A stretch of 64,000 bases of DNA. Source: Pontiella desulfatans (lineage in GTDB: Bacteria > Verrucomicrobiota > Kiritimatiellia > Kiritimatiellales > Pontiellaceae). Positions 1-64,000 of this stretch are shown here, piece after piece; the stretch's first letter is position 1, and the number at the start of each line of letters is the position of its first letter. The translations under genes and the position numbers were made by a program. Below the pieces are notes generated by a model. The model ran no database searches and was not told the origin of the DNA. It saw only the letters and a list, made by a program, of their open reading frames with translations. The stretch spans positions 4,092,001 through 4,156,000 of the forward strand of contig NZ_CAAHFG010000001.1 in assembly GCF_900890425.1 (NCBI RefSeq). Reading direction: 5' to 3'.

Positions 1-608
1 CTACTGGACGTGTAGGCCACCAGGATCCGGATCCGGTTGGCCGTCGGCGTATCGCCCAGGGCGCCATCGCCTTGCGGCCCATCGTCGGGAACCGCATCGC
101 CGGCGTCTGCCGGAAGGCTGGTCGCCCGGGTTGGCCGGGCGGAGCCGTCGTTGCCACACGACGGGAAGGCCGATTGATCCAACTCGACGATGGCCACTGC
201 GCCATCGTCCATGGGATACAATTCGAAAACCCCATCCATGGAGGCTATCTTCCCGCTAATCCGGTCGCCGTTGATGATCAGAGCCACACTGCCCTTGCCA
301 TCGCGCAGGTTGCCGAGCCATGTTTTGTTCCGCGCCCCGGTGAAACCGATATCGGTTTTGTCGGCCACCATGGGCGTATCCGCAAACGGGTTCAGTGTTA
401 GAGCATCGGCCGCCAACGAAGCCCTGTTCAGCACGGCGGTTCGGATGCGCTTGGTGGTGGCCCGCATGTGTATCCGCTGGGCGAAGGCTTCCATCGGCGC
501 GGACATCACCGCATCGCCCTGCCCGAGGAAGAGCGAAGGAGGGGGCTCGTTTGCCCACGTTGCCAGCGCAACCCCCAGCATTAGATTAAGAATTATTGCA
601 GTTTTCAT
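1..608 (-). CDS. Secreted reprolysin-like metallopeptidase, N-terminal part (cut by window edge)
   Basis: The minus-strand frame opens at the ATG at 608 and stays open to the left edge, so about 202 N-terminal residues are visible. Residues 1-19 (MKTAIILNLMLGVALATWA) form a signal peptide. About 155 residues of propeptide-like sequence follow, then an acidic, Gly/Pro-rich linker. The last residues, RIRILVAYTSS, resemble the first beta strand of zinc metallopeptidase domains of the reprolysin (M12B/M72-like) group, where V-L-V-x-Y-T opens the catalytic domain. The HExxH site would lie outside the window, so catalysis is inferred. A GGAGGAGG ribosome-binding site sits just upstream. The gene starts only 17 bp after the stop of the fibre gene at 626-2563, so the two are probably cotranscribed. 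Confidence 0.7.
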   Translation of the reverse strand, partial: MKTAIILNLMLGVALATWANEPPPSLFLGQGDAVMSAPMEAFAQRIHMRATTKRIRTAVLNRASLAADALTLNPFADTPMVADKTDIGFTGARNKTWLGNLRDGKGSVALIINGDRISGKIASMDGVFELYPMDDGAVAIVELDQSAFPSCGNDGSARPTRATSLPADAGDAVPDDGPQGDGALGDTPTANRIRILVAYTSS

Positions 609-625
609 GGCAATGCCTCCTCCGG

Positions 626-2563
626 CTAGTCGACCAACCGGGCTTCGAGTTCGGCGATGCGTTTTTCCTGCTTGATGGTGTAGAGCGTGAGTTCCTCGAT
701 CTTTTCCATCATGCGCTTTTGCATTTGCCCGATCGACAGGCCTTCTTCCGCAACAATCTCGGCGGAGGGGATGCCCGGCAGGCGCTTGTTGGCCTTGATG
801 TGCTCCTCGACTTCCGCCAGGGAACGCAGGTTGTAGTCCGGTTCGAAGACATAGTCCGGCCAGCTGCCCGAATCCTGCACCAGCACCTCTTCGCAGGCAA
901 TCTGCCCATCCACGGAAAGCTCATAGCCGCTTGCCCGCGTGCGGGTGTTGATCGTCACGAAATCGCCACCGATAGCGACCTCCATCGCGACAGCGTTTTC
1001 GTTCGTCGAGTCCGAGCTGAATACGAATGAGTCCTTGGTGTCATCATAGAACATTCCCCAGCCTGGATAGGTCGGTGAGTGGGACGCAACGGCCCGGGGA
1101 GCATTAAAGGTACCGGACTCATTGATATACAGCATGGGATCGGTGCTGTTCGGGAAACCGACCGAACCATTGACCGTTAACTCGGTAAAGGTTGACGCCG
1201 TACCGATGCCCACCTGTCCACTGTCATTGGCCACCAGGGCGGTTGTGAAGTCCGGATACAGGATAATGGAACCTGGCTGATCGGTGCCGATATACAAGTC
1301 ATCGTTGTAGGCTTGGCTCCACGCCTTCCGATCCCCACCACCATGCATTTCGAGAATAGGATTCGAAGGTGCATGAAGTTCCAAGACGGTCAGTGAGTTG
1401 GAGATCACCACCAGGCCATCGATAGACGCGTCTCCAGCGATAGCCATGTTGCCATCGACAGCAACGCCGCCCTCGAACGAACCGGCCAGGTTTTCCGCAC
1501 CGTTTTCGGCCCGGGCATAGAGCGCAATGTTTTGCGTTCCGGCACCGTCGGCCACGAACGCGGCGCCATAGTTGACGTTGCCGGAATCCTTGTTCCAACC
1601 CGCAACGGCGGCCCCGTCGCTACCCAGGTCGTGCTTGATGCCGACCACACCGGCATTGACGACCGTGCTGACGGGAAAACTAACGGGCGCCAAGGTTGGA
1701 CTTAAGACGCCCAGCAAACCTTCGGCATACACACTGCCGCCAGACCCATCTGCTCCCCGCACGGCACCATGTCCGCCAGTGTACTGCTGCACGTTCAGGC
1801 CATGGCCGTCCGGATCGGTATACTGCCCCAGCGCCACATCGCCACTGCGGTAGATCGAACCGCTTAGACCGCTTCCTAGGAAGTAGGCCCAATCGCCGTC
1901 GTCCACCAACGGTGAAAGATCAACGTTCAGCGTTCCGCCGGCATCCGTGATGCCCAGCGTGCTACCGGTTAATCCGGCGCTGAAGTTAAGTTCGTTAAAG
2001 GCACTCGCATCGGCATCGTTCACCAGCGCGGCCAGGTTCACGCTCTTTGTTCCGCCGGCATCCGTGACTTGCAGCGTGGTGCCCGCAAGCCCGACGCTGG
2101 TGTTCAGCTCGTTGGCGGGATTCGAATCCGCATCGTTGATGCCACCAGCCACGCTGGCCGCGATTGTTGCGCGGACGGCATACGGAGCCGAAGTGAACTT
2201 GGTGCGCGGCGCGAGCGTCGTGAATCCACCGCCGCCATTGGTCTGCACCCCGATTTCCAACCACCGGTCCGCGCCGTTGAAAACAGCACCGAAATCCAGT
2301 TCGGTGGAAAACAAGCCGCCATCCACGGGAAGGCCGATTTGATTGAGGGTGCCTCCAACCTGCCCACCTCCAACGGACGAATCCCAAACCTTGAATTGAA
2401 GATCATAGCTACCATCCGCCGGAAAACCGACGTCGTCGAGTTGGCCTTGGTAGGTGAACGCCGTGCCTTGCGCATAAACGCAGGTGCCCGCAAACAGTGC
2501 GGCCGTTGCAACGATTGCTGATTTGAATCCGCTCCGGATTCCATCTTGAACTCTAGTACTCAT
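626..2563 (-). CDS. Secreted tail-fibre-like protein, shared N-terminal module, S74-related C-terminal segment
   Basis: A 645-residue secreted protein. A signal peptide ends near VYA-Q (about residue 32). Then comes the QGTAFTYQGQLDD module (about residues 33-135) shared with the genes at 2979 and 6963. The centre is Gly/Ala/Asp-rich beta sequence with repeated blocks of the form N-x-S-x-G-L-x-G-x-T-L. The C-terminus contains DYNLRSLAEVEEHIKANK and a LPGIPSA segment, then a coiled coil. This end is common in Bacteroidetes-type tail-fibre proteins and is related to the S74 chaperone domain, but it lacks the autocleavage Ser/Lys dyad. I chose ATG 2563 because GGGAGG lies 7 nt upstream; a TTG at 2569 is in frame. 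Role inferred: trimeric surface or adhesive fibre. Confidence 0.8.
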   Translation of the reverse strand: MSTRVQDGIRSGFKSAIVATAALFAGTCVYAQGTAFTYQGQLDDVGFPADGSYDLQFKVWDSSVGGGQVGGTLNQIGLPVDGGLFSTELDFGAVFNGADRWLEIGVQTNGGGGFTTLAPRTKFTSAPYAVRATIAASVAGGINDADSNPANELNTSVGLAGTTLQVTDAGGTKSVNLAALVNDADASAFNELNFSAGLTGSTLGITDAGGTLNVDLSPLVDDGDWAYFLGSGLSGSIYRSGDVALGQYTDPDGHGLNVQQYTGGHGAVRGADGSGGSVYAEGLLGVLSPTLAPVSFPVSTVVNAGVVGIKHDLGSDGAAVAGWNKDSGNVNYGAAFVADGAGTQNIALYARAENGAENLAGSFEGGVAVDGNMAIAGDASIDGLVVISNSLTVLELHAPSNPILEMHGGGDRKAWSQAYNDDLYIGTDQPGSIILYPDFTTALVANDSGQVGIGTASTFTELTVNGSVGFPNSTDPMLYINESGTFNAPRAVASHSPTYPGWGMFYDDTKDSFVFSSDSTNENAVAMEVAIGGDFVTINTRTRASGYELSVDGQIACEEVLVQDSGSWPDYVFEPDYNLRSLAEVEEHIKANKRLPGIPSAEIVAEEGLSIGQMQKRMMEKIEELTLYTIKQEKRIAELEARLVD

Positions 2564-2608
2564 TATCAACCCTCCCTTAGGTGATAACTCAAGTTTACCG
2601 ACTCATGA

Positions 2609-2627
2609 CACAGGCTGACGCCTGCAC
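2609..2627 (-). promoter_or_regulatory. Conserved leader inverted repeat, copy 1
   Basis: CAGGC-TGAC-GCCTG dyad ending 46 nt before the ATG at 2563. The same motif sits 45 nt before the start codons of the two paralogous fibre genes (5039-5057 and 9155-9173). The constant spacing points to a shared regulatory or mRNA-leader function; which one is not known. Confidence 0.55.
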
Positions 2628-2862
2628 TCGTGGAAGCATTGGGCATGGCTTGCCTACCGATGTGAACCTTTGAACAGAGCTCAAAATTTCGGTTAAAAAA
2701 AGGCCCTTTTCTTCCGATCAACGGGAGGAGCATTACGCCTTTGTTTACATCTTGTCTAATTAAAATAATTTATTTTTACATAAGATATACGCACTCAATT
2801 ATAATTATTAAAAAAATGCACGGGATTCCAAAAGCGCTTTCCATCCCCCCTTGTTTTAAACG

Positions 2863-2899
2863 AAAAAAAGGGCGGCGATCGCAACGATAGCCGCCCTTT
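2863..2899 (-). terminator. Rho-independent terminator of the 2979-4994 gene
   Basis: Read on the minus strand, a perfect 10-bp stem (AAAGGGCGGC / GCCGCCCTTT) with a 13-nt loop is followed by a run of seven T in total. It lies 80 nt past the stop codon of the fibre gene at 2979. Confidence 0.85.
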
Positions 2900-2978
2900 C
2901 CAAACCATACCCACCCTGTTTCACACGCCCAGAACGCCAACGGCCAGTTGTCGCCTGGCGGCAGAAAAAGCACCCGGC

Positions 2979-4994
2979 CTAGGGTTTCCCGATAGGCTCC
3001 AAAATCATTTCCGCACCGAGGGCATGAACCGCTCGCTTGAGTTCAGCCAGCTCCCGTTCCATCCGCAGAATTTGCGCATCCTTTTGTTCCAACTTACGGT
3101 TCAGCCCCTGGATAGCGGCCAAGGTTATGCCATTGGCATCGCTTGCATTGATATGTAGGCCATCCTCGCCCAGGCCGAATGCGGCCCGGAAATCCTGGGC
3201 CATCGGCCCCACGTGCCTAATGCCGGGATCCTGCGACACAACATTCCACTCCGACACCGGCAAGTCCGCTACCTTTTGCAGAATCTCCACCGGATCGATC
3301 GGACGGAAATTTTCCTTGAGGTTGCGATCACTCGTCCAGCTCCAGGCCAGTCCGCCGGCCGGCAAATAAACGGTAAGGGTTGGCGTACCCGTTCCATCCA
3401 CCGCAGTGATGAAACGAACACCGCCGGTGGTGCGGGCCGCAAATTCGTTATTCGCGGTCGAATAGAAGGGTACACTTTGATAGTCGGCCCAGACGAATGA
3501 GCCCTCGTGAAGGGCTTTGGCATAGTTTCCCGCCGCAAAGCTGCATATGCCCCCCGCCGCATTCCCGGTTCCGCCGGGCACCGTCGCGAAGCTGTTGGTG
3601 GCCTGGTTGTCCCAGCCCCCGCCGACCACCGCCGCGTTGCGGGTTGCTTCGTTCCAAACGCCTCCCCCAACCGTCGTGTAGTCGTTGGATGCAACATTGG
3701 CCGAGCCTCCACCAATAAAGCTGCACGTACCTGCAGCGACATTGCCAATGCCCCCGCCGATCGTCGCATAGTAGAGCGCTTCGTTTCGCTCACCCCCCCC
3801 AACGGTTGCGTTGTCGCCCGATGCAGAATTTTCCTTGCCACCGGCAACAGAAGAGAAACTCCCCACTGCGGCATTTTCCCTCCCCCCGCCAACGTGCGCT
3901 TCAAATCCCGAGGCCGTGTTCAGATGCCCCCCGCCCACCACGGCCGAAGAACCCGAAGCAACATTCATTGCCCCGCCACCAACCGTTGCCGATGACCTGT
4001 CGGCCTTGTTCGACCAGCCTCCGCCCACTGTGGAGTATATCCAACCGGCACTGTTTTCCTGCCCGCCTCCCACAACCGAGGATTCGCCGTCTGCACGGTT
4101 CATGTTGCCCCCTCCCATGGCCGCATATGCGCCATCGGCCAGGTTGGCAAATCCGCCACCCACCGCACCATGGCTTCCGTTTGCCCGGTTATTCTTTCCT
4201 CCGCCGATCGCGGCGGCAGTGCCATTGGCCGTATTGGCCTCCCCTCCGGCGATCGTTGCCATCGAACCAAACAGCGTGTGGCCTTGTCCCGTTTTCAAGC
4301 GCCCGGCTTTGAGGTCGCCGCCAACAATCTTATCCCCCAGAATGGCCGCATCCGCATGAATGTGGCCATCAGAGATGGCCCAACTCCCGATTTCGGATGC
4401 ACCGACTGCACCCGAAGCAATTTCGGAAGCCCCCACGGATCCCGCCTGAAGATCGTCAGCCGTCAGACTGTTGTCGACAACCTCCGACGAGCCGACGGAG
4501 TTTGGCCCTAGATCCGACGATGTAAGGCTGTTGTTGACCACTTCCGAGGAGCTAATCGAATTTGCAGGATCGCTTGCCGCGGCCTGTGCCGAGAGCGCCG
4601 CAATGGCATAGGGAGTCGAGGTGAACCTGGTGCGCGGCACCAAGGTGGCGAATCCGCCACCGCCGTTGGTCTGCACGCCGATCTCCAACCAACGGTCAGC
4701 TCCCGTGAAGATGCCCGACCCAAAATCAAGCTCCAGCGCAAACAGGCCGCCCTCAACCGGCATGCCGATGGCGGTTTGGGTGGAACCAACCTGCGATCCT
4801 CCCGCCGAAGCCGTCCATACCTTGAACTGCATATCGTAGGAACCGTCGGCCGCATGGCCGCCATCGTCGAGTTGCCCCTGGTAGGTGAATGCCGTGCCTT
4901 GCGCGAGCGCGCCGGTTCCCGCACACAATGCGAGTGCGGTGGTGATTGCAAACAGGAATCCGGAACGGATTCCCCGCTGACTTGCCTTTTTCAT
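2979..4994 (-). CDS. Secreted trimeric fibre with YadA-like head repeats and S74 autoprocessing domain
   Basis: A 671-residue secreted protein. The signal peptide ends near ALA-Q, followed by the N-terminal module shared with the genes at 626 and 6963. After a Ser/Asn-rich linker come about 15 repeats of roughly 15-16 residues with core x-V-G-G-G-x-x-N-x-A-x-G, the pattern of YadA/Hep_Hag left-handed beta-roll heads. The C-terminus is a Peptidase_S74 intramolecular chaperone: SDRNLKENF with Ser555 and Lys560. The +5 spacing matches the self-cleaving dyad of phage endosialidase tails. A coiled coil ends the protein. ATG 4994 is preceded by GGAGGGCAGAA; a longer frame to 5021 lacks such a site. 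Expected behaviour, from the families: trimerise, fold, release the chaperone. Surface location is inferred. Confidence 0.85.
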   Translation of the reverse strand: MKKASQRGIRSGFLFAITTALALCAGTGALAQGTAFTYQGQLDDGGHAADGSYDMQFKVWTASAGGSQVGSTQTAIGMPVEGGLFALELDFGSGIFTGADRWLEIGVQTNGGGGFATLVPRTRFTSTPYAIAALSAQAAASDPANSISSSEVVNNSLTSSDLGPNSVGSSEVVDNSLTADDLQAGSVGASEIASGAVGASEIGSWAISDGHIHADAAILGDKIVGGDLKAGRLKTGQGHTLFGSMATIAGGEANTANGTAAAIGGGKNNRANGSHGAVGGGFANLADGAYAAMGGGNMNRADGESSVVGGGQENSAGWIYSTVGGGWSNKADRSSATVGGGAMNVASGSSAVVGGGHLNTASGFEAHVGGGRENAAVGSFSSVAGGKENSASGDNATVGGGERNEALYYATIGGGIGNVAAGTCSFIGGGSANVASNDYTTVGGGVWNEATRNAAVVGGGWDNQATNSFATVPGGTGNAAGGICSFAAGNYAKALHEGSFVWADYQSVPFYSTANNEFAARTTGGVRFITAVDGTGTPTLTVYLPAGGLAWSWTSDRNLKENFRPIDPVEILQKVADLPVSEWNVVSQDPGIRHVGPMAQDFRAAFGLGEDGLHINASDANGITLAAIQGLNRKLEQKDAQILRMERELAELKRAVHALGAEMILEPIGKP

Positions 4995-5038
4995 TTTCTG
5001 CCCTCCCGTATCCAGCAGCACTGCGGATTAACCCTATC

Positions 5039-5057
5039 GCACAGGCGCAATGCCTGT
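5039..5057 (-). promoter_or_regulatory. Conserved leader inverted repeat, copy 2
   Basis: Dyad ACAGGC-GCAAT-GCCTGT with 6-bp arms, ending 45 nt before the ATG at 4994. It matches the elements at 2609-2627 and 9155-9173 in sequence and position. A GC-rich dyad (arms CGGGCGC, 5123-5147) further upstream may end transcription of the 5161-5580 gene. Confidence 0.6.
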
Positions 5058-5160
5058 ATATTCCGGAACCGGAAAACAGCACCGGCCCCTATTTCCCATC
5101 GCGTTCGCTCAACATGGGGCTCCGGGCGCACCGGCATGGCGCGCCCGAAATTCCACTGTT

Positions 5161-5580
5161 TTAAAGCTCCCTCAGCCGGTAGAACAGGGCCGCCTCGGTT
5201 GCGGGAATCGAAACCGGATTGGTTGATCCGCTGGCGGAATCCACCCAGTTGCTTTGCAGGTTGAAGGTTTCCTGCAGCACCCAGTTGGGATCGGCCGGAT
5301 ACCACGACACCTCGACGCTCGCCACGCCGTCCACGGCAATGGTTAACCATGGCGCACCGGCCACCTGCACGGCCTGCGGCACCCAGAAACCGCCGCGGAC
5401 GGCGTAGTTGCCGCCATCCATGTTGCCGGCGTCGGGCTGGCCGATGGTGCCGCGCAGCGCGTAGCTTCCGCCGGACATCGCCCCGCCACCGCCATCGAGG
5501 GTCGACCAATCGATGGAGTATTGCGCCAACGCCACCAATGCGGTTGAGATGATGGCGATTGCTAGAGTTTGTTTTTTCAT
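5161..5580 (-). CDS. Small secreted protein of unknown function
   Basis: 139 residues with a signal peptide (MKKQTLAIAIISTALVALAQ). Next is a short Gly-rich repeat region: two copies of G-G-x-Y-A-x-R-G around a GTIGQPDAG motif, ending G-G-F-W. Similar short secreted proteins (YSIDW...GGG...GTIGQPDAG...GGFW) recur in PVC and other large-secretome bacteria, without known function. The C-terminal half is a beta-rich domain ending in a FYRL segment. The start codon overlaps the stop of the upstream metallopeptidase gene by 4 nt (ATGA), so the two are translationally coupled and probably exported together. Confidence 0.75.
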   Translation of the reverse strand: MKKQTLAIAIISTALVALAQYSIDWSTLDGGGGAMSGGSYALRGTIGQPDAGNMDGGNYAVRGGFWVPQAVQVAGAPWLTIAVDGVASVEVSWYPADPNWVLQETFNLQSNWVDSASGSTNPVSIPATEAALFYRLREL

Positions 5581-6947
5581 GGCTGTTCCTCCTCGGCTTC
5601 CGCCGTCCTCTCCTTCTCGCGTTCGAGTTTCCTGGCCTTGAGTACTTTCATTTTCTCGGCCTTCTTCCCGAAGCGATTCTTCAGGCCGGGTTGATCGGAC
5701 TCGGCGGCCGCCTTGGCATAGAAGGTTTCGGCTTCGTCGAATTCCTCCTTGGCCTTAAGCCGGGCCGCAATCTCGATCAACAAGGCATGGCGGTCCTTGC
5801 CCTTGGCAAGCTCCGCCGCCCGGCGGATCGCGGCCAATGATCCTTCGTCGTCGCCTTCGCGCGTCAGCCGCTGCGCCAGGGCCACCTGCACCGCCACCGC
5901 CGTGTTGGTGGAGTTTTCCAGGTTATGCCCCAACTCGTAATCCCGCTCCTTTCCCTGGATGGTGGAGGAGCCTTGGCGGGTGATCAGATCCGTGTTGGTA
6001 TCGATCACCGATGCCGGGTCGTCGTGGGAGCCGCTGGCCATCAGCACCAGCGTCCGGTTGTTGGCTTGCCCGGCACTGATGGCCGACTGGATGGTGGGAT
6101 ATGGATTGTCCCACGACCCATTCGCCCCCGTCGCCGTCGCCCCGTCCTTGATGTAGACCGGCGTGCCGGTCAGCAACCAGTTGCGGTCGTCATAGGTCTG
6201 GTCGCTCATGCGGTTGTTTTGCTGCGGGGTGATGATGTGGGTGTTGTCCACGTCGTGGTACGACATGAGGTTTTCCCAGGTGTTGTCCACCAAGGCCTTC
6301 TGCGCCGCCGAGCAATCGTCGTAATTCAACGCGTATGAATTCTGCGCAATTTGATCCCGGGTCCAGTTCTGGTTATCGGGCAAGGTGTCGGTGCAGCCAT
6401 CCCCGTTCGGCAAGGTGCTGGAATGGGTATGGTACAGGTTCACGCTATGCCCGGTTTCATGCAACATGAGCGGATCGTATGCGTACTGGTTGAACAGCAC
6501 GATGTTGTTGTTCGGCGGGAAGTCGGATATGGCGCTATAACCCACATCGTTCCCGTTGATATACATGTTGATGGCATCGGTTCTCCAATGCCATGTGGTC
6601 GGGTCGGCAATGGCCGCGTCGCGAATCGCATCGCGGTTGGCCCCGTTGTTGCCACCCGATGGAAGATTGTAGAATTCCTCTTCCCCGAACACCTCGTTGA
6701 TGCCCAGCAACTGGAATTTGTATTCCGTGCCGTTCTCGGCGAGGATCTCGTTGGCCCGCGTCACTTGGTCGTTCACCTCGGCATCGGTGTTGAGGTCGCC
6801 CGTGGCGGGGCGGTTGTCCGATGCGTCGAGGATAAAGTTGACCGAGACCCGAATGGGCAGTTCAAGAGCGCAAACCTGCCGAACTGGTATGGCTGCAATC
6901 AGCAGCAGGCAGAGCAGCCGCGCTATGCTATTTGTGCATGTTTTCAT
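5577..6947 (-). CDS. Secreted metzincin-type (pappalysin-like) metallopeptidase
   Basis: 456 residues with a signal peptide ending near VCALE. The zinc site is HETGHSVNLYH: His163, Glu164, His167 and His173. It follows the metzincin HExxHxxGxxH pattern but has Asn instead of the usual Gly at the eighth position. A Met-turn follows (NLMSYHD). Around the site the layout matches M43 pappalysin-like enzymes. After the catalytic domain comes VYIKDGATATG...NPYPTIQ, the usual opening of a parallel beta-helix domain, but it is cut short. A charged alpha-helical, TPR-like tail rich in Lys/Glu follows. The gene starts 15 bp after the fibre gene at 6963 and overlaps the small secreted gene downstream, so the three form an operon. 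Substrate unknown. Confidence 0.8.
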   Translation of the reverse strand: MKTCTNSIARLLCLLLIAAIPVRQVCALELPIRVSVNFILDASDNRPATGDLNTDAEVNDQVTRANEILAENGTEYKFQLLGINEVFGEEEFYNLPSGGNNGANRDAIRDAAIADPTTWHWRTDAINMYINGNDVGYSAISDFPPNNNIVLFNQYAYDPLMLHETGHSVNLYHTHSSTLPNGDGCTDTLPDNQNWTRDQIAQNSYALNYDDCSAAQKALVDNTWENLMSYHDVDNTHIITPQQNNRMSDQTYDDRNWLLTGTPVYIKDGATATGANGSWDNPYPTIQSAISAGQANNRTLVLMASGSHDDPASVIDTNTDLITRQGSSTIQGKERDYELGHNLENSTNTAVAVQVALAQRLTREGDDEGSLAAIRRAAELAKGKDRHALLIEIAARLKAKEEFDEAETFYAKAAAESDQPGLKNRFGKKAEKMKVLKARKLEREKERTAEAEEEQP

Positions 6948-6962
6948 GGCGTGTCGCTCCGG

Positions 6963-9110
6963 TTAATGCAACGAGACCAAAACGAGAACCAGCCCTTGCC
7001 CGGATTCCAGCCCGGTCATGGCCTTGCCGATGATGGCGCCATGCGCGCGGGAAGGGTCGTCCACCTTCATGCCGTGCCCTGGAAGATCCGAAGTCGTGAT
7101 GAGGTCGCCGGGTTCGATGGCCGCTTGGCTGGCATCGGCCTTGCAGTAGACGCGGCCGGTCAGCGCCACGGGATATTCACCGCTCGCCACCGTCCCCTCC
7201 TGCTGCATCAGCAACCCCGGCTTCACGCCGTCCGCTCCGCTAACGATGCCGGCCACCGTGCGGTCGTAGGCCTTGCCGCTGACCACCAGTTTGCCCGGAT
7301 TATCCGCATCGATGCAGACGATCATGCCGGGCTCCACCTTGCTCGAATGCCCGTCGATGTCGAACTGCTCCGAGAGATCGGAACCGCCGTTTATTTGGAG
7401 TTCGTCCGTAATAACCCGCCCGTCGCCGGTGCCCAAATAATCTCCATACAGCAAGACCCGGCTGGAACCGGCGGCATTTTCCAGCCGCATGTATCCTCCG
7501 TCATAGACGTCGCCACTAATATAGATACTGCTGTTTCCGGTATCATTATAATAGTACGAGTAGCCGTAGGTGGATGCATAGGTATACTGACGGAGGTCGC
7601 CATCGGTGTTGTATAGGTAAACCGCTCCCGCGGTGTCGCCATTAATCATTACACTCTTGCTGCCATCGGTCGCGTAAATATCGATGTCGGTGTCGTATAG
7701 ATCAACATCGCCCTCCACCTCGAACTTCGCCGCGGTCGCCACGCGGCCGACGCCAACGCGTCCATCCGGATGGATGGTGAGGTCGTTCACCACGCCCGAT
7801 TCCGCTCCCGCGCTCATGGCAAGCACGTTGTCGGTTGCCCGTACATATAGCCATCCCGTGTAGGTTCCATTGTCTTTGAAGCTCAGGCCGGCGTTACCGC
7901 TGTCCGAGTCCAAAAAAATGAACGGATAGTCGTTGTTAATATAGAGATCCGCCGAGTTCCCTGCACTGGATAGAAGCAAGTCGCCCGTCATGGTATCTCC
8001 GGCCACCTCGACATAGCGGGCATCGACGCTGGTTAGGTTCAGGTCATCCGTTGTAAGCGAGCCATCCGCCACTGCGGCTGTGCCGATGTTGTTGAGACCG
8101 GAGCCGTTGCCGACGAAATACCCAGCCGTCAATCGATCGACGACATAAACATCGTCTTGATCCGTATCCACCCGGAGTGTGCTTTGGCCGATGTAGACAT
8201 CGCCGCCAAAGTCGTTCAGGTAAAGATCGGAAGGATTGGTTCCATTCCGTCCATGGAGTTCGTTGTTGTCCAATGTGAGATGGAATCCGGCAGAGTTGCC
8301 GATGTTCACGATGCCGTCCGTAGTTGAACTGATGTAGGCCGTTCCATACACATCCAGCACCGCGTCGGGGGTCGTTGTGTTTATACCGATCGTCGTACCG
8401 GAGTCGGTCATGGTACCCGAGGTCACCTTCGACAACGACCCGTTGTCGTTGGCCAGATCCACGGCATAGACGTTGGCATCGGCAATCTCGGCCGTGCCCA
8501 CTGCGCCTGCGGCAATTTCGGATGCACCGACGGCATCGGTGCCGATTTCGGAAGCATACACCGAGTTGGGCGCAAGATCCACCGCCTGCAAACTGTTGTC
8601 GATGACTTCCGACGTCCCGACGGAATTCGGCCCCAGGTCAGACGAGGTCAGGCTTTCGTTGACCACTTCCGAAGAGCCGATCGCTCCGGCTGGAACACCG
8701 GCTGCCGTGATGGCCTGGATGGCATAGGGGGTGGAGGTGAACTTGGTGCGCGGTGCAAGCGTGGTGAATCCACCGCCCCCATTCGTCTGCACCCCGATTT
8801 CCAACCAGCGGTCTGCTCCGGAGAATACGCTCGAACCAAAATCGAGCTGCACGGTGAAAAGGCCGCCGCCTACCGGGACGCCAACGTAGGTCGTCGGCCC
8901 CGCGAGCTGGGAACCCCCGGACGATGCATTCCAAACCGAGAAACGGATGTCGTAGTTACCGTTCGCCGGAACACCGGCATCGTCGAGCTGGCCTTGGTAG
9001 GTGAATGCCGTGCCTTGCGCGAATGCGTAGGTTCCCGCAAATAGTGCGAGTGTGGTGATGATTGTAAACAGGAATCCGGAACGGATTCCCCGATGTGTTG
9101 CCGTCTTCAT
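6963..9110 (-). CDS. Secreted tail-fibre-like protein with a distinct C-terminal domain
   Basis: 715 residues. Signal peptide, then the same QGTAFTYQGQLDD module as the genes at 626 and 2979. Next are short repeats of form S-S-E-V-x-x-x-S-L, then long beta-rich sequence dominated by D/Y/G/N. The C-terminal 150 residues differ from both paralogues. They contain GGSDLSEQFDI, a PGMIVCIDAD segment and GDLITTSDLPGHGMKV, ending in a hydrophobic LVLVLVSLH. This end is familiar from large PVC and Acidobacteria secreted proteins but has no assigned activity. ATG 9110 follows GGAGGGCAGA, the same ribosome-binding site as the 2979 gene; a longer frame to 9197 is disfavoured. First gene of the operon with the metallopeptidase at 5577. 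Confidence 0.8.
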   Translation of the reverse strand: MKTATHRGIRSGFLFTIITTLALFAGTYAFAQGTAFTYQGQLDDAGVPANGNYDIRFSVWNASSGGSQLAGPTTYVGVPVGGGLFTVQLDFGSSVFSGADRWLEIGVQTNGGGGFTTLAPRTKFTSTPYAIQAITAAGVPAGAIGSSEVVNESLTSSDLGPNSVGTSEVIDNSLQAVDLAPNSVYASEIGTDAVGASEIAAGAVGTAEIADANVYAVDLANDNGSLSKVTSGTMTDSGTTIGINTTTPDAVLDVYGTAYISSTTDGIVNIGNSAGFHLTLDNNELHGRNGTNPSDLYLNDFGGDVYIGQSTLRVDTDQDDVYVVDRLTAGYFVGNGSGLNNIGTAAVADGSLTTDDLNLTSVDARYVEVAGDTMTGDLLLSSAGNSADLYINNDYPFIFLDSDSGNAGLSFKDNGTYTGWLYVRATDNVLAMSAGAESGVVNDLTIHPDGRVGVGRVATAAKFEVEGDVDLYDTDIDIYATDGSKSVMINGDTAGAVYLYNTDGDLRQYTYASTYGYSYYYNDTGNSSIYISGDVYDGGYMRLENAAGSSRVLLYGDYLGTGDGRVITDELQINGGSDLSEQFDIDGHSSKVEPGMIVCIDADNPGKLVVSGKAYDRTVAGIVSGADGVKPGLLMQQEGTVASGEYPVALTGRVYCKADASQAAIEPGDLITTSDLPGHGMKVDDPSRAHGAIIGKAMTGLESGQGLVLVLVSLH

Positions 9111-9573
9111 TCTGCCCTCCCGTATGCCAGCAGTAATGCAGGTTAATTCATACGCACAGGCACCCTGCCTGCACTTTCCGGCATCGACAAACGGCAACGA
9201 ACCAGAACCAACCGGGCGACGGGCTGAGCGACCGTTCGGAATCCAGAGATTTCCGATCCGCTACCTTTCCGCTTCAGCCGTTGAGAACGGATACAACCCA
9301 GTCCACCGTTTGTCAAAACAATAAAGCCATGCAATTTAATTTCAATTTGACATCTTCTTTATCAAAAGAGTTGGAGCAAAGTTGCACCCTTCCGAAGTGT
9401 GTTCAATGCGTGGCAATGCTTGATGGTCCGCAACCGATCGCCCAGGCAACAGTCAGCCGCCGAATGGAGTGCCAACCGCGTCCAACCCCAAGCTTATTAA
9501 AACTAAAAAACAATTCCAATTTGATCACGCAAGACTTATCATCCCCGACAATTCAAGGAATAAGGAGTTGGTG
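9111..9573. other. Divergent intergenic region between fibre gene and subtilase
   Basis: A 463-bp spacer between two divergent secreted-protein genes. It carries leader copy 3 on the left. The middle (about 9315-9370) is AT-rich and could hold the promoters. AAGGAG at 9562-9567 is the ribosome-binding site of the subtilase gene. No further gene seen. Confidence 0.5.
9155..9173 (-). promoter_or_regulatory. Conserved leader inverted repeat, copy 3
   Basis: Dyad ACAGGC-ACCCT-GCCTGC ending 45 nt before the ATG at 9110, matching copies at 2609-2627 and 5039-5057. The sequence between dyad and start also retains GTTAATTC-like and GGGAGGGCAGA segments in common with copy 2. Confidence 0.6.
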
Positions 9574-11853
9574 GTGAAAAACGAAAATAGGTGCATATTG
9601 CTTTGCTTGTCCCTGTTTGCCGGCGCGGTATTTTGCCAGGCGGAGGAATACCGCTACCGGTTCAAGGGGGCTGAAGTTGCACTTCAACCGAGTGTCCGGC
9701 GGATTGTGCAGCAGGAACAGGCCGCCGCCGTGGAAACCGAGGCCGCTTGGCAACCGGTATTTGAGCTGGGCCTATCGACCTTCGTTCCAACCGACGAGGT
9801 GATCGTTGGATTCGAAGTCGCCACAACAACGGAGCAAGCGGAGCAGTTTTTGCAGCAATTTGGCGCCGACCAGGGCTTGGTCGCCATTAGTCACCACCGC
9901 AAAGACCGCTTTATCGTAACGATAGACAAACCATCCGGCGGGCGCGCATTCCCGGTTTCGGTCGCCCTTTCGGAGTTGGATGGAATCGAGTTCGCGGAAC
10001 CCAATTTCATGATTTTGCCGGAAGAGCGCAATGCCGCCTCCTCCGTTCCCCTTCTCCGCCCGGATCCAGCCCCGGCGCCGGCCTACGCCCTGGTTGAGGC
10101 GGCTAGCTCGCTGCCGGTCTGGACAACGCTGGCATCCCTCGACTTCGAATCCGGCCTCGGGGGGTGGACAAGCGAATCGAGGGGCACCTCCCCGGCAACG
10201 TGGTTTGGCACGTCCCACCGCTCCCACGGAGGTTCCTATTCGCTCTACTGCGCACAAAGCCACTACCCCGCGCCGGGACCGGCGGACAACAACATGTCGG
10301 CCTGGCTGGTTTCGCCCACGTACAATCTCGTCCCATATGAGGAAGTCTACATCGAGGCATGGTTCTACACCGTCAACCAAGTCGGCGGCGATTTCCCCAT
10401 GCTCTCGGTTTTCGACAATGCCTCCAGCTCGGCCGATGCCCGGGAGCTTTTCGTCGATCATACCGACGACATGACCCTCGACGAAACCACGCAAGACGGC
10501 TGGCGAAAAGTGCTGTACCGTGTCCCCCCCAACCTGCTCACGGAACAGACCTACTTTTGCTTCTCCTGGCAGTCCGACGGCAACGCCCCGCGCGAGGGAT
10601 GCTACCTCGACGACATCCGCCTCGTCGCCACAACCGATGTAGACCTCGCTCCACCGGGCAACGACCCCTACGCCGCGCGTCAATGGAGCCACCGCAACAC
10701 GGGCCAGATTGCCGGGCTGGGCAACGATGCCAACGACCTGCACACCCCCGAGGCCTGGTTGCTGGTGCCGGAAGTCTCCAGTAGCATTGTGCTCGCCATC
10801 GTCGATTCCGGCGTCGACCTCACCCATCCCGACCTGAACATCGTTGCGGGCTACGAGGACGACGGTTCCCCGGGCGGTGGCCCGCGGCACGAACACGGCA
10901 CCGCCTGCGCCGGCGAGGCCGGGGCCATCCGCAACAATGGAATTGGAGTGATCGGCACGGCCCCGGGCGTCGGGATCATGGCGGTCGCCTGCAACGATTC
11001 CACCGCCTCCCTGGCCAAGGGCATCGATGTGGCCGTGGCGAACGGCGCCAAAATCCTGAGCAACTCCTGGGGATGGAACGACGCCTATTCAACCGATATC
11101 GAGGACGCGATCGACGATGCCATCGCCGCCGGTTGCATCCTGCTTTTCGCCGCCGGCAACGGCCCGCTCACCTCCCCAAACAACTACCATGTGGCCTTTC
11201 CCGCCTCCCTGGCCACCAACCGGGCCATCATCTGCGTCGGGGGCTCCAGCCCCACCGACGAACCCGTGGGCGCAGCCAGTAGCGATGGGCAGTTTGACTG
11301 GGGATCGAGCTATGCGAACAACGGCGGCCCCGATGTGTGCGCCCCCACCACCTGGAGCTATACCACCGACATCCAGGGTTCCGGCGGATACAACTCCGGC
11401 AGCTCGGGCATCGACGCCGACTATACCCATGACTTTAGCGGAACCTCCTCCGCCACCCCGAAGGTGGCGGGCATCGTTGCGCTCATGCTGACCGCCAGTC
11501 CCTCGCTTACACCGGCCGAGGTCAAGGCCATCCTGCGCACCACGGCGGACGACATTGGCGAGCCCGGCTTCGACAACAAGACCGGCGCCGGTCGTGTCAA
11601 TGCATGGAGGGCGGTATCCGCCGTGCTCAACGACCAGTCCGTCCAGGCAAACCTTGTGGTGAACAATGGCATGGTCGAGATCGGCTTCCAGGGCAAGGCC
11701 TATCAAAGCTTTAAGCTTAGCGCTGCACCCAGCCTTGGTGCACAACAATGGATCGACCGGGCGCGCCTGACCCTCGATGGTGCCGGCAACGCATGGTTCA
11801 GCGAGCAGCTGCCAACCAACGACGCCCTCTTCTACAAGACCGCCGAACCCTGA
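9574..11853 (+). CDS. Secreted S8 subtilisin-like serine peptidase with inserted jelly-roll domain
   Basis: About 759 residues from GTG 9574, chosen because AAGGAG ends 6 nt upstream; GTG 9571 and an ATG at 9469 are also in frame. A signal peptide precedes a propeptide-like domain (DEVIVGFEVATTTEQAEQFL...). Then comes a jelly-roll domain of about 165 residues (LDFESGLGGWTSES...YLDDIRLV) resembling MAM/carbohydrate-binding folds, placed before the protease rather than after it. The catalytic triad is visible: Asp411 (VDSGVD), His441 (EHGTACAG) and Ser625 (FSGTSSATP), with the oxyanion Asn in FAAGNG. A short C-terminal beta domain ends the protein. Expected to act outside the cell or at its surface; substrate unknown. 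Confidence 0.9.
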   Translation: MKNENRCILLCLSLFAGAVFCQAEEYRYRFKGAEVALQPSVRRIVQQEQAAAVETEAAWQPVFELGLSTFVPTDEVIVGFEVATTTEQAEQFLQQFGADQGLVAISHHRKDRFIVTIDKPSGGRAFPVSVALSELDGIEFAEPNFMILPEERNAASSVPLLRPDPAPAPAYALVEAASSLPVWTTLASLDFESGLGGWTSESRGTSPATWFGTSHRSHGGSYSLYCAQSHYPAPGPADNNMSAWLVSPTYNLVPYEEVYIEAWFYTVNQVGGDFPMLSVFDNASSSADARELFVDHTDDMTLDETTQDGWRKVLYRVPPNLLTEQTYFCFSWQSDGNAPREGCYLDDIRLVATTDVDLAPPGNDPYAARQWSHRNTGQIAGLGNDANDLHTPEAWLLVPEVSSSIVLAIVDSGVDLTHPDLNIVAGYEDDGSPGGGPRHEHGTACAGEAGAIRNNGIGVIGTAPGVGIMAVACNDSTASLAKGIDVAVANGAKILSNSWGWNDAYSTDIEDAIDDAIAAGCILLFAAGNGPLTSPNNYHVAFPASLATNRAIICVGGSSPTDEPVGAASSDGQFDWGSSYANNGGPDVCAPTTWSYTTDIQGSGGYNSGSSGIDADYTHDFSGTSSATPKVAGIVALMLTASPSLTPAEVKAILRTTADDIGEPGFDNKTGAGRVNAWRAVSAVLNDQSVQANLVVNNGMVEIGFQGKAYQSFKLSAAPSLGAQQWIDRARLTLDGAGNAWFSEQLPTNDALFYKTAEP

Positions 11854-11866
11854 TGATAACGTCTAT

Positions 11867-12460
11867 TCAACGCTTGCGCATCAGGCAAATCCAGGCACGC
11901 GGTGGCGTTTGCTGGTCGGAGCCGAACAGCCCCGATTTCAAGGAGAGGATTTCAAAATAGGGTTCAACGAAGGATGCCAGCTCCACGGCCGAGAGCTGGG
12001 GCGGCCCCACGTCCCGCTTCGGCTCGTCCGCATTGCCCACCAGCGAGAGCCACAAGCCTCCCTGCTCCAGCAAGCCGCCCACCCTTTCGGCAAAGGCCTT
12101 TCTTCCAAGTGCATCCGGAATGCTATGCAGGCAGCCTCGGTCGAACGCGAATCCAAACGGGACCGATGGCATGTGGCCTGCCAGGAAATCAGCAACGATG
12201 AAGTGGCACCGAGCTCCGGCGATTTCGGCTTTGGCGTTCGCAAACCGGACTGCCGTTGTGGAGAGATCGCAACCCACAACATCGAATCCTTGTTCCGCCA
12301 GCCAAATGGCGTTGTCGCCCGTTCCGCATCCGATGTCCAGCACCCGGCATGGCTTGATTCCCGCACCGGCCACGGTTTCGACCAGATTAAAATCAACCAT
12401 GCCATGATCCCAAGGGAGATCCCCCGACTGGTATCGCTCTTCAAACCTACTTTCCATCAC
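11867..12460 (-). CDS. Class I SAM-dependent methyltransferase
   Basis: 197 residues. Motif I is VLDIGCGTGDNAIWLA, motif II ends VVGCDLS with the acidic residue that binds the SAM ribose, and ADFL and FDRGCLHS follow. The short length and the WDHG opening (LPWDHGMVDF) fit the TPMT/TehB-like branch that methylates small thiols, metalloids or similar compounds. The substrate cannot be read from sequence. The 5' end overlaps the 3' end of the beta-propeller gene upstream by 14 bp, so the two are cotranscribed. The 3' end is convergent with the subtilase, 13 bp away. Confidence 0.8.
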   Translation of the reverse strand: MMESRFEERYQSGDLPWDHGMVDFNLVETVAGAGIKPCRVLDIGCGTGDNAIWLAEQGFDVVGCDLSTTAVRFANAKAEIAGARCHFIVADFLAGHMPSVPFGFAFDRGCLHSIPDALGRKAFAERVGGLLEQGGLWLSLVGNADEPKRDVGPPQLSAVELASFVEPYFEILSLKSGLFGSDQQTPPRAWICLMRKR

Positions 12461-13796
12461 TCTGCTCCTGTCTTATTGGTTTTAGAACGATGCAAATTAA
12501 ACCAGGCTCGATTCCATTGCCCGGAAGGTTTTGGCAGATGTAGGCCCGACCATCGCCAAGCACCGGTGCCGTCCAGGTTTGGTCGGCCTTGAACAAGCGG
12601 CGCGAGGAAAGGATCGTGCAGCCCTCCGGCGTTAGCTTCATCCAGGCCAGCAGTCCGTTTTCGCCAAGGCAGAGGAACCGGCCATCGGCATGGACCAGCG
12701 AGCCAATGCCGAATCCGCCCTCGCCCGGTGGCGGGCGATATTTGCTTGCACCGTATGTCCCGGTTTCCGGCGATTCAAATGCTGCGTCGCCCACCTTCGG
12801 AACCACACGCCAAACCCGCTCCCCCGTTTTCCAGTCCATGCAAACGAGCTTGTTGTTGGCGAAGCCATAGAGATGGCCATCCACCAAAATCGGCGTGGCC
12901 CAGTGCGAGGCATAGGCCTTGGTACGGTAGACTTCCTTGAAGGTGAAATCCGGCAACACCTCCAGCATCACCCCGCCGACATCGTAGGACGACGAGATGA
13001 AAATCCGGTTGCCGTCCACCACCGGCGTCGAGGCATTCACCGAGGCATGGCGTGGACTGCGCCATGCAAAGCGGTCGTGGATTTTACCGGAGGACGGATC
13101 GATGCAGAGCAATCCACCCACCGGCGGATTGGACTCGCCGCCGGCAAACACCAGCAAGACGCGTTGCCCATGCATCGTGGCCGCAACCGGACTCGCATAG
13201 CTCCGCCCCCATTGGTCGCCGGAAACCCATTGCGTCTTGCCGGTCATCTTGTCGAAGGCCGCCACGCACTTCCCCATGCCGAGGTTGATGATGACGGAAT
13301 CCCCTTCAATCAGCGGCGAGGGGGTGAAGCCAAAAAACTCCGTATCGAGTTTAAACTCCTCAATCAGCTTCCGCCGCCACAACCGTTTTCCGTCCGTGAG
13401 TTGATGGCAGCAGAGGATGCCCTGCGCACCCAGGGTGTAGACGCGGCCGCCCTCGATGGAAGGGCTGGCGCGCGGACCGGAGAGATAATTGAAACGGTCG
13501 CGGTAGGTGGTTGGAACTTCATCCGCCCAAAGCGGCTTGCCCGTGGCGGTGTCCAGGCACTCGATCCGTTCCACGTCCCCGAAGCGGCCATGGTGGATCA
13601 GGCGGTCGCCGAGAATGGATGGCGCGGAATAGCTCTCGCCGCGCGGATGCACCCAGGCCACCTCGACCTTCGACAGATCGGTTTCCAGCCCAGCCTCACT
13701 GGATTTGCCATCGCACCCCGCCCCCAGAAACCGCGGCCAGTCGGCCTGGGCGACCGTTGCCATTGCCATCAACGTGATCAATATCCTGATTGACAT
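12447..13796 (-). CDS. Secreted PQQ-binding-like beta-propeller protein
   Basis: About 449 residues from ATG 13796 (MSIRILITLMAMATVAQA signal peptide); ATG 13811 is in frame and possible. Mature sequence starts DWPRFLGAGCDGKSSE, typical of the Trp-docking PQQ-like repeat proteins abundant in PVC bacteria. Repeating blades with L-x-C-x-D-x-x-T-G-K or similar (CLDTATGKPLW, CIDPSSGKIHD, CMDWKTGERVW) follow. These proteins use the BamB/quinoprotein fold, but no quinone ligand set is evident, so an enzymatic role is not claimed. A longer frame to 14192 overlaps the acylphosphatase gene on the other strand and is rejected. Confidence 0.8.
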   Translation of the reverse strand: MSIRILITLMAMATVAQADWPRFLGAGCDGKSSEAGLETDLSKVEVAWVHPRGESYSAPSILGDRLIHHGRFGDVERIECLDTATGKPLWADEVPTTYRDRFNYLSGPRASPSIEGGRVYTLGAQGILCCHQLTDGKRLWRRKLIEEFKLDTEFFGFTPSPLIEGDSVIINLGMGKCVAAFDKMTGKTQWVSGDQWGRSYASPVAATMHGQRVLLVFAGGESNPPVGGLLCIDPSSGKIHDRFAWRSPRHASVNASTPVVDGNRIFISSSYDVGGVMLEVLPDFTFKEVYRTKAYASHWATPILVDGHLYGFANNKLVCMDWKTGERVWRVVPKVGDAAFESPETGTYGASKYRPPPGEGGFGIGSLVHADGRFLCLGENGLLAWMKLTPEGCTILSSRRLFKADQTWTAPVLGDGRAYICQNLPGNGIEPGLICIVLKPIRQEQSDGK

Positions 13797-13889
13797 GGCG
13801 TTATTCTGCATGTTTAGCGAGCAGGACAAATCCTTTTTTCCAAGTATTGGAACTTTGAAGTCGTCCATGGGATGCGATATAAACAAGCC

Positions 13890-14180
13890 ATGGGTTCCGG
13901 TGGTTCCAGCAAACGGATGCGCGCGGTTTTTTCCGGCAGGGTTCAAGGCGTCGGCTTCCGCTACACGGTTTGCCGAGCCGCCGAAGCGTTTGACGTGACG
14001 GGTTTTGTCCGTAACCTTTGGGACGGCGATGTGGAGTTGGTTTCCGAGGGAGCCGAGCAGGAGCTGGTCGGTTTGCTCCATGCGGTCCGGGGCTCGTGCC
14101 TTCGCAGGAACATCACGGCGGAGCAGGTGCGCTGGGAAGCGGCGACCGGAGAATTTGACAGGTTTGGAATTACGTATTAA
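13890..14180 (+). CDS. Acylphosphatase
   Basis: 96 residues. It hydrolyses the carboxyl-phosphate bond of acyl phosphates. Signature VFSGRVQGVGFRYTV carries the catalytic Arg (GFR), and GFVRNLWDGDVEL carries the catalytic Asn (RN). Length fits the family (about 90). Start codons at 13872, 13890 and 13917 are all in frame and none has a strong ribosome-binding site; 13890 keeps the basic residues before the first strand. The stop codon overlaps the next ATG (TAATG), so translation is coupled to the phosphoesterase gene. Confidence 0.85.
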   Translation: MGSGGSSKRMRAVFSGRVQGVGFRYTVCRAAEAFDVTGFVRNLWDGDVELVSEGAEQELVGLLHAVRGSCLRRNITAEQVRWEAATGEFDRFGITY

Positions 14181-14902
14181 TGAAATATGCAATCTTAGGT
14201 GACATCCACGCCAACCTTGAGGCGCTCAAGGCGGTGCTGAAGGATGCAGATGAACAAGGGGTTACGCATTATGCCTGCACCGGCGACGTGGTGGGCTATA
14301 ACGCGGACCCCAAGGCATGCCTGCAAATGATCCGCACCCTCAAATGCAAGATCGTCCAGGGCAACCACGACTACTATGCCGCGTGCAACGAGTCGATGGA
14401 GCTGTTCACCCCGATGGCCCAGAAGAGCATCCGCTGGACGCGGAAGCAACTCTCCCCCTTCGAGCGCAAGCACCTGCGCCACCTGCCGCTCATCATCGAC
14501 ATCGAAAATTTCACCATCGTACACAGCTCGCTAAGCAATCCCCACCGCTGGAACTATATCTTCAAGCGGAAAGCGGCCGATTCGAATTTCCGGAACCAGT
14601 TCAACCAGGTTTGCTTTTTTGGCCACACCCATGTTCCCCTCGCCTTCGTCAAGGGAACATCCATCGAGAAGGGGTTCTACGAAACCCTGGAAGTGAAGCC
14701 GGGATTCCAATATCTGGTGAATGTCGGCAGCGTTGGCCAACCGCGCGACCGAAACCCCAAATCGGCCTATGTGATCTACGACCTCGACAACCAGCTCATT
14801 ACCATCCGGCGCATCGAGTATGACATGACCGAAACCCAGAAAAAGATCCGTGCGGCCGGCCTCCCCTTCCGCAACGCGCTCCGCCTCGCCAACGGGCGTT
14901 GA
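14180..14902 (+). CDS. Calcineurin-like metallophosphoesterase (YfcE/MJ0936 type)
   Basis: 240 residues with the full dinuclear-metal motif set: GDIHAN (residues 8-13), GDVVGYN, GNHDYY, HSSL and GHTHVP, then the conserved NVGSVGQPRD. This is the small standalone phosphodiesterase/phosphatase family. Substrate not predictable. The start overlaps the acylphosphatase stop (TAATG), suggesting a two-gene operon. Confidence 0.9.
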   Translation: MKYAILGDIHANLEALKAVLKDADEQGVTHYACTGDVVGYNADPKACLQMIRTLKCKIVQGNHDYYAACNESMELFTPMAQKSIRWTRKQLSPFERKHLRHLPLIIDIENFTIVHSSLSNPHRWNYIFKRKAADSNFRNQFNQVCFFGHTHVPLAFVKGTSIEKGFYETLEVKPGFQYLVNVGSVGQPRDRNPKSAYVIYDLDNQLITIRRIEYDMTETQKKIRAAGLPFRNALRLANGR

Positions 14903-14904
14903 GT

Positions 14905-15630
14905 TTAGCGAGCAATGGAAACTGCACGGGGCTTGGAATCGTTGCCGGTCAGGTGGGCATTCAAGAGAGCCGTTGCAATGCCAAGGTCGGCTTTGCTTCT
15001 GATTTTCATGTTGGCGTAGCCCGCCTCCACCATGTACACCTCCGAGGAATCGGGAACAAACTCCGATTCGTCGTCGACAATCTTTACACCGCGGGTCTTG
15101 GGGTCGATGATTTTTTTCAGTACGTCGGCCTTGAACGCCTGCGGGGTTTGCGCAGACCAGACCGTATTGCGGTCGAGCGTCTCGGAAACCCGCATGCCCT
15201 TGGGGGTATATTTCGTTGCGTCGGGTATCTTGTGGGCGGCAATGGAGCATCCATAGCGCTTGGCGCCTTTGATGGTCTCGGCCAGCACGGTCTTGGAGAG
15301 GAACGGGCGGGATGCCTCGTGAATCACAACCACGGAGGGTTCCGTCTGGATCTTGCTGAAAACCGTGCGCAGGGTGCTCAGGCGGTTCACTCCGCCAACC
15401 ACCACCCCCCTCACCTTGGTGCAACCGAAGCGCTTGATGACATGGATGGTGGCATCCACCCGATCTTTCCCAACCACCACGACTACGCTATCGATGACCG
15501 AGGCCTCTTCGAGGGTTTTCAACGAATGGGCCAGGATCGGGCTATCGCCCAAGGTAAGAAATGCCGCCTCCGTCCCCGGCGCAATCTCCTCTTCCTTTCC
15601 GCACGCAACCACTATTGCCATTGTATTCAT
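14905..15630 (-). CDS. IspD-like nucleotidyltransferase family protein, divergent active site
   Basis: 241 residues from ATG 15630, with GGAGGAG upstream. The overall pattern is that of 2-C-methyl-D-erythritol 4-phosphate cytidylyltransferase (MEP pathway): IHEASRPFLS for HDAARPF, WSAQTPQAF for TPQxF, and DDESEF for DDA. The N-terminal nucleotide-binding loop is badly degraded: ACGKEEEIAPGTEAAF stands where AAGxGxRM...PKQ is expected, so the conserved Arg and Lys are missing. It could be a degenerate IspD, a TarI/IspD-like enzyme of altered specificity, or a non-catalytic homologue. I therefore withhold the symbol. Convergent with the phosphoesterase gene, 2 bp apart. Confidence 0.65.
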   Translation of the reverse strand: MNTMAIVVACGKEEEIAPGTEAAFLTLGDSPILAHSLKTLEEASVIDSVVVVVGKDRVDATIHVIKRFGCTKVRGVVVGGVNRLSTLRTVFSKIQTEPSVVVIHEASRPFLSKTVLAETIKGAKRYGCSIAAHKIPDATKYTPKGMRVSETLDRNTVWSAQTPQAFKADVLKKIIDPKTRGVKIVDDESEFVPDSSEVYMVEAGYANMKIRSKADLGIATALLNAHLTGNDSKPRAVSIAR

Positions 15631-15761
15631 ATAGCTCCTCCACACCCATGTGATGCAACTGTCGAATTAACAGCAATTTACAAGCTTAAAAAGATAAGGT
15701 CAAGAATTATACCGAGCGATATTTACTTTCAATTCCATCCGGAAAAACGCACGATCCGTCC

Positions 15762-16124
15762 ATGGAAAACCCCCTTAAAACACAGCTTTTGTACGACGGG
15801 AACTGCCCTATTTGCTGCCGGAAGGTGGCCTTTATCGAACGACGGGACGCCAAACGCTCCCTGGAATTCATCGACATCCGGGCCCCGGATTTCAAAGCGG
15901 AGGATACCGGCATTGAATTCCAGACACTGGAAACACGAATCCATGCGGTTTTGCCCGACGGCTCCATGGCATCGGGCATGGAGGCGGTTAGGGCGGCCTA
16001 TCGGGCCATTGGGCTCGGGTGGTTGGTTTCCCCAACAGGCTGGCCCATTTTGCGAATCGTCTTCGATGCGCTCTACCGCCTTGTTGCACAAAACCGGATG
16101 CTTATTAGCCGTTTTATCCGATGA
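15762..16124 (+). CDS. DCC family thiol-disulfide oxidoreductase-like protein (DUF393)
   Basis: 120 residues. The N-terminus LLYDGNCPICCRKV carries the DxxCxxC signature that names the DCC family, which resembles thioredoxin-fold redox proteins; function is poorly defined. A conserved G-S-x-x-x-G-x-x-A segment (DGSMASGMEAVRAAY) and a basic C-terminus also fit. Monocistronic by spacing. Confidence 0.85.
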   Translation: MENPLKTQLLYDGNCPICCRKVAFIERRDAKRSLEFIDIRAPDFKAEDTGIEFQTLETRIHAVLPDGSMASGMEAVRAAYRAIGLGWLVSPTGWPILRIVFDALYRLVAQNRMLISRFIR

Positions 16125-16126
16125 GG

Positions 16127-16154
16127 CCAAGCACACTTGCGCAAGTGTGCTTGG
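16127..16154. repeat. 28-bp perfect palindrome
   Basis: CCAAGCACACTTGC followed immediately by its exact reverse complement, 2 bp after the DCC gene stop. With no loop it would extrude as a cruciform or act as a bidirectional hairpin in RNA. No T-tract follows, so a standard terminator is not claimed. Confidence 0.8.
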
Positions 16155-16170
16155 GAAGTCGGGCCGATAC

Positions 16171-16188
16171 CACACCTGCACAGGTGTG
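16171..16188. repeat. Second short dyad (CACACCTG / CAGGTGTG)
   Basis: 8-bp perfect arms with a 2-nt centre, 16 bp after the 28-bp palindrome. Both dyads alternate purine/pyrimidine-rich CACAC and GTGTG blocks and may be one extragenic palindromic unit. Confidence 0.65.
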
Positions 16189-16270
16189 AAACGCAGTAAG
16201 AAGCAACCTGCATAGCCACCTGTTGCACAACATCTTGTGCCGCGCTAACACAACCCCCACAAATTGCGGG

Positions 16271-16299
16271 TTGACTTGGATTGGTTGCTGAAGCAAAAT
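16271..16299 (+). promoter_or_regulatory. Possible promoter of the PhoH gene
   Basis: TTGACT, 17 bp, CAAAAT in an AT-richer stretch about 105 bp before the preferred PhoH start. It is a reasonable -35 match with a weak -10. Confidence 0.3.
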
Positions 16300-16404
16300 T
16301 TATGCGTATTAGGCGAGTAAACGATGCGAAACCCACGGGTGGAAAGGAGGCGTAAGCCCGAAGGAACCGAACCCAACCGAAAACACGAAAGGTTTAACAG
16401 CAAC

Positions 16405-17727
16405 ATGACCCTGAAGAAGATCTTTGTTCTCGATACCAACGTAATCCTCCACGACAGCAGCTGCATCAACCAATTTGGCGAACACGACATCGTCATCCCG
16501 ATCACCGTCCTCGAAGAGCTGGACAATTTCAAGAAAGGCAACGACTCGCTGAACTTCCATGCCCGCGAGTTTGCACGCACCCTCGACTCGCTGGCCGAAG
16601 ACAAACTTTTCAATGGCGGGGTTCCCATTGGAACCGGGCGCGGGAAAATCAGCATCAAGCTCGATCGCCAGTTCGACGACGATATTTCCGCCAACTTTTC
16701 CGATAAGAAAAAACCCGACCACCATATCCTGAACATCGGCTACCAGGTGGCCAAGGAGTTTGCAGACCGGGAGGTGACGCTGGTTACCAAGGACGTCAAC
16801 CTGCGCATGAAGGCCAAGGCGGTCGGCTTGATGGCACAGGACTATAAAAACGACCATGTTTCAGATATCCTGCAGCTCTACACCGGCACCCGCATCGAGG
16901 AGAACGTCGATCCTGAACTGATCAACCTGATGTACACGCCGCCCTACGAGTTTCCCGCTGCCGAACTCACGGTCGAGCGCCCGCTTGTGCCCAACGAATA
17001 CCTGATCCTCCGCGGCGAACGGAAATCAGCGCTGGCCGTCTATGATGACGAACTGAATGTGATCAAACATGTCGACAAAGTCCCGGCCTTTGGCATCTCC
17101 CCGCGCAACTCCGAGCAGACCTACGCGCTCGATGCCATCCTTAACGACAACGTCCGGCTCGTCAGCCTGACGGGCAAGGCCGGCACCGGGAAAACCCTCA
17201 TCGCCCTGGCCGGGGCACTGAAACGGAAGAAAAGCTATCGCCAGATTCTGATGGCGCGTCCAATCGTGGCGCTGAGCAACAAGGACATCGGCTTCCTGCC
17301 GGGCGACATCAAGTCGAAACTCGATCCCTACATGAAGCCGTTGTTCGACAATCTTGCCGTCATCGAACACGCCCAGGGCGATACGAAGCGCAGCCAGGTT
17401 TCCAAGCTGGTCGATGACAACAAGCTGATCATCGAGCCGCTCTCCTATATCCGCGGGCGCAGTCTTGTGAACACGTTCTTCATCATCGACGAAGCACAGA
17501 ACCTCACCCCGCACGAAATAAAGACCATCATCACCCGCGCGGGCGAAGGGACGAAGATTGTGTTTACCGGCGACATCTTCCAGATCGACCACCCCTACCT
17601 GGACAGCCACTCGAATGGCTTGAGCTACCTGATCGAAAAAATGATGGGGCAACGGCTCTATGCGCACGTCAACCTGACCAAGGGCGAGCGCTCCGAGCTG
17701 GCCGATCTTGCGGGATCGTTGCTTTAG
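16405..17727 (+). CDS. PhoH family ATPase with N-terminal PIN domain
   Basis: About 440 residues from ATG 16405 (MTLKKIFVLDTNVILHD); an in-frame ATG at 16324 adds an unconserved basic tail. Residues 1-140 are a PIN domain with acidic residues of the RNase site (DTNV, EELD, TKDVN). Residues 225-440 are the PhoH ATPase: Walker A GKAGTGKT (257-264, Lys263) and Walker B FIIDEAQNLTP, with downstream GDIFQID. This PIN-PhoH fusion is the PhoH2/YlaK type, a predicted ATP-driven RNA helicase-nuclease. No antitoxin-like small gene precedes it. Confidence 0.9.
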   Translation: MTLKKIFVLDTNVILHDSSCINQFGEHDIVIPITVLEELDNFKKGNDSLNFHAREFARTLDSLAEDKLFNGGVPIGTGRGKISIKLDRQFDDDISANFSDKKKPDHHILNIGYQVAKEFADREVTLVTKDVNLRMKAKAVGLMAQDYKNDHVSDILQLYTGTRIEENVDPELINLMYTPPYEFPAAELTVERPLVPNEYLILRGERKSALAVYDDELNVIKHVDKVPAFGISPRNSEQTYALDAILNDNVRLVSLTGKAGTGKTLIALAGALKRKKSYRQILMARPIVALSNKDIGFLPGDIKSKLDPYMKPLFDNLAVIEHAQGDTKRSQVSKLVDDNKLIIEPLSYIRGRSLVNTFFIIDEAQNLTPHEIKTIITRAGEGTKIVFTGDIFQIDHPYLDSHSNGLSYLIEKMMGQRLYAHVNLTKGERSELADLAGSLL

Positions 17728-17796
17728 AACCGAAGCGCGTCCCTTCCGGCGCCGACCAATAGGCGGATAAACCACCCCGATTCGTTCAGCCATGCA

Positions 17797-18834
17797 TTAC
17801 TGGGCTCCCTTGGCCGCTCGCATCAGCGCCTCGAGGTTGGCTGGCGGAATGTCCGGCAGGATGGCCTCATGGCTGGGCGAGATGATCAATCCGGTCGGGA
17901 AGATGTTCCGCAGTTCCCGCACCTTGGCGGCCACCTCTTCGGGCGTACCGTTCACCAGCAGGTTCTGCGCATCCACGCCGCCGCAGAACGAGACTTGGTC
18001 GCCATAGCTGTCCTTCAGCCCCTGCGGCTCCATGCCTGCGGCCAATGCCTGGATCGGGTGCACGACATCCACGCCGCTTTCGATCAGGTCGGGAATAATA
18101 TTCGAGACCGCGCCGCAGGAATGATAAACCACCTTCAGCCCATAGGATTTCGCCTGTTCAATCAGACGGATATTGCATGGTGTCACGAATTCATGCAACA
18201 GCTCCGGCGACACCATCAGCCCCTGCTGGCTGCCCATGTCGTTGCCAATCAGCACGGCATGGATCTTGTCGGCCACCGCTTCGTAGAAAACCCGGTTGGC
18301 TTCCATATAGAAGTCCGTGCAGCGGTTGATGACCGCATGGTACATTTCCGGCGAGTCATACATCATCATCATGGCCTCTTCCATACCGAAGGCCGCATTG
18401 GTGTCCTGGAAGTGCGACGACCAGAGAATGCCCATGATCGCGCGGTCATCCGGAAGCTCGTCCACCATCTTCCGGCACAGATCGGGATCGATATGGTTTG
18501 AGGGATCCGGCCAGTCGAAGTCGTTGATGCGTGCCGGATCCTCCACGCCTTCGAAAAAGCCGTGTTCGCCCAGCGTGCGCTCCTCGTTCTCCAACTTGCC
18601 GTGGCTTGAAAAATCAAGCGCCATATGGATGGCGTCCGCCGATGGCGAATGGTATGGCATTTCGATCGGCAGCACATCGTCGTCGAGCTTCAGACTCAGC
18701 TCCAGCACATTGTTAACTCCGAAATATTCGAATAGCCCGTCATAGGCCGCCGTGGTCGGCAGGCCCAGCCAGGTTGCCGGCCGATCCACCGGCCTGCGTT
18801 CAATGGTGGCGATGAAACGTTCGATATGGTTCAT
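17797..18834 (-). CDS. Uroporphyrinogen decarboxylase family protein (UroD/MtaA-like)
   Basis: 345 residues of the UroD/MtaA/CmuA TIM-barrel family. Recognisable segments are the opening ERFIATIERRPVDRPATW, a conserved YHSCGAVSNIIPDLIESG near the C-terminus and a final SFCGGVDAQ. True HemE has a different N-terminal substrate signature. This shorter, glycoside-cluster-linked group is abundant in Lentisphaerae and Kiritimatiellota and may act in methyl transfer or an unknown decarboxylation. It lies 20 bp downstream of the GH29 fucosidase on the same strand, so an operon under the divergent AraC regulator is likely. Confidence 0.8.
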   Translation of the reverse strand: MNHIERFIATIERRPVDRPATWLGLPTTAAYDGLFEYFGVNNVLELSLKLDDDVLPIEMPYHSPSADAIHMALDFSSHGKLENEERTLGEHGFFEGVEDPARINDFDWPDPSNHIDPDLCRKMVDELPDDRAIMGILWSSHFQDTNAAFGMEEAMMMMYDSPEMYHAVINRCTDFYMEANRVFYEAVADKIHAVLIGNDMGSQQGLMVSPELLHEFVTPCNIRLIEQAKSYGLKVVYHSCGAVSNIIPDLIESGVDVVHPIQALAAGMEPQGLKDSYGDQVSFCGGVDAQNLLVNGTPEEVAAKVRELRNIFPTGLIISPSHEAILPDIPPANLEALMRAAKGAQ

Positions 18835-18854
18835 TACACTTTCCCCTCATTTGA

Positions 18855-20342
18855 TTAACGCATGATGCGGAACACATAGGCATGCGCGCACGGTTTCTTC
18901 TCCGGCAGCTTGATTTGCAGCGCCCACTGCCTGCGCTCCCATTCCAGGGTTCCTTTGTGGCCAATCAGCTCAACGCCCTTGATCCCATGATTGTAAAAGG
19001 CGGTGCCGAAGGTCTCGATCGACAACACACCGGATTCGGGCCACCCCAACGCGATGGCATAGAGCTGCCCGTTGCGGGTCGTGAAGCGAATATCCAGATC
19101 GGTAAAGCCGTCGAATTTCATATCCGAAAGATGCCCCACCTTGGTTTCGGTCGGCCCCTCCCCGAAATAGATCCACGGTCGGCTTCCATAGATGGCCTCG
19201 CCGTTCAGTTTCAGCCAGCGCCCCATCTCGCGAAGAATCCGCTGCTGCTCCGGCGGGATCGTTCCATCCGGGTGCGGCGCAACATTCAGCAGCAGGCAAC
19301 CGTTCTTACTGACAATATCCGCTAGATCATGAATCAGGCGTTCGGTGCTGTAGTATTCAATGTCCGATGAGGATGACCACGTTTTCGGGGAAATGGACGT
19401 GTCGGTGAGCCAGGGTTCGGGATAGATTTCCGGCATGCGGGAACGTTCCAGATCCACGGTTCCAACCCCCAGCGGAAAATCCGGGCGCTTGAAGGTCAGC
19501 ACAAATTCCTGCTTCCGCTCATCCGCTTGGTTATAGGCATAAGCCAGCATTTCCCGACGGATCGTTTCAGACAGAATCTGCACGCGGTTATCGAACCAAA
19601 GCAGATCCGGGGAATAGCCATCGACCACTTCCTTCACCTTTTCCAGCCAGACCCGTTCCCACTCGGCGGAAGGCATCGGCGAGGCCGCACGGGAAAGGGA
19701 ACCGCCGGGAAGCCTCTGTGCGGTTTTAGGCAGCTTCGGGCCATAGAGTCCGGCGTTCGCGGGATCGGCACAATCAGTCCCCTCCTGCCAGGTCGGAAAC
19801 CAGCCCCAGTGCCATGAATGATGCAAGCTGACCACATACTTCAACCCCCGCTCACGAATGGCTTTTCCCATCTCCCCCACCACATCGCGCTTCGGCCCCA
19901 TGTCCGCCGCATTCCACGGATTCACCTTCGAGGCCCACATGGAAAAGCCGTCGGCATGTTCACCCACCGGCCCGGCGAACCGTGCGCCGGCTTCCACAAA
20001 AAGGTCGGCCCATTCATCGGCGTTGAACTTGGGCGCGGTGAACAGCGGCACGAAATCCTTATAACCAAACTCATCGAGCGCGCCGTAGGTTTCCACGTGC
20101 AAGACATGGTTTGGATGTCCGGCGCGGTACATGTTGCGGCCATACCAGTCGCTATTCCCGGGCGCATTGGGAACGGAATAGATTCCCCAATGGGCATAGA
20201 TGCCGAACTTCGCATCCTGGAACCATTCCGGGCACTCGTAGGCTCTCAACGATTCCCAGTCGGCTTTGAAGGGTGCCGCGCCGGCCACCGGAAAAACGGA
20301 AGTAGCAACCACGATTGTTGCAACAATTGTTTTGAAATTCAT
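18855..20342 (-). CDS. Alpha-L-fucosidase, GH29, secreted
   Basis: 495 residues, signal peptide ending near VAGAAP. GH29 hallmarks: [19 protein letters not shown] near the N-terminus, YGRNMY, a HSWHWGW segment, and LLWFDN with the predicted nucleophile Asp251. [20 protein letters not shown] segment and [14 protein letters not shown] are also typical. It should release L-fucose from fucosylated glycans (algal fucoidan or host-type glycans), consistent with the sulfatase elsewhere in the window. The acid/base residue cannot be assigned safely. Divergent from the AraC gene at 20425, with an 82-bp shared control region. Confidence 0.9.
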
Positions 20343-20424
20343 TTACAAATGCCCCTTCACGAATACATGCGAATGAGCTTCCCCGAAAACAGAAAGTGTG
20401 TCTATATCCGCAACTGGATAAGTT

Positions 20425-21279
20425 ATGTCTAATGCTGTCAAAATCACGCAACGCGCCGGGGCCTATGAACATCCGTTCTCAGGGCGAGGCATTGAATTCA
20501 ACCCCCTTGGAACCGGAACCGACCAAGCCGGGATTTCCCTCCACGAGGCCGGATACGACCCCTGCAACAGCGACTGGAACTTTCCCAGCGTGCTCAGCCC
20601 GTTCTGGCGCGTCTACTATAACTCCGAACCCTCCCACTGCATTGTATTCGGCGACGAATTCCACCAACTGGGCCCCGACCATATCGTCCTGATTCCCGAC
20701 CATCGGTTCTTCCACTGCCTCGGCCAGCACCCCACCCCGTCCTTCTGGATCCATTTTTCCTACAACCGCAATCCGGCCCCGGGCCAACCCATCCCCATCC
20801 TGCTCCCGCCCGAAAAAACCGAGGTGGATCTAATCCGGTCAATCTCACAACTGGCCGCGGGCGACCAGCCACCGAACCGCAACCGGATCTACCACCTCGC
20901 CCTGGCCCTGCTGAACCTGCTCATTTCCCGGCCGGAAATCGCGTGGCGCCCCTCGTTGCCCGAACCACTCACCCACCTCATCCGGTTCATTGAAAACAAC
21001 GCCCACTTGAAAGTCCCCAACCAGCGCCTCGCCCAAGAGATCGGGGTCAGCGTGGAAGGGGTCTACCGGCTGTTCCGCAAGCACCTCGGAACCAGCCCGG
21101 CGAACTACATCAACCAGATCCGCATCCGCAAGGCCAGCCACCTGCTGCTCGGCACCCAAACCAGTATCGACGGGATCGCCGAAGCCACGGGCTTCCCGAA
21201 CCGCGCCTACTTCAGCCGTGTCTTCAAGCTGGTCACCAACACCACCCCCGCCGCCTTCCGAGACCGTCCAAACGGGTAA
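20425..21279 (+). CDS. AraC family transcriptional regulator
   Basis: 284 residues. The N-terminal about 150 residues form a cupin-like sensor domain. The C-terminal about 100 residues are a double helix-turn-helix: first helix pair NQRLAQEIGVSVEGVYRLF, second SIDGIAEATGFPNRAYFSRVF, with the P-x-x-F/Y-R near the end (TPAAFRDR). Divergent to the fucosidase-UroD pair, which it most likely activates in response to a sugar ligand; this is inferred from position only. Confidence 0.9.
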   Translation: MSNAVKITQRAGAYEHPFSGRGIEFNPLGTGTDQAGISLHEAGYDPCNSDWNFPSVLSPFWRVYYNSEPSHCIVFGDEFHQLGPDHIVLIPDHRFFHCLGQHPTPSFWIHFSYNRNPAPGQPIPILLPPEKTEVDLIRSISQLAAGDQPPNRNRIYHLALALLNLLISRPEIAWRPSLPEPLTHLIRFIENNAHLKVPNQRLAQEIGVSVEGVYRLFRKHLGTSPANYINQIRIRKASHLLLGTQTSIDGIAEATGFPNRAYFSRVFKLVTNTTPAAFRDRPNG

Positions 21280-21318
21280 ACCACGGCATACACAGAAAAC
21301 ACGGAAGGACAGGTTTAT

Positions 21319-21381
21319 TGGAAGGCGAGGCGCTGTCCGAGTCCCTCGTCCGCACTGGCTCGGGCAGCGCCTCGCCCTCCA
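21319..21381. repeat. Long inverted repeat in the AraC-DUF1835 spacer
   Basis: GGCGAGGCGCTGTCCGAG pairs with the downstream CTCGGGCAGCGCCTCGCC around a 21-nt centre. It is related in style (GGAGGGCGAGG) to the dispersed repeats at 24.2-25.0 kb. The rest of the 21280-21563 spacer shows nothing coding. Confidence 0.65.
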
Positions 21382-21563
21382 TCCCATTTTAATTGCCAAC
21401 TCCAGCTGTCCGGCCATTTCGCAAAGCCTTTTACTTGTCTGGCAAAACCAACCAACCCACACTGGTTGCCAGAACCTTTCGCTCTGCAACTCGACATACT
21501 TCATTCGGGCTTGCGCTGGATGCAGCGATGCTTAGGAGGCGGGCAAGGTTGATAGGGAATGAA

Positions 21564-22478
21564 ATGGGAAACACACTTCACATCACAAGTGGCGACTGCG
21601 CGGGCGAAAGGCTGGCGGAGGCCGGACTTCCCGGGGAGGTGTTGGTTTGGCGCGACATCCTGTATGACGGCCCCCGGCATCCCGGCTGGCCCGATGAGGA
21701 TAGCCTCGATGCCCGCGCGGCCTTCCTTTCAGAAACAACCGCAGGTGGATTGGGCAAGGAACCCATTCTCGAGACGCTGCACAGCCAGTACCGCAAACTG
21801 GCGAAAGCGGCAACGTATGAAGGTATCGTCTTGTGGTTCGATGCATGTCTCTTCGACCAGTCCATGCTCGCGCATATCCTGACGTGTCTACGCCTAAAAG
21901 CGATTGGCAGCGTGGAACTCCTCTGTGTCGATGCATTCCCGGGGATTGAACCGTTCAACGGGCTCGGGCAACTGCAACCCGGTCAGCTTGCAACCCTTTA
22001 TGACAGCCGGTGTCCGGTCTCGGATGAAACGTTCCGGTTTGCCGAGGTGGTCGACAAGGCCTTTGCAACCCAGGATTCCATCTTGTTTCGAGAACTGTCG
22101 GAAATGGCCGAAGCGCCCTTGGCCTGGGTTCCCGCCGCCGTAGCACGGTGGATGCAGGAAAAGCCCAACCCCGGGAACGGATTGGGCCGGCTTGAGGCTC
22201 TTGCCCTCGCCGCCATTGGGGAAGGAAACGAAACACCGGGCTCCATCTTTGCCTCCGTTGCGTCCGCCGACGCGCCACCCCAATACTGGGGCGACACAAC
22301 ACTATGGACCAAGATCAACGGACTTGCGGATCGCACACCTCCACTCGTGCAAATCCAAGGCCCGGCAGATCGGTTGCCCCAATGGGAAAGTGAACTATCG
22401 CTCGCGGACTTCAGAATCGCCGCATTGCCGAACCGCGATCAACCCATTAGGCAAACCAGGCGCGCTCGCGGCCGTTGA
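21564..22478 (+). CDS. DUF1835 domain protein
   Basis: 304 residues from ATG 21564. The N-terminus LHITSGDCAGERLAEAGLPG and VLVWRDILYDGP are the family signature (LHITNGD...GxxGE.L.WRD.L). A conserved WFDACLFDQ segment follows. Function unknown; the fold is thought to be nuclease- or phosphatase-unrelated alpha/beta. A longer frame back to 21393 reads through the repeat and is rejected. The 3' end overlaps the convergent DoxX-fusion gene by 32 bp. Confidence 0.75.
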   Translation: MGNTLHITSGDCAGERLAEAGLPGEVLVWRDILYDGPRHPGWPDEDSLDARAAFLSETTAGGLGKEPILETLHSQYRKLAKAATYEGIVLWFDACLFDQSMLAHILTCLRLKAIGSVELLCVDAFPGIEPFNGLGQLQPGQLATLYDSRCPVSDETFRFAEVVDKAFATQDSILFRELSEMAEAPLAWVPAAVARWMQEKPNPGNGLGRLEALALAAIGEGNETPGSIFASVASADAPPQYWGDTTLWTKINGLADRTPPLVQIQGPADRLPQWESELSLADFRIAALPNRDQPIRQTRRARGR

Positions 22479-23946
22479 GCTTTTCCAGGGTTTTGATGGT
22501 AATGTTGACATCGTTCACGAGTTGGAAATCGAACATGCCGACACAGATGAAATCGGCGCCGTTCTTGAATGCCCACTTGAAACCATCCTCCGGTCGAATG
22601 GCACCGGCGGCCAAGACCTTGAAGCCCATCACCGGCACCTTGGCATCGGCGACAAACTCGATGGTTTTGTCGGGGAACGGGCAAAAGCAATTGTCGTGGA
22701 ACTGGTCGTGGTCGAGACTGCGCTTGCCGTCCACCTCGAACGGCTTGCGGTTTTCGCGTGGATGGGCCGACCAATAGTTGTCGTGGTGCATCGTCTTCAT
22801 GTAGTAGTCGGGAACAATGCCGGCGTTCTTGCAGGCAACCAGCGAATCGGTCGTGTGTGCGCCCAGCCCCGCAACGAGGCCCTGCTTGCGAATGTGGTTG
22901 AGCATCAGTTCAATTTTATCGAGCTCGCCATCGCGCACCAGCCAGTCGCACCAATTCCCCTGCACCTGGATGATCTCGGCACCGAAATCGATCGCCTCAT
23001 CGATCCGCCTCAGGTAGTCGCCTTCGTGCGGCGCCACCTGCGAGATCACCTTGATCTTCCCGCCGGTAACCTCCTTGTATTTCTTCAGCACCTTGTTCGA
23101 AGGGAATCCAATGTTGATGGCGTTGATCCCGGCCTGCTCCGCCAATTGCAGGGTTTCGAAAACCTTGCGTTCGGTGTTGTAGGCCCGGGAAAGCTTCGAG
23201 ACATAGCGCAGGTCGCGCGCGTGCGTCCAACCGCCGATCAGGTTGCCGCCCAGCACCAGACGGCTGATTTCGTGATTGCCCAGTTTGCCTTTCGGCAGCT
23301 CGCCCTTCAGTTCGCCGATGTCAACCGCGCCAACGGTGATGGTTGCACCGGACATGACATCCACGCCGTGTTCCTTGTGGTTCCGGTGTCCGCCCAACCC
23401 CATAAGCCCCAGCACCGGAAGCGTGAACAGGTTGGCCAGCGATTCCCGGCGGGACGAACCGCCCTGCCCGGCCTTGGCGGGTTTCTTGGAAAACTCGACC
23501 GCATGCAGCCCATATCCCTTCTCCTGCATGAAGAACAAAGCCAGCAGCACCATGGCTTCGAGAAAGATGCGGTTAACGATAAACACATTGCCTTCCATCC
23601 CTCCCATCAACGTGGCCCCGAATGGCGGATAGGCAAAATAGTAGAGCGTCAGCAAAACAACCCCGGAGGCCGATGCGGCGCGAATGAAACAGCCCAGGAA
23701 CAGCGCCAGCCCGATGGCAATCAGGCCGTAGACGTTTGCAAAATCCACAACGCCCATCAACGCCTCGGACGAAGCCAGCCCATGGTAGAACCCCGCAAAC
23801 GGCCCCGTGGCATGGTTCAGGAATCCCGCCGCCGTCCAATCCTCGGCAGCCCGTTTGCTCAGGCCTTCATAGAGGAAATGCCACCCGACCGCCACCCGCA
23901 GCACGGTGATCGCCAATCGATTCCAGTTTTCACGCTTCATAGCCAA
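22447..23946 (-). CDS. DoxX-like membrane domain fused to a TIM-barrel (aldo/keto reductase-like) protein
   Basis: 499 residues. Residues 1-150 are a four-helix DoxX/SURF4-like membrane domain, starting RLAITVLRVAVGWHFLYEGLSK. Near residue 160 is SSRRESLANLF followed by a hydrophobic run, which looks like a twin-arginine export signal, now internal. The remaining about 300 residues begin ISRLVLGGNLIGGW, resembling aldo/keto reductases with Tat signals. Repeated beta-strand/Gly patterns (INAINIGFPSN, GAEIIQVQGNWCDW, VPVMGFKVLAAGAI) are consistent with a barrel. The classic AKR Asp-Tyr-Lys-His tetrad is not obvious, so enzyme activity is uncertain. Likely anchored to the inner membrane with the barrel outside. 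Confidence 0.65.
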   Translation of the reverse strand: MAMKRENWNRLAITVLRVAVGWHFLYEGLSKRAAEDWTAAGFLNHATGPFAGFYHGLASSEALMGVVDFANVYGLIAIGLALFLGCFIRAASASGVVLLTLYYFAYPPFGATLMGGMEGNVFIVNRIFLEAMVLLALFFMQEKGYGLHAVEFSKKPAKAGQGGSSRRESLANLFTLPVLGLMGLGGHRNHKEHGVDVMSGATITVGAVDIGELKGELPKGKLGNHEISRLVLGGNLIGGWTHARDLRYVSKLSRAYNTERKVFETLQLAEQAGINAINIGFPSNKVLKKYKEVTGGKIKVISQVAPHEGDYLRRIDEAIDFGAEIIQVQGNWCDWLVRDGELDKIELMLNHIRKQGLVAGLGAHTTDSLVACKNAGIVPDYYMKTMHHDNYWSAHPRENRKPFEVDGKRSLDHDQFHDNCFCPFPDKTIEFVADAKVPVMGFKVLAAGAIRPEDGFKWAFKNGADFICVGMFDFQLVNDVNITIKTLEKLNGRERAWFA

Positions 23947-24208
23947 CCTTTCGTAAACAGTGCGAAATAAACCGACCCTTTGTAGCTGATTGGGGTGGAC
24001 AGGTCTACTCTTTCACGACAGCGCGGAGCACCGTCGCCCCCCTATCGGACGTTGAGGCCAACGCCCCTCCAGTTTCCCCTGCCGTGTCTTCGGTGTGTTC
24101 CATGACTCCCAATCCCGTACGCACCGCATCATTTTGCACTAAATCATTTTGCCTAAATCCGTCAGCACCGTTTTTGAGACCCCGTCGCAACGAACTGGAG
24201 GGCGAGGT

Positions 24209-24313
24209 TCCATCCGAGCCGCCCGCCAGATCGGATCGTTATTCACCGCAAACCTCCTTCGCCAAGGCTACGGCGGTCAAGCATCGCGCAGGGAAACGCA
24301 AAGACGGGGCGGG
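24209..24313. repeat. Dispersed repeat B, copy 1
   Basis: Matches 24909-25014 over about 105 bp with a few substitutions; both contain the core CGCCAAGGCTACGGCGGTCA. Confidence 0.75.
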
Positions 24314-24490
24314 AATTAATTCTGGAGTACGGAGGGAACTGAAAGGCCACGCCGCTTTAAAAACCGGTGCGGATGGTATTTCTACAGGACAATTGAACGA
24401 CAAGACTATTTCGGTGCGGGTGGATTTTTTGAACCACAGCGCCCGCACCGGAAATAGTCCTGTTGTTAATCGTCTTGTGAAAAAAAATGG

Positions 24491-24572
24491 TTGGAGGGCG
24501 AGGTTCCATCCGAGCCGTTCGTGGAGGGGCGGACGCCGTCCGCCCGGGCGCACGGCGTGCGCCCCTCCAGCA
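24491..24572. repeat. Dispersed repeat A, copy 1 (GC-rich palindromic)
   Basis: 82 bp beginning TTGGAGGGCGAGG and ending CCTCCAGCA, nearly identical to 24823-24904. The inside holds the dyad GGCGGACG-C-CGTCCGCC. Confidence 0.8.
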
Positions 24573-24620
24573 AGGCATCGCAGGCGTTGGGATGGCCACG
24601 AAGAGGCGCAAAATTCACAA

Positions 24621-24663
24621 GACAGGATCATAGAATGACAGGATCATGGAATGACAGGATCAT
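24621..24663. repeat. Short tandem repeat, 16-bp unit
   Basis: Unit GACAGGATCATRGAAT, about 2.7 copies. A related GACAGGATCATTGAAT sits at about 52496, before the RNase H gene. Confidence 0.7.
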
Positions 24664-24822
24664 TTGCTTAACCGCGAATGAACACTAATTTCCCCTGCGC
24701 CCGCACCGGAAATGGTCCTGTTATAAATAGTCCTGTAAAATCTCTCCGTCCGCACCGAGAATCATTTTGCCAAAATCCTGCCCAGCCCGGCCATGAGCAG
24801 GCAAGAAAGCCCGCTCCACATA

Positions 24823-24904
24823 TTGGAGGGCGAGGTTCCAATCGAGCCGCCCGTGGAGGGGCGGACGCCGTCCGCCCGGGCGCACGGCGTGCGTCCCTCC
24901 AGCA
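24823..24904. repeat. Dispersed repeat A, copy 2
   Basis: 82-bp partner of 24491-24572, with only a handful of differences, in the same orientation. Confidence 0.8.
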
Positions 24905-24908
24905 ACGA

Positions 24909-25014
24909 TTCCATCCGAGCCGCCCGCCGCACCGGATCGTTATTCGCCGCAAACTTCCTTCGCCAAGGCTACGGCGGTCAAGTATCGCGCAGGGAAACGC
25001 AAGGACGGTGCGGG
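24909..25014. repeat. Dispersed repeat B, copy 2
   Basis: Partner of 24209-24313. It directly follows repeat A copy 2, so A and B may be one composite unit. Confidence 0.75.
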
Positions 25015-25094
25015 CGGATTATTTGACAGAATGATTTGGTGGCAGAATAATTTTGCGGCGCAGCAGCCCTGGAGCAACAGTGCTTAACAGCAAC

Positions 25095-26009
25095 CTAAAT
25101 TTCAGCATTTTTAACGGCGGAGTTGGCGGCGATGAGCAACTTTCTCATGACCGCCGTAAGCGCGACCATTTTGGGGCGGTGGTTTTCATTTACCAGACGC
25201 TGGTAGAACTCGCGCAGAACGGGGTTGTATGTCCTGGCGTTCATGGCAGCCATGTACAGACAGGAGCGCAGCCTGCGCCTTCCTCCGCAGACATGCCGTC
25301 TGCCGGACTTGCCCCCGCTGTCCCGGTTGAAGGGAGCGAGTCCCGCCAGCGACGCGATCTCCCTGCGCGAAAGCGTGCCGATCTCGGGGAGATGGGCGAG
25401 CAGTGTCACCGCATTGACGATGCCCAGACCTTTGATGGACTGGATGCACTTGGCCTTCTTCGTCATGGTTGCGTCTTCGGCAAGGGTGTCAGTGATTTTC
25501 GCTTCGATTTTCTCGAGCTGCTTTTCAAGCCATTTGAGGTGCTGTTTGATCAGTCTGATCATCTCCGGCTCGTCGGCGGTTCCCAAGCGGTTCTTCTCGG
25601 CCGTATGCATGTCGCTCAGGTGCACCCTTCGGTCAACGAGAGCGGTGAGCCTACGCTGCGCAGAGGAAGGCTTCTTGGACGGCTTGGGCTCGGTGTGCGA
25701 CGCAAAGTCGCAAATCATCCGCGCGTCGATCGGGTCGGTCTTGGCGATCTGCCCCATGCCCAGCGCGAAGTGCCGGACACGCGACGGGTTCACGATGCTC
25801 GCGGTGCCGTCGGCGGCCATCACCATCCAGGCGGCCATGCGTTCGTAGCCTCCCGTGGACTCGAAGACATAGTGGGCGTTGCCCGCCCAGTTCATAAGCG
25901 CCGTGGCACCCTCGCAGGTGTTGTCGAAGCGCCGCGCTGTTTTTCCATTGAAGGCGTCCAGATGCTTCTTGGAAACATCGACGCCGCAGTATACTTTTTC
26001 CATGTTCAT
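25095..26009 (-). CDS. IS110 family transposase
   Basis: 304 residues, apparently intact. The N-terminal DEDD (RuvC-like) domain shows GVDVSK, FESTGGY and KTDPIDARMICDF. The C-terminal Tnp20 domain shows IKGLGIVNAVTLLAHLPEIG and the catalytic-Ser region FNRDSGGKSGRR. ATG 26009 has GGAG 5 nt upstream. IS110 enzymes are guided by a bridge RNA encoded in the element's own non-coding end. The structured sequence just upstream (26010-26213) is the place to look for it. Exact element ends were not determined, because IS110 lacks inverted repeats. Confidence 0.92.
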   Translation of the reverse strand: MNMEKVYCGVDVSKKHLDAFNGKTARRFDNTCEGATALMNWAGNAHYVFESTGGYERMAAWMVMAADGTASIVNPSRVRHFALGMGQIAKTDPIDARMICDFASHTEPKPSKKPSSAQRRLTALVDRRVHLSDMHTAEKNRLGTADEPEMIRLIKQHLKWLEKQLEKIEAKITDTLAEDATMTKKAKCIQSIKGLGIVNAVTLLAHLPEIGTLSRREIASLAGLAPFNRDSGGKSGRRHVCGGRRRLRSCLYMAAMNARTYNPVLREFYQRLVNENHRPKMVALTAVMRKLLIAANSAVKNAEI

Positions 26010-26213
26010 ATTTGCTCCTACTTGCTAATGCGAGCTCGCTCGTACGGCTCATGCAACAGTTCGAGTTCAATATGGCAACCATCCGGCGGATCCGGGCTCC
26101 AGGACGTTCGCCCAAGGCGAACCAGTGCGCGACGATCTCACCGGACGGGAACCTCTCCCGGCTGGCCGGCCGGGGGAGGCACTCCTCTACGAGGATTGCA
26201 CAACCCCTTTCAC
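26010..26213 (-). ncRNA. Candidate IS110 bridge RNA region
   Basis: The about 200 nt upstream of the transposase, read on the minus strand, are densely self-complementary: TTCGCC-TTG-GGCGAA, paired CCCCCGGCCGG / CCGGGAG blocks and a GGATCCGCCGGAT dyad. In IS110-group elements the bridge RNA is encoded upstream of the transposase in the left end, so position and strand fit. No sequence homology to a known bridge RNA is claimed. Confidence 0.45.
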
Positions 26214-26268
26214 GGGAAAAAGGATTTCTCCGACGCTATAGAAATTCATTCTCAAAATCCTTTTTCCC
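26214..26268. repeat. 14-bp inverted repeat, A/T-rich
   Basis: GGGAAAAAGGATTT pairs perfectly with AAATCCTTTTTCCC around a 27-nt loop. It lies between the IS110 upstream region and the truncated integrase. A second dyad (GCGCCGACG-G-CGTCGGCGC) follows at 26303-26321. Confidence 0.7.
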
Positions 26269-26347
26269 TACCTGTTTTGAGTTGGTTGGAAAACATACAA
26301 GTGCGCCGACGGCGTCGGCGCTTTCCGTTGTGCGGGCGGTTGAGGAG

Positions 26348-26728
26348 TCAAAAGACGGCCTGCCATGGGAGTTGAATGCCGAAATGACGAATTAGGCGGC
26401 CTGACCCTTTTTTCCAGTCGTAGGCCGCCGGCCAGTCCAGTTCCGTCATTTCCAGAAACAGGATTCTGAGTGCGTAAATGACTTGGCGCAACTGCCAGAC
26501 CTTAAAACCGGGCGTTCTGCCTAACACATCGAGATAGGAATCGAGATAGGCAGAAGACACAGCGTTCAGTTTAAGCCCGTCCAGCCCATAAACGAACTCC
26601 TGCGCACGCCGCACATGCCACTCAGCATTTCGGCCGGAGACCCCGTATTTGGCGAGCTTCTCGGCATACTTGCCCCAGAACACCTGCTCTTTGCCCGACA
26701 TTTTTCTTTTCACATGCTCTTTAGCCAT
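26348..26728 (-). pseudogene. Truncated integron-type tyrosine recombinase (intI remnant)
   Basis: 126 residues covering only the N-terminal SAM-like DNA-binding domain. FWGKYAEKLAKYGVSGRNAE, VRRAQEFV, YLDSYLDVLGR and WQLRQVIYALRILF match the long-form integron integrases of environmental bacteria. The catalytic domain (R-H-R-Y residues, about 200 residues) is absent. Similarity stops near 26400, beside the IS110-linked segment, and the frame ends at 26348. It points away from the plus-strand low-GC genes to its right, the usual integron layout. The remnant cannot catalyse cassette movement; an integrase elsewhere would be needed. Confidence 0.7.
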
Positions 26729-26800
26729 GCATTCTACCTATCACATAAAAAAAGGCCTGTTAAGGAAATAGATAGGCAGATGCCGTTTCTGCCTAATCAA

Positions 26801-26810
26801 CTGTTCGATC
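26801..26810 (+). other. Possible attI recombination point
   Basis: CTGTTCGATC lies about 75 bp upstream of the integrase remnant start, beside a GGCAGATGCCGTTTCTGCC dyad. attI sites recombine at G|TT, which would be after 26803. Only position and a short match support it. Confidence 0.25.
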
Positions 26811-26890
26811 ATGAAAAAATATCATTGTCATCCCATAGATATTGAAAAAAAAGGCTGGCATGTGCCGTTGAAATCCTCCACTCGGAGGGT

Positions 26891-28132
26891 ATGAAAAAAC
26901 AACATAAACACAAGCCAGCCGGACATAGGTATACAACCTTGAAACAATTGTGCAATCTGATTCCCGGACACATGGTGTCGAGCCTTGCGCAGAAGCATGG
27001 CGTGGACATTCAAAGCCGGACGTACACGCCGTGGAGCCATGTGGTTTCTTTGCTGTACGCCCACTTCTCCCATGCACTCGGACTCAACGATGTGTGCGAC
27101 GCGCTCCAGATGAACGCGGCGGCGCTCTCTACCATCCGCGGCGCGGTTCCTCCGTCGCGTAACAACCTGAGCCACGCGAACAAGATCCGCAACGCGGACA
27201 TGGCCGAAGAGCTCTACTGGTGCATGATGAAGCATCTGATGGATACAGTCCCGGGCTTCGCGAAGGGCAAGGTTCGGCGCGGATACCTCCGGCGCTTCAG
27301 CAAGACGATCCATGCGCTGGACTCGACCACGATCCAGCTCGTCGCCAACTGCATGGACTGGGCGAAGCATCGCCGCCGCAAGGCTGCGGCCAAGTGCCAC
27401 CTGCGCCTCGACCTGCAAAGCTTCCTGCCCCGGTGCGCCATCATCGAAACGGCGAAGCACCATGACAGCACGATGACCCAAAGCCTGTGCGCCAAGCTCA
27501 AACCCGGTGAAATCGCCGCGTACGACAAGGACTACAACAAGTTCAAGAATCTTTTCGAGCTGACGGTGCGCGGTGTCTGGTGGGTTGGCCGGGCGAAGGA
27601 CAACATGCAGTACAAGGTGGTGCGCACCCTCGAAACCACCGGGCACAAGCGCATCCTGCGCGACGAGGTCATCGAGATGGTGGTCGAAGCATCGAAGAAA
27701 GCCTATCCGTGCGAGTTGCGCCGGGTCGTGGCGCTGGTCGAGATTAACGGCAAGGATGTCGAAATCGCCTTCATCACCAATCACCTGGAGTGGAGCGCGT
27801 GGACGGTCGCCGAACTCTACCGTTGCCGCTGGGACATCGAGGTGTTCTTCAAGGAGATCAAGCAGACGCTCCAACTCTCCGACTTCCTGGGCTACAGCGC
27901 CAACGCCGTGCGCTGGCAGATCTGGATGGGGCTGCTGGTCCACCTGCTGATGCGCTGCCTCGCGTTCATGCACGGATGGGAGCACAGCTTCAAGCGGCAG
28001 TTCACTGTTGTGCGCGCGGTGCTTTGGCGCCGGTGGAACCTGCCCGCCTTGCTGGATTCCTATGGGACAGCCAAACCGCCCGGCCGCATACGGGGTGCGC
28101 CGGAACAGGCGTATCTGCCGGGGTTTGTCTAA
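26891..28132 (+). CDS. IS4-type DDE transposase (DUF4372-containing)
   Basis: 413 residues, intact. The N-terminus has the DUF4372-like segment (LKQLCNLIPGHMVSSLAQKH). The catalytic core shows IHALDSTTIQL (first Asp), AAYDKDYNKF (second Asp) and the IS4 YREK signature region YRCRWDIEVFFKEIKQTL with the Glu. It probably inserted just inside the integron, separating the integrase remnant from the first surviving cassette. I could not define terminal inverted repeats or a target duplication. Confidence 0.92.
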   Translation: MKKQHKHKPAGHRYTTLKQLCNLIPGHMVSSLAQKHGVDIQSRTYTPWSHVVSLLYAHFSHALGLNDVCDALQMNAAALSTIRGAVPPSRNNLSHANKIRNADMAEELYWCMMKHLMDTVPGFAKGKVRRGYLRRFSKTIHALDSTTIQLVANCMDWAKHRRRKAAAKCHLRLDLQSFLPRCAIIETAKHHDSTMTQSLCAKLKPGEIAAYDKDYNKFKNLFELTVRGVWWVGRAKDNMQYKVVRTLETTGHKRILRDEVIEMVVEASKKAYPCELRRVVALVEINGKDVEIAFITNHLEWSAWTVAELYRCRWDIEVFFKEIKQTLQLSDFLGYSANAVRWQIWMGLLVHLLMRCLAFMHGWEHSFKRQFTVVRAVLWRRWNLPALLDSYGTAKPPGRIRGAPEQAYLPGFV

Positions 28133-28301
28133 GAGCTGTGGGACAGCCATATGCACAAAGCGCGGAACCATGGTTAACCTTCAACAAAAAATCGGAATTG
28201 ACTAAATGAATCGGACATCAGAAACCTTAACAAAAACGGGGTTTTACTCTCCGTCAGCACCACCTATGGGATGAATGTGAAAAAATATCACAGGAAACAT
28301 C

Positions 28302-29141
28302 ATGCGATTTGTTAAGCCCGTCATAATCACGTTAGCACTAATCCAGAGCATCTCTTCATATGCTGATAATTTTACGAATGCTACACATGCGATGGAGGTT
28401 TATCTAACACGTGGAACCGACTTCAATACCGTCCTGAAGGCAAGTAGGTTTATGAAGGAGAACCCTGAAGAAGTAATTGATCCTTTATTGGAAATTGTAA
28501 AAACCAAAGGCTACAAGTGGCAGAGTTGTGGCAGTATTTTGGCACAAACAAAAAATGAAAAAGTCCTTTTTGCCTATATAGAACTGCTTTCCGACAACTT
28601 GTATGAAAAAGAAGAAGACGGGTCGCGTAAACAATCCCCGCCACGCGGAGTCTCCTACGGCCGTCAAATAGCCGAATATTTGGGAAAAATGGAGGACAAG
28701 AGAGCTCTTCCTGTCCTAAAAAAAGCGGTTGAACAAGGTGATTCCTCAGTCAGCCGTTCCGCTCTTGAAGCTCTATATTATCTTAATGACGTTTCGATGG
28801 ATGACCTTTTCGAGATGGCAAGCAAAGAGAAGTACAGATCCACACCTCATGTCATATTAAGTATCGCATTCAATGACTGTCGGAGAAACCCAACGTATTT
28901 CCTCACAGTCCTTGATCGATACATCGAATCTTTTCCTGATTGGCGGATGGGTGTTGGCATAGCGCATATGTATAAGATGGAAAGCTACAGGAAGCTTGAA
29001 CGATATAAAGATGCCCTGAAGGAGGCAGACATTGCACTTTCGATTGATGAAATGTTTTTACATTTTGATCACATCAACAAACGGAAAAAACGGATTCTTG
29101 ACGAAATGAAAAAAGGATCGAAATCGGGTAAGAGGGAGTGA
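28302..29141 (+). CDS. Secreted HEAT-repeat-like protein on a gene cassette, 3' end altered by a group II intron
   Basis: 279 residues with a signal peptide (about 1-21). The rest is alpha-helical with HEAT-like repeats (VIDPLLEIVKTKGY, RALPVLKKAVEQGD, SALEALYYL) and a TPR-like end (KLERYKDALKEADIALSID). AGGAAA precedes the ATG. Base composition is clearly more AT-rich than the chromosomal genes. The last six codons (from 29121) lie in the 3' end of the group II intron inserted in antisense. Joining the intron flanks removes these and gives a short new tail that stops inside the downstream attC (TGA near 31011), as cassette genes often do. Function unknown. Confidence 0.75.
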   Translation: MRFVKPVIITLALIQSISSYADNFTNATHAMEVYLTRGTDFNTVLKASRFMKENPEEVIDPLLEIVKTKGYKWQSCGSILAQTKNEKVLFAYIELLSDNLYEKEEDGSRKQSPPRGVSYGRQIAEYLGKMEDKRALPVLKKAVEQGDSSVSRSALEALYYLNDVSMDDLFEMASKEKYRSTPHVILSIAFNDCRRNPTYFLTVLDRYIESFPDWRMGVGIAHMYKMESYRKLERYKDALKEADIALSIDEMFLHFDHINKRKKRILDEMKKGSKSGKRE

Positions 29142-29158
29142 CTAGCTCCCTCTCCCCA

Positions 29159-29192
29159 CACCACCAAGCATGCGGGTCCGCACTTGGCGGTT
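29159..29192 (-). ncRNA. Group II intron domain V
   Basis: A 34-nt hairpin on the minus strand. The lower stem ACCGCCAAG pairs with CTTGGTGGT, then a 2-nt bulge (TG), an upper stem TGCG/CGCA and a 4-nt loop. This is the conserved domain V shape with the catalytic C-G-C region at the base. Domain VI follows immediately (29129-29152). Confidence 0.75.
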
Positions 29193-29226
29193 CGCAAGGC
29201 ACCGTCCGTTTCCGTTCCGCCCTGTG

Positions 29227-30552
29227 CTAGCGGCGAACCGAGTCCGGGTAGTGCATCCGAGACCATTGTTCCTTCAGACTGACCAGTCCTTGCTCCTTGA
29301 GCCACGCGTTGCCCAAGCCCATGTTCGTTGCCAGCGTGCGCGATAGTTTCCAATAGCCTTTGCGGCTACTGACCACCATGTTGATCTGCCGCTCGTCAAT
29401 GCCGAGCTTGCGCAGTTGTCGCCGACGCATTTTCGGGCGTTTCCACATCTTCCAATAGCACAGCCGTAATCTCCGGCGTATCCATTGGTCGAGCGGTGGA
29501 ATGGGTTTGTAGTATTCGCTGATGCCAAAGTAGCCCATCCAGCCGCGCATGTATTCGCGCAGCTTCCTCAAACGGTATTGCATGGAGACGCCCCAGCTTC
29601 TACCGGTGAGTTCCTTGATGCGCCGTTTGAATTCCTTTTCGGACTTTTGGCTCCAGCGGATCTTTCCGCGTATGATTTGAAACCCGAGGAAGGTGCATTC
29701 GTCGAGGCGTGCGACCTTGCTCTTGGTCTCATTGACCTCCAGCAAAAGTTCGCGCTCCAGAAATTTCCGAATACTGGAAAACACCCGTTCGCCCGCCTGC
29801 TTGGTCTTCACCATGATGATGAAGTCGTCGGCATAGCGCACGAACTTGAGTCCCCTTCTTTCGAGTTCCTTATCCAGCTCATCGAGCAGGATATTGGCGA
29901 GCAACGGCGAGAGCGGGCCGCCCTGCGGGACTCCTCTGCCCGGGTGTATGGACAGCCCATCCGCGATTATCTCCGCCTTTAGATATTTCCTGATCAGTTT
30001 CAGCACTCGTTCGTCCTTCACCCGCTTCGCCACACACCGCATCAGCGGGTCGTGGTTCACGGTGTCGAAGAACTTAGAGAGGTCGGCATCGACCGCGATC
30101 GGATAATATGAGCGGAACAGCTTCTTTACCTGCCGCACCGCGTCGTGCGCGGAGCGTCCGGGTCTAAAGCCATAACTCGATTCCGAAAAGTGCGGATCGA
30201 ACAGCGGCGTTAAAACCTGTGCGATGGCCTGCTGGATCACACGATCCAGCACGGTCGGAATCCCTAGCGGACGTTTACTCCCGTCCGGTTTCGGTATCTC
30301 GACGCGGCGCACCGCCGCAGGCTTGTACCTGCCGCTGGCCAACGATGAACGGATACCCTCCCAGTGCTGGCGGATAAACCCGAACGCGGCATCGATGGAC
30401 AACCCGTCCACGCCCGCCGCGCCCTTGTTTGCCTTAACCCGCTTCCATGCCTTGCGCATGTTCTCCAAGTCGAGCACCCGTTCCAATAGTTCATCATGCG
30501 GGGTCGCTTGGTCCGCCGCGCAGGGTGCAACTTCTCCGCCATACGGCTTCAT
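29227..30552 (-). CDS. ltrA: Group II intron reverse transcriptase/maturase
   Basis: 441 residues. The RT palm is complete: RRVEIPKPDGSKRPLGIPT, SSYGFRPGRSAHDAV, GVPQGGPLSPLLANILLDELD and the catalytic FVRYADDFIIMV (YADD). The C-terminus carries a group-II maturase (thumb/X) domain with SQKSEKEFKRRIKELTGRS. No His-Asn-His endonuclease domain follows, as in class C introns. It acts with the intron RNA in splicing and retrohoming. Confidence 0.95.
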   Translation of the reverse strand: MKPYGGEVAPCAADQATPHDELLERVLDLENMRKAWKRVKANKGAAGVDGLSIDAAFGFIRQHWEGIRSSLASGRYKPAAVRRVEIPKPDGSKRPLGIPTVLDRVIQQAIAQVLTPLFDPHFSESSYGFRPGRSAHDAVRQVKKLFRSYYPIAVDADLSKFFDTVNHDPLMRCVAKRVKDERVLKLIRKYLKAEIIADGLSIHPGRGVPQGGPLSPLLANILLDELDKELERRGLKFVRYADDFIIMVKTKQAGERVFSSIRKFLERELLLEVNETKSKVARLDECTFLGFQIIRGKIRWSQKSEKEFKRRIKELTGRSWGVSMQYRLRKLREYMRGWMGYFGISEYYKPIPPLDQWIRRRLRLCYWKMWKRPKMRRRQLRKLGIDERQINMVVSSRKGYWKLSRTLATNMGLGNAWLKEQGLVSLKEQWSRMHYPDSVRR

Positions 30553-30996
30553 CGAAGGCTCCTTTCGCGACGGGGGCGTCCACGCTCCTTGCGTTCAGCC
30601 CTTCCCGTCAGGTCAACGGTACTATGGCCTCTGCTGACTCCTTCGGGAGTAACGACGACATTGCTGCCGCCGCCGCTTTCCGTTGCCGGAACGCATATCC
30701 CGCAGGCCTCCCCGGATAAGAACACAGACTTCCGCTGCACAACCGCCGCATTTACCGTAGAGGTATTGCCCCGGACTTCGGCATGCTGGGCAACCTCATC
30801 CACCTCCTCAGCCTTATATGCGATTTCTGTTCGTCGGCTCACAGTTTTGATCTCCATCTTCCTCCCCACGATCCCTCGCGAGACCGCAGTTGATTTCATC
30901 TAGCGCTTCGGCTACCGTCGTTCCCAATGAAAGGAACAGCGGACAGCCGGGCAACGCGCAGGGGACTCGAACCCCATTAGTTTGTGTTCATGCCAG

Positions 30997-31084
30997 GCGT
31001 ACCCAGAGCGTTGACCCTACTCGGAAAACGCCCGCTGAGTCAGGCAAAGATTAATTCCCGAGCGGGTCACGCTGAACGTTATGC
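30997..31084 (+). other. attC-like site 1 (3' end of the HEAT-gene cassette)
   Basis: 88 bp. Left arm GCGTACC then AGAGCGTTGACCC. Right arm GGGTCACGCTGAAC then R' GTTATGC (31078-31084). The arms pair with one unpaired T (GCGTTGACCC versus GGGTCACGC), an extrahelical base as in attC. Predicted crossover is 31078|31079. It shares most bases of both arms with attC-like site 2 and lies 10 bp before the next start codon. Confidence 0.7.
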
Positions 31085-31094
31085 AAAGAATAAT

Positions 31095-33500
31095 ATGAAA
31101 AATGACTATATAGACATTGCATTTTCTGACTTCAAAAAACAGAAATCAGTATTCACCGCGTTGCCCGTTGATGCGAACGAAGCCAAAACCCGACTGCAAT
31201 CAATTGATACCATGCTTTTTGATATTCTTGATTGGGAAAAAGAAGAGGTTGACCCTGAGCAGTATTGCAGAGCCAAGGGATATGCCGATTATGTATGTAG
31301 CGTAGAAGGTCAACGCCTGTTAGTCATTGAGGCTAAGCGCTCTGAAAAAACATTTACAGTTAATTCAGAAGCACTTGAGAATAGGCCATATTCGTTTGGA
31401 TTTATTGCGTCAGAGTCGAAAGATGCAGCCGATGCATTGCAACAAGCTATCGGCTACGCCGCAACTCTCGGAGCACATTATGTTGCAATAACAAATGGTC
31501 ATCAATGGTTGCTAACTCTAACTTTCGTAGAGGGTAAAGATCTCTCAGAGCGTCTTGTTTTTGTATTTGAGTCTCCAGAGGCTATCGAAAACCGATTCCG
31601 ATCATTCTGGCAGTGCTTCTCAAAAGAAAAACTAACCCAACATTCCATTGATGAGACTCTTTTAGATATTCTGCTTCGACCTGCGCCCCCAAAAGCCTCA
31701 TCTAAAATTACGGGTTATCCAAAGCTAGCCACACGAAATGTATTCCAAAATGAACTGTCATATATCTTAGACTATGTATGGCAAGTTATGGCTCAAGATG
31801 AAGGTTCTTCAGATTTTGTAAACAACTGTTATGTTAGTCCAGAAAATCACTTGGATGCTATAGCCCTTGTTAAAGAATTGATAGTTAAGAGGTCTGCCGA
31901 AGACGCTATAATCACAAAGCATGAAATTCAAAGCATAGATAAACTTCCTCAACAGCTTGCGCAGTTGCCTTCTGAAAAACCGTTCGTGATCTTGGGGCAT
32001 GTTGGCAGGGGAAAGACTTCTTTTCTTAAATATCTTCGCCATGTGGCCGCATCAGACCTTCTTTCAAGTTTTATTCAGTTGGATATCAATTTTATCGACC
32101 GGCCCGACGAATCATCGCAAATCCCAACTTACGTCTATGATGAAATAGAGCGGCAGCTTTTAGACCTCTATGATATCGACATATGTGAAGATCGTTTTGT
32201 CCGGGGCGTGTTGAACCCAGAGCTACAGAGGCTTAAGAAAACTCCCCGCGGAATGCTCGCGAAAGAGGATCCCGATAGTTATAAGGTCTATGAACTAGAG
32301 AATATTGAACGGATATTAGAAGACAGGCATGCCTATTTAACTCGTGTTTTTCACCATCTAAAAAAAGGCCGTCGATGTTCCGTGGCAATATTTATGGACA
32401 ACCTTGATCGACGCAAGGTCGATATCCAGGAGCAAGCATTTTTACGTGCATCTGCTATGGCAAGGGATTGGGCAAGCATGACATTTATTTGCCTTCGGCC
32501 GGATACTTTTCACAGATCCAGAGAAGGTGGTGTACTAGATGCGATCGCGCCAACGACATTCACGGTTTCAAATCCGGATTTATCACTGGTCTTAAAACGA
32601 CGTTATGCATACGCTAAGTCTATCGCGGATGGTAAACGACTCACCTCAGCAACCGTTGATGGCTACAACCCTAACATCACCATGAAATTACCTGATGTAA
32701 GCACTCTCCTTGCATCATGCGAATTTGCGGCTCGTAAGCGTCACGGGATAATCCCACTTCTTGAGGCTGTTTCCAACGGGAATATCCGAAGGTTGTTGGA
32801 CATTGCAAAAAATGTGTTGTGTAGTGGTCACCTTGATACAAAGAAGATCTTAGACATAATCAATAAGGATGGAAGCTATGTTATCCCTGATTTTGAGGGG
32901 ATTAAAGCCCTCCTCTATGGTGAATATCGGCATTATTATGAGATCGAATCTCCGTTTATAAATTTATTCGATATCACTCATGATCAACGGGCAGAGCATT
33001 TTTTATCTCTTAGTTGCTTACATTACCTTTCACGTATTTCGCCGGATGGGCCGTCGAGAGGTTTCACAATGCGTCGAGACTTAACTACCTATTTAAGTGG
33101 TCTCGGGTTTTCTCTACAGGCAATAGACGATACTCTCCGAAGATTGGAGGCTAAACATTTGATCACTCCGTCTATTTTAAGTGAAGAAGGCGACAATCAT
33201 CACAGAAGATTTCGCCTTACTTCTCTAGGTAATTTTCACCTGCACCATTTATGTCACGTATTTCAATATTTGGATGCGATGTCTTTAGATACGCCAATCC
33301 TCGATGCAACACAACGGCAAGGCATGGTTGACACCATTCATATTAATGAACGTGTTCATCGGACTAAGATCTTTTTGAGTTATCTGGATGATTCCATTAA
33401 AGAAATCGGAGATCAAATAATAAGCTCCTTTTGGCTTAATCAAAGTAAAGCTGCGCACAGTGAAATTGCAGAAGTAGAAAAACGAATAGGAACTGCATAA
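31095..33500 (+). CDS. Nuclease-ATPase protein: PD-(D/E)XK domain plus P-loop NTPase, on an integron cassette
   Basis: 801 residues from ATG 31095 (MKNDYIDIAF); a longer frame to 30984 runs through the attC site. Residues 30-145 resemble the HsdR-type N-terminal nuclease. A helix AKTRLQSIDTMLFDILDW precedes Asp65, Glu79 and Lys81 (YADYVC...LLVIEAKR), and ALQQAIGYA with the TNGHQW strand follows. A P-loop domain follows: Walker A GHVGRGKTS (301-309, Lys307) and Walker B VAIFMDNLD (Asp435, Asp438). The C-terminal 200 residues look like winged helices (YLSGLGFSLQAIDDTLRRLE). No helicase motifs, methyltransferase or specificity gene accompany it, so it is not a type I restriction system. The composition resembles single-gene defence NTPases with nuclease effectors. 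Activity is inferred; no homologue is claimed. Confidence 0.75.
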   Translation: MKNDYIDIAFSDFKKQKSVFTALPVDANEAKTRLQSIDTMLFDILDWEKEEVDPEQYCRAKGYADYVCSVEGQRLLVIEAKRSEKTFTVNSEALENRPYSFGFIASESKDAADALQQAIGYAATLGAHYVAITNGHQWLLTLTFVEGKDLSERLVFVFESPEAIENRFRSFWQCFSKEKLTQHSIDETLLDILLRPAPPKASSKITGYPKLATRNVFQNELSYILDYVWQVMAQDEGSSDFVNNCYVSPENHLDAIALVKELIVKRSAEDAIITKHEIQSIDKLPQQLAQLPSEKPFVILGHVGRGKTSFLKYLRHVAASDLLSSFIQLDINFIDRPDESSQIPTYVYDEIERQLLDLYDIDICEDRFVRGVLNPELQRLKKTPRGMLAKEDPDSYKVYELENIERILEDRHAYLTRVFHHLKKGRRCSVAIFMDNLDRRKVDIQEQAFLRASAMARDWASMTFICLRPDTFHRSREGGVLDAIAPTTFTVSNPDLSLVLKRRYAYAKSIADGKRLTSATVDGYNPNITMKLPDVSTLLASCEFAARKRHGIIPLLEAVSNGNIRRLLDIAKNVLCSGHLDTKKILDIINKDGSYVIPDFEGIKALLYGEYRHYYEIESPFINLFDITHDQRAEHFLSLSCLHYLSRISPDGPSRGFTMRRDLTTYLSGLGFSLQAIDDTLRRLEAKHLITPSILSEEGDNHHRRFRLTSLGNFHLHHLCHVFQYLDAMSLDTPILDATQRQGMVDTIHINERVHRTKIFLSYLDDSIKEIGDQIISSFWLNQSKAAHSEIAEVEKRIGTA

Positions 33501-33580
33501 CAAGAGGATTGAGTCTATTTCGACAACGCCCTTTTTTTAGGCATAGTCGTTTGCAAAAAGACTCATCCTGAACGTTCGAA
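33495..33580 (+). other. attC-like site 2 (3' end of the nuclease-ATPase cassette)
   Basis: 86 bp. R'' GCATAAC (33495-33501, exact reverse complement of R' GTTATGC of site 1), AAG, AGGATTGAGTC; then GACTCATCCTGAAC and R' GTTCGAA (33574-33580). The arms pair with a single unpaired T. Predicted crossover is 33574|33575. The stop codon of the ATPase gene lies inside R'', and the next gene starts 9 bp after R'. Confidence 0.75.
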
Positions 33581-33589
33581 GAGGAATAA

Positions 33590-34084
33590 ATGAAACAGAT
33601 CATAATTTTAATCATAGCGTCATTCATCATTTCTGGGTGTGGCAAACAACCATCATCCAAGGAACCAGAATCTTCGACCTCAAGCTTGGAAATGAAGTCA
33701 GAGGATATCGAGTCGATTACCATTTTCTATTTCGATTCTGGGGACAATACATCACCTTCAAAAAACGATAGTAAATGGGTTGTTACAAATCAGTCTGACA
33801 TCGCCTTTATCAACGATATTATCCAATCATCTATTCCCACATTACAAAGTCAACGATTCGGGGAGTCCATGTCGTGGCACCTTTCAATGATTGGAATCAA
33901 GAAGAAGAATCAGGATAAACTGATTGGGATCGCACTTGAGGTGTTAAGAGATGGACTCCCGATATACTGCGATGTTTGGTCGGCTCAAGACCAATATTTC
34001 ACGATCCCCCAAGACAGCGGAAAAGGGGTCAGGCCGCCTAAATCGTCATTTTTGGCAAAGGGGTCCTTTGATCTTTGTGTTTGA
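33590..34084 (+). CDS. Small lipoprotein of unknown function on a gene cassette
   Basis: 164 residues. The N-terminus is a lipoprotein signal (MKQIIILIIASFIISGCGK, lipobox ISGC with Cys at 17). A Ser/Glu-rich linker and a mixed alpha/beta domain (ESITIFYFDSGDN, WVVTNQSDIAFINDII, SWHLSMIGIK) follow. AGAGGAATAA provides a good ribosome-binding site. AT-rich like the two preceding genes. It begins 9 bp after attC-like site 2. A matching R'' (expected TTCGAAC) was not found downstream, so the cassette's right end may be deleted. Confidence 0.75.
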   Translation: MKQIIILIIASFIISGCGKQPSSKEPESSTSSLEMKSEDIESITIFYFDSGDNTSPSKNDSKWVVTNQSDIAFINDIIQSSIPTLQSQRFGESMSWHLSMIGIKKKNQDKLIGIALEVLRDGLPIYCDVWSAQDQYFTIPQDSGKGVRPPKSSFLAKGSFDLCV

Positions 34085-34494
34085 TGAACTAAGGGTCATC
34101 CAAGAGGTTCCGAATGGCGTTGGAAAAGGCTGAGAATACAAGGGTTTGATGCAGAAGATAACGAGCGGTTTTGGGGCGCGCGGTGGTTGCCCGCTCGGCG
34201 GGGCAGGCGGGACGCCTGCGGTACGGTGCCGATTCCTGTCTTGTGCGGGAGCGGGGACATTCCTGTCCCCGACGGGGGCAAGAAAGCCCCCGCTCCGTTG
34301 GAAGCACCCATGAGGCCGGATTCGGGCAGAAATATTTGAGGCAGAACGAATCGGTGCCGGGGATAGGGTCGGTCGGGGAACGGCCGCCCTCGGATGGAAG
34401 CTCGCCCTCCTCACAGGGGCTCAGGATTCATAAAGCTTAACTCGGGAATGGAACCTCGGTTGAAGACAGATGAATGCGTGGAGCAGGCGTGGGA
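34085..34494. other. Spacer at the right edge of the low-GC island
   Basis: Composition returns to high GC here. It holds GC-rich dyads (GGGGAC-ATTCCT-GTCCCC and GGGGGC-AAGAAA-GCCCCC near 34254-34293). No gene is supported on either strand. Confidence 0.55.
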
Positions 34495-37400
34495 TCAATG
34501 CGCAACCTGGAGCCGGACATACTTCTTGTCTTGATCCGTTTCGATCAACACGGCCACGGTTTCCACTTCGCCGTCGTCGCCAATGACCACTTCGAGGAAT
34601 CCGGTCGTTTCCCAGGTTGTGGCATCGAGCTCCGGAGCCCATTCGGCATAGACGCTGATGCCATCCACCTTGCGGCGGGTGTAGGTGATGACCAAGTTTG
34701 GATCGCTGAACGACAGGGCTGTGACGGGAGAATCGGCCGCCAGCGGATCGGTGGCGAAGATCCATTCGAGTTCGTTGGAGTTGGGGTCGCCGTCCGGATT
34801 GCCGTTGGCCGAGGTGTCGGTTCCAATGGGTGCGCCCTCGAACGCATCGAGCGCCCACTGGTCGTATACCGAGAGGACGCCGCCTTCCAAGCGAATGTTA
34901 TCGATCGCGGGGTCGGCCGAGTTCCAAAGGGTGTTTTTCGTCCGGAACCGGATGGTTACGGCGGCGTTGCCGGCATAGTCCGCCAGATCGACCACCGCGT
35001 TCGCCCACGCGCTTTCGCTGCTGGCGTGCTGTTGGCCCGAACGCGTCCAGACGTTGGACGTCCAGGTTGAACCGTCGTGAACATCGACCGACAGGAAGTC
35101 GATATAGATGCCGAACATGTGGTAGTCGAAGGTGAGCTCCGCGAAGGAGACCGCACTGAGGTCGAAGACGCATTGCACCGAGGTGGTTTTATATGAACCC
35201 GCGTCATGCCCCTCCGCATAGAGATAATAGTCGCCGTCGGAGGCGCCGCTGGGGCCGGCCGATGCCGTCGGGGTTCCGCCGCTGTTGCGCGTCCAGTCGT
35301 AATCGTCGGCCAAGGATTGCCGCCAGCCGCCGAAGCCGTGTTCGAAACTTTCGGCATAGGGAAGCGGCTGCACCTCCGCGAGGCTGATCGGGCGGGCCGG
35401 CTTGATGAACCGGAACTGCAGGTTGTCGGCGGTGTTCGTGTTGGCATCGACATCAATCACGTTCGAATTGGTGATGCGCAACCGCTTGCCGGTCGAGGGA
35501 TGGTTGATGAAGAACCAACCATGCTGGTTTTCCTGCAGCGCCCATTCCACTGCGCTGCCGGTGGTTCCGGCCGCAGAGAGCCCGACGCTGGAGCCGTTGT
35601 AATGCAAGCGGCGTCCGTCGTTGATGCCGACGATATATTTTTTACCGCCCGGCGCGGACTGGAGCATGAACTGATCCGTGGCGATGCGGTGCAGGATATT
35701 GGCATGCGTGACGGTATTGCTGGCCGGATGGTCAATCAAGCGCAGGGAGCGCCCCTTGTTGTGAATGATGTAGGCCGTGGTGTCGCGAATCGTCGTATCG
35801 CCGTCCCAGCCGGCCAGCAGCAATCCGCACTCGCTCAGATCCTCCCAGCCGGGATCCGTCTTATCGTTGCGGACATGCAGCCCCATGGTCGGGGCATCGT
35901 TCACGGTGGGGTCGTCGTTGTTGTCCTCGGTGCCCCACTCGAAGAGGGAATATTTCTTGAGATGGGCAATGCCTTCCGCGCGCCAGAGGAATTCGGCGAG
36001 CCAGTTGAAGTTGTCGTTGCGGTTCCATCCGGTGGAGGTTCCGCTCCAGTCCTTCACGGCGAATTCCGTAATCCAGATGGGCTTCCCGTAGGCGCTGTAG
36101 AGACTGTTGATGACATTGATGATGTTTTGCGGACTGCCCCCGTTGCAGCCGGCATACCAGTGCAGCGCCATGTATTCGGAACGCAGCCCCCGCTCCGCGG
36201 CCATCGCTTCATAGTTTTGGCGCCACGATCCGTTGCTCTGCGCCGGGCACGGGCCAACCAACGGCAACTGCATGCGCTCCAGCCGCGGCCACTGGTCGGC
36301 GGCATCCTCTTCCGGGATATTGGACTGTTCGGATTTGTCCGGCTCGTTGAAGCCCATCGCGCAGGTTACCTGGGAGCGGGCGTACCACTTGGGCTGGTCG
36401 CGCAGGATCACCGGCGTGTCCGATGTGAGCCAGCCCCACTGCATGGGATGGTAGTCGCCGTATTCGCAGTCGTTTTCGGCGGTGGCGCTCCAGCTGTAGA
36501 ACCAGTTCGGCCTATACATATCGTTGTAGTGGAAAAAGGCCACCTGCCCTTTTTTCGGGACATGGGTCTGGTAATTGAACGCCCATTCCTGGGAGGCGTC
36601 GGAGGTGATGCCCTTCTGGACGGCCGCATTGTCCACCACTTCCAGCGCCTTGCCGCTCCAGACGTTGACGATCCGGAAATGGGTGCCGTCGCCCGAATCC
36701 ACCAGCCGCCATTTTTGGTGGGGCATGCTGGAATAGGTTCCCTCGACGACCGGCGCGCCTTCCGCCAGCGAAGCCAGCGCAACCTCCAGGCAGTCGCCGG
36801 ATGCCTTGCTGCGCAGGCGATAGGTATCCGTCCCGATATTCAGCAGGATCTGGAACCCATCCGCGTTCAAGTCCTGGCCGGTGGCGCGGTTTTCGACCGC
36901 ATGGTATCCATCGTCATAATCCAGGAAGTTTTCCGTTGGCGGCGCCTCGTCCTTCACATCCGTCCAAAGCGGATAGCCGGACTCAAAGTTTTCGGGAAGC
37001 ACCACCAGTTCACGGATGCGCGGCGCGCCGGCATCGAGCGTCTGGATGCGGATTTTCGAGGTGGTCACCGCGACATCGAACCGGACGTCCCGTTCCAGCC
37101 GCGTGTTGCCTGCGATTGCCCCGCCGGCGAAGGCGACCCACGCGGTGCCGTTCCAATACTCCACCTTGAAGTTTTGAATCTGCGTACCCGGTTGGCCCTC
37201 CCATCCGGAATAGAGATGGATCCCGCGGATGTTTTCCGCCTGGAGCCACGAAATTTCCAGCTCCTGCGTACCGGCGTCGCCGACCCAGCAGGAGGCATCG
37301 TCGGCATAGCCATCCACCGCCAGCTTGGGATAGTTTGCCCCGCTGATGGAGGAGGCTTCCACCTGGCGCAGCTTCGCCAAGTTCAAATCCAGATCCGTTC

Positions 37401-39213
37401 CGAAAGGCACCATGGAGCCATCGGCCGTCGGCGGATAGAGCGCGAGGTCTTTTACACGGGCCACACTGTCGGTTGTATAGAGCCGAAACCGCTGGGCCGT
37501 TACCGGTGCATCGAATGCCATGTTCAGATCGATCGATGCATTGCCCGCGAACACGGCGCCGGGAATATCCACCCAGCCGGCGCCGTCGTGGTATTGCAGC
37601 GAAAAGTCGGCCATGGCGTAGCCATCCTGGGCGCCGCTGAAAAGGTGGGCGCTGCCAACCGTCATCGGGGCGGCCAACGCAAGCTCAAGCCAGTGCGGCC
37701 CGCCGCTGGGCGTGATCCACCGGCTGTCGCGCGCCACCATGCCATCGGTGGCGAACTGCTTCGGCGTGGCCGAGTTCTGGCTATCGCTTGCCGCAGCCTG
37801 GTACTTGGCGAGGTTGAAATGGTTGGGGTGCGCAAAGACCGAACCCGGCTTTGCAGTCACCGAAATGTTATCGATCCATGCGCCGCCACTGACCGAGGGG
37901 TCGTTGGCCAGACGCAGGGTGCCGATCTCCGAAACACCGGAGGAACGCGCGCCAAAATCCGCATCGACCAATTCACCGCCATCAAGGAAATCGCCGTCGC
38001 CGTTCCAGTCGATGCTCAGCGTGGCGCCCCGGTTGCCGGCCTGGGAAGGCTGGCTGCCCACTTCGATTTTCACACGGATCATGGTGGCGCCCCAGTTGAG
38101 GTAGCCATCCACCGCCGGATTCTTGAATCCGTTGTTCACTCCGGTTCCGTTTACCGTGGCTCCCGTTATCTGCCCCGAGGAGTTGACCGTGAAGAAATCC
38201 TTGTTGTTGTTCATGCGGAACGAGCATTCGTATGCACGGTTCCCTGCGGCATCCTCCAGCATGAAATAGATGCGCTGGCCATTGGCCTGCCGGGCGGCGT
38301 AGAGATCCATTTCGAGCACGAGGGCTTCGCCCCCGGCCAGATCCACGCCACGGCTGAAGACGGCATTAACGGTGTTGGAGATGGAGCCGGAGGTCACGCG
38401 GTCGAACATGAGGGCGTTGTTGGATCCGCCATCGGAAATGAGGGCGCCGGGGTTCACATCCGGCAGCGCCCAGGAACCAACCGCCGTTCCCGCATTCAGA
38501 TTCGCTTCGGAGGCATTGGCGCTTACGGAACCACTGATCGCGGTGGACGCATCGAAGTCGGCGGCGAACACCACCTCGCTTAAATCAACCGCCCCGCTGT
38601 TGCCCATGGCAAAATTAAAATCGCGCGTCGACCCCGATAGATCCGGATAAAAATTCCGCGCCAAGAAACCATCGGCATAGGCATCCGACGTATCAAAATA
38701 GGCCTTGAGTTCCACCGAGGTGGCCGCATTGGAAAAGGCCAGCGCATAGGTGGTTCCATGCTGCCCGCCCGTCAAGACGATGGGATCGAATTCATAGTAG
38801 AGGTAGTCGTTGTTCGCGGCGGCAACCTCGCCACCGGAATAGGTGTGTTCGGCGAGCACGGTCGAATCGTCCGCACTGCTGGAGAAACCCTGGTCGTAGC
38901 GAACGATCTTCAGGTTGCTTTCGCCGATAGTGCCGGCATCGACCTTGAAGGCAAAGAAATCGACCGCCCAGAACTCGCCCGCCCCCACGGTGAAGACATG
39001 CGCCTTGCCCTGCGCCCCGGTCGTGAGGGCAATCTTTTCCCCGGTTCCCCCCACCAGCGAGCTGGCCACCACATGGGCGATCGTTTCCCCCGAACCCATG
39101 ACCACGCCCGATGCGGGCGCACTCGCCAAAGAATCGAGGTAAAAACCAGCCATGGCCGCCCTCCCGGCGGTCATCAGCACCAAACAACAGACAATAAATG
39201 GGGATTTCTTCAT
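34495..39213 (-). CDS. Large secreted GH128 (beta-1,3-glucanase-like) modular glycoside hydrolase
   Basis: 1572 residues from ATG 39213, with AAGGA 5 nt upstream and signal peptide MKKSPFIVCCLVLMTAGRAAMA. Order: two beta-sandwich regions (about 20-490); two F5/8-type discoidin domains starting NLAKYQAAASDS and NLAKLRQVEASS; a ricin-type lectin domain (YRLRSKASGDCLEV...QKWRLVDSGDGTHFR); and a GH128 barrel with MGFNEPDKSEQSN (Glu957, predicted acid/base) and PIWITEFAVKDW (Glu1050, predicted nucleophile). A second ricin-like domain, a MAM-like jelly roll and a C-terminal domain follow. GH128 members cleave beta-1,3-glucans such as laminarin or curdlan; specificity here is inferred. A longer frame to 39399 enters the repeat. 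Confidence 0.85.
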   Translation of the reverse strand: MKKSPFIVCCLVLMTAGRAAMAGFYLDSLASAPASGVVMGSGETIAHVVASSLVGGTGEKIALTTGAQGKAHVFTVGAGEFWAVDFFAFKVDAGTIGESNLKIVRYDQGFSSSADDSTVLAEHTYSGGEVAAANNDYLYYEFDPIVLTGGQHGTTYALAFSNAATSVELKAYFDTSDAYADGFLARNFYPDLSGSTRDFNFAMGNSGAVDLSEVVFAADFDASTAISGSVSANASEANLNAGTAVGSWALPDVNPGALISDGGSNNALMFDRVTSGSISNTVNAVFSRGVDLAGGEALVLEMDLYAARQANGQRIYFMLEDAAGNRAYECSFRMNNNKDFFTVNSSGQITGATVNGTGVNNGFKNPAVDGYLNWGATMIRVKIEVGSQPSQAGNRGATLSIDWNGDGDFLDGGELVDADFGARSSGVSEIGTLRLANDPSVSGGAWIDNISVTAKPGSVFAHPNHFNLAKYQAAASDSQNSATPKQFATDGMVARDSRWITPSGGPHWLELALAAPMTVGSAHLFSGAQDGYAMADFSLQYHDGAGWVDIPGAVFAGNASIDLNMAFDAPVTAQRFRLYTTDSVARVKDLALYPPTADGSMVPFGTDLDLNLAKLRQVEASSISGANYPKLAVDGYADDASCWVGDAGTQELEISWLQAENIRGIHLYSGWEGQPGTQIQNFKVEYWNGTAWVAFAGGAIAGNTRLERDVRFDVAVTTSKIRIQTLDAGAPRIRELVVLPENFESGYPLWTDVKDEAPPTENFLDYDDGYHAVENRATGQDLNADGFQILLNIGTDTYRLRSKASGDCLEVALASLAEGAPVVEGTYSSMPHQKWRLVDSGDGTHFRIVNVWSGKALEVVDNAAVQKGITSDASQEWAFNYQTHVPKKGQVAFFHYNDMYRPNWFYSWSATAENDCEYGDYHPMQWGWLTSDTPVILRDQPKWYARSQVTCAMGFNEPDKSEQSNIPEEDAADQWPRLERMQLPLVGPCPAQSNGSWRQNYEAMAAERGLRSEYMALHWYAGCNGGSPQNIINVINSLYSAYGKPIWITEFAVKDWSGTSTGWNRNDNFNWLAEFLWRAEGIAHLKKYSLFEWGTEDNNDDPTVNDAPTMGLHVRNDKTDPGWEDLSECGLLLAGWDGDTTIRDTTAYIIHNKGRSLRLIDHPASNTVTHANILHRIATDQFMLQSAPGGKKYIVGINDGRRLHYNGSSVGLSAAGTTGSAVEWALQENQHGWFFINHPSTGKRLRITNSNVIDVDANTNTADNLQFRFIKPARPISLAEVQPLPYAESFEHGFGGWRQSLADDYDWTRNSGGTPTASAGPSGASDGDYYLYAEGHDAGSYKTTSVQCVFDLSAVSFAELTFDYHMFGIYIDFLSVDVHDGSTWTSNVWTRSGQQHASSESAWANAVVDLADYAGNAAVTIRFRTKNTLWNSADPAIDNIRLEGGVLSVYDQWALDAFEGAPIGTDTSANGNPDGDPNSNELEWIFATDPLAADSPVTALSFSDPNLVITYTRRKVDGISVYAEWAPELDATTWETTGFLEVVIGDDGEVETVAVLIETDQDKKYVRLQVAH

Positions 39214-39316
39214 ATACATCCTTAACGCCTGGATAGGGCTTATAGTGACAGGCCGACGGGAGATTCGTTCATAAATGGGGTCTACGTAGATTTTTATGGG
39301 AGCAATCCATAGCTCA

Positions 39317-39488
39317 TGTGCCAACGGCACAACACAACTTAGCCCTGGACGCAGTCCAAGGAGTCTGGCGAAAGAGAAATATTTGCCCTGAATGGGCAAG
39401 TTGTGCTGCCCCTACAGGGCAGAAATTGGGGGATGCCCCGAACCATAGGGCTTCGCCCCATGCTAAATTGTGTTGTGCCGTTGGCACA
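39317..39488. repeat. 172-bp element with 27-bp terminal inverted repeats
   Basis: Ends 39317-39343 and 39462-39488 are reverse complements at 26 of 27 positions (core TGTGCCAACGGCACAACACA). The interior holds smaller dyads (TGCCC/GGGCA, GCCCCT/AGGGGC-like). It encodes no transposase. MITE-like, or a long cruciform-forming repeat. Confidence 0.75.
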
Positions 39489-39724
39489 TTTACCCCCACA
39501 AAATTCCACGAAGAACCATAAATGGCAGGAAAGAGGCCGGGGCAGGCAGACCGCCAATCCGCACAAGACCAGGCCGTTGCGGGCGGGCTATGCGTGGAGC
39601 AGGCGTGACGCGGTACGATTGCCGCTCCGCCCTCGGCCAGTTTTCCGGAACCACCGGAACGGCGGCCATTCATTCACCCTTGAAACGGATATGAACCGCT
39701 GATGAACACCGAAGACTCGGATTC

Positions 39725-39826
39725 TTTACCACAGAGATCCCAGAGGCACAGAGCAACCTAATCCTCTGAACCTCAATGTCCTCTAGCGCTGCGGGTGGTG
39801 AAAACTTGTCCGGAAAACCAGAAATT
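39725..39826. repeat. Dispersed inverted repeat, left copy
   Basis: About 102 bp matching the reverse complement of 42198-42300 with roughly 85 percent identity by eye, including CCTCTAGCGC and GCGGGTGGTGAAAA. Confidence 0.75.
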
Positions 39827-40073
39827 GACGGATAGTAGTGCAGATACCATAACAGGATATGCAGAACCGATATCCAAACCCATAGGGAGGGTGGAATAAA
39901 TTTCGTATCTTCCTGTATATCAGCGTCCACCCGTGTTCATCCGTGGTTCCATTCCCGAATTAAGGTTCACGGGTTGCCCCGCACGCGGGCCGACCCTCCG
40001 GGGATTCGCCCAACGCCGAAACAACAGGCGTTAAATCCCCCATCGCAGACGCCCACAAGAACAAAAACATCAT

Positions 40074-40152
40074 ACTTGCATAAGTATGATACATGCTTTT
40101 GGCAAGCTATTATTGGACAGGATCAAATATCCTACTTGCATAAGTATGATAA
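40074..40152. repeat. Two 19-bp direct repeats 60 bp apart
   Basis: TACTTGCATAAGTATGATA at 40074-40092 and 40134-40152. Each contains the dyad ATACTT-GCAT-AAGTAT or part of it. Confidence 0.75.
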
Positions 40153-40199
40153 TTGAGTGGCATGGATTCCACATGCCTAGTCTTGATTTCCGGGGTGGT

Positions 40200-41321
40200 T
40201 TACCCGGCCCCTTCGACGCGGTCGGCTTCCTGCTGGCGGATGGCCTCTTCGTGGATGGATTGCATGACCTGCAGAACAAAGTCTTCGGACAGATCGAGCC
40301 CGATGCCTTTGTTGACGCGATCCTGCACGATTTCCTGCCAACGGTGCGGCTGGAGCGTGGATACATTCTGCTCGGTCTTGAGCCGCCCCATCTCGCGCAC
40401 AATGTCCATCCGCTTGCCGAGCAGCTCGAGTATGTTGCTATCGAGCTCATCGACATCCTCGCGAAGTTCGCTCATGCGGTTGAGGAACGTGGCGCTGTTG
40501 CTCTGTTCGTGTGGAAGCTCCAGATCCGCAACCATCGAAACAAACTGGGCGGGGGTGAGTTGCTGGGCGGCATCGGAAAGCGCGCTGGGCGGGTCGGGAT
40601 GCACCTCGACCATGAGGCCGTCGAACAACAGATCCATCGCTTCCTGGGCAATGGTTGCAATGAGGCTGGCTTTGCCGCAGATATGGCTCGGGTCGCAAAT
40701 GATCGGCACCTCGGGCATGAGGCGCATCAATTCGATCGGCATCTTCCAGGCCGGCGCGTTGCGGTAGCGCATTTCGAGCGCTGAACTGACGCCGCGGTGG
40801 ATGGCGCCGAGCTTGGTGAGCCCGGCATTGGCCAGGCGTTCGATTGCGCCGACCCAGAGCCCGGTGTCGGCACTCATTGGATTCTTCACGAAGACGGGCA
40901 CATCGGTTCCGCGCAGGGCATCGGCGATGGCCTGGACGGAAAATGGATTGGTGGTGGTGCGGGCGCCGACCCAAAGCACGTCCAGGCCATATTCCAGGCA
41001 GGCCTCCACGTGGGAGGGCTCGGCGACTTCGGTGCCGATCTTCAGTCCGGTTTCGCTACGGGCGCGATCCATCCAAGCGAGCCCCTTCAGGCCCACGCCC
41101 TCGAAGCTGCCCGGCCGCGTCCTCGGCTTCCAGATGCCGGCCCGGAAAAAGCCGACACCCTTTTCCGTCAACGCATGCGCCGTCTCAAGGACCTGCTGCT
41201 CGCTCTCCGCACTGCACGGCCCCGCCGCCAGGAAAATGTTGTCCAGGGGAAACCCCCACTGCTTGATGATATCCTTGCCCATAGCCATTCCTTGTTGGTT
41301 CAAAACGCCTAATAGTTCCAT
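40200..41321 (-). CDS. DAHP synthase (type Ib) fused to chorismate mutase
   Basis: 373 residues from ATG 41321. Residues 15-265 are a class I DAHP synthase of the short KDOP-like type: AAGPCSAES, FRAGIWKPRTRPGSFEG, GTEVAEPSHVE, VWVGARTTTNPF, IICDPSHICGK and LMVEVHPDP. The C-terminal about 90 residues are an AroQ-type chorismate mutase helix bundle (LREDVDELDSNILELLGKRMDIVREMGRLK). The fusion catalyses the first step of the shikimate pathway and the branch step to prephenate, usually allowing feedback via the mutase domain. Start chosen by homology-like alignment; no strong ribosome-binding site. Confidence 0.9.
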   Translation of the reverse strand: MELLGVLNQQGMAMGKDIIKQWGFPLDNIFLAAGPCSAESEQQVLETAHALTEKGVGFFRAGIWKPRTRPGSFEGVGLKGLAWMDRARSETGLKIGTEVAEPSHVEACLEYGLDVLWVGARTTTNPFSVQAIADALRGTDVPVFVKNPMSADTGLWVGAIERLANAGLTKLGAIHRGVSSALEMRYRNAPAWKMPIELMRLMPEVPIICDPSHICGKASLIATIAQEAMDLLFDGLMVEVHPDPPSALSDAAQQLTPAQFVSMVADLELPHEQSNSATFLNRMSELREDVDELDSNILELLGKRMDIVREMGRLKTEQNVSTLQPHRWQEIVQDRVNKGIGLDLSEDFVLQVMQSIHEEAIRQQEADRVEGAG

Positions 41322-41404
41322 GTTTGGGGCCAAGGTGCAACCGTTGCGCTTGCGGAATGCGGGGATGGGCTGTAGGGTTCCGGTTTCAAAAGAAAGGGAG
41401 ACCT

Positions 41405-42172
41405 ATGATAGATATCGACACAGCGAAAAAAATCGCGGTTCTAATCGACGCGGAGAACGCCTCGCACAAGATGCTCGGGCCGGTGCTCAACGAACTTTCC
41501 AAACATGGACACATCATTGTAAAGAAGGCCTACGGCGACTGGAGCAGCAAGCATCTGGTCAATTGGAAGACGCCGCTGAACGAGCTGGCGATCAATCCGG
41601 TGCAGCAGTTTTCCTATACGCAGGGCAAGAATTCGTCGGATGCGGCGATGATTATCGATACGATGGACTTGCTCTATACCGAGCAGTTCGACGCCATTGC
41701 GCTGGTGACTTCCGATAGCGATTTCACCAAGCTCGCCTCGCGGTTGAAGGAATCGCAGATTTTCGTATTCGGCGTTGGCGAGAGCAAAACGCCCACGGCG
41801 TTCCGCAACGCCTGCGACGACTTTATCCTGACCGAGGTGCTCGAGCTTCCGGAGGAGGAAGAGGAAAAACCCACGGCGAAGAAAGCAACCCAGAAGACCG
41901 CGGCAAAGAGGCCCGACCAGCAGACGCTGAAACAGGACACCAAGCTGGTGAACATTCTCCGGAACGCCGTGGATGAATATGCGGACGACGACGGCTGGGC
42001 GGTGCTCTCCACCTGCGGAAGCCTGGTCAAGCGGCAGTATCCGGATTTCGATCCGCGCAAATATGGCTTCAAAACCTTCACCCTGCTGTTCGAGGGCATT
42101 GGACTGTTCGACATCGATCGCCGCAAAACGGGATCGAGGAACACGGTGTTCGTGAAGGATAAGAAGAAATAG
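41405..42172 (+). CDS. NYN domain (LabA/DUF88) protein with C-terminal OST-HTH/LOTUS domain
   Basis: 255 residues from ATG 41405 with GGGAGA upstream. The N-terminal NYN domain (PIN-like RNase fold) shows AVLIDAENAS, YGDW, DAAMIIDTMDLLY and LVTSDSDFTKLASRL, which includes the acidic catalytic residues. After a Lys/Glu linker comes a winged-helix LOTUS-type domain (LVNILRNAVDEYADDDGWAVLSTCGSLVKR...YGFKTFTLLFEG). Predicted RNA-binding ribonuclease; targets unknown. Confidence 0.88.
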   Translation: MIDIDTAKKIAVLIDAENASHKMLGPVLNELSKHGHIIVKKAYGDWSSKHLVNWKTPLNELAINPVQQFSYTQGKNSSDAAMIIDTMDLLYTEQFDAIALVTSDSDFTKLASRLKESQIFVFGVGESKTPTAFRNACDDFILTEVLELPEEEEEKPTAKKATQKTAAKRPDQQTLKQDTKLVNILRNAVDEYADDDGWAVLSTCGSLVKRQYPDFDPRKYGFKTFTLLFEGIGLFDIDRRKTGSRNTVFVKDKKK

Positions 42173-42197
42173 GCATCGGGGAATGCGCCCGCAGCGG

Positions 42198-42300
42198 AAT
42201 TTCTTGTTTTCCTGACCAATTTTCACCACCCGCTGCGCTAGAGGACACTGAGGCACTGAGGATTAGGATGCTCTGTGTCTCTGGTTTCTCTGTGGTGAAA
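42198..42300. repeat. Dispersed inverted repeat, right copy
   Basis: Inverted partner of 39725-39826. The two copies bracket the DAHP synthase and NYN genes and lie just past the lptD 3' end. Confidence 0.75.
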
Positions 42301-42329
42301 ACTGACGTAGCTTTATACTTTTCATAGCA

Positions 42330-44378
42330 CTAGAAGCCGCTGGAGATCTTGGCTTCGGGGAAGGCGGAGAGACCGACCGAGAACATGATCTGGTGTTCGT
42401 CTTCGTCGTAAAGATGGTAGCCGAGGCCATAGCGCATGCAGCACCAGTTCATGTAGCCGATCACGGCGACCTCCTGGAGATCGTCGTCGCGGTCGTTGTA
42501 GCGCCCGTAGAATTCCAGTGAATATTTTCCGTTCGGATAGAGGTCCAGGCGCGGGGTCCACAACGATTTCTGGTCGGCCTGGTAGAGATGCTCCAGCCCG
42601 AAGATGATATCGTTCTTGTTGTAGGAGAGGCGCGTATCGAAGAAGGGCACCCGGCCTTCGTTCCAGTCCCACTCCCCTTCGGCATCGACCATCAGCCGCT
42701 TGGTGAGGGGCATGCGCGCATCGAGGAAGAGGGAGTCGAAATCGTTCCCGGTTCCATGGTCTTCGATGAGGTAGTGGGTATAGAGGTCGAGGTCGATGAA
42801 CCGCGAGACGCGGTTGTCGCGCTTGGTTTGCAGCACATTGCGCAGGCCGAGCTTCACCTTGTTTTCGTCCTGCAGCGTGTCGATGGAATCGAACTGGTAG
42901 AGTTCTCCGGGGGCGGCGGAGCTGTCTTGGTAGATATAGTCGGCATAGGGTTCGATCTTGTGGCGCAAACCTTTGCCGTACCAGCGCTCGCGCTCCGAAA
43001 GCACCTTGTTGGCCTGGAACGAAACCTCCATGCCGGCACTGGGAATGTTGCGAAGCTCGTCCCCGCCGGGGACGGTTTCGGAATAGTAGGTTGCGCGGTA
43101 GCCGGCCCGCGGCACCAGGCTGAGGAAGCCGAGCCGGCCGGGCAGGAAGACGGTGTTGGCGGAATCGAGCCGCGCGGCACCGTAGGGCACATCGTTTGTG
43201 TTCAGCGTGCCGATGGTCCGGTCGAGGTCGGCGATGGCGTTTTCGCTCTGGAAGTAGAGCGGGGTGCCGGGGATTTTCGTACGGTAGAGATCGAGCGAAT
43301 ATTCCCAGCGGTCGGTGTTGTCGTAGAAATCGTTCAGCCGCTGGTTGGCGAAGGCCTCGGTGCCGATGGTGCTGTTGCCGTAGACCCACGACATGTAGTT
43401 TTCGGGCTGGGCATAGCTGCGGTATTCGTCCTTGAAGAATTCCTCAATGATAGCCGGGTCGCTCAGATAGTTGAGCTTGGTGTTCACATAGAAGGTGTCG
43501 TCGAAGCGCTGGAGGTGCTCGAACTTGAAGCGGTAGCGGTCGTCGCCGATCTCCTGCCCGATCCTCGACGCTTCGTCGAATTTCGAATGGGGATCCTGGT
43601 CTTTCAGGTAGAATGCGGCAAACTTGCCGATGGCCTTCGGGTGCTCCCAGGAGAAACCCTGGCCCACGCCCACGCCGCGGTCGCTGTAGAGGTTGAGGTC
43701 GGTGATGGATTCGAAATACGGCGTCCAAGGCACCGTGGCCTTGACCATTCCATAGACGCCCCACTCGCTGCTGATTCCGGCTTCGAAGCTGAGGATTCCC
43801 TTTTGAAGCTTATGGCGCCAATAGGGCCAATAGAACACCGGCACACCGCCCAGATAGACGGTAACGCCCTTCGCCTTGATATATTCGTCGTCGATGAGAT
43901 AGGCCTCTTTCGCCCGGAGATGGAAGTGGGGATGGTCTTTTTCGCAGGTCGTGAAGGTGGCGCCGCGCATCAGATAGGTGTTGGTCGAGACGCGCTCGAC
44001 ATGGTCGACGCTCATCAGGACGGGGTCGAACTTCAGCGACGACGGGCCGAAGTCCCCGGTCTGGCTCATATAGTTGTAGTCGAGCTCGGTGCCATCCCAG
44101 ACCACGTTGTCGCGCTCGAAATGGATGTTGCCCTCCAGCCGCAGGTCGCCGGTTTGGGTGTTGCCCGAGGCCTGGTCGGCGGTAATCACGGCATTTTCAA
44201 AGCGGCCGGTCACGCCGCCGCTGGCAATGATGGTTTCGTTCGTATACTCGATGCGCGCGGCGGTGATATCGAAGGGTTCGTCGGGGATCTCCTTCGGGAT
44301 ATCCATATCGAGCGCGGCGGCGCAGGCCACCAGCCCCCACGCCCCGAGCAACCATCGTATCAACCTAGCTTTCGGCAT
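42330..44378 (-). CDS. lptD: LPS-assembly protein LptD
   Basis: 682 residues, signal peptide ending near ACAAALD. The N-terminal OstA/LptA-like jelly roll shows ITAARIEYTNETIIASGGVTG and LRLEGNIHFERDNVVWDGTEL. The large C-terminal region is an outer-membrane beta barrel with alternating aromatic strands (YWPYWRHKLQKG, GFSWEHPKAIGKFAAFYL). It inserts LPS into the outer leaflet of the outer membrane, which supports a diderm cell. Shorter than the E. coli protein (about 780). Overlaps the bamD gene upstream by 14 bp, so the two outer-membrane genes are coupled. Confidence 0.88.
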   Translation of the reverse strand: MPKARLIRWLLGAWGLVACAAALDMDIPKEIPDEPFDITAARIEYTNETIIASGGVTGRFENAVITADQASGNTQTGDLRLEGNIHFERDNVVWDGTELDYNYMSQTGDFGPSSLKFDPVLMSVDHVERVSTNTYLMRGATFTTCEKDHPHFHLRAKEAYLIDDEYIKAKGVTVYLGGVPVFYWPYWRHKLQKGILSFEAGISSEWGVYGMVKATVPWTPYFESITDLNLYSDRGVGVGQGFSWEHPKAIGKFAAFYLKDQDPHSKFDEASRIGQEIGDDRYRFKFEHLQRFDDTFYVNTKLNYLSDPAIIEEFFKDEYRSYAQPENYMSWVYGNSTIGTEAFANQRLNDFYDNTDRWEYSLDLYRTKIPGTPLYFQSENAIADLDRTIGTLNTNDVPYGAARLDSANTVFLPGRLGFLSLVPRAGYRATYYSETVPGGDELRNIPSAGMEVSFQANKVLSERERWYGKGLRHKIEPYADYIYQDSSAAPGELYQFDSIDTLQDENKVKLGLRNVLQTKRDNRVSRFIDLDLYTHYLIEDHGTGNDFDSLFLDARMPLTKRLMVDAEGEWDWNEGRVPFFDTRLSYNKNDIIFGLEHLYQADQKSLWTPRLDLYPNGKYSLEFYGRYNDRDDDLQEVAVIGYMNWCCMRYGLGYHLYDEDEHQIMFSVGLSAFPEAKISSGF

Positions 44379-45417
44379 TCAGGGGATCCTTTGTGAACGG
44401 GAGGGGTTTGGAACGGGGGGCATTCGGGGTGCGCGCCTTGATCGGCAAGGCCAGGAACGCCCGGAGTTCCGCAATGCGTTCCTCGGCATCCGGCACGAGC
44501 TGGCTCTTGGGATATTCCTCGATCATCTTTTCATAGTAGATGATCGCCGCCTCGGGTTCCTTCGGCACTTTGGCATAGAACGCGGCTTCGTTGAACACCC
44601 TGCCGGCCTTCACCTCATAGAGTTCGTTGCGCATCTGGATGATATCGCTCCGGCGCTTGGACGAGGGGAACGAGGAGAGGTAGACGGTGGTGGCGACCAG
44701 GGTGCGGTCGAGCACATCGGAGTTGGCCGGGAATTGTTTGCGGAGCTTGACGAGGCAGTCGATCTGCTGCCACGCGGCCTCTTCGGCATAGTCGCTCTCC
44801 GGGTAGCGATAGCCCAGCACGCCATAGGCGCTGATGGCAAGTTCATAGTCCTTGGCATCCTGGCTGCACTTGCCGATCATGAACTGCGCTTCGGGGGCAC
44901 GCTCCCACTGAGGCCCGTTGCGGATGACCTCCTCGAAATATTCGATGGCATATTCGGGCGCGCGGTAGCCCCCGAGGATCCAGCGCAACCGGCGACGGTT
45001 CATCACCTTCACCGCAACCTGGAACTGGCGCTCCAACGCCGAATCATAATTGGACATCTGGCCGGAATAGTTGCTGATCAGATATTGATAGGCATTGAAG
45101 GCGTCCTTCCACTTCTTGCGCTCGAACAGCATATCGGCGCGCGCCCGGGCCGCCCGGGGGGCCTCCTTGCTGTTGGGCCAACGCCGGAAGAGGTAGAGCA
45201 TTTGGCGATCGGCCTTTTTCCGGAACCCCTTGTCGCGCGTCTTGCAGGCATGGGCCCACTGCTCGGACGGTGTATCCATCTTTTTGTCGAGGGTCGCACG
45301 CCAGGTGGTTTTCCCCTGGTCCTCGATCACATACACCTCGGACTTCGAGCGGCAGCCGCTACCGGCCAACACCGCCAGCAACGCCATCAAAGACAATATT
45401 TTTTGAAATAATCGCAT
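44365..45417 (-). CDS. bamD: BamD-like outer-membrane assembly lipoprotein
   Basis: 350 residues. Lipobox LAGSGC (Cys at about 22). TPR-type repeats follow (ADRQMLYLFRRWPNSKEAPRA, WERAPEAQFMIGKCSQDAKDYELA, ESDYAEEAAWQQIDCLVKLRKQF), matching BamD (YfiO), the scaffold of the BAM complex. It is longer than E. coli BamD (245) because of an extended N-terminal region and a C-terminal tail. Cotranscribed with lptD. Confidence 0.75.
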   Translation of the reverse strand: MRLFQKILSLMALLAVLAGSGCRSKSEVYVIEDQGKTTWRATLDKKMDTPSEQWAHACKTRDKGFRKKADRQMLYLFRRWPNSKEAPRAARARADMLFERKKWKDAFNAYQYLISNYSGQMSNYDSALERQFQVAVKVMNRRRLRWILGGYRAPEYAIEYFEEVIRNGPQWERAPEAQFMIGKCSQDAKDYELAISAYGVLGYRYPESDYAEEAAWQQIDCLVKLRKQFPANSDVLDRTLVATTVYLSSFPSSKRRSDIIQMRNELYEVKAGRVFNEAAFYAKVPKEPEAAIIYYEKMIEEYPKSQLVPDAEERIAELRAFLALPIKARTPNAPRSKPLPFTKDPLNAES

Positions 45418-45479
45418 AATCAGAACAATCTAGGAAACCAGCCCTTTGCAAGCAATACGCAATACGCAATACGTACTAA

Positions 45480-47000
45480 TTAATAGCTTTTCGCAAACAC
45501 CACGCGACCGGAACTCGGCTTGCCGCAGCAGATGCACGCGCCCGCCCCGCCCTCGGCGCGGTCGAACGGAACGGTTCGGATGGTCACGGAAAGCTCGTCG
45601 TTGATCTTGTCTTCGCACTCGGAACCGTCGCACCAATGGCTCATGGCAAAGCCGCCGTGCGCTTCCGGGCGCTCCTTGTTTTCCGGCGTGAAGAACTGCA
45701 CGAACTCCTCGTAGGAATCGATTTCCCGGGTGTTTTCGGCCCGGTGGGCCAATGCCCGCTGGAGGAGCCCCTGCTGGATGTCCTCCAACGTTGCCACAAT
45801 GCCGTCCACGAAGGCATCCTTGTCGATGCCCTGCTTCTCGCCGGTGTCGCGGCGCGCCATGAAGACCGAGTTGTTCGCCATGTCGCGCGGCCCCACCTCG
45901 GCGCGGACCGGGATGCCCTTCTTGACCCAGCCCCAGCCCTTTTCCCCGGCGTTGATGTCGCGGCTATCGACAACCACTTCCACCTCCCGCTCATGGAAAC
46001 GCTGTTTCCGGAGGTTGGCGGCAATCTCGTTGCAGTAGGCCAGGATGGCCTCGCGATCCTCCTCGTTGCGGATGATCGGCAGGATCACCACGTGGCTCGG
46101 GGCCAGGCGCGGAGGCATGATCATGCCGTCGTCGTCGCCGTGCGTCATGATCATGCCGCCGATCAGACGGGTCGAAACGCCCCACGAGGTCGTCCAGGCA
46201 TAATCGCGGCCGCCATCGCGGTTGCTGTATTGAATGCCCGATGCCTTGGCGAAATTCTGGCCGAGGAAATGGCTGGTTCCCGCCTGCAGCGCCTTGCGGT
46301 CCTGCATCATGGCCTCGATGCACAGCGTGCTCACCGCGCCGGGGAAGCGTTCGCCGGCGGTCTTTTCGCCGGTCAACACGGGCATGGCCATGAATTCCTC
46401 GGCAAACGTTTTATAGACTTCAAGCATCTTGCGGGTTTCCTCCCATGCCTCGGCCTCGGTTTCGTGGGCGGTGTGGCCCTCCTGCCAGAGGAATTCGGCG
46501 GTGCGCAGGAACAGGCGCGTGCGCATTTCCCAGCGCACCACGTTGGCCCACTGGTTGATCAGGATCGGCAGGTCGCGGTAGCTCTCCACCCATTTCGCAT
46601 AGGTTGCGCCAATGATGGTTTCGGAGGTCGGGCGGACAATCAGCGGCTCCTCGAGCTCGCCGGCCGGATGCAGCTTGCCGTCCTCGCCCTGCTCCAGGCG
46701 GTGGTGGGTGACCACCGCGCACTCCTTGGCAAAGCCCTCCACGTGCTCGGCTTCCTTCTCGAGGTAGCTTTTCGGAATGAAAATCGGGAAATAGGCGTTC
46801 ACATGGCCGGTATCCTTGAACATCTTGTCCAGGCCGCGCTGGATGTTTTCCCACAGCGCATAGCCCCAGGGCTTGATCACCATGCAGCCGCGCACATCGC
46901 TGTTTTCGGCCAACTCGGCCGCACGCACCACCTGCTGGTACCATTCCGGATAATTCTCGTCCCGCGTCGGGGTAATCGCCGTTTTCTTCTGCTTTGCCAT
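45480..47000 (-). CDS. proS: Prolyl-tRNA synthetase, short (archaeal/eukaryotic-like) type
   Basis: 506 residues from ATG 47000, with AGGAGA 7 nt upstream; the frame continues to 47582 but only antisense to the radical SAM gene. Class II signatures: VIKPWGYALWENIQ (motif 1 region), VRPTSETIIGATYAKWV, NQWANVVRWEMRTRLFLRTAEFLWQEGHTAH (motif 2 spans 30 residues, key residues RWEMR and FLWQEGH) and a C-terminal WCDGSECEDKINDEL plus CICCGK zinc-binding-like tail. It charges tRNA-Pro. The lack of the long editing insertion and the C-terminal extension define the short type. Confidence 0.93.
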   Translation of the reverse strand: MAKQKKTAITPTRDENYPEWYQQVVRAAELAENSDVRGCMVIKPWGYALWENIQRGLDKMFKDTGHVNAYFPIFIPKSYLEKEAEHVEGFAKECAVVTHHRLEQGEDGKLHPAGELEEPLIVRPTSETIIGATYAKWVESYRDLPILINQWANVVRWEMRTRLFLRTAEFLWQEGHTAHETEAEAWEETRKMLEVYKTFAEEFMAMPVLTGEKTAGERFPGAVSTLCIEAMMQDRKALQAGTSHFLGQNFAKASGIQYSNRDGGRDYAWTTSWGVSTRLIGGMIMTHGDDDGMIMPPRLAPSHVVILPIIRNEEDREAILAYCNEIAANLRKQRFHEREVEVVVDSRDINAGEKGWGWVKKGIPVRAEVGPRDMANNSVFMARRDTGEKQGIDKDAFVDGIVATLEDIQQGLLQRALAHRAENTREIDSYEEFVQFFTPENKERPEAHGGFAMSHWCDGSECEDKINDELSVTIRTVPFDRAEGGAGACICCGKPSSGRVVFAKSY

Positions 47001-47114
47001 GAATCGTTCTCCTAAAAAATGAAGCGCGGAATCTACAGGCCAAACGCCGCGAATACACGAAAAAAAACGGCTTTCCGATTCGTTTCCCCGCGTTGCGCCC
47101 TCTATGTTCCCGGG

Positions 47115-48797
47115 ATGGCCAAGACGCACATTCTCTATCTCCAGCTGCCGTTGCTCGACAACGACACCCAAACCGACCGGGAAAACTTTCCGTTTGCCGG
47201 GGCCTATCTCGACCACGCGCTCAGGCGCAGCCCCGAGGACGGCTTCCACACCTCGGCCTTCGCCCCGACCGAATGGGACGAACTCGACACGCACCGGCTG
47301 GCCGACGCCATCCTCGCCACCCGGGTCGACATTCTTGCCTGCACCCTCTACCTCTGGAACATCGAACGCACCCTGCGGCTGGCCGCCTTGCTGAAAACGG
47401 CCCGGCCCGCCATCAAGATCGTCGCCGGCGGCCCGGAAACCGCCAAGGAGCACCCCCTGCTTTCCAACGCCGCCCTGGATGCCGTGGTGACCGGCGAGGG
47501 CGAGGCCGTCTTCCCCGCCCTGCTTCACGCCTGGCGAACCGGGAAACCGATCGACTTCGAGACGCTTTGCCACGACGGACAATGGGGTTCAGCCCCCCCG
47601 CCCTCCGTCGAGCTGGCCGCGGCCCAGCCGGCCGAGGAAACCATCATGCAATGCGTGCAGAACCGCCCCGTGGTCTATCTCGAAACCGTACGCGGCTGCC
47701 CGCTCACCTGCTCCTATTGCCGCTACTACCAACTGCACACCGGCCTGCGCATGCTGACCATCCCGCAGGTGATTGCGCGTGTCCGGCGCTTCCGCGAGCT
47801 GGGCGCGAAGGAGATCCGCTTTGTCGACCCCACCTTCAACGCCCGCCCCAAATTCACCGCCTTGCTGGCCGCCCTCGCCGAGGTGAACCCGGATCGGCAC
47901 CTCGCCTTCTTTGCCGAAATCCGCTCCGATACCCTGACGACGGAACAGGCGCTACTCATGCGCGCCGCCAATTTTACCGCCGTCGAGGTCGGTGTGCAGA
48001 GCATCGATCCCCAGGTACTGGAAAACGTATCCCGCCCCACCCGGCTCGAAAAAACCGGCGCGGGCATCCGGGCGCTGTGCGATGCCGGCGTGCATGTGGT
48101 GCTCGACATCATGTATGGCCTGCCCGGGCAACATCCCGACGAGGTGCGGCGGAGCCTCGACTGGGGGCTGGCCTTCGGCGACGCCGTCCAGGTGCAATGC
48201 ATGCAAACCCTGGTTTTGCCCGGAACTGTCCTGCGCAGCCAGGCCGCACAATGGGGGTTCCGGCACGGCGCCCTCCCCCCCTATGGCATCCGGCAAACCG
48301 ACCACCTCTCGCCCGAAGGGATCCGCGACATCGAAATCCTGCTCGACGAACACCCCAACCTGCCCGCCGACCCCGTCACGCCGCGCTTTTGCGCCCAACG
48401 ACTCTCCGGCCTCTTCCACGAACAATGCCGCATGGGCACCGAACAGCTCGGCAACCCCGTCCCCGGAAAAACGAACCGGCGCGCCCTGCTCATCTGCGGC
48501 GCCGACCTATTCAGCCACCGCGCCGCCATCGCCGGGCTGATCAACCGCGCCATCACCGCCGAGCCCGACGGGCTGTGGCAGTTTGTCCTGGTGCCGGAAT
48601 TCGAGGAACCGCTGAACCTGATCGAAGAACTGGCGGCGGCGATCCGCAACCATCCACCGCACCTGCTCGACCGCTTTGCCTCGGCAGACGCCTTTGGCCT
48701 GACCGTCTCCCGCCGCCTCTACGTCCGCGCGAACAGATCCTTTTCCAGCGGGTGGAAATCCGCCGCCGAGGAGCTGCTGCGCGAATCGTTTGGCTAG
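47115..48797 (+). CDS. B12-binding-domain radical SAM protein
   Basis: 560 residues from ATG 47115. Residues 1-150 form a cobalamin-binding-like Rossmann domain (ILYLQLPLLDND at the start, IKIVAGGPE, VVTGEGEAVFPALL). The radical SAM cluster motif is RGCPLTCSYCRYY (Cys195, Cys199, Cys202). Downstream barrel motifs: AKEIRFVDPTFNARP and VGVQSIDPQVL, then DIMYGLPGQHPDEV. The C-terminus is a DUF4080-like region. The family includes methylases and ring-forming enzymes; no product is predicted. Divergent from proS with a 114-bp spacer. Confidence 0.88.
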   Translation: MAKTHILYLQLPLLDNDTQTDRENFPFAGAYLDHALRRSPEDGFHTSAFAPTEWDELDTHRLADAILATRVDILACTLYLWNIERTLRLAALLKTARPAIKIVAGGPETAKEHPLLSNAALDAVVTGEGEAVFPALLHAWRTGKPIDFETLCHDGQWGSAPPPSVELAAAQPAEETIMQCVQNRPVVYLETVRGCPLTCSYCRYYQLHTGLRMLTIPQVIARVRRFRELGAKEIRFVDPTFNARPKFTALLAALAEVNPDRHLAFFAEIRSDTLTTEQALLMRAANFTAVEVGVQSIDPQVLENVSRPTRLEKTGAGIRALCDAGVHVVLDIMYGLPGQHPDEVRRSLDWGLAFGDAVQVQCMQTLVLPGTVLRSQAAQWGFRHGALPPYGIRQTDHLSPEGIRDIEILLDEHPNLPADPVTPRFCAQRLSGLFHEQCRMGTEQLGNPVPGKTNRRALLICGADLFSHRAAIAGLINRAITAEPDGLWQFVLVPEFEEPLNLIEELAAAIRNHPPHLLDRFASADAFGLTVSRRLYVRANRSFSSGWKSAAEELLRESFG

Positions 48798-48835
48798 CAG
48801 CCGGCCATCCCGCTTCGATCAAGCCTTGGAGAGGC

Positions 48836-50122
48836 TCACGGCCAGACGCCGCGTTTGAGGTAGACCTCTTCCAGGTGCTTCAGCGATTCCACATAGGCGG
48901 CCTGGCGCAGGCTGATCGCCTGCTCCTGGGCAACCGCCACGACTTGCCGATAGGCCGCAATGAGTTTTTCCCGCAGCTTCGCATCCACCGTTTCGGCGCT
49001 CCAGTATTCGCTGTTGCGGTTCTGGACCCACTCGAAATAGGAGACGATGACGCCGCCCATGTTAGCGAGAATGTCAGGAATGATCGGTATCCCCTTATCC
49101 AGCAGCACCGCTTCCGCCTCGGTTGTGATCGGCCCGTTCGCCCCTTCAACAAGCAGCCCGGCGCGGATCAGGTCCGCATTGAGCTGGGTAACCACGTTTT
49201 CCATGGCCGCAAGCACCATGAACTCCACCTCCTGCGACCAGAACCGCGAGAGGTCGTCCACTTCACATTCCGGCATAAACCCTTTGATGCCGCCGTGTTG
49301 CCGCACATGGCTGGCCAGCTCTTTCGCGGAAATCCCGCCGGGGCAGATCAGCGTTGCGGTGTGGTCGTTCACGGCCACCAAGGCGGCGCCGAGCTCTTCG
49401 AGTTTCAAGGCGGCGTGCGAACCCACGTTCCCGAACCCCTGAATGGCAAACGTCGTGCCTTTCATCGGGAGGTTTTCCCCCTTCGCCCACTCCTCAAGGC
49501 AATAGACCGCCCCATAGCCCGTGGCACTGGCGCGCCCGACACTTCCGCCGCAGGCCACCGACTTCCCGGTTACCACGGCCTTGTCTTCGATCTTGCGGCC
49601 ATACAGGTTGTGGTAGGTGTCCATCATCCAATCCATGTTCTGGGCATTGGTGCCCATGTCGGGGGCGGGAATATCATAGCTGGGCCCAATGTTATGGCCC
49701 AGCGCCACCGTGAAGCGGCGCGTAATCCGCTGGTTCTCCTCCGGGGAATGGTCGTTCGGATTATATTTGATCCCGCCCTTGGCCCCGCCAAGCGGAAGCT
49801 TGGCCAGGGCGCATTTCAGGGTCATCAGCATGGCCAGCCCCTTCACTTCATCCAGGCTGACCTCCGGCGAAAAACGCATGCCGCCTTTATACGGCCCCAA
49901 CAAGTTGTTGTGCTGAATGCGGTAGCCCTTGAACAGCCGGTAGTTTCCATCGTCCATCTTCACCGGGAAATGGATCATCAGCTCCGCCTTGGGCTGGCTC
50001 AGGATCGCATGCACCTTGCCATCGAGGTTGACATAGGAAGCCATCTGCTCAAACCGCTCACAGACCCCTTCATACAGTTTTTTGTTAGATTCAGTCGCTG
50101 CAATGCTAGACTCGACACTCAT
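48836..50122 (-). CDS. gdhA: Glutamate (Glu/Leu/Phe/Val) dehydrogenase
   Basis: 428 residues from ATG 50122 (GGAG 8 nt upstream). The substrate domain shows YKGGMRFSPEVSLDEVKGLAMLMTLK and the catalytic Lys in LPLGGAKGGI (two segments of the family signature), with the PAPDMGT loop. The NAD(P) domain has TFAIQGFGNVGSHAALKL (GxGNVG). ILANMGGVIVSYFEWVQN is the conserved C-terminal block. Interconverts glutamate and 2-oxoglutarate plus ammonia; cofactor preference is not resolved. Length fits the hexameric small-subunit class. Confidence 0.93.
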   Translation of the reverse strand: MSVESSIAATESNKKLYEGVCERFEQMASYVNLDGKVHAILSQPKAELMIHFPVKMDDGNYRLFKGYRIQHNNLLGPYKGGMRFSPEVSLDEVKGLAMLMTLKCALAKLPLGGAKGGIKYNPNDHSPEENQRITRRFTVALGHNIGPSYDIPAPDMGTNAQNMDWMMDTYHNLYGRKIEDKAVVTGKSVACGGSVGRASATGYGAVYCLEEWAKGENLPMKGTTFAIQGFGNVGSHAALKLEELGAALVAVNDHTATLICPGGISAKELASHVRQHGGIKGFMPECEVDDLSRFWSQEVEFMVLAAMENVVTQLNADLIRAGLLVEGANGPITTEAEAVLLDKGIPIIPDILANMGGVIVSYFEWVQNRNSEYWSAETVDAKLREKLIAAYRQVVAVAQEQAISLRQAAYVESLKHLEEVYLKRGVWP

Positions 50123-50275
50123 GTTCAATTCTCCAGTTCATCCCCTTCTGCAAAACCACCTGACGACGCAAACAGGTTAGCGGGATCACCGTGCGGCATC
50201 CAGCCATCCCTCAAAAAAAGAGACAACCTCCATATCCTGGTTGGAGTGCGCGCGGTTTCAGGCTACCTTATGCGG

Positions 50276-50764
50276 ATGAATTTTACCGCCATCGATTTCG
50301 AGACCGCCACGGGAAGCCGCAGCAGCGCCTGCGCCGTGGGCATTGTGACCGTGGAAAACGGCCAGATCCGGGAAGAATACTATTCGCTGATCCAGCCGCC
50401 GGGAAATGAATATTTCGGCATGAACATCGCGGTGCACGGCATCCGTCCGCAGGATACGGCCAATGCCCCGACCTTCGTGGAGCTCTATCCCGAAATCCGG
50501 AAACGCCTGCAATACCAGACCATCGTGGCGCACAACGAGGTGTTCGACCGCTCCGTGCTGCGGCGCACGATGGAATATTACGACCTCCACTACGGCGAAT
50601 TGGGCCTGGCCGACCGCTGGGAATGCACGATGCGCATCTACAAGGCCAAAGGCTACGTCCCCTACAAACTCAACACCTGCTGCGAGCGCCTCGGCATTCC
50701 GCTCAACCACCACGAAGCCCTCTCCGACGCCATCGGCTGCGCCAAGCTCTATTTGCGGCGCTGA
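50276..50764 (+). CDS. DnaQ-like 3'-5' exonuclease (DEDDh)
   Basis: 162 residues from ATG 50276 (MNFTAIDFETA); ATG 50270 is 6 nt upstream and also possible. Exo I FTAIDFETATGS, Exo II TIVAHNEVFDRSVLRR, and Exo III HHEALSDAIGCAK, which has the DEDDh His and Asp. Standalone exonuclease, similar to the epsilon-like proteins that act in repair. The stop overlaps the convergent RluA gene by 16 bp. Confidence 0.9.
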   Translation: MNFTAIDFETATGSRSSACAVGIVTVENGQIREEYYSLIQPPGNEYFGMNIAVHGIRPQDTANAPTFVELYPEIRKRLQYQTIVAHNEVFDRSVLRRTMEYYDLHYGELGLADRWECTMRIYKAKGYVPYKLNTCCERLGIPLNHHEALSDAIGCAKLYLRR

Positions 50765-51621
50765 TCTTTCTTCGCGCGCTTCAAGGCGGCCGCCTTTCTT
50801 TGGGCGTTCGTCTTGCGGGGCTTCTTTCCGCCGGCCGTTTTGTTGGCGGTGGCCGAGGGAGCCGAAACGCGCGGTGCCGGGTCAACGGTTTTGACGTCCT
50901 CGGCCGGTTCCAGTTTTTTGCACATGACGTTGTGGAAGTATGGGGGGATCTCCGACTCGAAGGTCATGCTCTCCTTGGTGAATGGATGAACCAGGGTGAG
51001 CGAGGCCGCATGCAGGCAAAGCCGCTTAACGCCCTGGCCCTTGACGCCATATTTCTTGTCGCCGGCAACCGGACACCCCTTGTCCGCCATGTGCACCCGG
51101 ATCTGATGCTTGCGCCCCGTCAGGAGATCGATTTCAACCAGGCTGAAGTGTTCGGACTCCTTCAGCACCCGGTAGGCGGTTTTTGAACGCTTGCCGGTTT
51201 CGGATTTCTGGACCGAATACATGCGGTGCACGCTGTTTTCGAGCAGGAAGGACGTCACCAGCCCCTCTTTTTCCTTCAGCGTTCCAGAGAGCACGGCAAC
51301 ATATTTCTTCTGCGTGCCCGGCCAGTTCTTTTGCAGGAACTCCTTAACCTCTTCGCTCTTGGCGAACACCAGGATGCCGGAGGTCTCCTTGTCGAGACGA
51401 TGCACGATATAGGCCCGGTTCCTCGACTTGGGGTTGCCCTTGCGCACATATTCATTCACCAGAAAATGCGCGGTGTTTTCCTTGATCTTCTCCGTGCCCA
51501 CCGTCAACAGCCCATCGGTTTTTTCAACAACGACGATGTCCCGGTCTTCATAGAGGATCTCGAGCCCCTTGGGGGTGTGCTTCCGGGGCGGGCGCTTGAA
51601 TGCTTTTTGTTTTTCGTGCAT
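50749..51621 (-). CDS. RluA family pseudouridine synthase
   Basis: 290 residues. Conserved core: LEILYEDRDIVVVEKTDGLLT, catalytic HRLDKETSGILVFAKS (Asp of HRLD), KKYVAVLSGTL and LLTGRKHQIRVHMADKGCPV with YGVKG following. The C-terminal tail is long, basic and Lys/Ala-rich, likely RNA-binding. It isomerises uridine in rRNA or tRNA; no S4 domain is visible, so an RluA/TruC-like target is possible. First gene downstream of the DUF6172 gene (7 bp). Confidence 0.9.
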   Translation of the reverse strand: MHEKQKAFKRPPRKHTPKGLEILYEDRDIVVVEKTDGLLTVGTEKIKENTAHFLVNEYVRKGNPKSRNRAYIVHRLDKETSGILVFAKSEEVKEFLQKNWPGTQKKYVAVLSGTLKEKEGLVTSFLLENSVHRMYSVQKSETGKRSKTAYRVLKESEHFSLVEIDLLTGRKHQIRVHMADKGCPVAGDKKYGVKGQGVKRLCLHAASLTLVHPFTKESMTFESEIPPYFHNVMCKKLEPAEDVKTVDPAPRVSAPSATANKTAGGKKPRKTNAQRKAAALKRAKKDQRRK

Positions 51622-51627
51622 CGGGCT

Positions 51628-51972
51628 TTATTCCTCGCCGAACTTCTTGAGCTTGGGCAGTTCAATCTTCGCCACCGGGTTCTCCTTCTCCGGCTTTGCC
51701 CGGATGCCTTCCTTGCGAAGCACCTCGATATAGAACGCGGTGAGCCCGCGTTGCTCAGCATCGTTGATGCGGCCGTCGATCTCCGAAAGGTGAATGGCTT
51801 CCGCGGTCGCCTCGGTGTCGCCGAATTTGCAATCGAAGTCCCAGAAGTCGACCCCCTCCGGCAGCGCCTTGCGGCGCTCGCGCTTGATATATCTGCGCAA
51901 CTCGCTCTTGGTGGCCTCGACCATGCGCGGATATTTGATTTTCGGGTGGGTCAGGTTAAATGTCTTTTTCAT
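51628..51972 (-). CDS. DUF6172 family protein
   Basis: 114 residues from ATG 51972, preceded by AAAGGAAAC. KKTFNLTHPKI at the start and YIKRERRKALPEGVDFWDFD identify the family. Basic and small; function unknown. Lies between rnhA and the RluA gene in a tight minus-strand run. Confidence 0.8.
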   Translation of the reverse strand: MKKTFNLTHPKIKYPRMVEATKSELRRYIKRERRKALPEGVDFWDFDCKFGDTEATAEAIHLSEIDGRINDAEQRGLTAFYIEVLRKEGIRAKPEKENPVAKIELPKLKKFGEE

Positions 51973-51985
51973 CGTATTGTTTCCT

Positions 51986-52486
51986 TTAGAGGCTGAACAG
52001 GTCGCCCTCGGGCAAGGCCGTGTTTTCAAAACCTTCGTCATCCGGCAAATCCTGGCCGGCGGATGCGGCGACCGCTAATTCGTCGCACCGCTCGTTTTCC
52101 GGGTGGTTACTGTGCCCTTTCACCCACGTGAATTCAACCTTGTGCTTTTCGCACAGGTCGAGCAGCTGCGCCCACAGGTCGGGATTCTTGGCGGACTTCG
52201 ACGGCGACAGCATCCACCCCCTGGAGCGCCATTTTTTCGCCCAGCCCTGCTGCATGGCATTCACCACATATTTCGAATCGCTCGTCAGCACCACGTTGCA
52301 CGGGCGCTTGAGCGAACGCAACCCCTCGATGCACGCCAGCAGCTCCATCCGGTTGTTGGTGGTCTTGCGGAATCCGCCGGAAAGCTCACGTTTGCGGGCA
52401 CCGGCGATCAGCACCACGCCATAGCCCCCCGCGCCGGGATTCCCCTTGCAGGCGCCATCGGTATAGATTTGAACAACATCACTCAT
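51986..52486 (-). CDS. rnhA: Ribonuclease HI
   Basis: 166 residues from ATG 52486. Catalytic carboxylates: YTDGACKGNPGAGGYG (Asp10), NNRMELLACIEGL (Glu), LTSDSKYVVNAM (Asp) and HPENERCDELA (His loop and Asp). It removes RNA from RNA-DNA hybrids. A frame extending to 52537 has no better start. The C-terminal 25 residues form an acidic extension. Confidence 0.93.
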   Translation of the reverse strand: MSDVVQIYTDGACKGNPGAGGYGVVLIAGARKRELSGGFRKTTNNRMELLACIEGLRSLKRPCNVVLTSDSKYVVNAMQQGWAKKWRSRGWMLSPSKSAKNPDLWAQLLDLCEKHKVEFTWVKGHSNHPENERCDELAVAASAGQDLPDDEGFENTALPEGDLFSL

Positions 52487-52544
52487 AGGTAGTTGGACAG
52501 GATCATTGAATGACAGGATAACATCATCCCGTCCCATAAAAAGA

Positions 52545-53657
52545 TTAGGCGATCTCGCGGAACGTGATTTTCAGTTCGCGTTCCAGCTGGTCGATCCGCT
52601 TCTCATCGTGGCGCGTGATCAGCGCGAGCGAAATTCCGGTTTTTCCCGCACGCGCGGTGCGGCCGCTGCGGTGCGTGTAGTATTCGTTCTTTTCGGGCAA
52701 CTGGTGGTGGATCACGAAAGAGAGCCCTTCGACATCGATACCGCGCGCGGCGACATCGGTCGTGATCAGGATGCGCGCGCGCCCCTTCTTGAACATGCGC
52801 ATGATCTTGTCGCGCTCGGTCTGCATCAGGTCGCCGTGCAGCACCACGTTGGAGAAGCCGTGGGGTTCGAGCGCCATTCCGAAATCGATCGTATCCTGCC
52901 GGGTGCGGCAAAAGATCAGGCCGCGCTGCTCGCCGCGCTCCTTGAGGAAATCGACGATGCGCCCGAGCTTTTCGCCCTCGGTGCAACGGATATAGTGGTG
53001 GCGGATGTTCGGATTGACGATGTGCTGCTTGTCGATCTTGAGGAACGGGGCGTCGTCCGCCAGATGCTGGCTGATCATTTTCTTGATGCCCTTGGGCATG
53101 GTGGCGGAAAAGAGCCAGATGTGGCGGCCGCCCTTGGTGAGCTTCATGACCGAATCGATATCCTCGCGGAAGCCGAGCTTCAGCATTTCGTCGGCCTCGT
53201 CGAGCACCAGCGTGCGCACGTGCGTAAGATCGACCGCCTTGCGGCGCACCAGATCCATCAACCGGCCGGGGGTCGCCACCAGCACCTGGGTCGGCCGTTT
53301 GAGCGCTTCGATCTGCCGGTCGATCTTATCGCCGCCGCACACGACCTCCGAAAAAATCTTTTCGGCATATTTGGTGAAACGGAACAGCTGCTTCTGCACC
53401 TGCTTGGCCAGCTCGCGCGTCGGCGCAAGCACCACGCCCTGGATGTGCGGCTGCGAGGCATCGATGCCCGCGAGCAACGGAAGCCCGAACGCGGCGGTCT
53501 TGCCGGTGCCGGTCTGGGCCTGCCCGATAAAGTCGGTCTGTTTCCCGAGCACCATCGGAATGGCTTTCAGCTGCACCTCGGTGGGTTCGTTGATGCTCAA
53601 CTCCGCCAAGCCCTTGCAATAGTCGGCGGCAATGCCGAGTTCTTTAAATGATTTCAT
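52545..53657 (-). CDS. DEAD-box RNA helicase
   Basis: 370 residues, a minimal two-RecA-domain helicase. Q motif (INEPTEVQLKAIP), I AQTGTGKT, Ia PTRELA, Ib TPGRLMD, II LDEADEM, III SATMP, IV LIFCRTR, V TDVAARGIDV, VI HRSGRTARAG. It lacks the long basic C-terminal tail of RhlE-like and DbpA-like proteins. Likely general RNA remodelling such as ribosome assembly or cold adaptation. The gene ends 59 bp before the rnhA start, past a GACAGGATCAT repeat. Confidence 0.95.
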   Translation of the reverse strand: MKSFKELGIAADYCKGLAELSINEPTEVQLKAIPMVLGKQTDFIGQAQTGTGKTAAFGLPLLAGIDASQPHIQGVVLAPTRELAKQVQKQLFRFTKYAEKIFSEVVCGGDKIDRQIEALKRPTQVLVATPGRLMDLVRRKAVDLTHVRTLVLDEADEMLKLGFREDIDSVMKLTKGGRHIWLFSATMPKGIKKMISQHLADDAPFLKIDKQHIVNPNIRHHYIRCTEGEKLGRIVDFLKERGEQRGLIFCRTRQDTIDFGMALEPHGFSNVVLHGDLMQTERDKIMRMFKKGRARILITTDVAARGIDVEGLSFVIHHQLPEKNEYYTHRSGRTARAGKTGISLALITRHDEKRIDQLERELKITFREIA

Positions 53658-53828
53658 GCCAATCCGTCCTTGCTGGTTTAAATTTCGGCAACGGGGGAAC
53701 CTGCCTGTAAGTTCCCCCCGACACCAGACTATATTGCGTTAAAATGGCTTGCCGCACCCTTTCGGCACCAACGGAGCATTGATCCATTGGGCCGCGGCTT
53801 GCTTTCGGGGCAACGGCGGGCGGGATTC

Positions 53829-55427
53829 CTACTTTGTTCCATGGCCCTCTTCAGCCTGCTTGCGGAAGGAGGAGGAGTGGTAGCGCATGGTTGGAGCGGA
53901 GACATCCTGCGGCTGGTTGGCCGGCACATCGTATTGCTTGCGGACGGTGGACAGCTTCTGGTGCATGCGCTTGACGGCCGCGGCGTATTCCGGATTCGCG
54001 TACTGGTTGACCATCTCCTTCGGGTCGGCCAGGAGGTCGTAGAGTTCCCATTCTCCGAGATCGTAGAAGTTCATCAGCTTGTAGCGCCCGTCGTAGACGC
54101 CTTCGTGGCGGTGCACCATGTGCCAGCCGGGGAATTCGTAGTAGTGGTAGTAGAGCGAGTCGCGCCAGGCGGCCGGTTTTTGGCCGGAAAGCAGGGGGAC
54201 GAGGCTGGCGCCCTGCATGTCGGACGGCACTTCAACCCCGGCGATTCCGAGGAAGGTTTCGGCAAAATCGAGATTGGAGACGAGATCGGAGTTGACCGCG
54301 CCCGGCGGGGTAACGCCCGGCCAGCTGACGAGCAACGGCGTGCGGTGGGATTCGTCATACATGAAGCGTTTGTCGAACCAGCCGTGCTCGCCGAGATAGA
54401 AGCCCTGGTCGGAGGAGTAGATGAAGACCGTGTTTTCCAGCAAGCCCTCCTTGGCCAGCGTGTTCCACAGCTCACCGACCGATTCATCGACCGACTTGAT
54501 GCAACGCAGGTAATCCTTCACATAGCGCTGGTATTTCCACCGGACAAGTTCCTTGCCGGAAAGATTGGCCTTGAGAAAGGCCTGGTTCTCGAGTTGATAG
54601 GCGGCGTTCCAGGCCATCAGTTGCTCGCTGGTCATCCGCTTATGAATGCGGGCGGCCAGCTGCCCGCTGAAATCGTCCTGCTCGATTTTAAGATCCTTTC
54701 CAAGCTCCATGGTCTTGGCGATGGTTTGATCCTGCTCGCGGGCGGCGGTTCCCCTCCCCCGATAGTCGTCGAACAGCGTATCGGGTTCGGGCATCGCCAC
54801 CCCGTCGAACGCGTTGAGGTATTTCGGGGCAGGCGACCATTCGCGGTGCGGAGCCTTATGCTGAACCATCAGGATGAAGGGCTTGCCCTTGTCCCGCCCC
54901 TCTTCCAGCCAGGCCGTGGCCTTGCGGGTCACGATCTCGGTCACGTAGCCCATTTCGCGGTATTGCCCGCCGGCATTGATGAAGTCGGGGTTGTAGTAGA
55001 ACCCCTGCCCCGGAAGGATGTCCCAATGGTCGAAGCCGGTCGGAGCGCTGCCCAAATGCCACTTGCCGATGAGGGCGGTCTGGTAGCCCGACTTCTGCAA
55101 CAGCTTCGGGAAGGTTTGCTGCGTGCCGTCGAAGGCCGTGTTCTCGTTCGTCATGAACCCGTTCAGGTGGCTGTGCTTGCCGGTCAGGATGGTTGCCCGG
55201 CTCGGGCCGCAAATCGAGTTGCCCACCATGCACCGATTAAACCGCATGCCCCGCTCCGCGATCCGGTCGAGGTTCGGCGTCGGCGCAACGTCCGCAAAGC
55301 GGCCGCCATAGGCGCTGATCGCCTGCGTTGCGTGATCGTCCGAAAAAACAAACACCATGTTGGGGCGGGCGTCCCCGAAACAGGCACCCGCAACCATCCA
55401 ACCCCATACAACCCATTTTCCGCTCAT
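53829..55427 (-). CDS. Secreted S1 sulfatase
   Basis: 532 residues from ATG 55427 (AGGAG upstream), with an N-terminal signal. Formylglycine motif [19 protein letters not shown], with Cys73 the residue converted to formylglycine by a sulfatase-maturating enzyme. Metal-binding opening [12 protein letters not shown] and C-terminal [15 protein letters not shown] are also present. It removes sulfate esters from carbohydrates. Subfamily not assignable by eye. Sulfatases are expanded in Kiritimatiellota that degrade sulfated polysaccharides. Confidence 0.92.
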
Positions 55428-55553
55428 GGCATATTCTCCTGTTGACCCGCGTCGGAATACCATACCCGCCGATGCAATGCCATGAATACCTACCCTCTCC
55501 TTTCCCGACTAAAGGCCGCCTTCCTCTCGGAAAAAGGAGCTTTGGAGGGAAAG

Positions 55554-55583
55554 TTGATAAAAATGGTACGATTTAGGTATTTT
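55554..55583 (+). promoter_or_regulatory. Possible promoter of the oxidoreductase-korAB operon
   Basis: TTGATA, 18 bp, TATTTT in an AT-rich stretch 65 nt before the GTG start at 55648. Plausible but unverified. Confidence 0.35.
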
Positions 55584-55647
55584 AATGCTGAAATAGTCAA
55601 ACGACTGTGTTTTAACTTGCCTCAAGCTAGGTAATACGGAGAGAACA

Positions 55648-57432
55648 GTGAAGCCGACCAATACGAGTAATCCAGAATATTTCCACAAAGTCGTCGATTG
55701 CCAATATGCCTGTCCGGCCCACACCCCCGTCCCCGAATACATCCGCCTGATCGCCGCGGGGAAATATGCCGAGGCCTACATGGTCAACTGGGAATCGAAT
55801 GTGTTCCCCGGCATCCTGGGCCGCACCTGCGACCGCCCGTGCGAACCGGCCTGCCGCCGCGGACGCATCGATGAAAAGCCCGTCGCCATTTGCCGCCTCA
55901 AACGCGTCTGCGCCGACATGAAGGACGAGGTCGGCTCCCTGATGCCCAAAATCCCGAAGGAAAAGAACGGCTTCAAGTTGGCGCTCATAGGCGCGGGTCC
56001 CTCGGCCCTGACCGTGGCGCGCGACCTGATGCCACTCGGCTACGAGGTGGATCTTTTTGAAGCGCACGGCAAGGCCGGCGGCTTCATGCGGCAGCAGATT
56101 CCCTCCTTCCGGTTGCCCTCGGAGGTGATCGACGAGGAAACCGGCTATATTCTCGACATGGGCGTGAATGCCCATTTCAACACCCGCGTGGAAAGCCTCA
56201 AAGGCTTGCTCGAAAAGGGCTACGATGCCGTATTCGTTGGTTCCGGCGCTCCAACCGGTCGCCAGCTAAAGCTCCCCGGCTACGAACTCGACGAAGGCAA
56301 GAACGTGCTGGTCGGCGTGGAATGGCTTTCGCACGTGGCATTCGGCCATCTCACGAAAGCCCCCCGGGACGTCATCGTCCTCGGCGGCGGCAACACGGCC
56401 ATGGACTGCTGCCGAACCGCCCTGCGCCTCGGTGCGGAAAACGTCAAGGTGGTGCTCCGCACGCCCATCTCCGCCATGGTGGCCTCGCCGTGGGAAATCG
56501 AGGACACCCAGGCCGAGGGCATTCCCATCCTTGAAAACCTCAACCCGAAGAGCTATGTGGTCGAAGACGGGCAGCTCAAGGCCATGACGTTCGACGTCAT
56601 CGAATATTCCATCGATGAGGAGGGACGCGAGGTCTTCACCCCCACCGGCCAGAGCGAAACGGTGGATTGCAGCATGGTGCTGCTGGCCATCGGACAGGCC
56701 AACGCCTTCCCCTGGATCGAACGCGATATCGGCATCGAGTTCAACGAGATCGGATTGGCCGTGGTTGATGAGAACACCTATCAATCCACCAACCCGAAAG
56801 TCTTCTTTGGCGGCGATGCCGCCTTCGGCCCCAAGAATATCATCACCGCCGTGGCGCAGGGGCACCAGGCGGCCATCTCGATGCACCAGTTTCTCCAGGG
56901 CGAGGATCTGGCCGAACGCCCCGACCCCAGCACCAACCTGATCAGCCAGAAAATGGGTATCCATGAATGGAGCTATGCCAGCATGGTTACCGAAGAGGCC
57001 CGCCACCTGGTTCCGCACGTCGATCTCGACGAAGCCATCCACAGCCACACCATGGAAGTGGAACTCGGTTTCGATGCCAAGACGGCCCTGGAGGAAGCGG
57101 GACGCTGCCTCAATTGCGATGTCGAAACCATCTTCACCGCTGAAAAATGCATCGAGTGCGATGCCTGCATCGACATCTGCCCGGTCGACTGCCTCACCTT
57201 CACCGAAAATGAAGAAGAAGCCGCTCTACGGCGCAAACTCACGGTCCCCGCCCTCAACCTGGGCCAAGCCATCTTCGTTTCCGACCATTTAAAAACCGGG
57301 CGCGTGATGGTGAAGGACGAAGACGTCTGCCTCCACTGCGGCCTCTGCGCCGAGCGCTGCCCCACCTCCGCCTGGGATATGCAGAAGTTCCTCTACATTT
57401 CACCCAAGCCGAAAGTGAAGAGTGACGCATGA
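55648..57432 (+). CDS. GltD-like FAD/NAD(P) oxidoreductase with Fe-S domains
   Basis: 594 residues, GTG start with GGAGAG upstream. The N-terminal Cys-rich Fe-S domain (CQYACPAHTPVPEYI, GRTCDRPCEPACRRGRID) is followed by two Rossmann folds: LALIGAGPSALTVARDL (FAD) and VIVLGGGNTAMDCC (NAD(P)). The C-terminus has a 4Fe-4S pair: CIECDACIDICPVDC and CLHCGLCAERCPTSAW. This resembles glutamate-synthase beta subunits and NfnB. Sitting directly upstream of korA and korB, it probably exchanges electrons between ferredoxin and NAD(P)H. Confidence 0.88.
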   Translation: MKPTNTSNPEYFHKVVDCQYACPAHTPVPEYIRLIAAGKYAEAYMVNWESNVFPGILGRTCDRPCEPACRRGRIDEKPVAICRLKRVCADMKDEVGSLMPKIPKEKNGFKLALIGAGPSALTVARDLMPLGYEVDLFEAHGKAGGFMRQQIPSFRLPSEVIDEETGYILDMGVNAHFNTRVESLKGLLEKGYDAVFVGSGAPTGRQLKLPGYELDEGKNVLVGVEWLSHVAFGHLTKAPRDVIVLGGGNTAMDCCRTALRLGAENVKVVLRTPISAMVASPWEIEDTQAEGIPILENLNPKSYVVEDGQLKAMTFDVIEYSIDEEGREVFTPTGQSETVDCSMVLLAIGQANAFPWIERDIGIEFNEIGLAVVDENTYQSTNPKVFFGGDAAFGPKNIITAVAQGHQAAISMHQFLQGEDLAERPDPSTNLISQKMGIHEWSYASMVTEEARHLVPHVDLDEAIHSHTMEVELGFDAKTALEEAGRCLNCDVETIFTAEKCIECDACIDICPVDCLTFTENEEEAALRRKLTVPALNLGQAIFVSDHLKTGRVMVKDEDVCLHCGLCAERCPTSAWDMQKFLYISPKPKVKSDA

Positions 57433-57499
57433 GGCGTGAAACCATTCCTTCGAAACACTTCCGGCACACATCACGACTCACTCATCACGGATCAAAAAC

Positions 57500-59347
57500 A
57501 TGAAACGCGACATCATCACCAACCTGTTCGTCATCAAGTTCGCCAATGTGAACGGGACCGGATCGGCCAGCGCCAACAAGCTGTTCAGCCGCGCCGTCTT
57601 CCGTATGGGCGTGCCGATCAGCCCCAAGAACATTTTCCCCTCCAACATCCAGGGACTGCCCACCTGGTACGAAGTGCGCATCAACGAAAACGGCTTCCTT
57701 GGCCGGCGCGGCGGCATCGACGTCATGGTCGGCATGAACCCGCAGAGCATGGAGCGCGACATTAACGAGGTGGAGAAAGGCGGCTACTTCGTCTACGACT
57801 CCACCAAGCCGCTCGACCCCGCCTGGTTGCGCGACGACATCGACTTCATCGGCCTGCCGCTCACCGAAAAATGCCGCGAGCTCTACGAAGACCCGCGCCA
57901 ACGGCAGCTCTTCCGCAACATCATGTATGTCGGGGCGCTCGTGGCCCTGTTCGACATGGAGCTGGAGGTTCCGAAAACCTTGATCGCCGAGCAGTTCAAG
58001 GGGAAGGAAAAGCTGATCGAACCGAACGTGCAAGCCCTGGAGACCGGCTACAACATGGCCAAGAAACTCTTTGCCTGCCCCATCGCCTACCGCGTCGTGC
58101 GGCGCGACAACGTGGGCAACAAAATCCTGATGGACGGCAACGAGGCGTGCGGGCTGGGCGCGGTCTATGGCGGCGCAACCGTTTCGGGGTGGTATCCGAT
58201 CACCCCGTCCACCTCGGTCATCGACAACTTTGCCCGCTACTGCCGCAAGTTCCGCATGGATCCCGAAACCGGCAAGAAAAACTATGCGATCGTGCAGGCC
58301 GAGGACGAGCTTGCCGCCATTGGCATGGTGATCGGCGCCTCGTGGAACGGCGCGCGTGCCTTCACGGCGACCAGCGGCCCCGGCCTTTCGCTGATGAACG
58401 AGTTCCTCGGCCTGGCCTATTTCGCCGAAATCCCCTCCGTGCTCATCGATGTGCAGCGCGCGGGCCCCTCGACCGGCATGCCCACGCGCACGCAGCAGTC
58501 CGACGTGCTCTCGGCCGCCTATGCCTCGCATGGCGACACGAAGCACATCTGCCTCTACCCCTCCACCCCGAAGGAATGCTTCGAGTTCACCGCCACTGCG
58601 TTCGATCTCGCCGAGCGTTTCCAGACCCCCGTGCTGGTGCTGTCCGACCTCGACCTCGGCATGAACGACAACATGTCCGAACCCTTTGAGTGGGACGACA
58701 CCAAACGCTACGACCGCGGCAAGGTGTTCACCGAAGACGACCTTGAAAACATGCAGGAACGCTTCGGCCGCTACCTCGACATCGATGGAGACGGCATCCC
58801 CTACCGCACCTACCCCGGCACCCACCCCACCAAAGGCGCCTTCTTCACCCGCGGCACCTCCAAGGACGACTACGCCGTCTATACCGAGATCGGCGAAAAA
58901 TACATCGGCAACATGCAGCGCCTGGTGAAGAAATGGCATACCGCCAGCCAGGTCGTCCCGAGGCCCGTCATCCGCAAGACCAGAAAACCCTGCACCGTCG
59001 GCGTCGTCCACTACGGCACCTCCGAGGCCTCCACCCTCGAAGCCCTGCACCACCTCAACAACCTGCATGGCATCTCGCTCGACAGCATGGGCATCAAGTC
59101 GTTCCCTTTTTCCGACGAGGTCGGGCAGTTCATCTCAGACCACGAATATGTCTTCGTCGTCGAACAAAACCGCGATGCCCAGATGCGGACGCTGCTCATC
59201 AACGAGTTCGACTTCGATCCCGAGTGCCTCGTCCCGCTGCTGCACTACGACGGCAGCCCGATCACCGCACGCTTCATCCGCCACGAGATCCGCGACTGGA
59301 TCCTCCAAACCACCACCTCCCCCCGCAGACGGAGCAAATTTTACTAG
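57500..59347 (+). CDS. korA: 2-oxoacid:ferredoxin oxidoreductase, fused gamma-alpha subunit
   Basis: 615 residues. The gamma domain comes first (GTGSASANKLFSRAVFRMG, residues about 15-190). The alpha/pyrimidine-binding domain follows with GNEACGLGAVYGGATVSGWYPITPSTS (27 residues; key block WYPITPSTS), SGPGLSLMNEF and RAGPSTGMPTRTQQSD. The C-terminal domain ends HEIRDWIL. This gene, korB and the upstream oxidoreductase form an operon; gaps are 67 and 103 bp. Substrate (2-oxoglutarate, pyruvate or a branched 2-oxoacid) cannot be told by eye, so the symbol is tentative. Confidence 0.88.
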   Translation: MKRDIITNLFVIKFANVNGTGSASANKLFSRAVFRMGVPISPKNIFPSNIQGLPTWYEVRINENGFLGRRGGIDVMVGMNPQSMERDINEVEKGGYFVYDSTKPLDPAWLRDDIDFIGLPLTEKCRELYEDPRQRQLFRNIMYVGALVALFDMELEVPKTLIAEQFKGKEKLIEPNVQALETGYNMAKKLFACPIAYRVVRRDNVGNKILMDGNEACGLGAVYGGATVSGWYPITPSTSVIDNFARYCRKFRMDPETGKKNYAIVQAEDELAAIGMVIGASWNGARAFTATSGPGLSLMNEFLGLAYFAEIPSVLIDVQRAGPSTGMPTRTQQSDVLSAAYASHGDTKHICLYPSTPKECFEFTATAFDLAERFQTPVLVLSDLDLGMNDNMSEPFEWDDTKRYDRGKVFTEDDLENMQERFGRYLDIDGDGIPYRTYPGTHPTKGAFFTRGTSKDDYAVYTEIGEKYIGNMQRLVKKWHTASQVVPRPVIRKTRKPCTVGVVHYGTSEASTLEALHHLNNLHGISLDSMGIKSFPFSDEVGQFISDHEYVFVVEQNRDAQMRTLLINEFDFDPECLVPLLHYDGSPITARFIRHEIRDWILQTTTSPRRRSKFY

Positions 59348-59450
59348 AGGCCACGGATGAACACGGATCAACACACAAACCCAACCGGTATCGAAGCCGT
59401 CCCGCCTGCGGTACGATCACCCATCAAGCATCACGAATCAGGACTACGTC

Positions 59451-60503
59451 ATGAGTTATAAAATCCCCGCCTTCCGCCACCCGAACCTGCCGAAAAACGC
59501 CCTCGGCTATACCTCCAAGGACTACGAAGGGGCGGTCTCAACCCTCTGCGCCGGTTGCGGACACGATTCCATCAGCAACGCCATCATCGAAGCCTGCTTC
59601 GAGATGTCGATCCCGCCGCACCGCGTGGCCAAGCTATCCGGCATCGGATGCTCCTCCAAAACGCCCACCTATTTCCTCGGCAACTCGCATGGGTTCAACT
59701 CCGTCCACGGCCGCATGCCCTCCGTCGCCACCGGGGCCAACATGGCCAACCGCAACCTACTCTACATCGGCGTCTCCGGCGATGGCGACACCGCATCGAT
59801 CGGCATGGGCCAGTTCGTGCACGCCGTGCGCCGCAACGTCAACATGGTCTACATCTGCGAAAACAACGGCGTCTACGGCCTCACCAAAGGGCAGGATTCC
59901 GCCACATCCGACATCGGCTCCACCTCGAAAAAGGGCGAGCCCAACGCGCTGGAACCGATCGACCTCTGCGCCATCGCCCTGCAGCTCGGCGCCACGTTTG
60001 TGGCCAACAGTTTTTCCGGCGACAAGGAGCAGCTCGTCCCGATCATCCAGGCCGCGATTGCCCACAAGGGCTTCGCCTTCATCAATGTGATCTCCCCTTG
60101 CGTCACGTTCAACAACACGCCCGGCTCCACCAAGGCCTACGACTATATCCGCCAGCACATGGCCTCCACCAACACAGTCGACTATGTGCCCTATGCCGAA
60201 GAGATCACCGCCGAATACGACGAAGGCACCGACGAGCGCGTCACCATGCACGACGGCTCCGTCATCAATCTGCACAAGCTGGAGACCAAGCACGACATCC
60301 ACAGCCGTAGCTCCGCGCTTTCAATGATGCAGGAATACAAGGCCCAGGACAAAGTGCTCACCGGCATTCTCTTCATCGACTCCAGTTCCCAGGAAATCCA
60401 CGAAGCCATGAACACCACCACCGCCCCCCTGCGCGACCTCGGCACCAAGGAACTCTGCCCCGGCGCCGCCAACCTCGAAGCCATCAACGAGCTACATCGC
60501 TAG
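59451..60503 (+). CDS. korB: 2-oxoacid:ferredoxin oxidoreductase, beta subunit
   Basis: 350 residues. TPP-binding domain: CAGCGHDSISNAI, GIGCSSKTPTYF, the GDGDTASIGMGQF metal-binding motif, and CENNGVYGLTKGQDS. Partner of the fused gamma-alpha subunit. A downstream hairpin at 60513-60538 separates it from the convergent rnfE. Confidence 0.9.
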   Translation: MSYKIPAFRHPNLPKNALGYTSKDYEGAVSTLCAGCGHDSISNAIIEACFEMSIPPHRVAKLSGIGCSSKTPTYFLGNSHGFNSVHGRMPSVATGANMANRNLLYIGVSGDGDTASIGMGQFVHAVRRNVNMVYICENNGVYGLTKGQDSATSDIGSTSKKGEPNALEPIDLCAIALQLGATFVANSFSGDKEQLVPIIQAAIAHKGFAFINVISPCVTFNNTPGSTKAYDYIRQHMASTNTVDYVPYAEEITAEYDEGTDERVTMHDGSVINLHKLETKHDIHSRSSALSMMQEYKAQDKVLTGILFIDSSSQEIHEAMNTTTAPLRDLGTKELCPGAANLEAINELHR

Positions 60504-60512
60504 GAAGAGCAG

Positions 60513-60538
60513 CCGGCGAACCCTGCATGGGTTGCCGG
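60513..60538. terminator. Hairpin between convergent korB and rnfE
   Basis: CCGGCGAACCC pairs with GGGTTGCCGG with one bulged G and a 5-nt loop. It lies in the 55-bp gap between convergent genes, but no clear T-tract is seen on either side, so it is a hairpin of probable terminator function. Confidence 0.45.
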
Positions 60539-60558
60539 GAAGGGCAAGGCGCCCTGGG

Positions 60559-61224
60559 CTATTTTTCCATGTCGCAGATGTTGCAGGTGGAGCAATCCAT
60601 GGAGGCGGGTTTGTAGGATTTTCCCGCGGCCTTGGCCTTGCGGATGTTCAGCGCGTTCATGCCGGCCAGGAAAAGGCCGAGGATGATGAAGGCGCCGGGC
60701 GCGGAGGTCATCAGCATGAAGTCGGTCGTCCAGCCGGGAATCAATTTCACTTCGAACAGGGAGCCCCCGGCCAGGAATTCGCGGGTGCCGCCGAGGGCGA
60801 CCAGCGCGAGCGTAAAGCCGAGGCCCATGCCGAGGCCGTCGAGGATCGACTTGCCCACCCCGTTCTTGGACGCAAAGGCTTCGGCACGGCCGAGCACGAT
60901 GCAGTTGACCACGATGAGCGGGATGAAGATGCCGAGCGCATCGTAGAGCGCGGTGGGCGCATAGGCCTGCATGAGCAGGTCGACGATGGTTACGAAGGTG
61001 GCGATGATGACGATGTAGACCGGAATGCGGATCTTCTTCGGCACAATCTTGCGGATAGCGGAAACCACGATGTTGCTCCCCATCAGCACGCACATGGTGG
61101 CCACGCCCATGCCGAGGCCGTTGGTGGCGCTCGAGGTGACGGCCAGCGTCGGGCACATGCCCAGCAGCAGCACCAGCACCGGGTTTTCTTTCCACAGGCC
61201 TTTAGTGAATTCCTTCATCATCAT
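60559..61224 (-). CDS. rnfE: Rnf complex subunit RnfE
   Basis: 221 residues, six predicted membrane helices. The first cytoplasmic/helical part is [32 protein letters not shown] (blocks [17 protein letters not shown] and TNGLGMG), matching the RnfE/NqrD family, with [10 protein letters not shown] later. Six-helix core subunit of the Na+ or H+ translocating ferredoxin:NAD+ oxidoreductase. It ends with [11 protein letters not shown], an extra Cys-rich tail beyond the usual family end. Overlaps rnfG by 4 bp. Confidence 0.88.
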
Positions 61225-61880
61225 TCTGCTCCTTTGGAGAGGGTACCGAGGTTGTCGACGGCGGTTTTACCGATGGCGTGGACGGCGCCGCAGATGGCGC
61301 GGCTGGTGATGGTGGCCCCGGTCTTTCCGTTAACGGCCTCGCCGTCCTTCACAATGCTCCAGCGGTCGTCGCCGGCCTTTTTGCTGCCGTACCAATCGAG
61401 GTATTTATTGGGGGCCAGCCCTTCGGCGGCCCCGCCCCCCTTGATCAGGTCGACAATGGTTTTCTGCACCTTGCGGTCGGTGACGACGGTGCCGAGGCCG
61501 GGGGTTTCGGTGTTGGCGGTCACAATCACCTTATCGACCGTGCCGTCGGTCTTGAGCGATGCCATGACGGTGACGTTGCCGGAAAAGCCCTCGGGCGTGA
61601 CCACCTCGCCGGCATAGCCGACAATCTCGCCGCCCTTCTTGGCGATGTAGTATTTGACCGGCCAATCCATTTCGGAGTGGATGCTGACGGTATCGTCGGC
61701 GGGCACGTTGTCGAACGCGGGCAGGATCTGCTCCAGCGCCGTGTTGGTTTTCTTCTGGAGGTTCAGGGCGATGGCCTCGGCGGTCGACGTGTAGACCAGC
61801 GACAATAGTCCGGCCGCAATGGCCGCAACCCCACCGAGAAACGCCCCCAGCATGGGGATGTTGATTTTTTGTCCGCTCAT
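61221..61880 (-). CDS. rnfG: Rnf complex subunit RnfG
   Basis: 219 residues. One N-terminal membrane helix and a periplasmic FMN-binding domain with [17 protein letters not shown], the covalent-FMN region (usual motif SGATxTS). Upstream conserved [15 protein letters not shown] fits the FMN_bind fold. It overlaps rnfD and rnfE by 1 and 4 bp. Confidence 0.9.
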
Positions 61881-62875
61881 TATTTGGCCTCCTTGACAGG
61901 GGCGATATAGCCGAAGGGTTTACGAATGGTGACGCGGTCGATCAGCGGGGTCAGCGCATTCATGAAAAGGATCGCGAAGCTGACGCCCTCGGGGTAGGCC
62001 CCCCAGAGGCGGATGAGGCTGGTAATCAGGCCGCAGCCGAAACCGAAGATCCAGGCGCCCTTGTGGGTCATGGGCGAGGTGACCATGTCGGTCGCCATGA
62101 AGAAGGCGCCAAGCAGCAGGCCGCCGGAAAAAACGTGGACGAACGGCGAGTGGTAGACTTCGGGCTGCACGACATGCGCGATGCCCGTGAAGACGAAGAC
62201 CGTGCCGATGAAGGCCAGCGGAACCTCCCACTTGATCAGCTTGAAATAGAGCAGGATGGCACCGCCGATGATAAGCGCGATGGCGGAGGTTTCGCCCAGA
62301 CAGCCGCCGACGTTGCCGAGCAGCATGTCCTTCACGAAGGTTTCGCCGGGCGCAAGGCCGAGCGGCGTGGCGGCGGTGACGCCGTCGATGGCCCAGTGGC
62401 CGAGCTCGGGCTTGTCCCAGGTGGTCATGATGCCCGGGAAGCCGATCAGCAGGCCGACGCGCGCCACCAGCACGGGGTTGAACGGGTTGTAGCCGAGGCC
62501 TCCGTAGAGTTGCTTGCCGAGGATCATGGCGAGGATGCCGCCGAGCAGGCAGATCCACCACGGCGCACCTGCGTTAAGGTTCATGCCGAGCAGGATGCCC
62601 GAAAGGATGGCCGAGCCGTCCTTCCAGGTGGAGCTGCGCTTCATCAGCTTGTTCCAGCCCTCTTCCGCCAGCACGCAGGAAAACACGCAAAGCGCGAGAA
62701 CCTCCAGCGCCGCAAAGCCGAAGAAGAGCACCGCCGCGATGCAGGCGGGCAGCATGGCGGCCACGACGGTGAACATGATGCGACCGATCGTGGGCTTGTC
62801 GCGCATGTGCGGCGAGTTGCTGACGATCAGTTTTGCCGGATCCGGCAAGCGAATGGATTGAGTTTCTTCAGACAT
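61880..62875 (-). CDS. rnfD: Rnf complex subunit RnfD
   Basis: 331 residues from ATG 62875, multi-helix membrane protein. SNSPHMRDKPTIGRIM at the start and GGLGYNPFNPVLVARV are typical. DGVTAATPL is the region that carries covalent FMN on Thr in RnfD/NqrB. The C-terminus IDRVTIRKPFG fits. The length (about 330) separates RnfD from the longer NqrB. Confidence 0.9.
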   Translation of the reverse strand: MSEETQSIRLPDPAKLIVSNSPHMRDKPTIGRIMFTVVAAMLPACIAAVLFFGFAALEVLALCVFSCVLAEEGWNKLMKRSSTWKDGSAILSGILLGMNLNAGAPWWICLLGGILAMILGKQLYGGLGYNPFNPVLVARVGLLIGFPGIMTTWDKPELGHWAIDGVTAATPLGLAPGETFVKDMLLGNVGGCLGETSAIALIIGGAILLYFKLIKWEVPLAFIGTVFVFTGIAHVVQPEVYHSPFVHVFSGGLLLGAFFMATDMVTSPMTHKGAWIFGFGCGLITSLIRLWGAYPEGVSFAILFMNALTPLIDRVTIRKPFGYIAPVKEAK

Positions 62876-62879
62876 AAAA

Positions 62880-64000
62880 TTAACCCTTCTTCCGGAGGCC
62901 GGCCTGGATTTCGACCTTGGCGCGCTTGAAGTGCTGGTTGAGCGGACGGTGCGACGGGCAGGAATAGCTGCACGAACCGCACTCGATGCAGGCCATGACA
63001 TTCAGTTTTTCCGCCCAATCGAACCGCTTGTTTTCAACGGCCTGGCTAATGGTGGCGGGCAGGATGTCCATCGGGCAGCAGTCGACGCAGCGGCCGCACC
63101 GGATGCACGGCTCGGAGGTGTATTGCGAAACCTCGTCGTTGGCGATCAGCAGCACCCCCGAGGTGTTTTTCATGATCGTCACGCCGAGCGTACTCTGTGC
63201 AATCCCCATCATGGGGCCGCCAAGCAGCAGCTTGGCCGGCTGTTCGGAAATCCCGCCGGCGAGTTCAAGCACCTTATCGATCGGTGTGCCGATGCGCAGC
63301 TTGAAGTTGCCGGGATCGACCAGCGGTTTTCCGGTGACGGTGGTGATGCGCTCGATGGAGGGAATTCCCTTGATAACCGCATCGGCGACCGCCGCGGCGG
63401 AGGCGACGTTCTGCACGACGCAGCCGACATCCATCGGCAGCTTGCCCGGAGGCACCTCGCGGCCGGTGATGGCATAGATGAGTTGTTTCTCGGCGCCTTG
63501 CGGATAGTTGACGGGCAGTGCCGCCACCTTGACGTTGTATTTACCCGCCACCTGGTTCAACGCCTCGATGGCGTCGGGCTTATTGTTTTCAACGCCGACG
63601 ACGGCGGAGTCGAGGCCGAGGATGCGGGCAATGATGGCCGCGCCCAGCACGACGTCCTCCGCGTTCTCGAGCATTAGGCGGTGGTCGGCGGTTAGATAGG
63701 GTTCGCACTCGGCGCCGTTAAGGATGAGTGTATCGATCTTTTTGCCTTCCGGCGGGGAAAGCTTGACGTGCGCCGGGAAGCCCGCACCGCCCATGCCGAC
63801 GATGCCCGCATCCCAGACGCGTTGCTTGAGTTCGGCGGGATCGGTGCTTTTCCAATCGGCAATGGGTTCGAAGGGGCTGGCCCACTCGTCTTCGCCGTCG
63901 GCCGCGATTTCGATGCAGGGAACATGGATGCCGGTGGGGCCAGGCACCTTGTCGATGGCCTTGATGGTGCCGGAGGTCGGCGCATGCAGCGGCACGGAAA
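62880..64000 (-). CDS. rnfC: Rnf complex subunit RnfC, N-terminus cut by window edge
   Basis: About 373 residues are visible; the frame is open through the right edge (...VPLHAPTSGTIKAID), so roughly the first 50-60 residues are missing. Motifs: GMGGAGFPAHVKLSPP and LILNGAECEPYLTADHRLM (NADH/FMN-binding domain), then two 4Fe-4S clusters CIRCGRCVDCCPMDI and CIECGSCSYSCPSHRPL. The Fe-S ferredoxin pair identifies RnfC rather than NqrA. It accepts electrons from RnfB and reduces NAD+. First visible gene of the run rnfC-D-G-E. Confidence 0.92.
   Translation of the reverse strand, partial: SVPLHAPTSGTIKAIDKVPGPTGIHVPCIEIAADGEDEWASPFEPIADWKSTDPAELKQRVWDAGIVGMGGAGFPAHVKLSPPEGKKIDTLILNGAECEPYLTADHRLMLENAEDVVLGAAIIARILGLDSAVVGVENNKPDAIEALNQVAGKYNVKVAALPVNYPQGAEKQLIYAITGREVPPGKLPMDVGCVVQNVASAAAVADAVIKGIPSIERITTVTGKPLVDPGNFKLRIGTPIDKVLELAGGISEQPAKLLLGGPMMGIAQSTLGVTIMKNTSGVLLIANDEVSQYTSEPCIRCGRCVDCCPMDILPATISQAVENKRFDWAEKLNVMACIECGSCSYSCPSHRPLNQHFKRAKVEIQAGLRKKG

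Follow-up and report, generated by a model that had tools for sequence, protein, structure and literature searches.

A candidate leader stem-loop maintained before three paralogous fibre-like genes of Pontiella desulfatans

Three fibre-like genes are encoded on the minus strand of the window, that is, the whole stretch of 64,000 nucleotides of Pontiella desulfatans DNA analysed here (Table 1). They have in common a signal peptide and a AQGTAFTYQGQL N-domain, with 66-67% identity to gene 1, and the closest named relatives of this N-domain are found in Pontiellaceae and other Verrucomicrobiota/Kiritimatiellota. Their passenger parts differ, the C-terminus of gene 2 being an intramolecular chaperone domain of the Peptidase_S74 type. 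A strong terminator hairpin with a U tract lies 3' of gene 2; gene 1 is therefore expected to be transcribed from a promoter of its own within the 300 nt upstream. A secreted metalloprotease-like gene carrying a HETGH motif, for which no Pfam match was obtained at E 0.001, lies between fibre gene 3 and fibre gene 2.

Table 1. Features of the fibre-like gene locus and related elements; coordinates are window positions
Feature	Position	Strand	Description
Fibre-like gene 1	626..2563	(-)	Signal peptide, AQGTAFTYQGQL N-domain, C-terminal coiled coil; ATG 2563
Second hairpin, gene 1	2525..2541	(-)	GAATCCG GAG CGGATTC, codons 8-13
Shine-Dalgarno-like GGGAGGG, gene 1	2570..2576	(-)	From sequence
Leader hairpin, gene 1	2611..2624	(-)	CAGGC GTCA GCCTG, 4-nt loop
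Terminator hairpin 3' of gene 2	2865..2901	(-)	With U tract, -24.1 kcal/mol
Fibre-like gene 2	2979..4994	(-)	Same N-domain as gene 1, GGG repeats, Peptidase_S74 chaperone domain; ATG 4994
Second hairpin, gene 2	4956..4972	(-)	GAATCCG TTC CGGATTC, codons 8-13
Shine-Dalgarno-like GGGAGGG, gene 2	5001..5007	(-)	From sequence
Leader hairpin, gene 2	5042..5056	(-)	CAGGC ATTGC GCCTG, 5-nt loop
Metalloprotease-like gene	5577-6947		Between fibre genes 3 and 2
Fibre-like gene 3	6963..9110	(-)	Same N-domain as gene 1, different passenger part; ATG 9110
Second hairpin, gene 3	9072..9088	(-)	GAATCCG TTC CGGATTC, codons 8-13
Shine-Dalgarno-like GGGAGGG, gene 3	9115..9121	(-)	From sequence
Leader hairpin, gene 3	9157..9171	(-)	CAGGC AGGGT GCCTG, 5-nt loop
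Group II intron domains	30598-30885	(-)	Rfam RF02001, RF01998
One CAGGCGGGACGCCTG repeat copy	34204-34218		Intergenic palindrome

Each of the three leaders contains, on the coding strand, a dyad with the core CAGGC-N4/5-GCCTG, in agreement with the first-pass annotation, which had placed three such dyads ahead of three paralogous fibre genes. The distance from dyad to ATG amounts to 47, 47 and 46 nt in genes 1, 2 and 3, respectively; the near-constant place noticed earlier is thus real and the coordinates given for it are correct but for the outermost two positions, while the spacings attached to it (46, 45 and 45 nt) were coordinate differences from a 19-nt version of the dyad, the outer two positions of which are not Watson-Crick complementary. 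In all three genes the Shine-Dalgarno-like GGGAGGG is found a few nt 5' of the ATG.

Dyads at this position are rare in the genome. In a 464-kb sample of it, in which 258 genes were called, a 5-bp G+C-rich dyad ends 43-47 nt before the start of only four, namely the three fibre-like genes and one other, which corresponds to about one in the 255 other sampled genes. The exact dyad occurs 127 times in the 8.66 Mb genome, approximately once per 68 kb, and 30 of these 127 occurrences belong to a single intergenic repeat (see below). That three paralogs have the dyad at the same position reflects common descent, selection or both, and not independent chance.

The distribution of the motif does not resemble that of a regulon. 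In combination with GGGAGG, the dyad is found genome-wide only in the three fibre leaders and at two unrelated places, which leaves the regulator site that had been listed among the early options without a regulon, and an exact-pattern search of the same genome for regulon members returned the three leaders, background and REP copies only. Two further paralogs of the N-domain, encoded on contig 4, are devoid of the leader dyad. Likewise, the CAGGC dyad is present at the same place in none of 83 leaders of homologous genes (from Verrucomicrobiota and this genome), a dyad of any kind being found there in 18 of the 83 vs 14.5 in shuffles, and no ortholog from another genome has it. A covariance model built on the entire leader yielded no further credible member in the genus and family (29 genomes), the order (43) and the class (346), its strong matches in the class being these three leaders only; the best outside match, which scores 25.8 bits (E 2.6e-4) and lies upstream of a desulfoferrodoxin-like gene in one of the 346 genomes, is interrupted in its stem, is expected by chance and was discarded. 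No Rfam family reached its gathering score in any of the leaders, the only hit in the window being the group II intron elsewhere. The leader dyad is a local feature of one gene group and not a regulon motif, and there is therefore no ground for presenting it as a new kind of regulator site. As a separate observation, near-identical copies of ACAGGCATYGTGCCTGT occur in a duplicated stretch on contig 1 (3739446-3739462) and contig 5 (168543-168559); their stem resembles that of gene 2, and their surroundings look unrelated.

The three genes are old paralogs, as judged from their four-fold sites, the pairwise identity of which is 51-61% and of which 20 of the 48 shared by all three (42%) are invariant. 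In the leader alignment, which around the loop depends on fixing the stems, invariant columns number 10/10 in the stem, 0/5 in the loop, 6/31 in the spacer and 7/8 in the Shine-Dalgarno block, which bears out the earlier remark that the leader diverges more around the dyads. The stem differs from loop and spacer taken together (6/36; Fisher p 2e-6) and from the four-fold sites (p 6e-4), p-values that are guides rather than proofs and somewhat flattering, for the stem block was chosen after inspection and from three sequences. No compensatory double change is seen in the stem among the three sequences, and upstream of the dyad gene 1 has no alignable block shared with genes 2 and 3. Neither random occurrence nor uniformly conserved leaders, each of which would speak for chance or recent duplication, was found; the proposal that a fixed distance suggests selection is thus supported, the duplication being old and the leaders unevenly conserved. 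Since an intact stem stands between a replaced loop and a diverged spacer in paralogs of this age, selection on the dyad appears more likely than inert duplication.

A repeat of the same genome offers another origin for the dyad. The intergenic palindrome CAGGCGGGACGCCTG, present in 30 exact copies, has the very stem CAGGC/GCCTG of the fibre dyads, is flanked by GGGG/GGAG before and CGGTACG after, and often forms facing pairs at a distance of about 35 nt. Palindromic repeats together with Y1 transposases form REP/RAYT systems (PMC3733652, PMC2817692), and 17 matches to Y1_Tnp over the Pfam cut-off are found in this genome, so that the stem identity and the transposase genes recall such a system. 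The dyad might accordingly be a functionless fossil of a REP-like repeat that preceded the ancestral gene and was duplicated along with it, a single ancestral insertion being enough for paralogous genes. Yet the loops of the fibre dyads (GTCA, ATTGC, AGGGT) differ from the GGGAC of the repeat, as do the flanks, in which GGTAC is absent; moreover, unlike the scattered REP copies, the strong matches to the leader model are confined to three leaders, at one position before paralogous genes. Neutral decay would also predict otherwise than a perfect stem among neighbouring sites at about 20% three-way identity (0.42^10 = 1.6e-4). A mere fossil is therefore unlikely, while an ancient REP origin, with the element kept later for its function, is possible.

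Whether the conserved dyad acts as RNA or as DNA can be addressed from its internal structure. As DNA, it would be the operator of a dimeric transcription factor co-regulating the three fibre genes, a notion consistent with its near-palindromic arms and its fixed distance to the gene, properties shared with palindromic operators which do not require RNA, and with three genes of one family making a plausible small regulon. However, the spacing of the half-sites is not constant, being N4 in gene 1 and N5 in genes 2 and 3; a change from 4 to 5 bp rotates the half-sites by about 36 degrees, which is unusual for dimeric operators and tolerated by RNA hairpins. Unlike in palindromic operators, the conserved bases on either side of the dyad (TR...TG) lack palindromic symmetry, and sites next to other genes of this genome do not exceed background. 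Nor are promoter hexamers around the dyad conserved: none stands at a fixed distance from it in the three leaders, and promoter-like matches are as frequent there as in shuffles. An overlap of the dyad with a promoter was rejected on the same grounds, the hexamers not being shared. In RNA, the loop of 4 or 5 nt is fully replaced in sequence while the stem is intact, and outer U-G and G/A-U (R-U) pairs extend the helix to 7 bp in the sense strand only. The predicted hairpin is more stable in sense than in antisense in all three genes (-10.4, -10.0 and -13.2 vs -7.8, -9.2 and -8.2) and has a predicted probability of 0.83-1.0 in 70-nt leader contexts of all three, falling for gene 2 to 0.12-0.24 when more upstream sequence is included (12-23% of the ensemble with 120-200 nt), where other structures compete. 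Loop length, the sense-only extension of the helix and the better folding of the sense strand favour an RNA hairpin, as modelled, over a DNA operator, which seems improbable. Among the three options put forward by the first-pass annotation (regulator site, promoter-linked motif and mRNA leader structure), the last is thus the one favoured, whereas a genome-wide regulator and conserved promoter hexamers find no support.

It is very improbable that gene conversion or module shuffling among tandem paralogs kept the leader and N-terminal segment alike with the hairpin itself unselected: the three genes do share their N-terminal module and differ in their passenger parts, but conversion would homogenise contiguous tracts, and the conserved blocks are short, broken by loop and spacer.

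A second hairpin, missed in the first pass, is present in the early coding region, where codons 8-13 encode GIRSGF in each gene. Its arms are identical in the three genes, while its loop is replaced at every position (TTC to GAG), both codons being synonymous. A 7-bp dyad at codons 8-13 is found in all three fibre-like genes vs 2 of 262 other sampled genes, and dyads of the GAATCCG type number only five genome-wide. This hairpin is taken as supporting evidence only, because much of its conservation could be due to constraint on the encoded amino acids. Given the size of the footprint of an initiating ribosome, the leader hairpin lies just upstream and the codon 8-13 hairpin just downstream of it.

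Other structures were considered for the leaders and set aside. A conserved hairpin sequestering GGGAGGG (RNAalifold; TTATCA/TGATAA in gene 1) was rejected, for the three leaders are predicted to fold differently and show only weak covariation, and so was an intrinsic terminator or attenuator, for the U tract is absent after the dyad. The predicted accessibility of GGGAGGG differs among the three leaders, and hence no common effect on translation is visible.

To sum up, the three fibre-like mRNAs may well carry the dyad in their 5' leader as a stem-loop kept by purifying selection, the case for and against this reading being about evenly balanced. The dyad would have been inherited with an ancestral module made of leader, signal peptide and N-domain, and purifying selection would maintain the stem-loop in each fibre leader. 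If transcribed and folded in vivo as predicted, the 7-bp helix would end some 46 nt 5' of the AUG, immediately beyond the footprint that an initiating ribosome usually occupies, with the codon 8-13 hairpin sitting just downstream of that footprint. Its role would likely be post-transcriptional, in that it may block nucleases entering at the 5' end, frame the ribosome-binding site, or both, the outcome being secreted fibre proteins made from long-lived, well-translated mRNAs. Along the same line, the two hairpins might form a two-part element flanking the initiating ribosome and used by a dedicated RNA-binding factor that co-controls surface-fibre mRNAs in this Kiritimatiellota lineage, an idea that is a long shot. 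Post-transcriptional control in Kiritimatiellota has seemingly been little explored, and a leader hairpin that outlasts deep paralog divergence provides a small, testable element.

Stabilising stem-loops are known in the 5'-UTR of mRNAs for abundant surface or secreted proteins, such as ompA and papA of E. coli and aprE of B. subtilis, in which a spacer that is single-stranded separates a stem-loop from a strong Shine-Dalgarno sequence and the exact loop sequence is irrelevant (PMC3997798, PMC7509114). These stabilisers are 5'-terminal, and the fibre dyads would have to lie at or near the transcript 5' end to be of the same kind. The fibre dyads display the same layout, a short stem-loop followed by a spacer and then by a strong Shine-Dalgarno sequence, and, as expected from ompA and aprE, the stem is conserved and the loop is free to vary, which suggests a leader element of an ordinary type, confined to one gene group.
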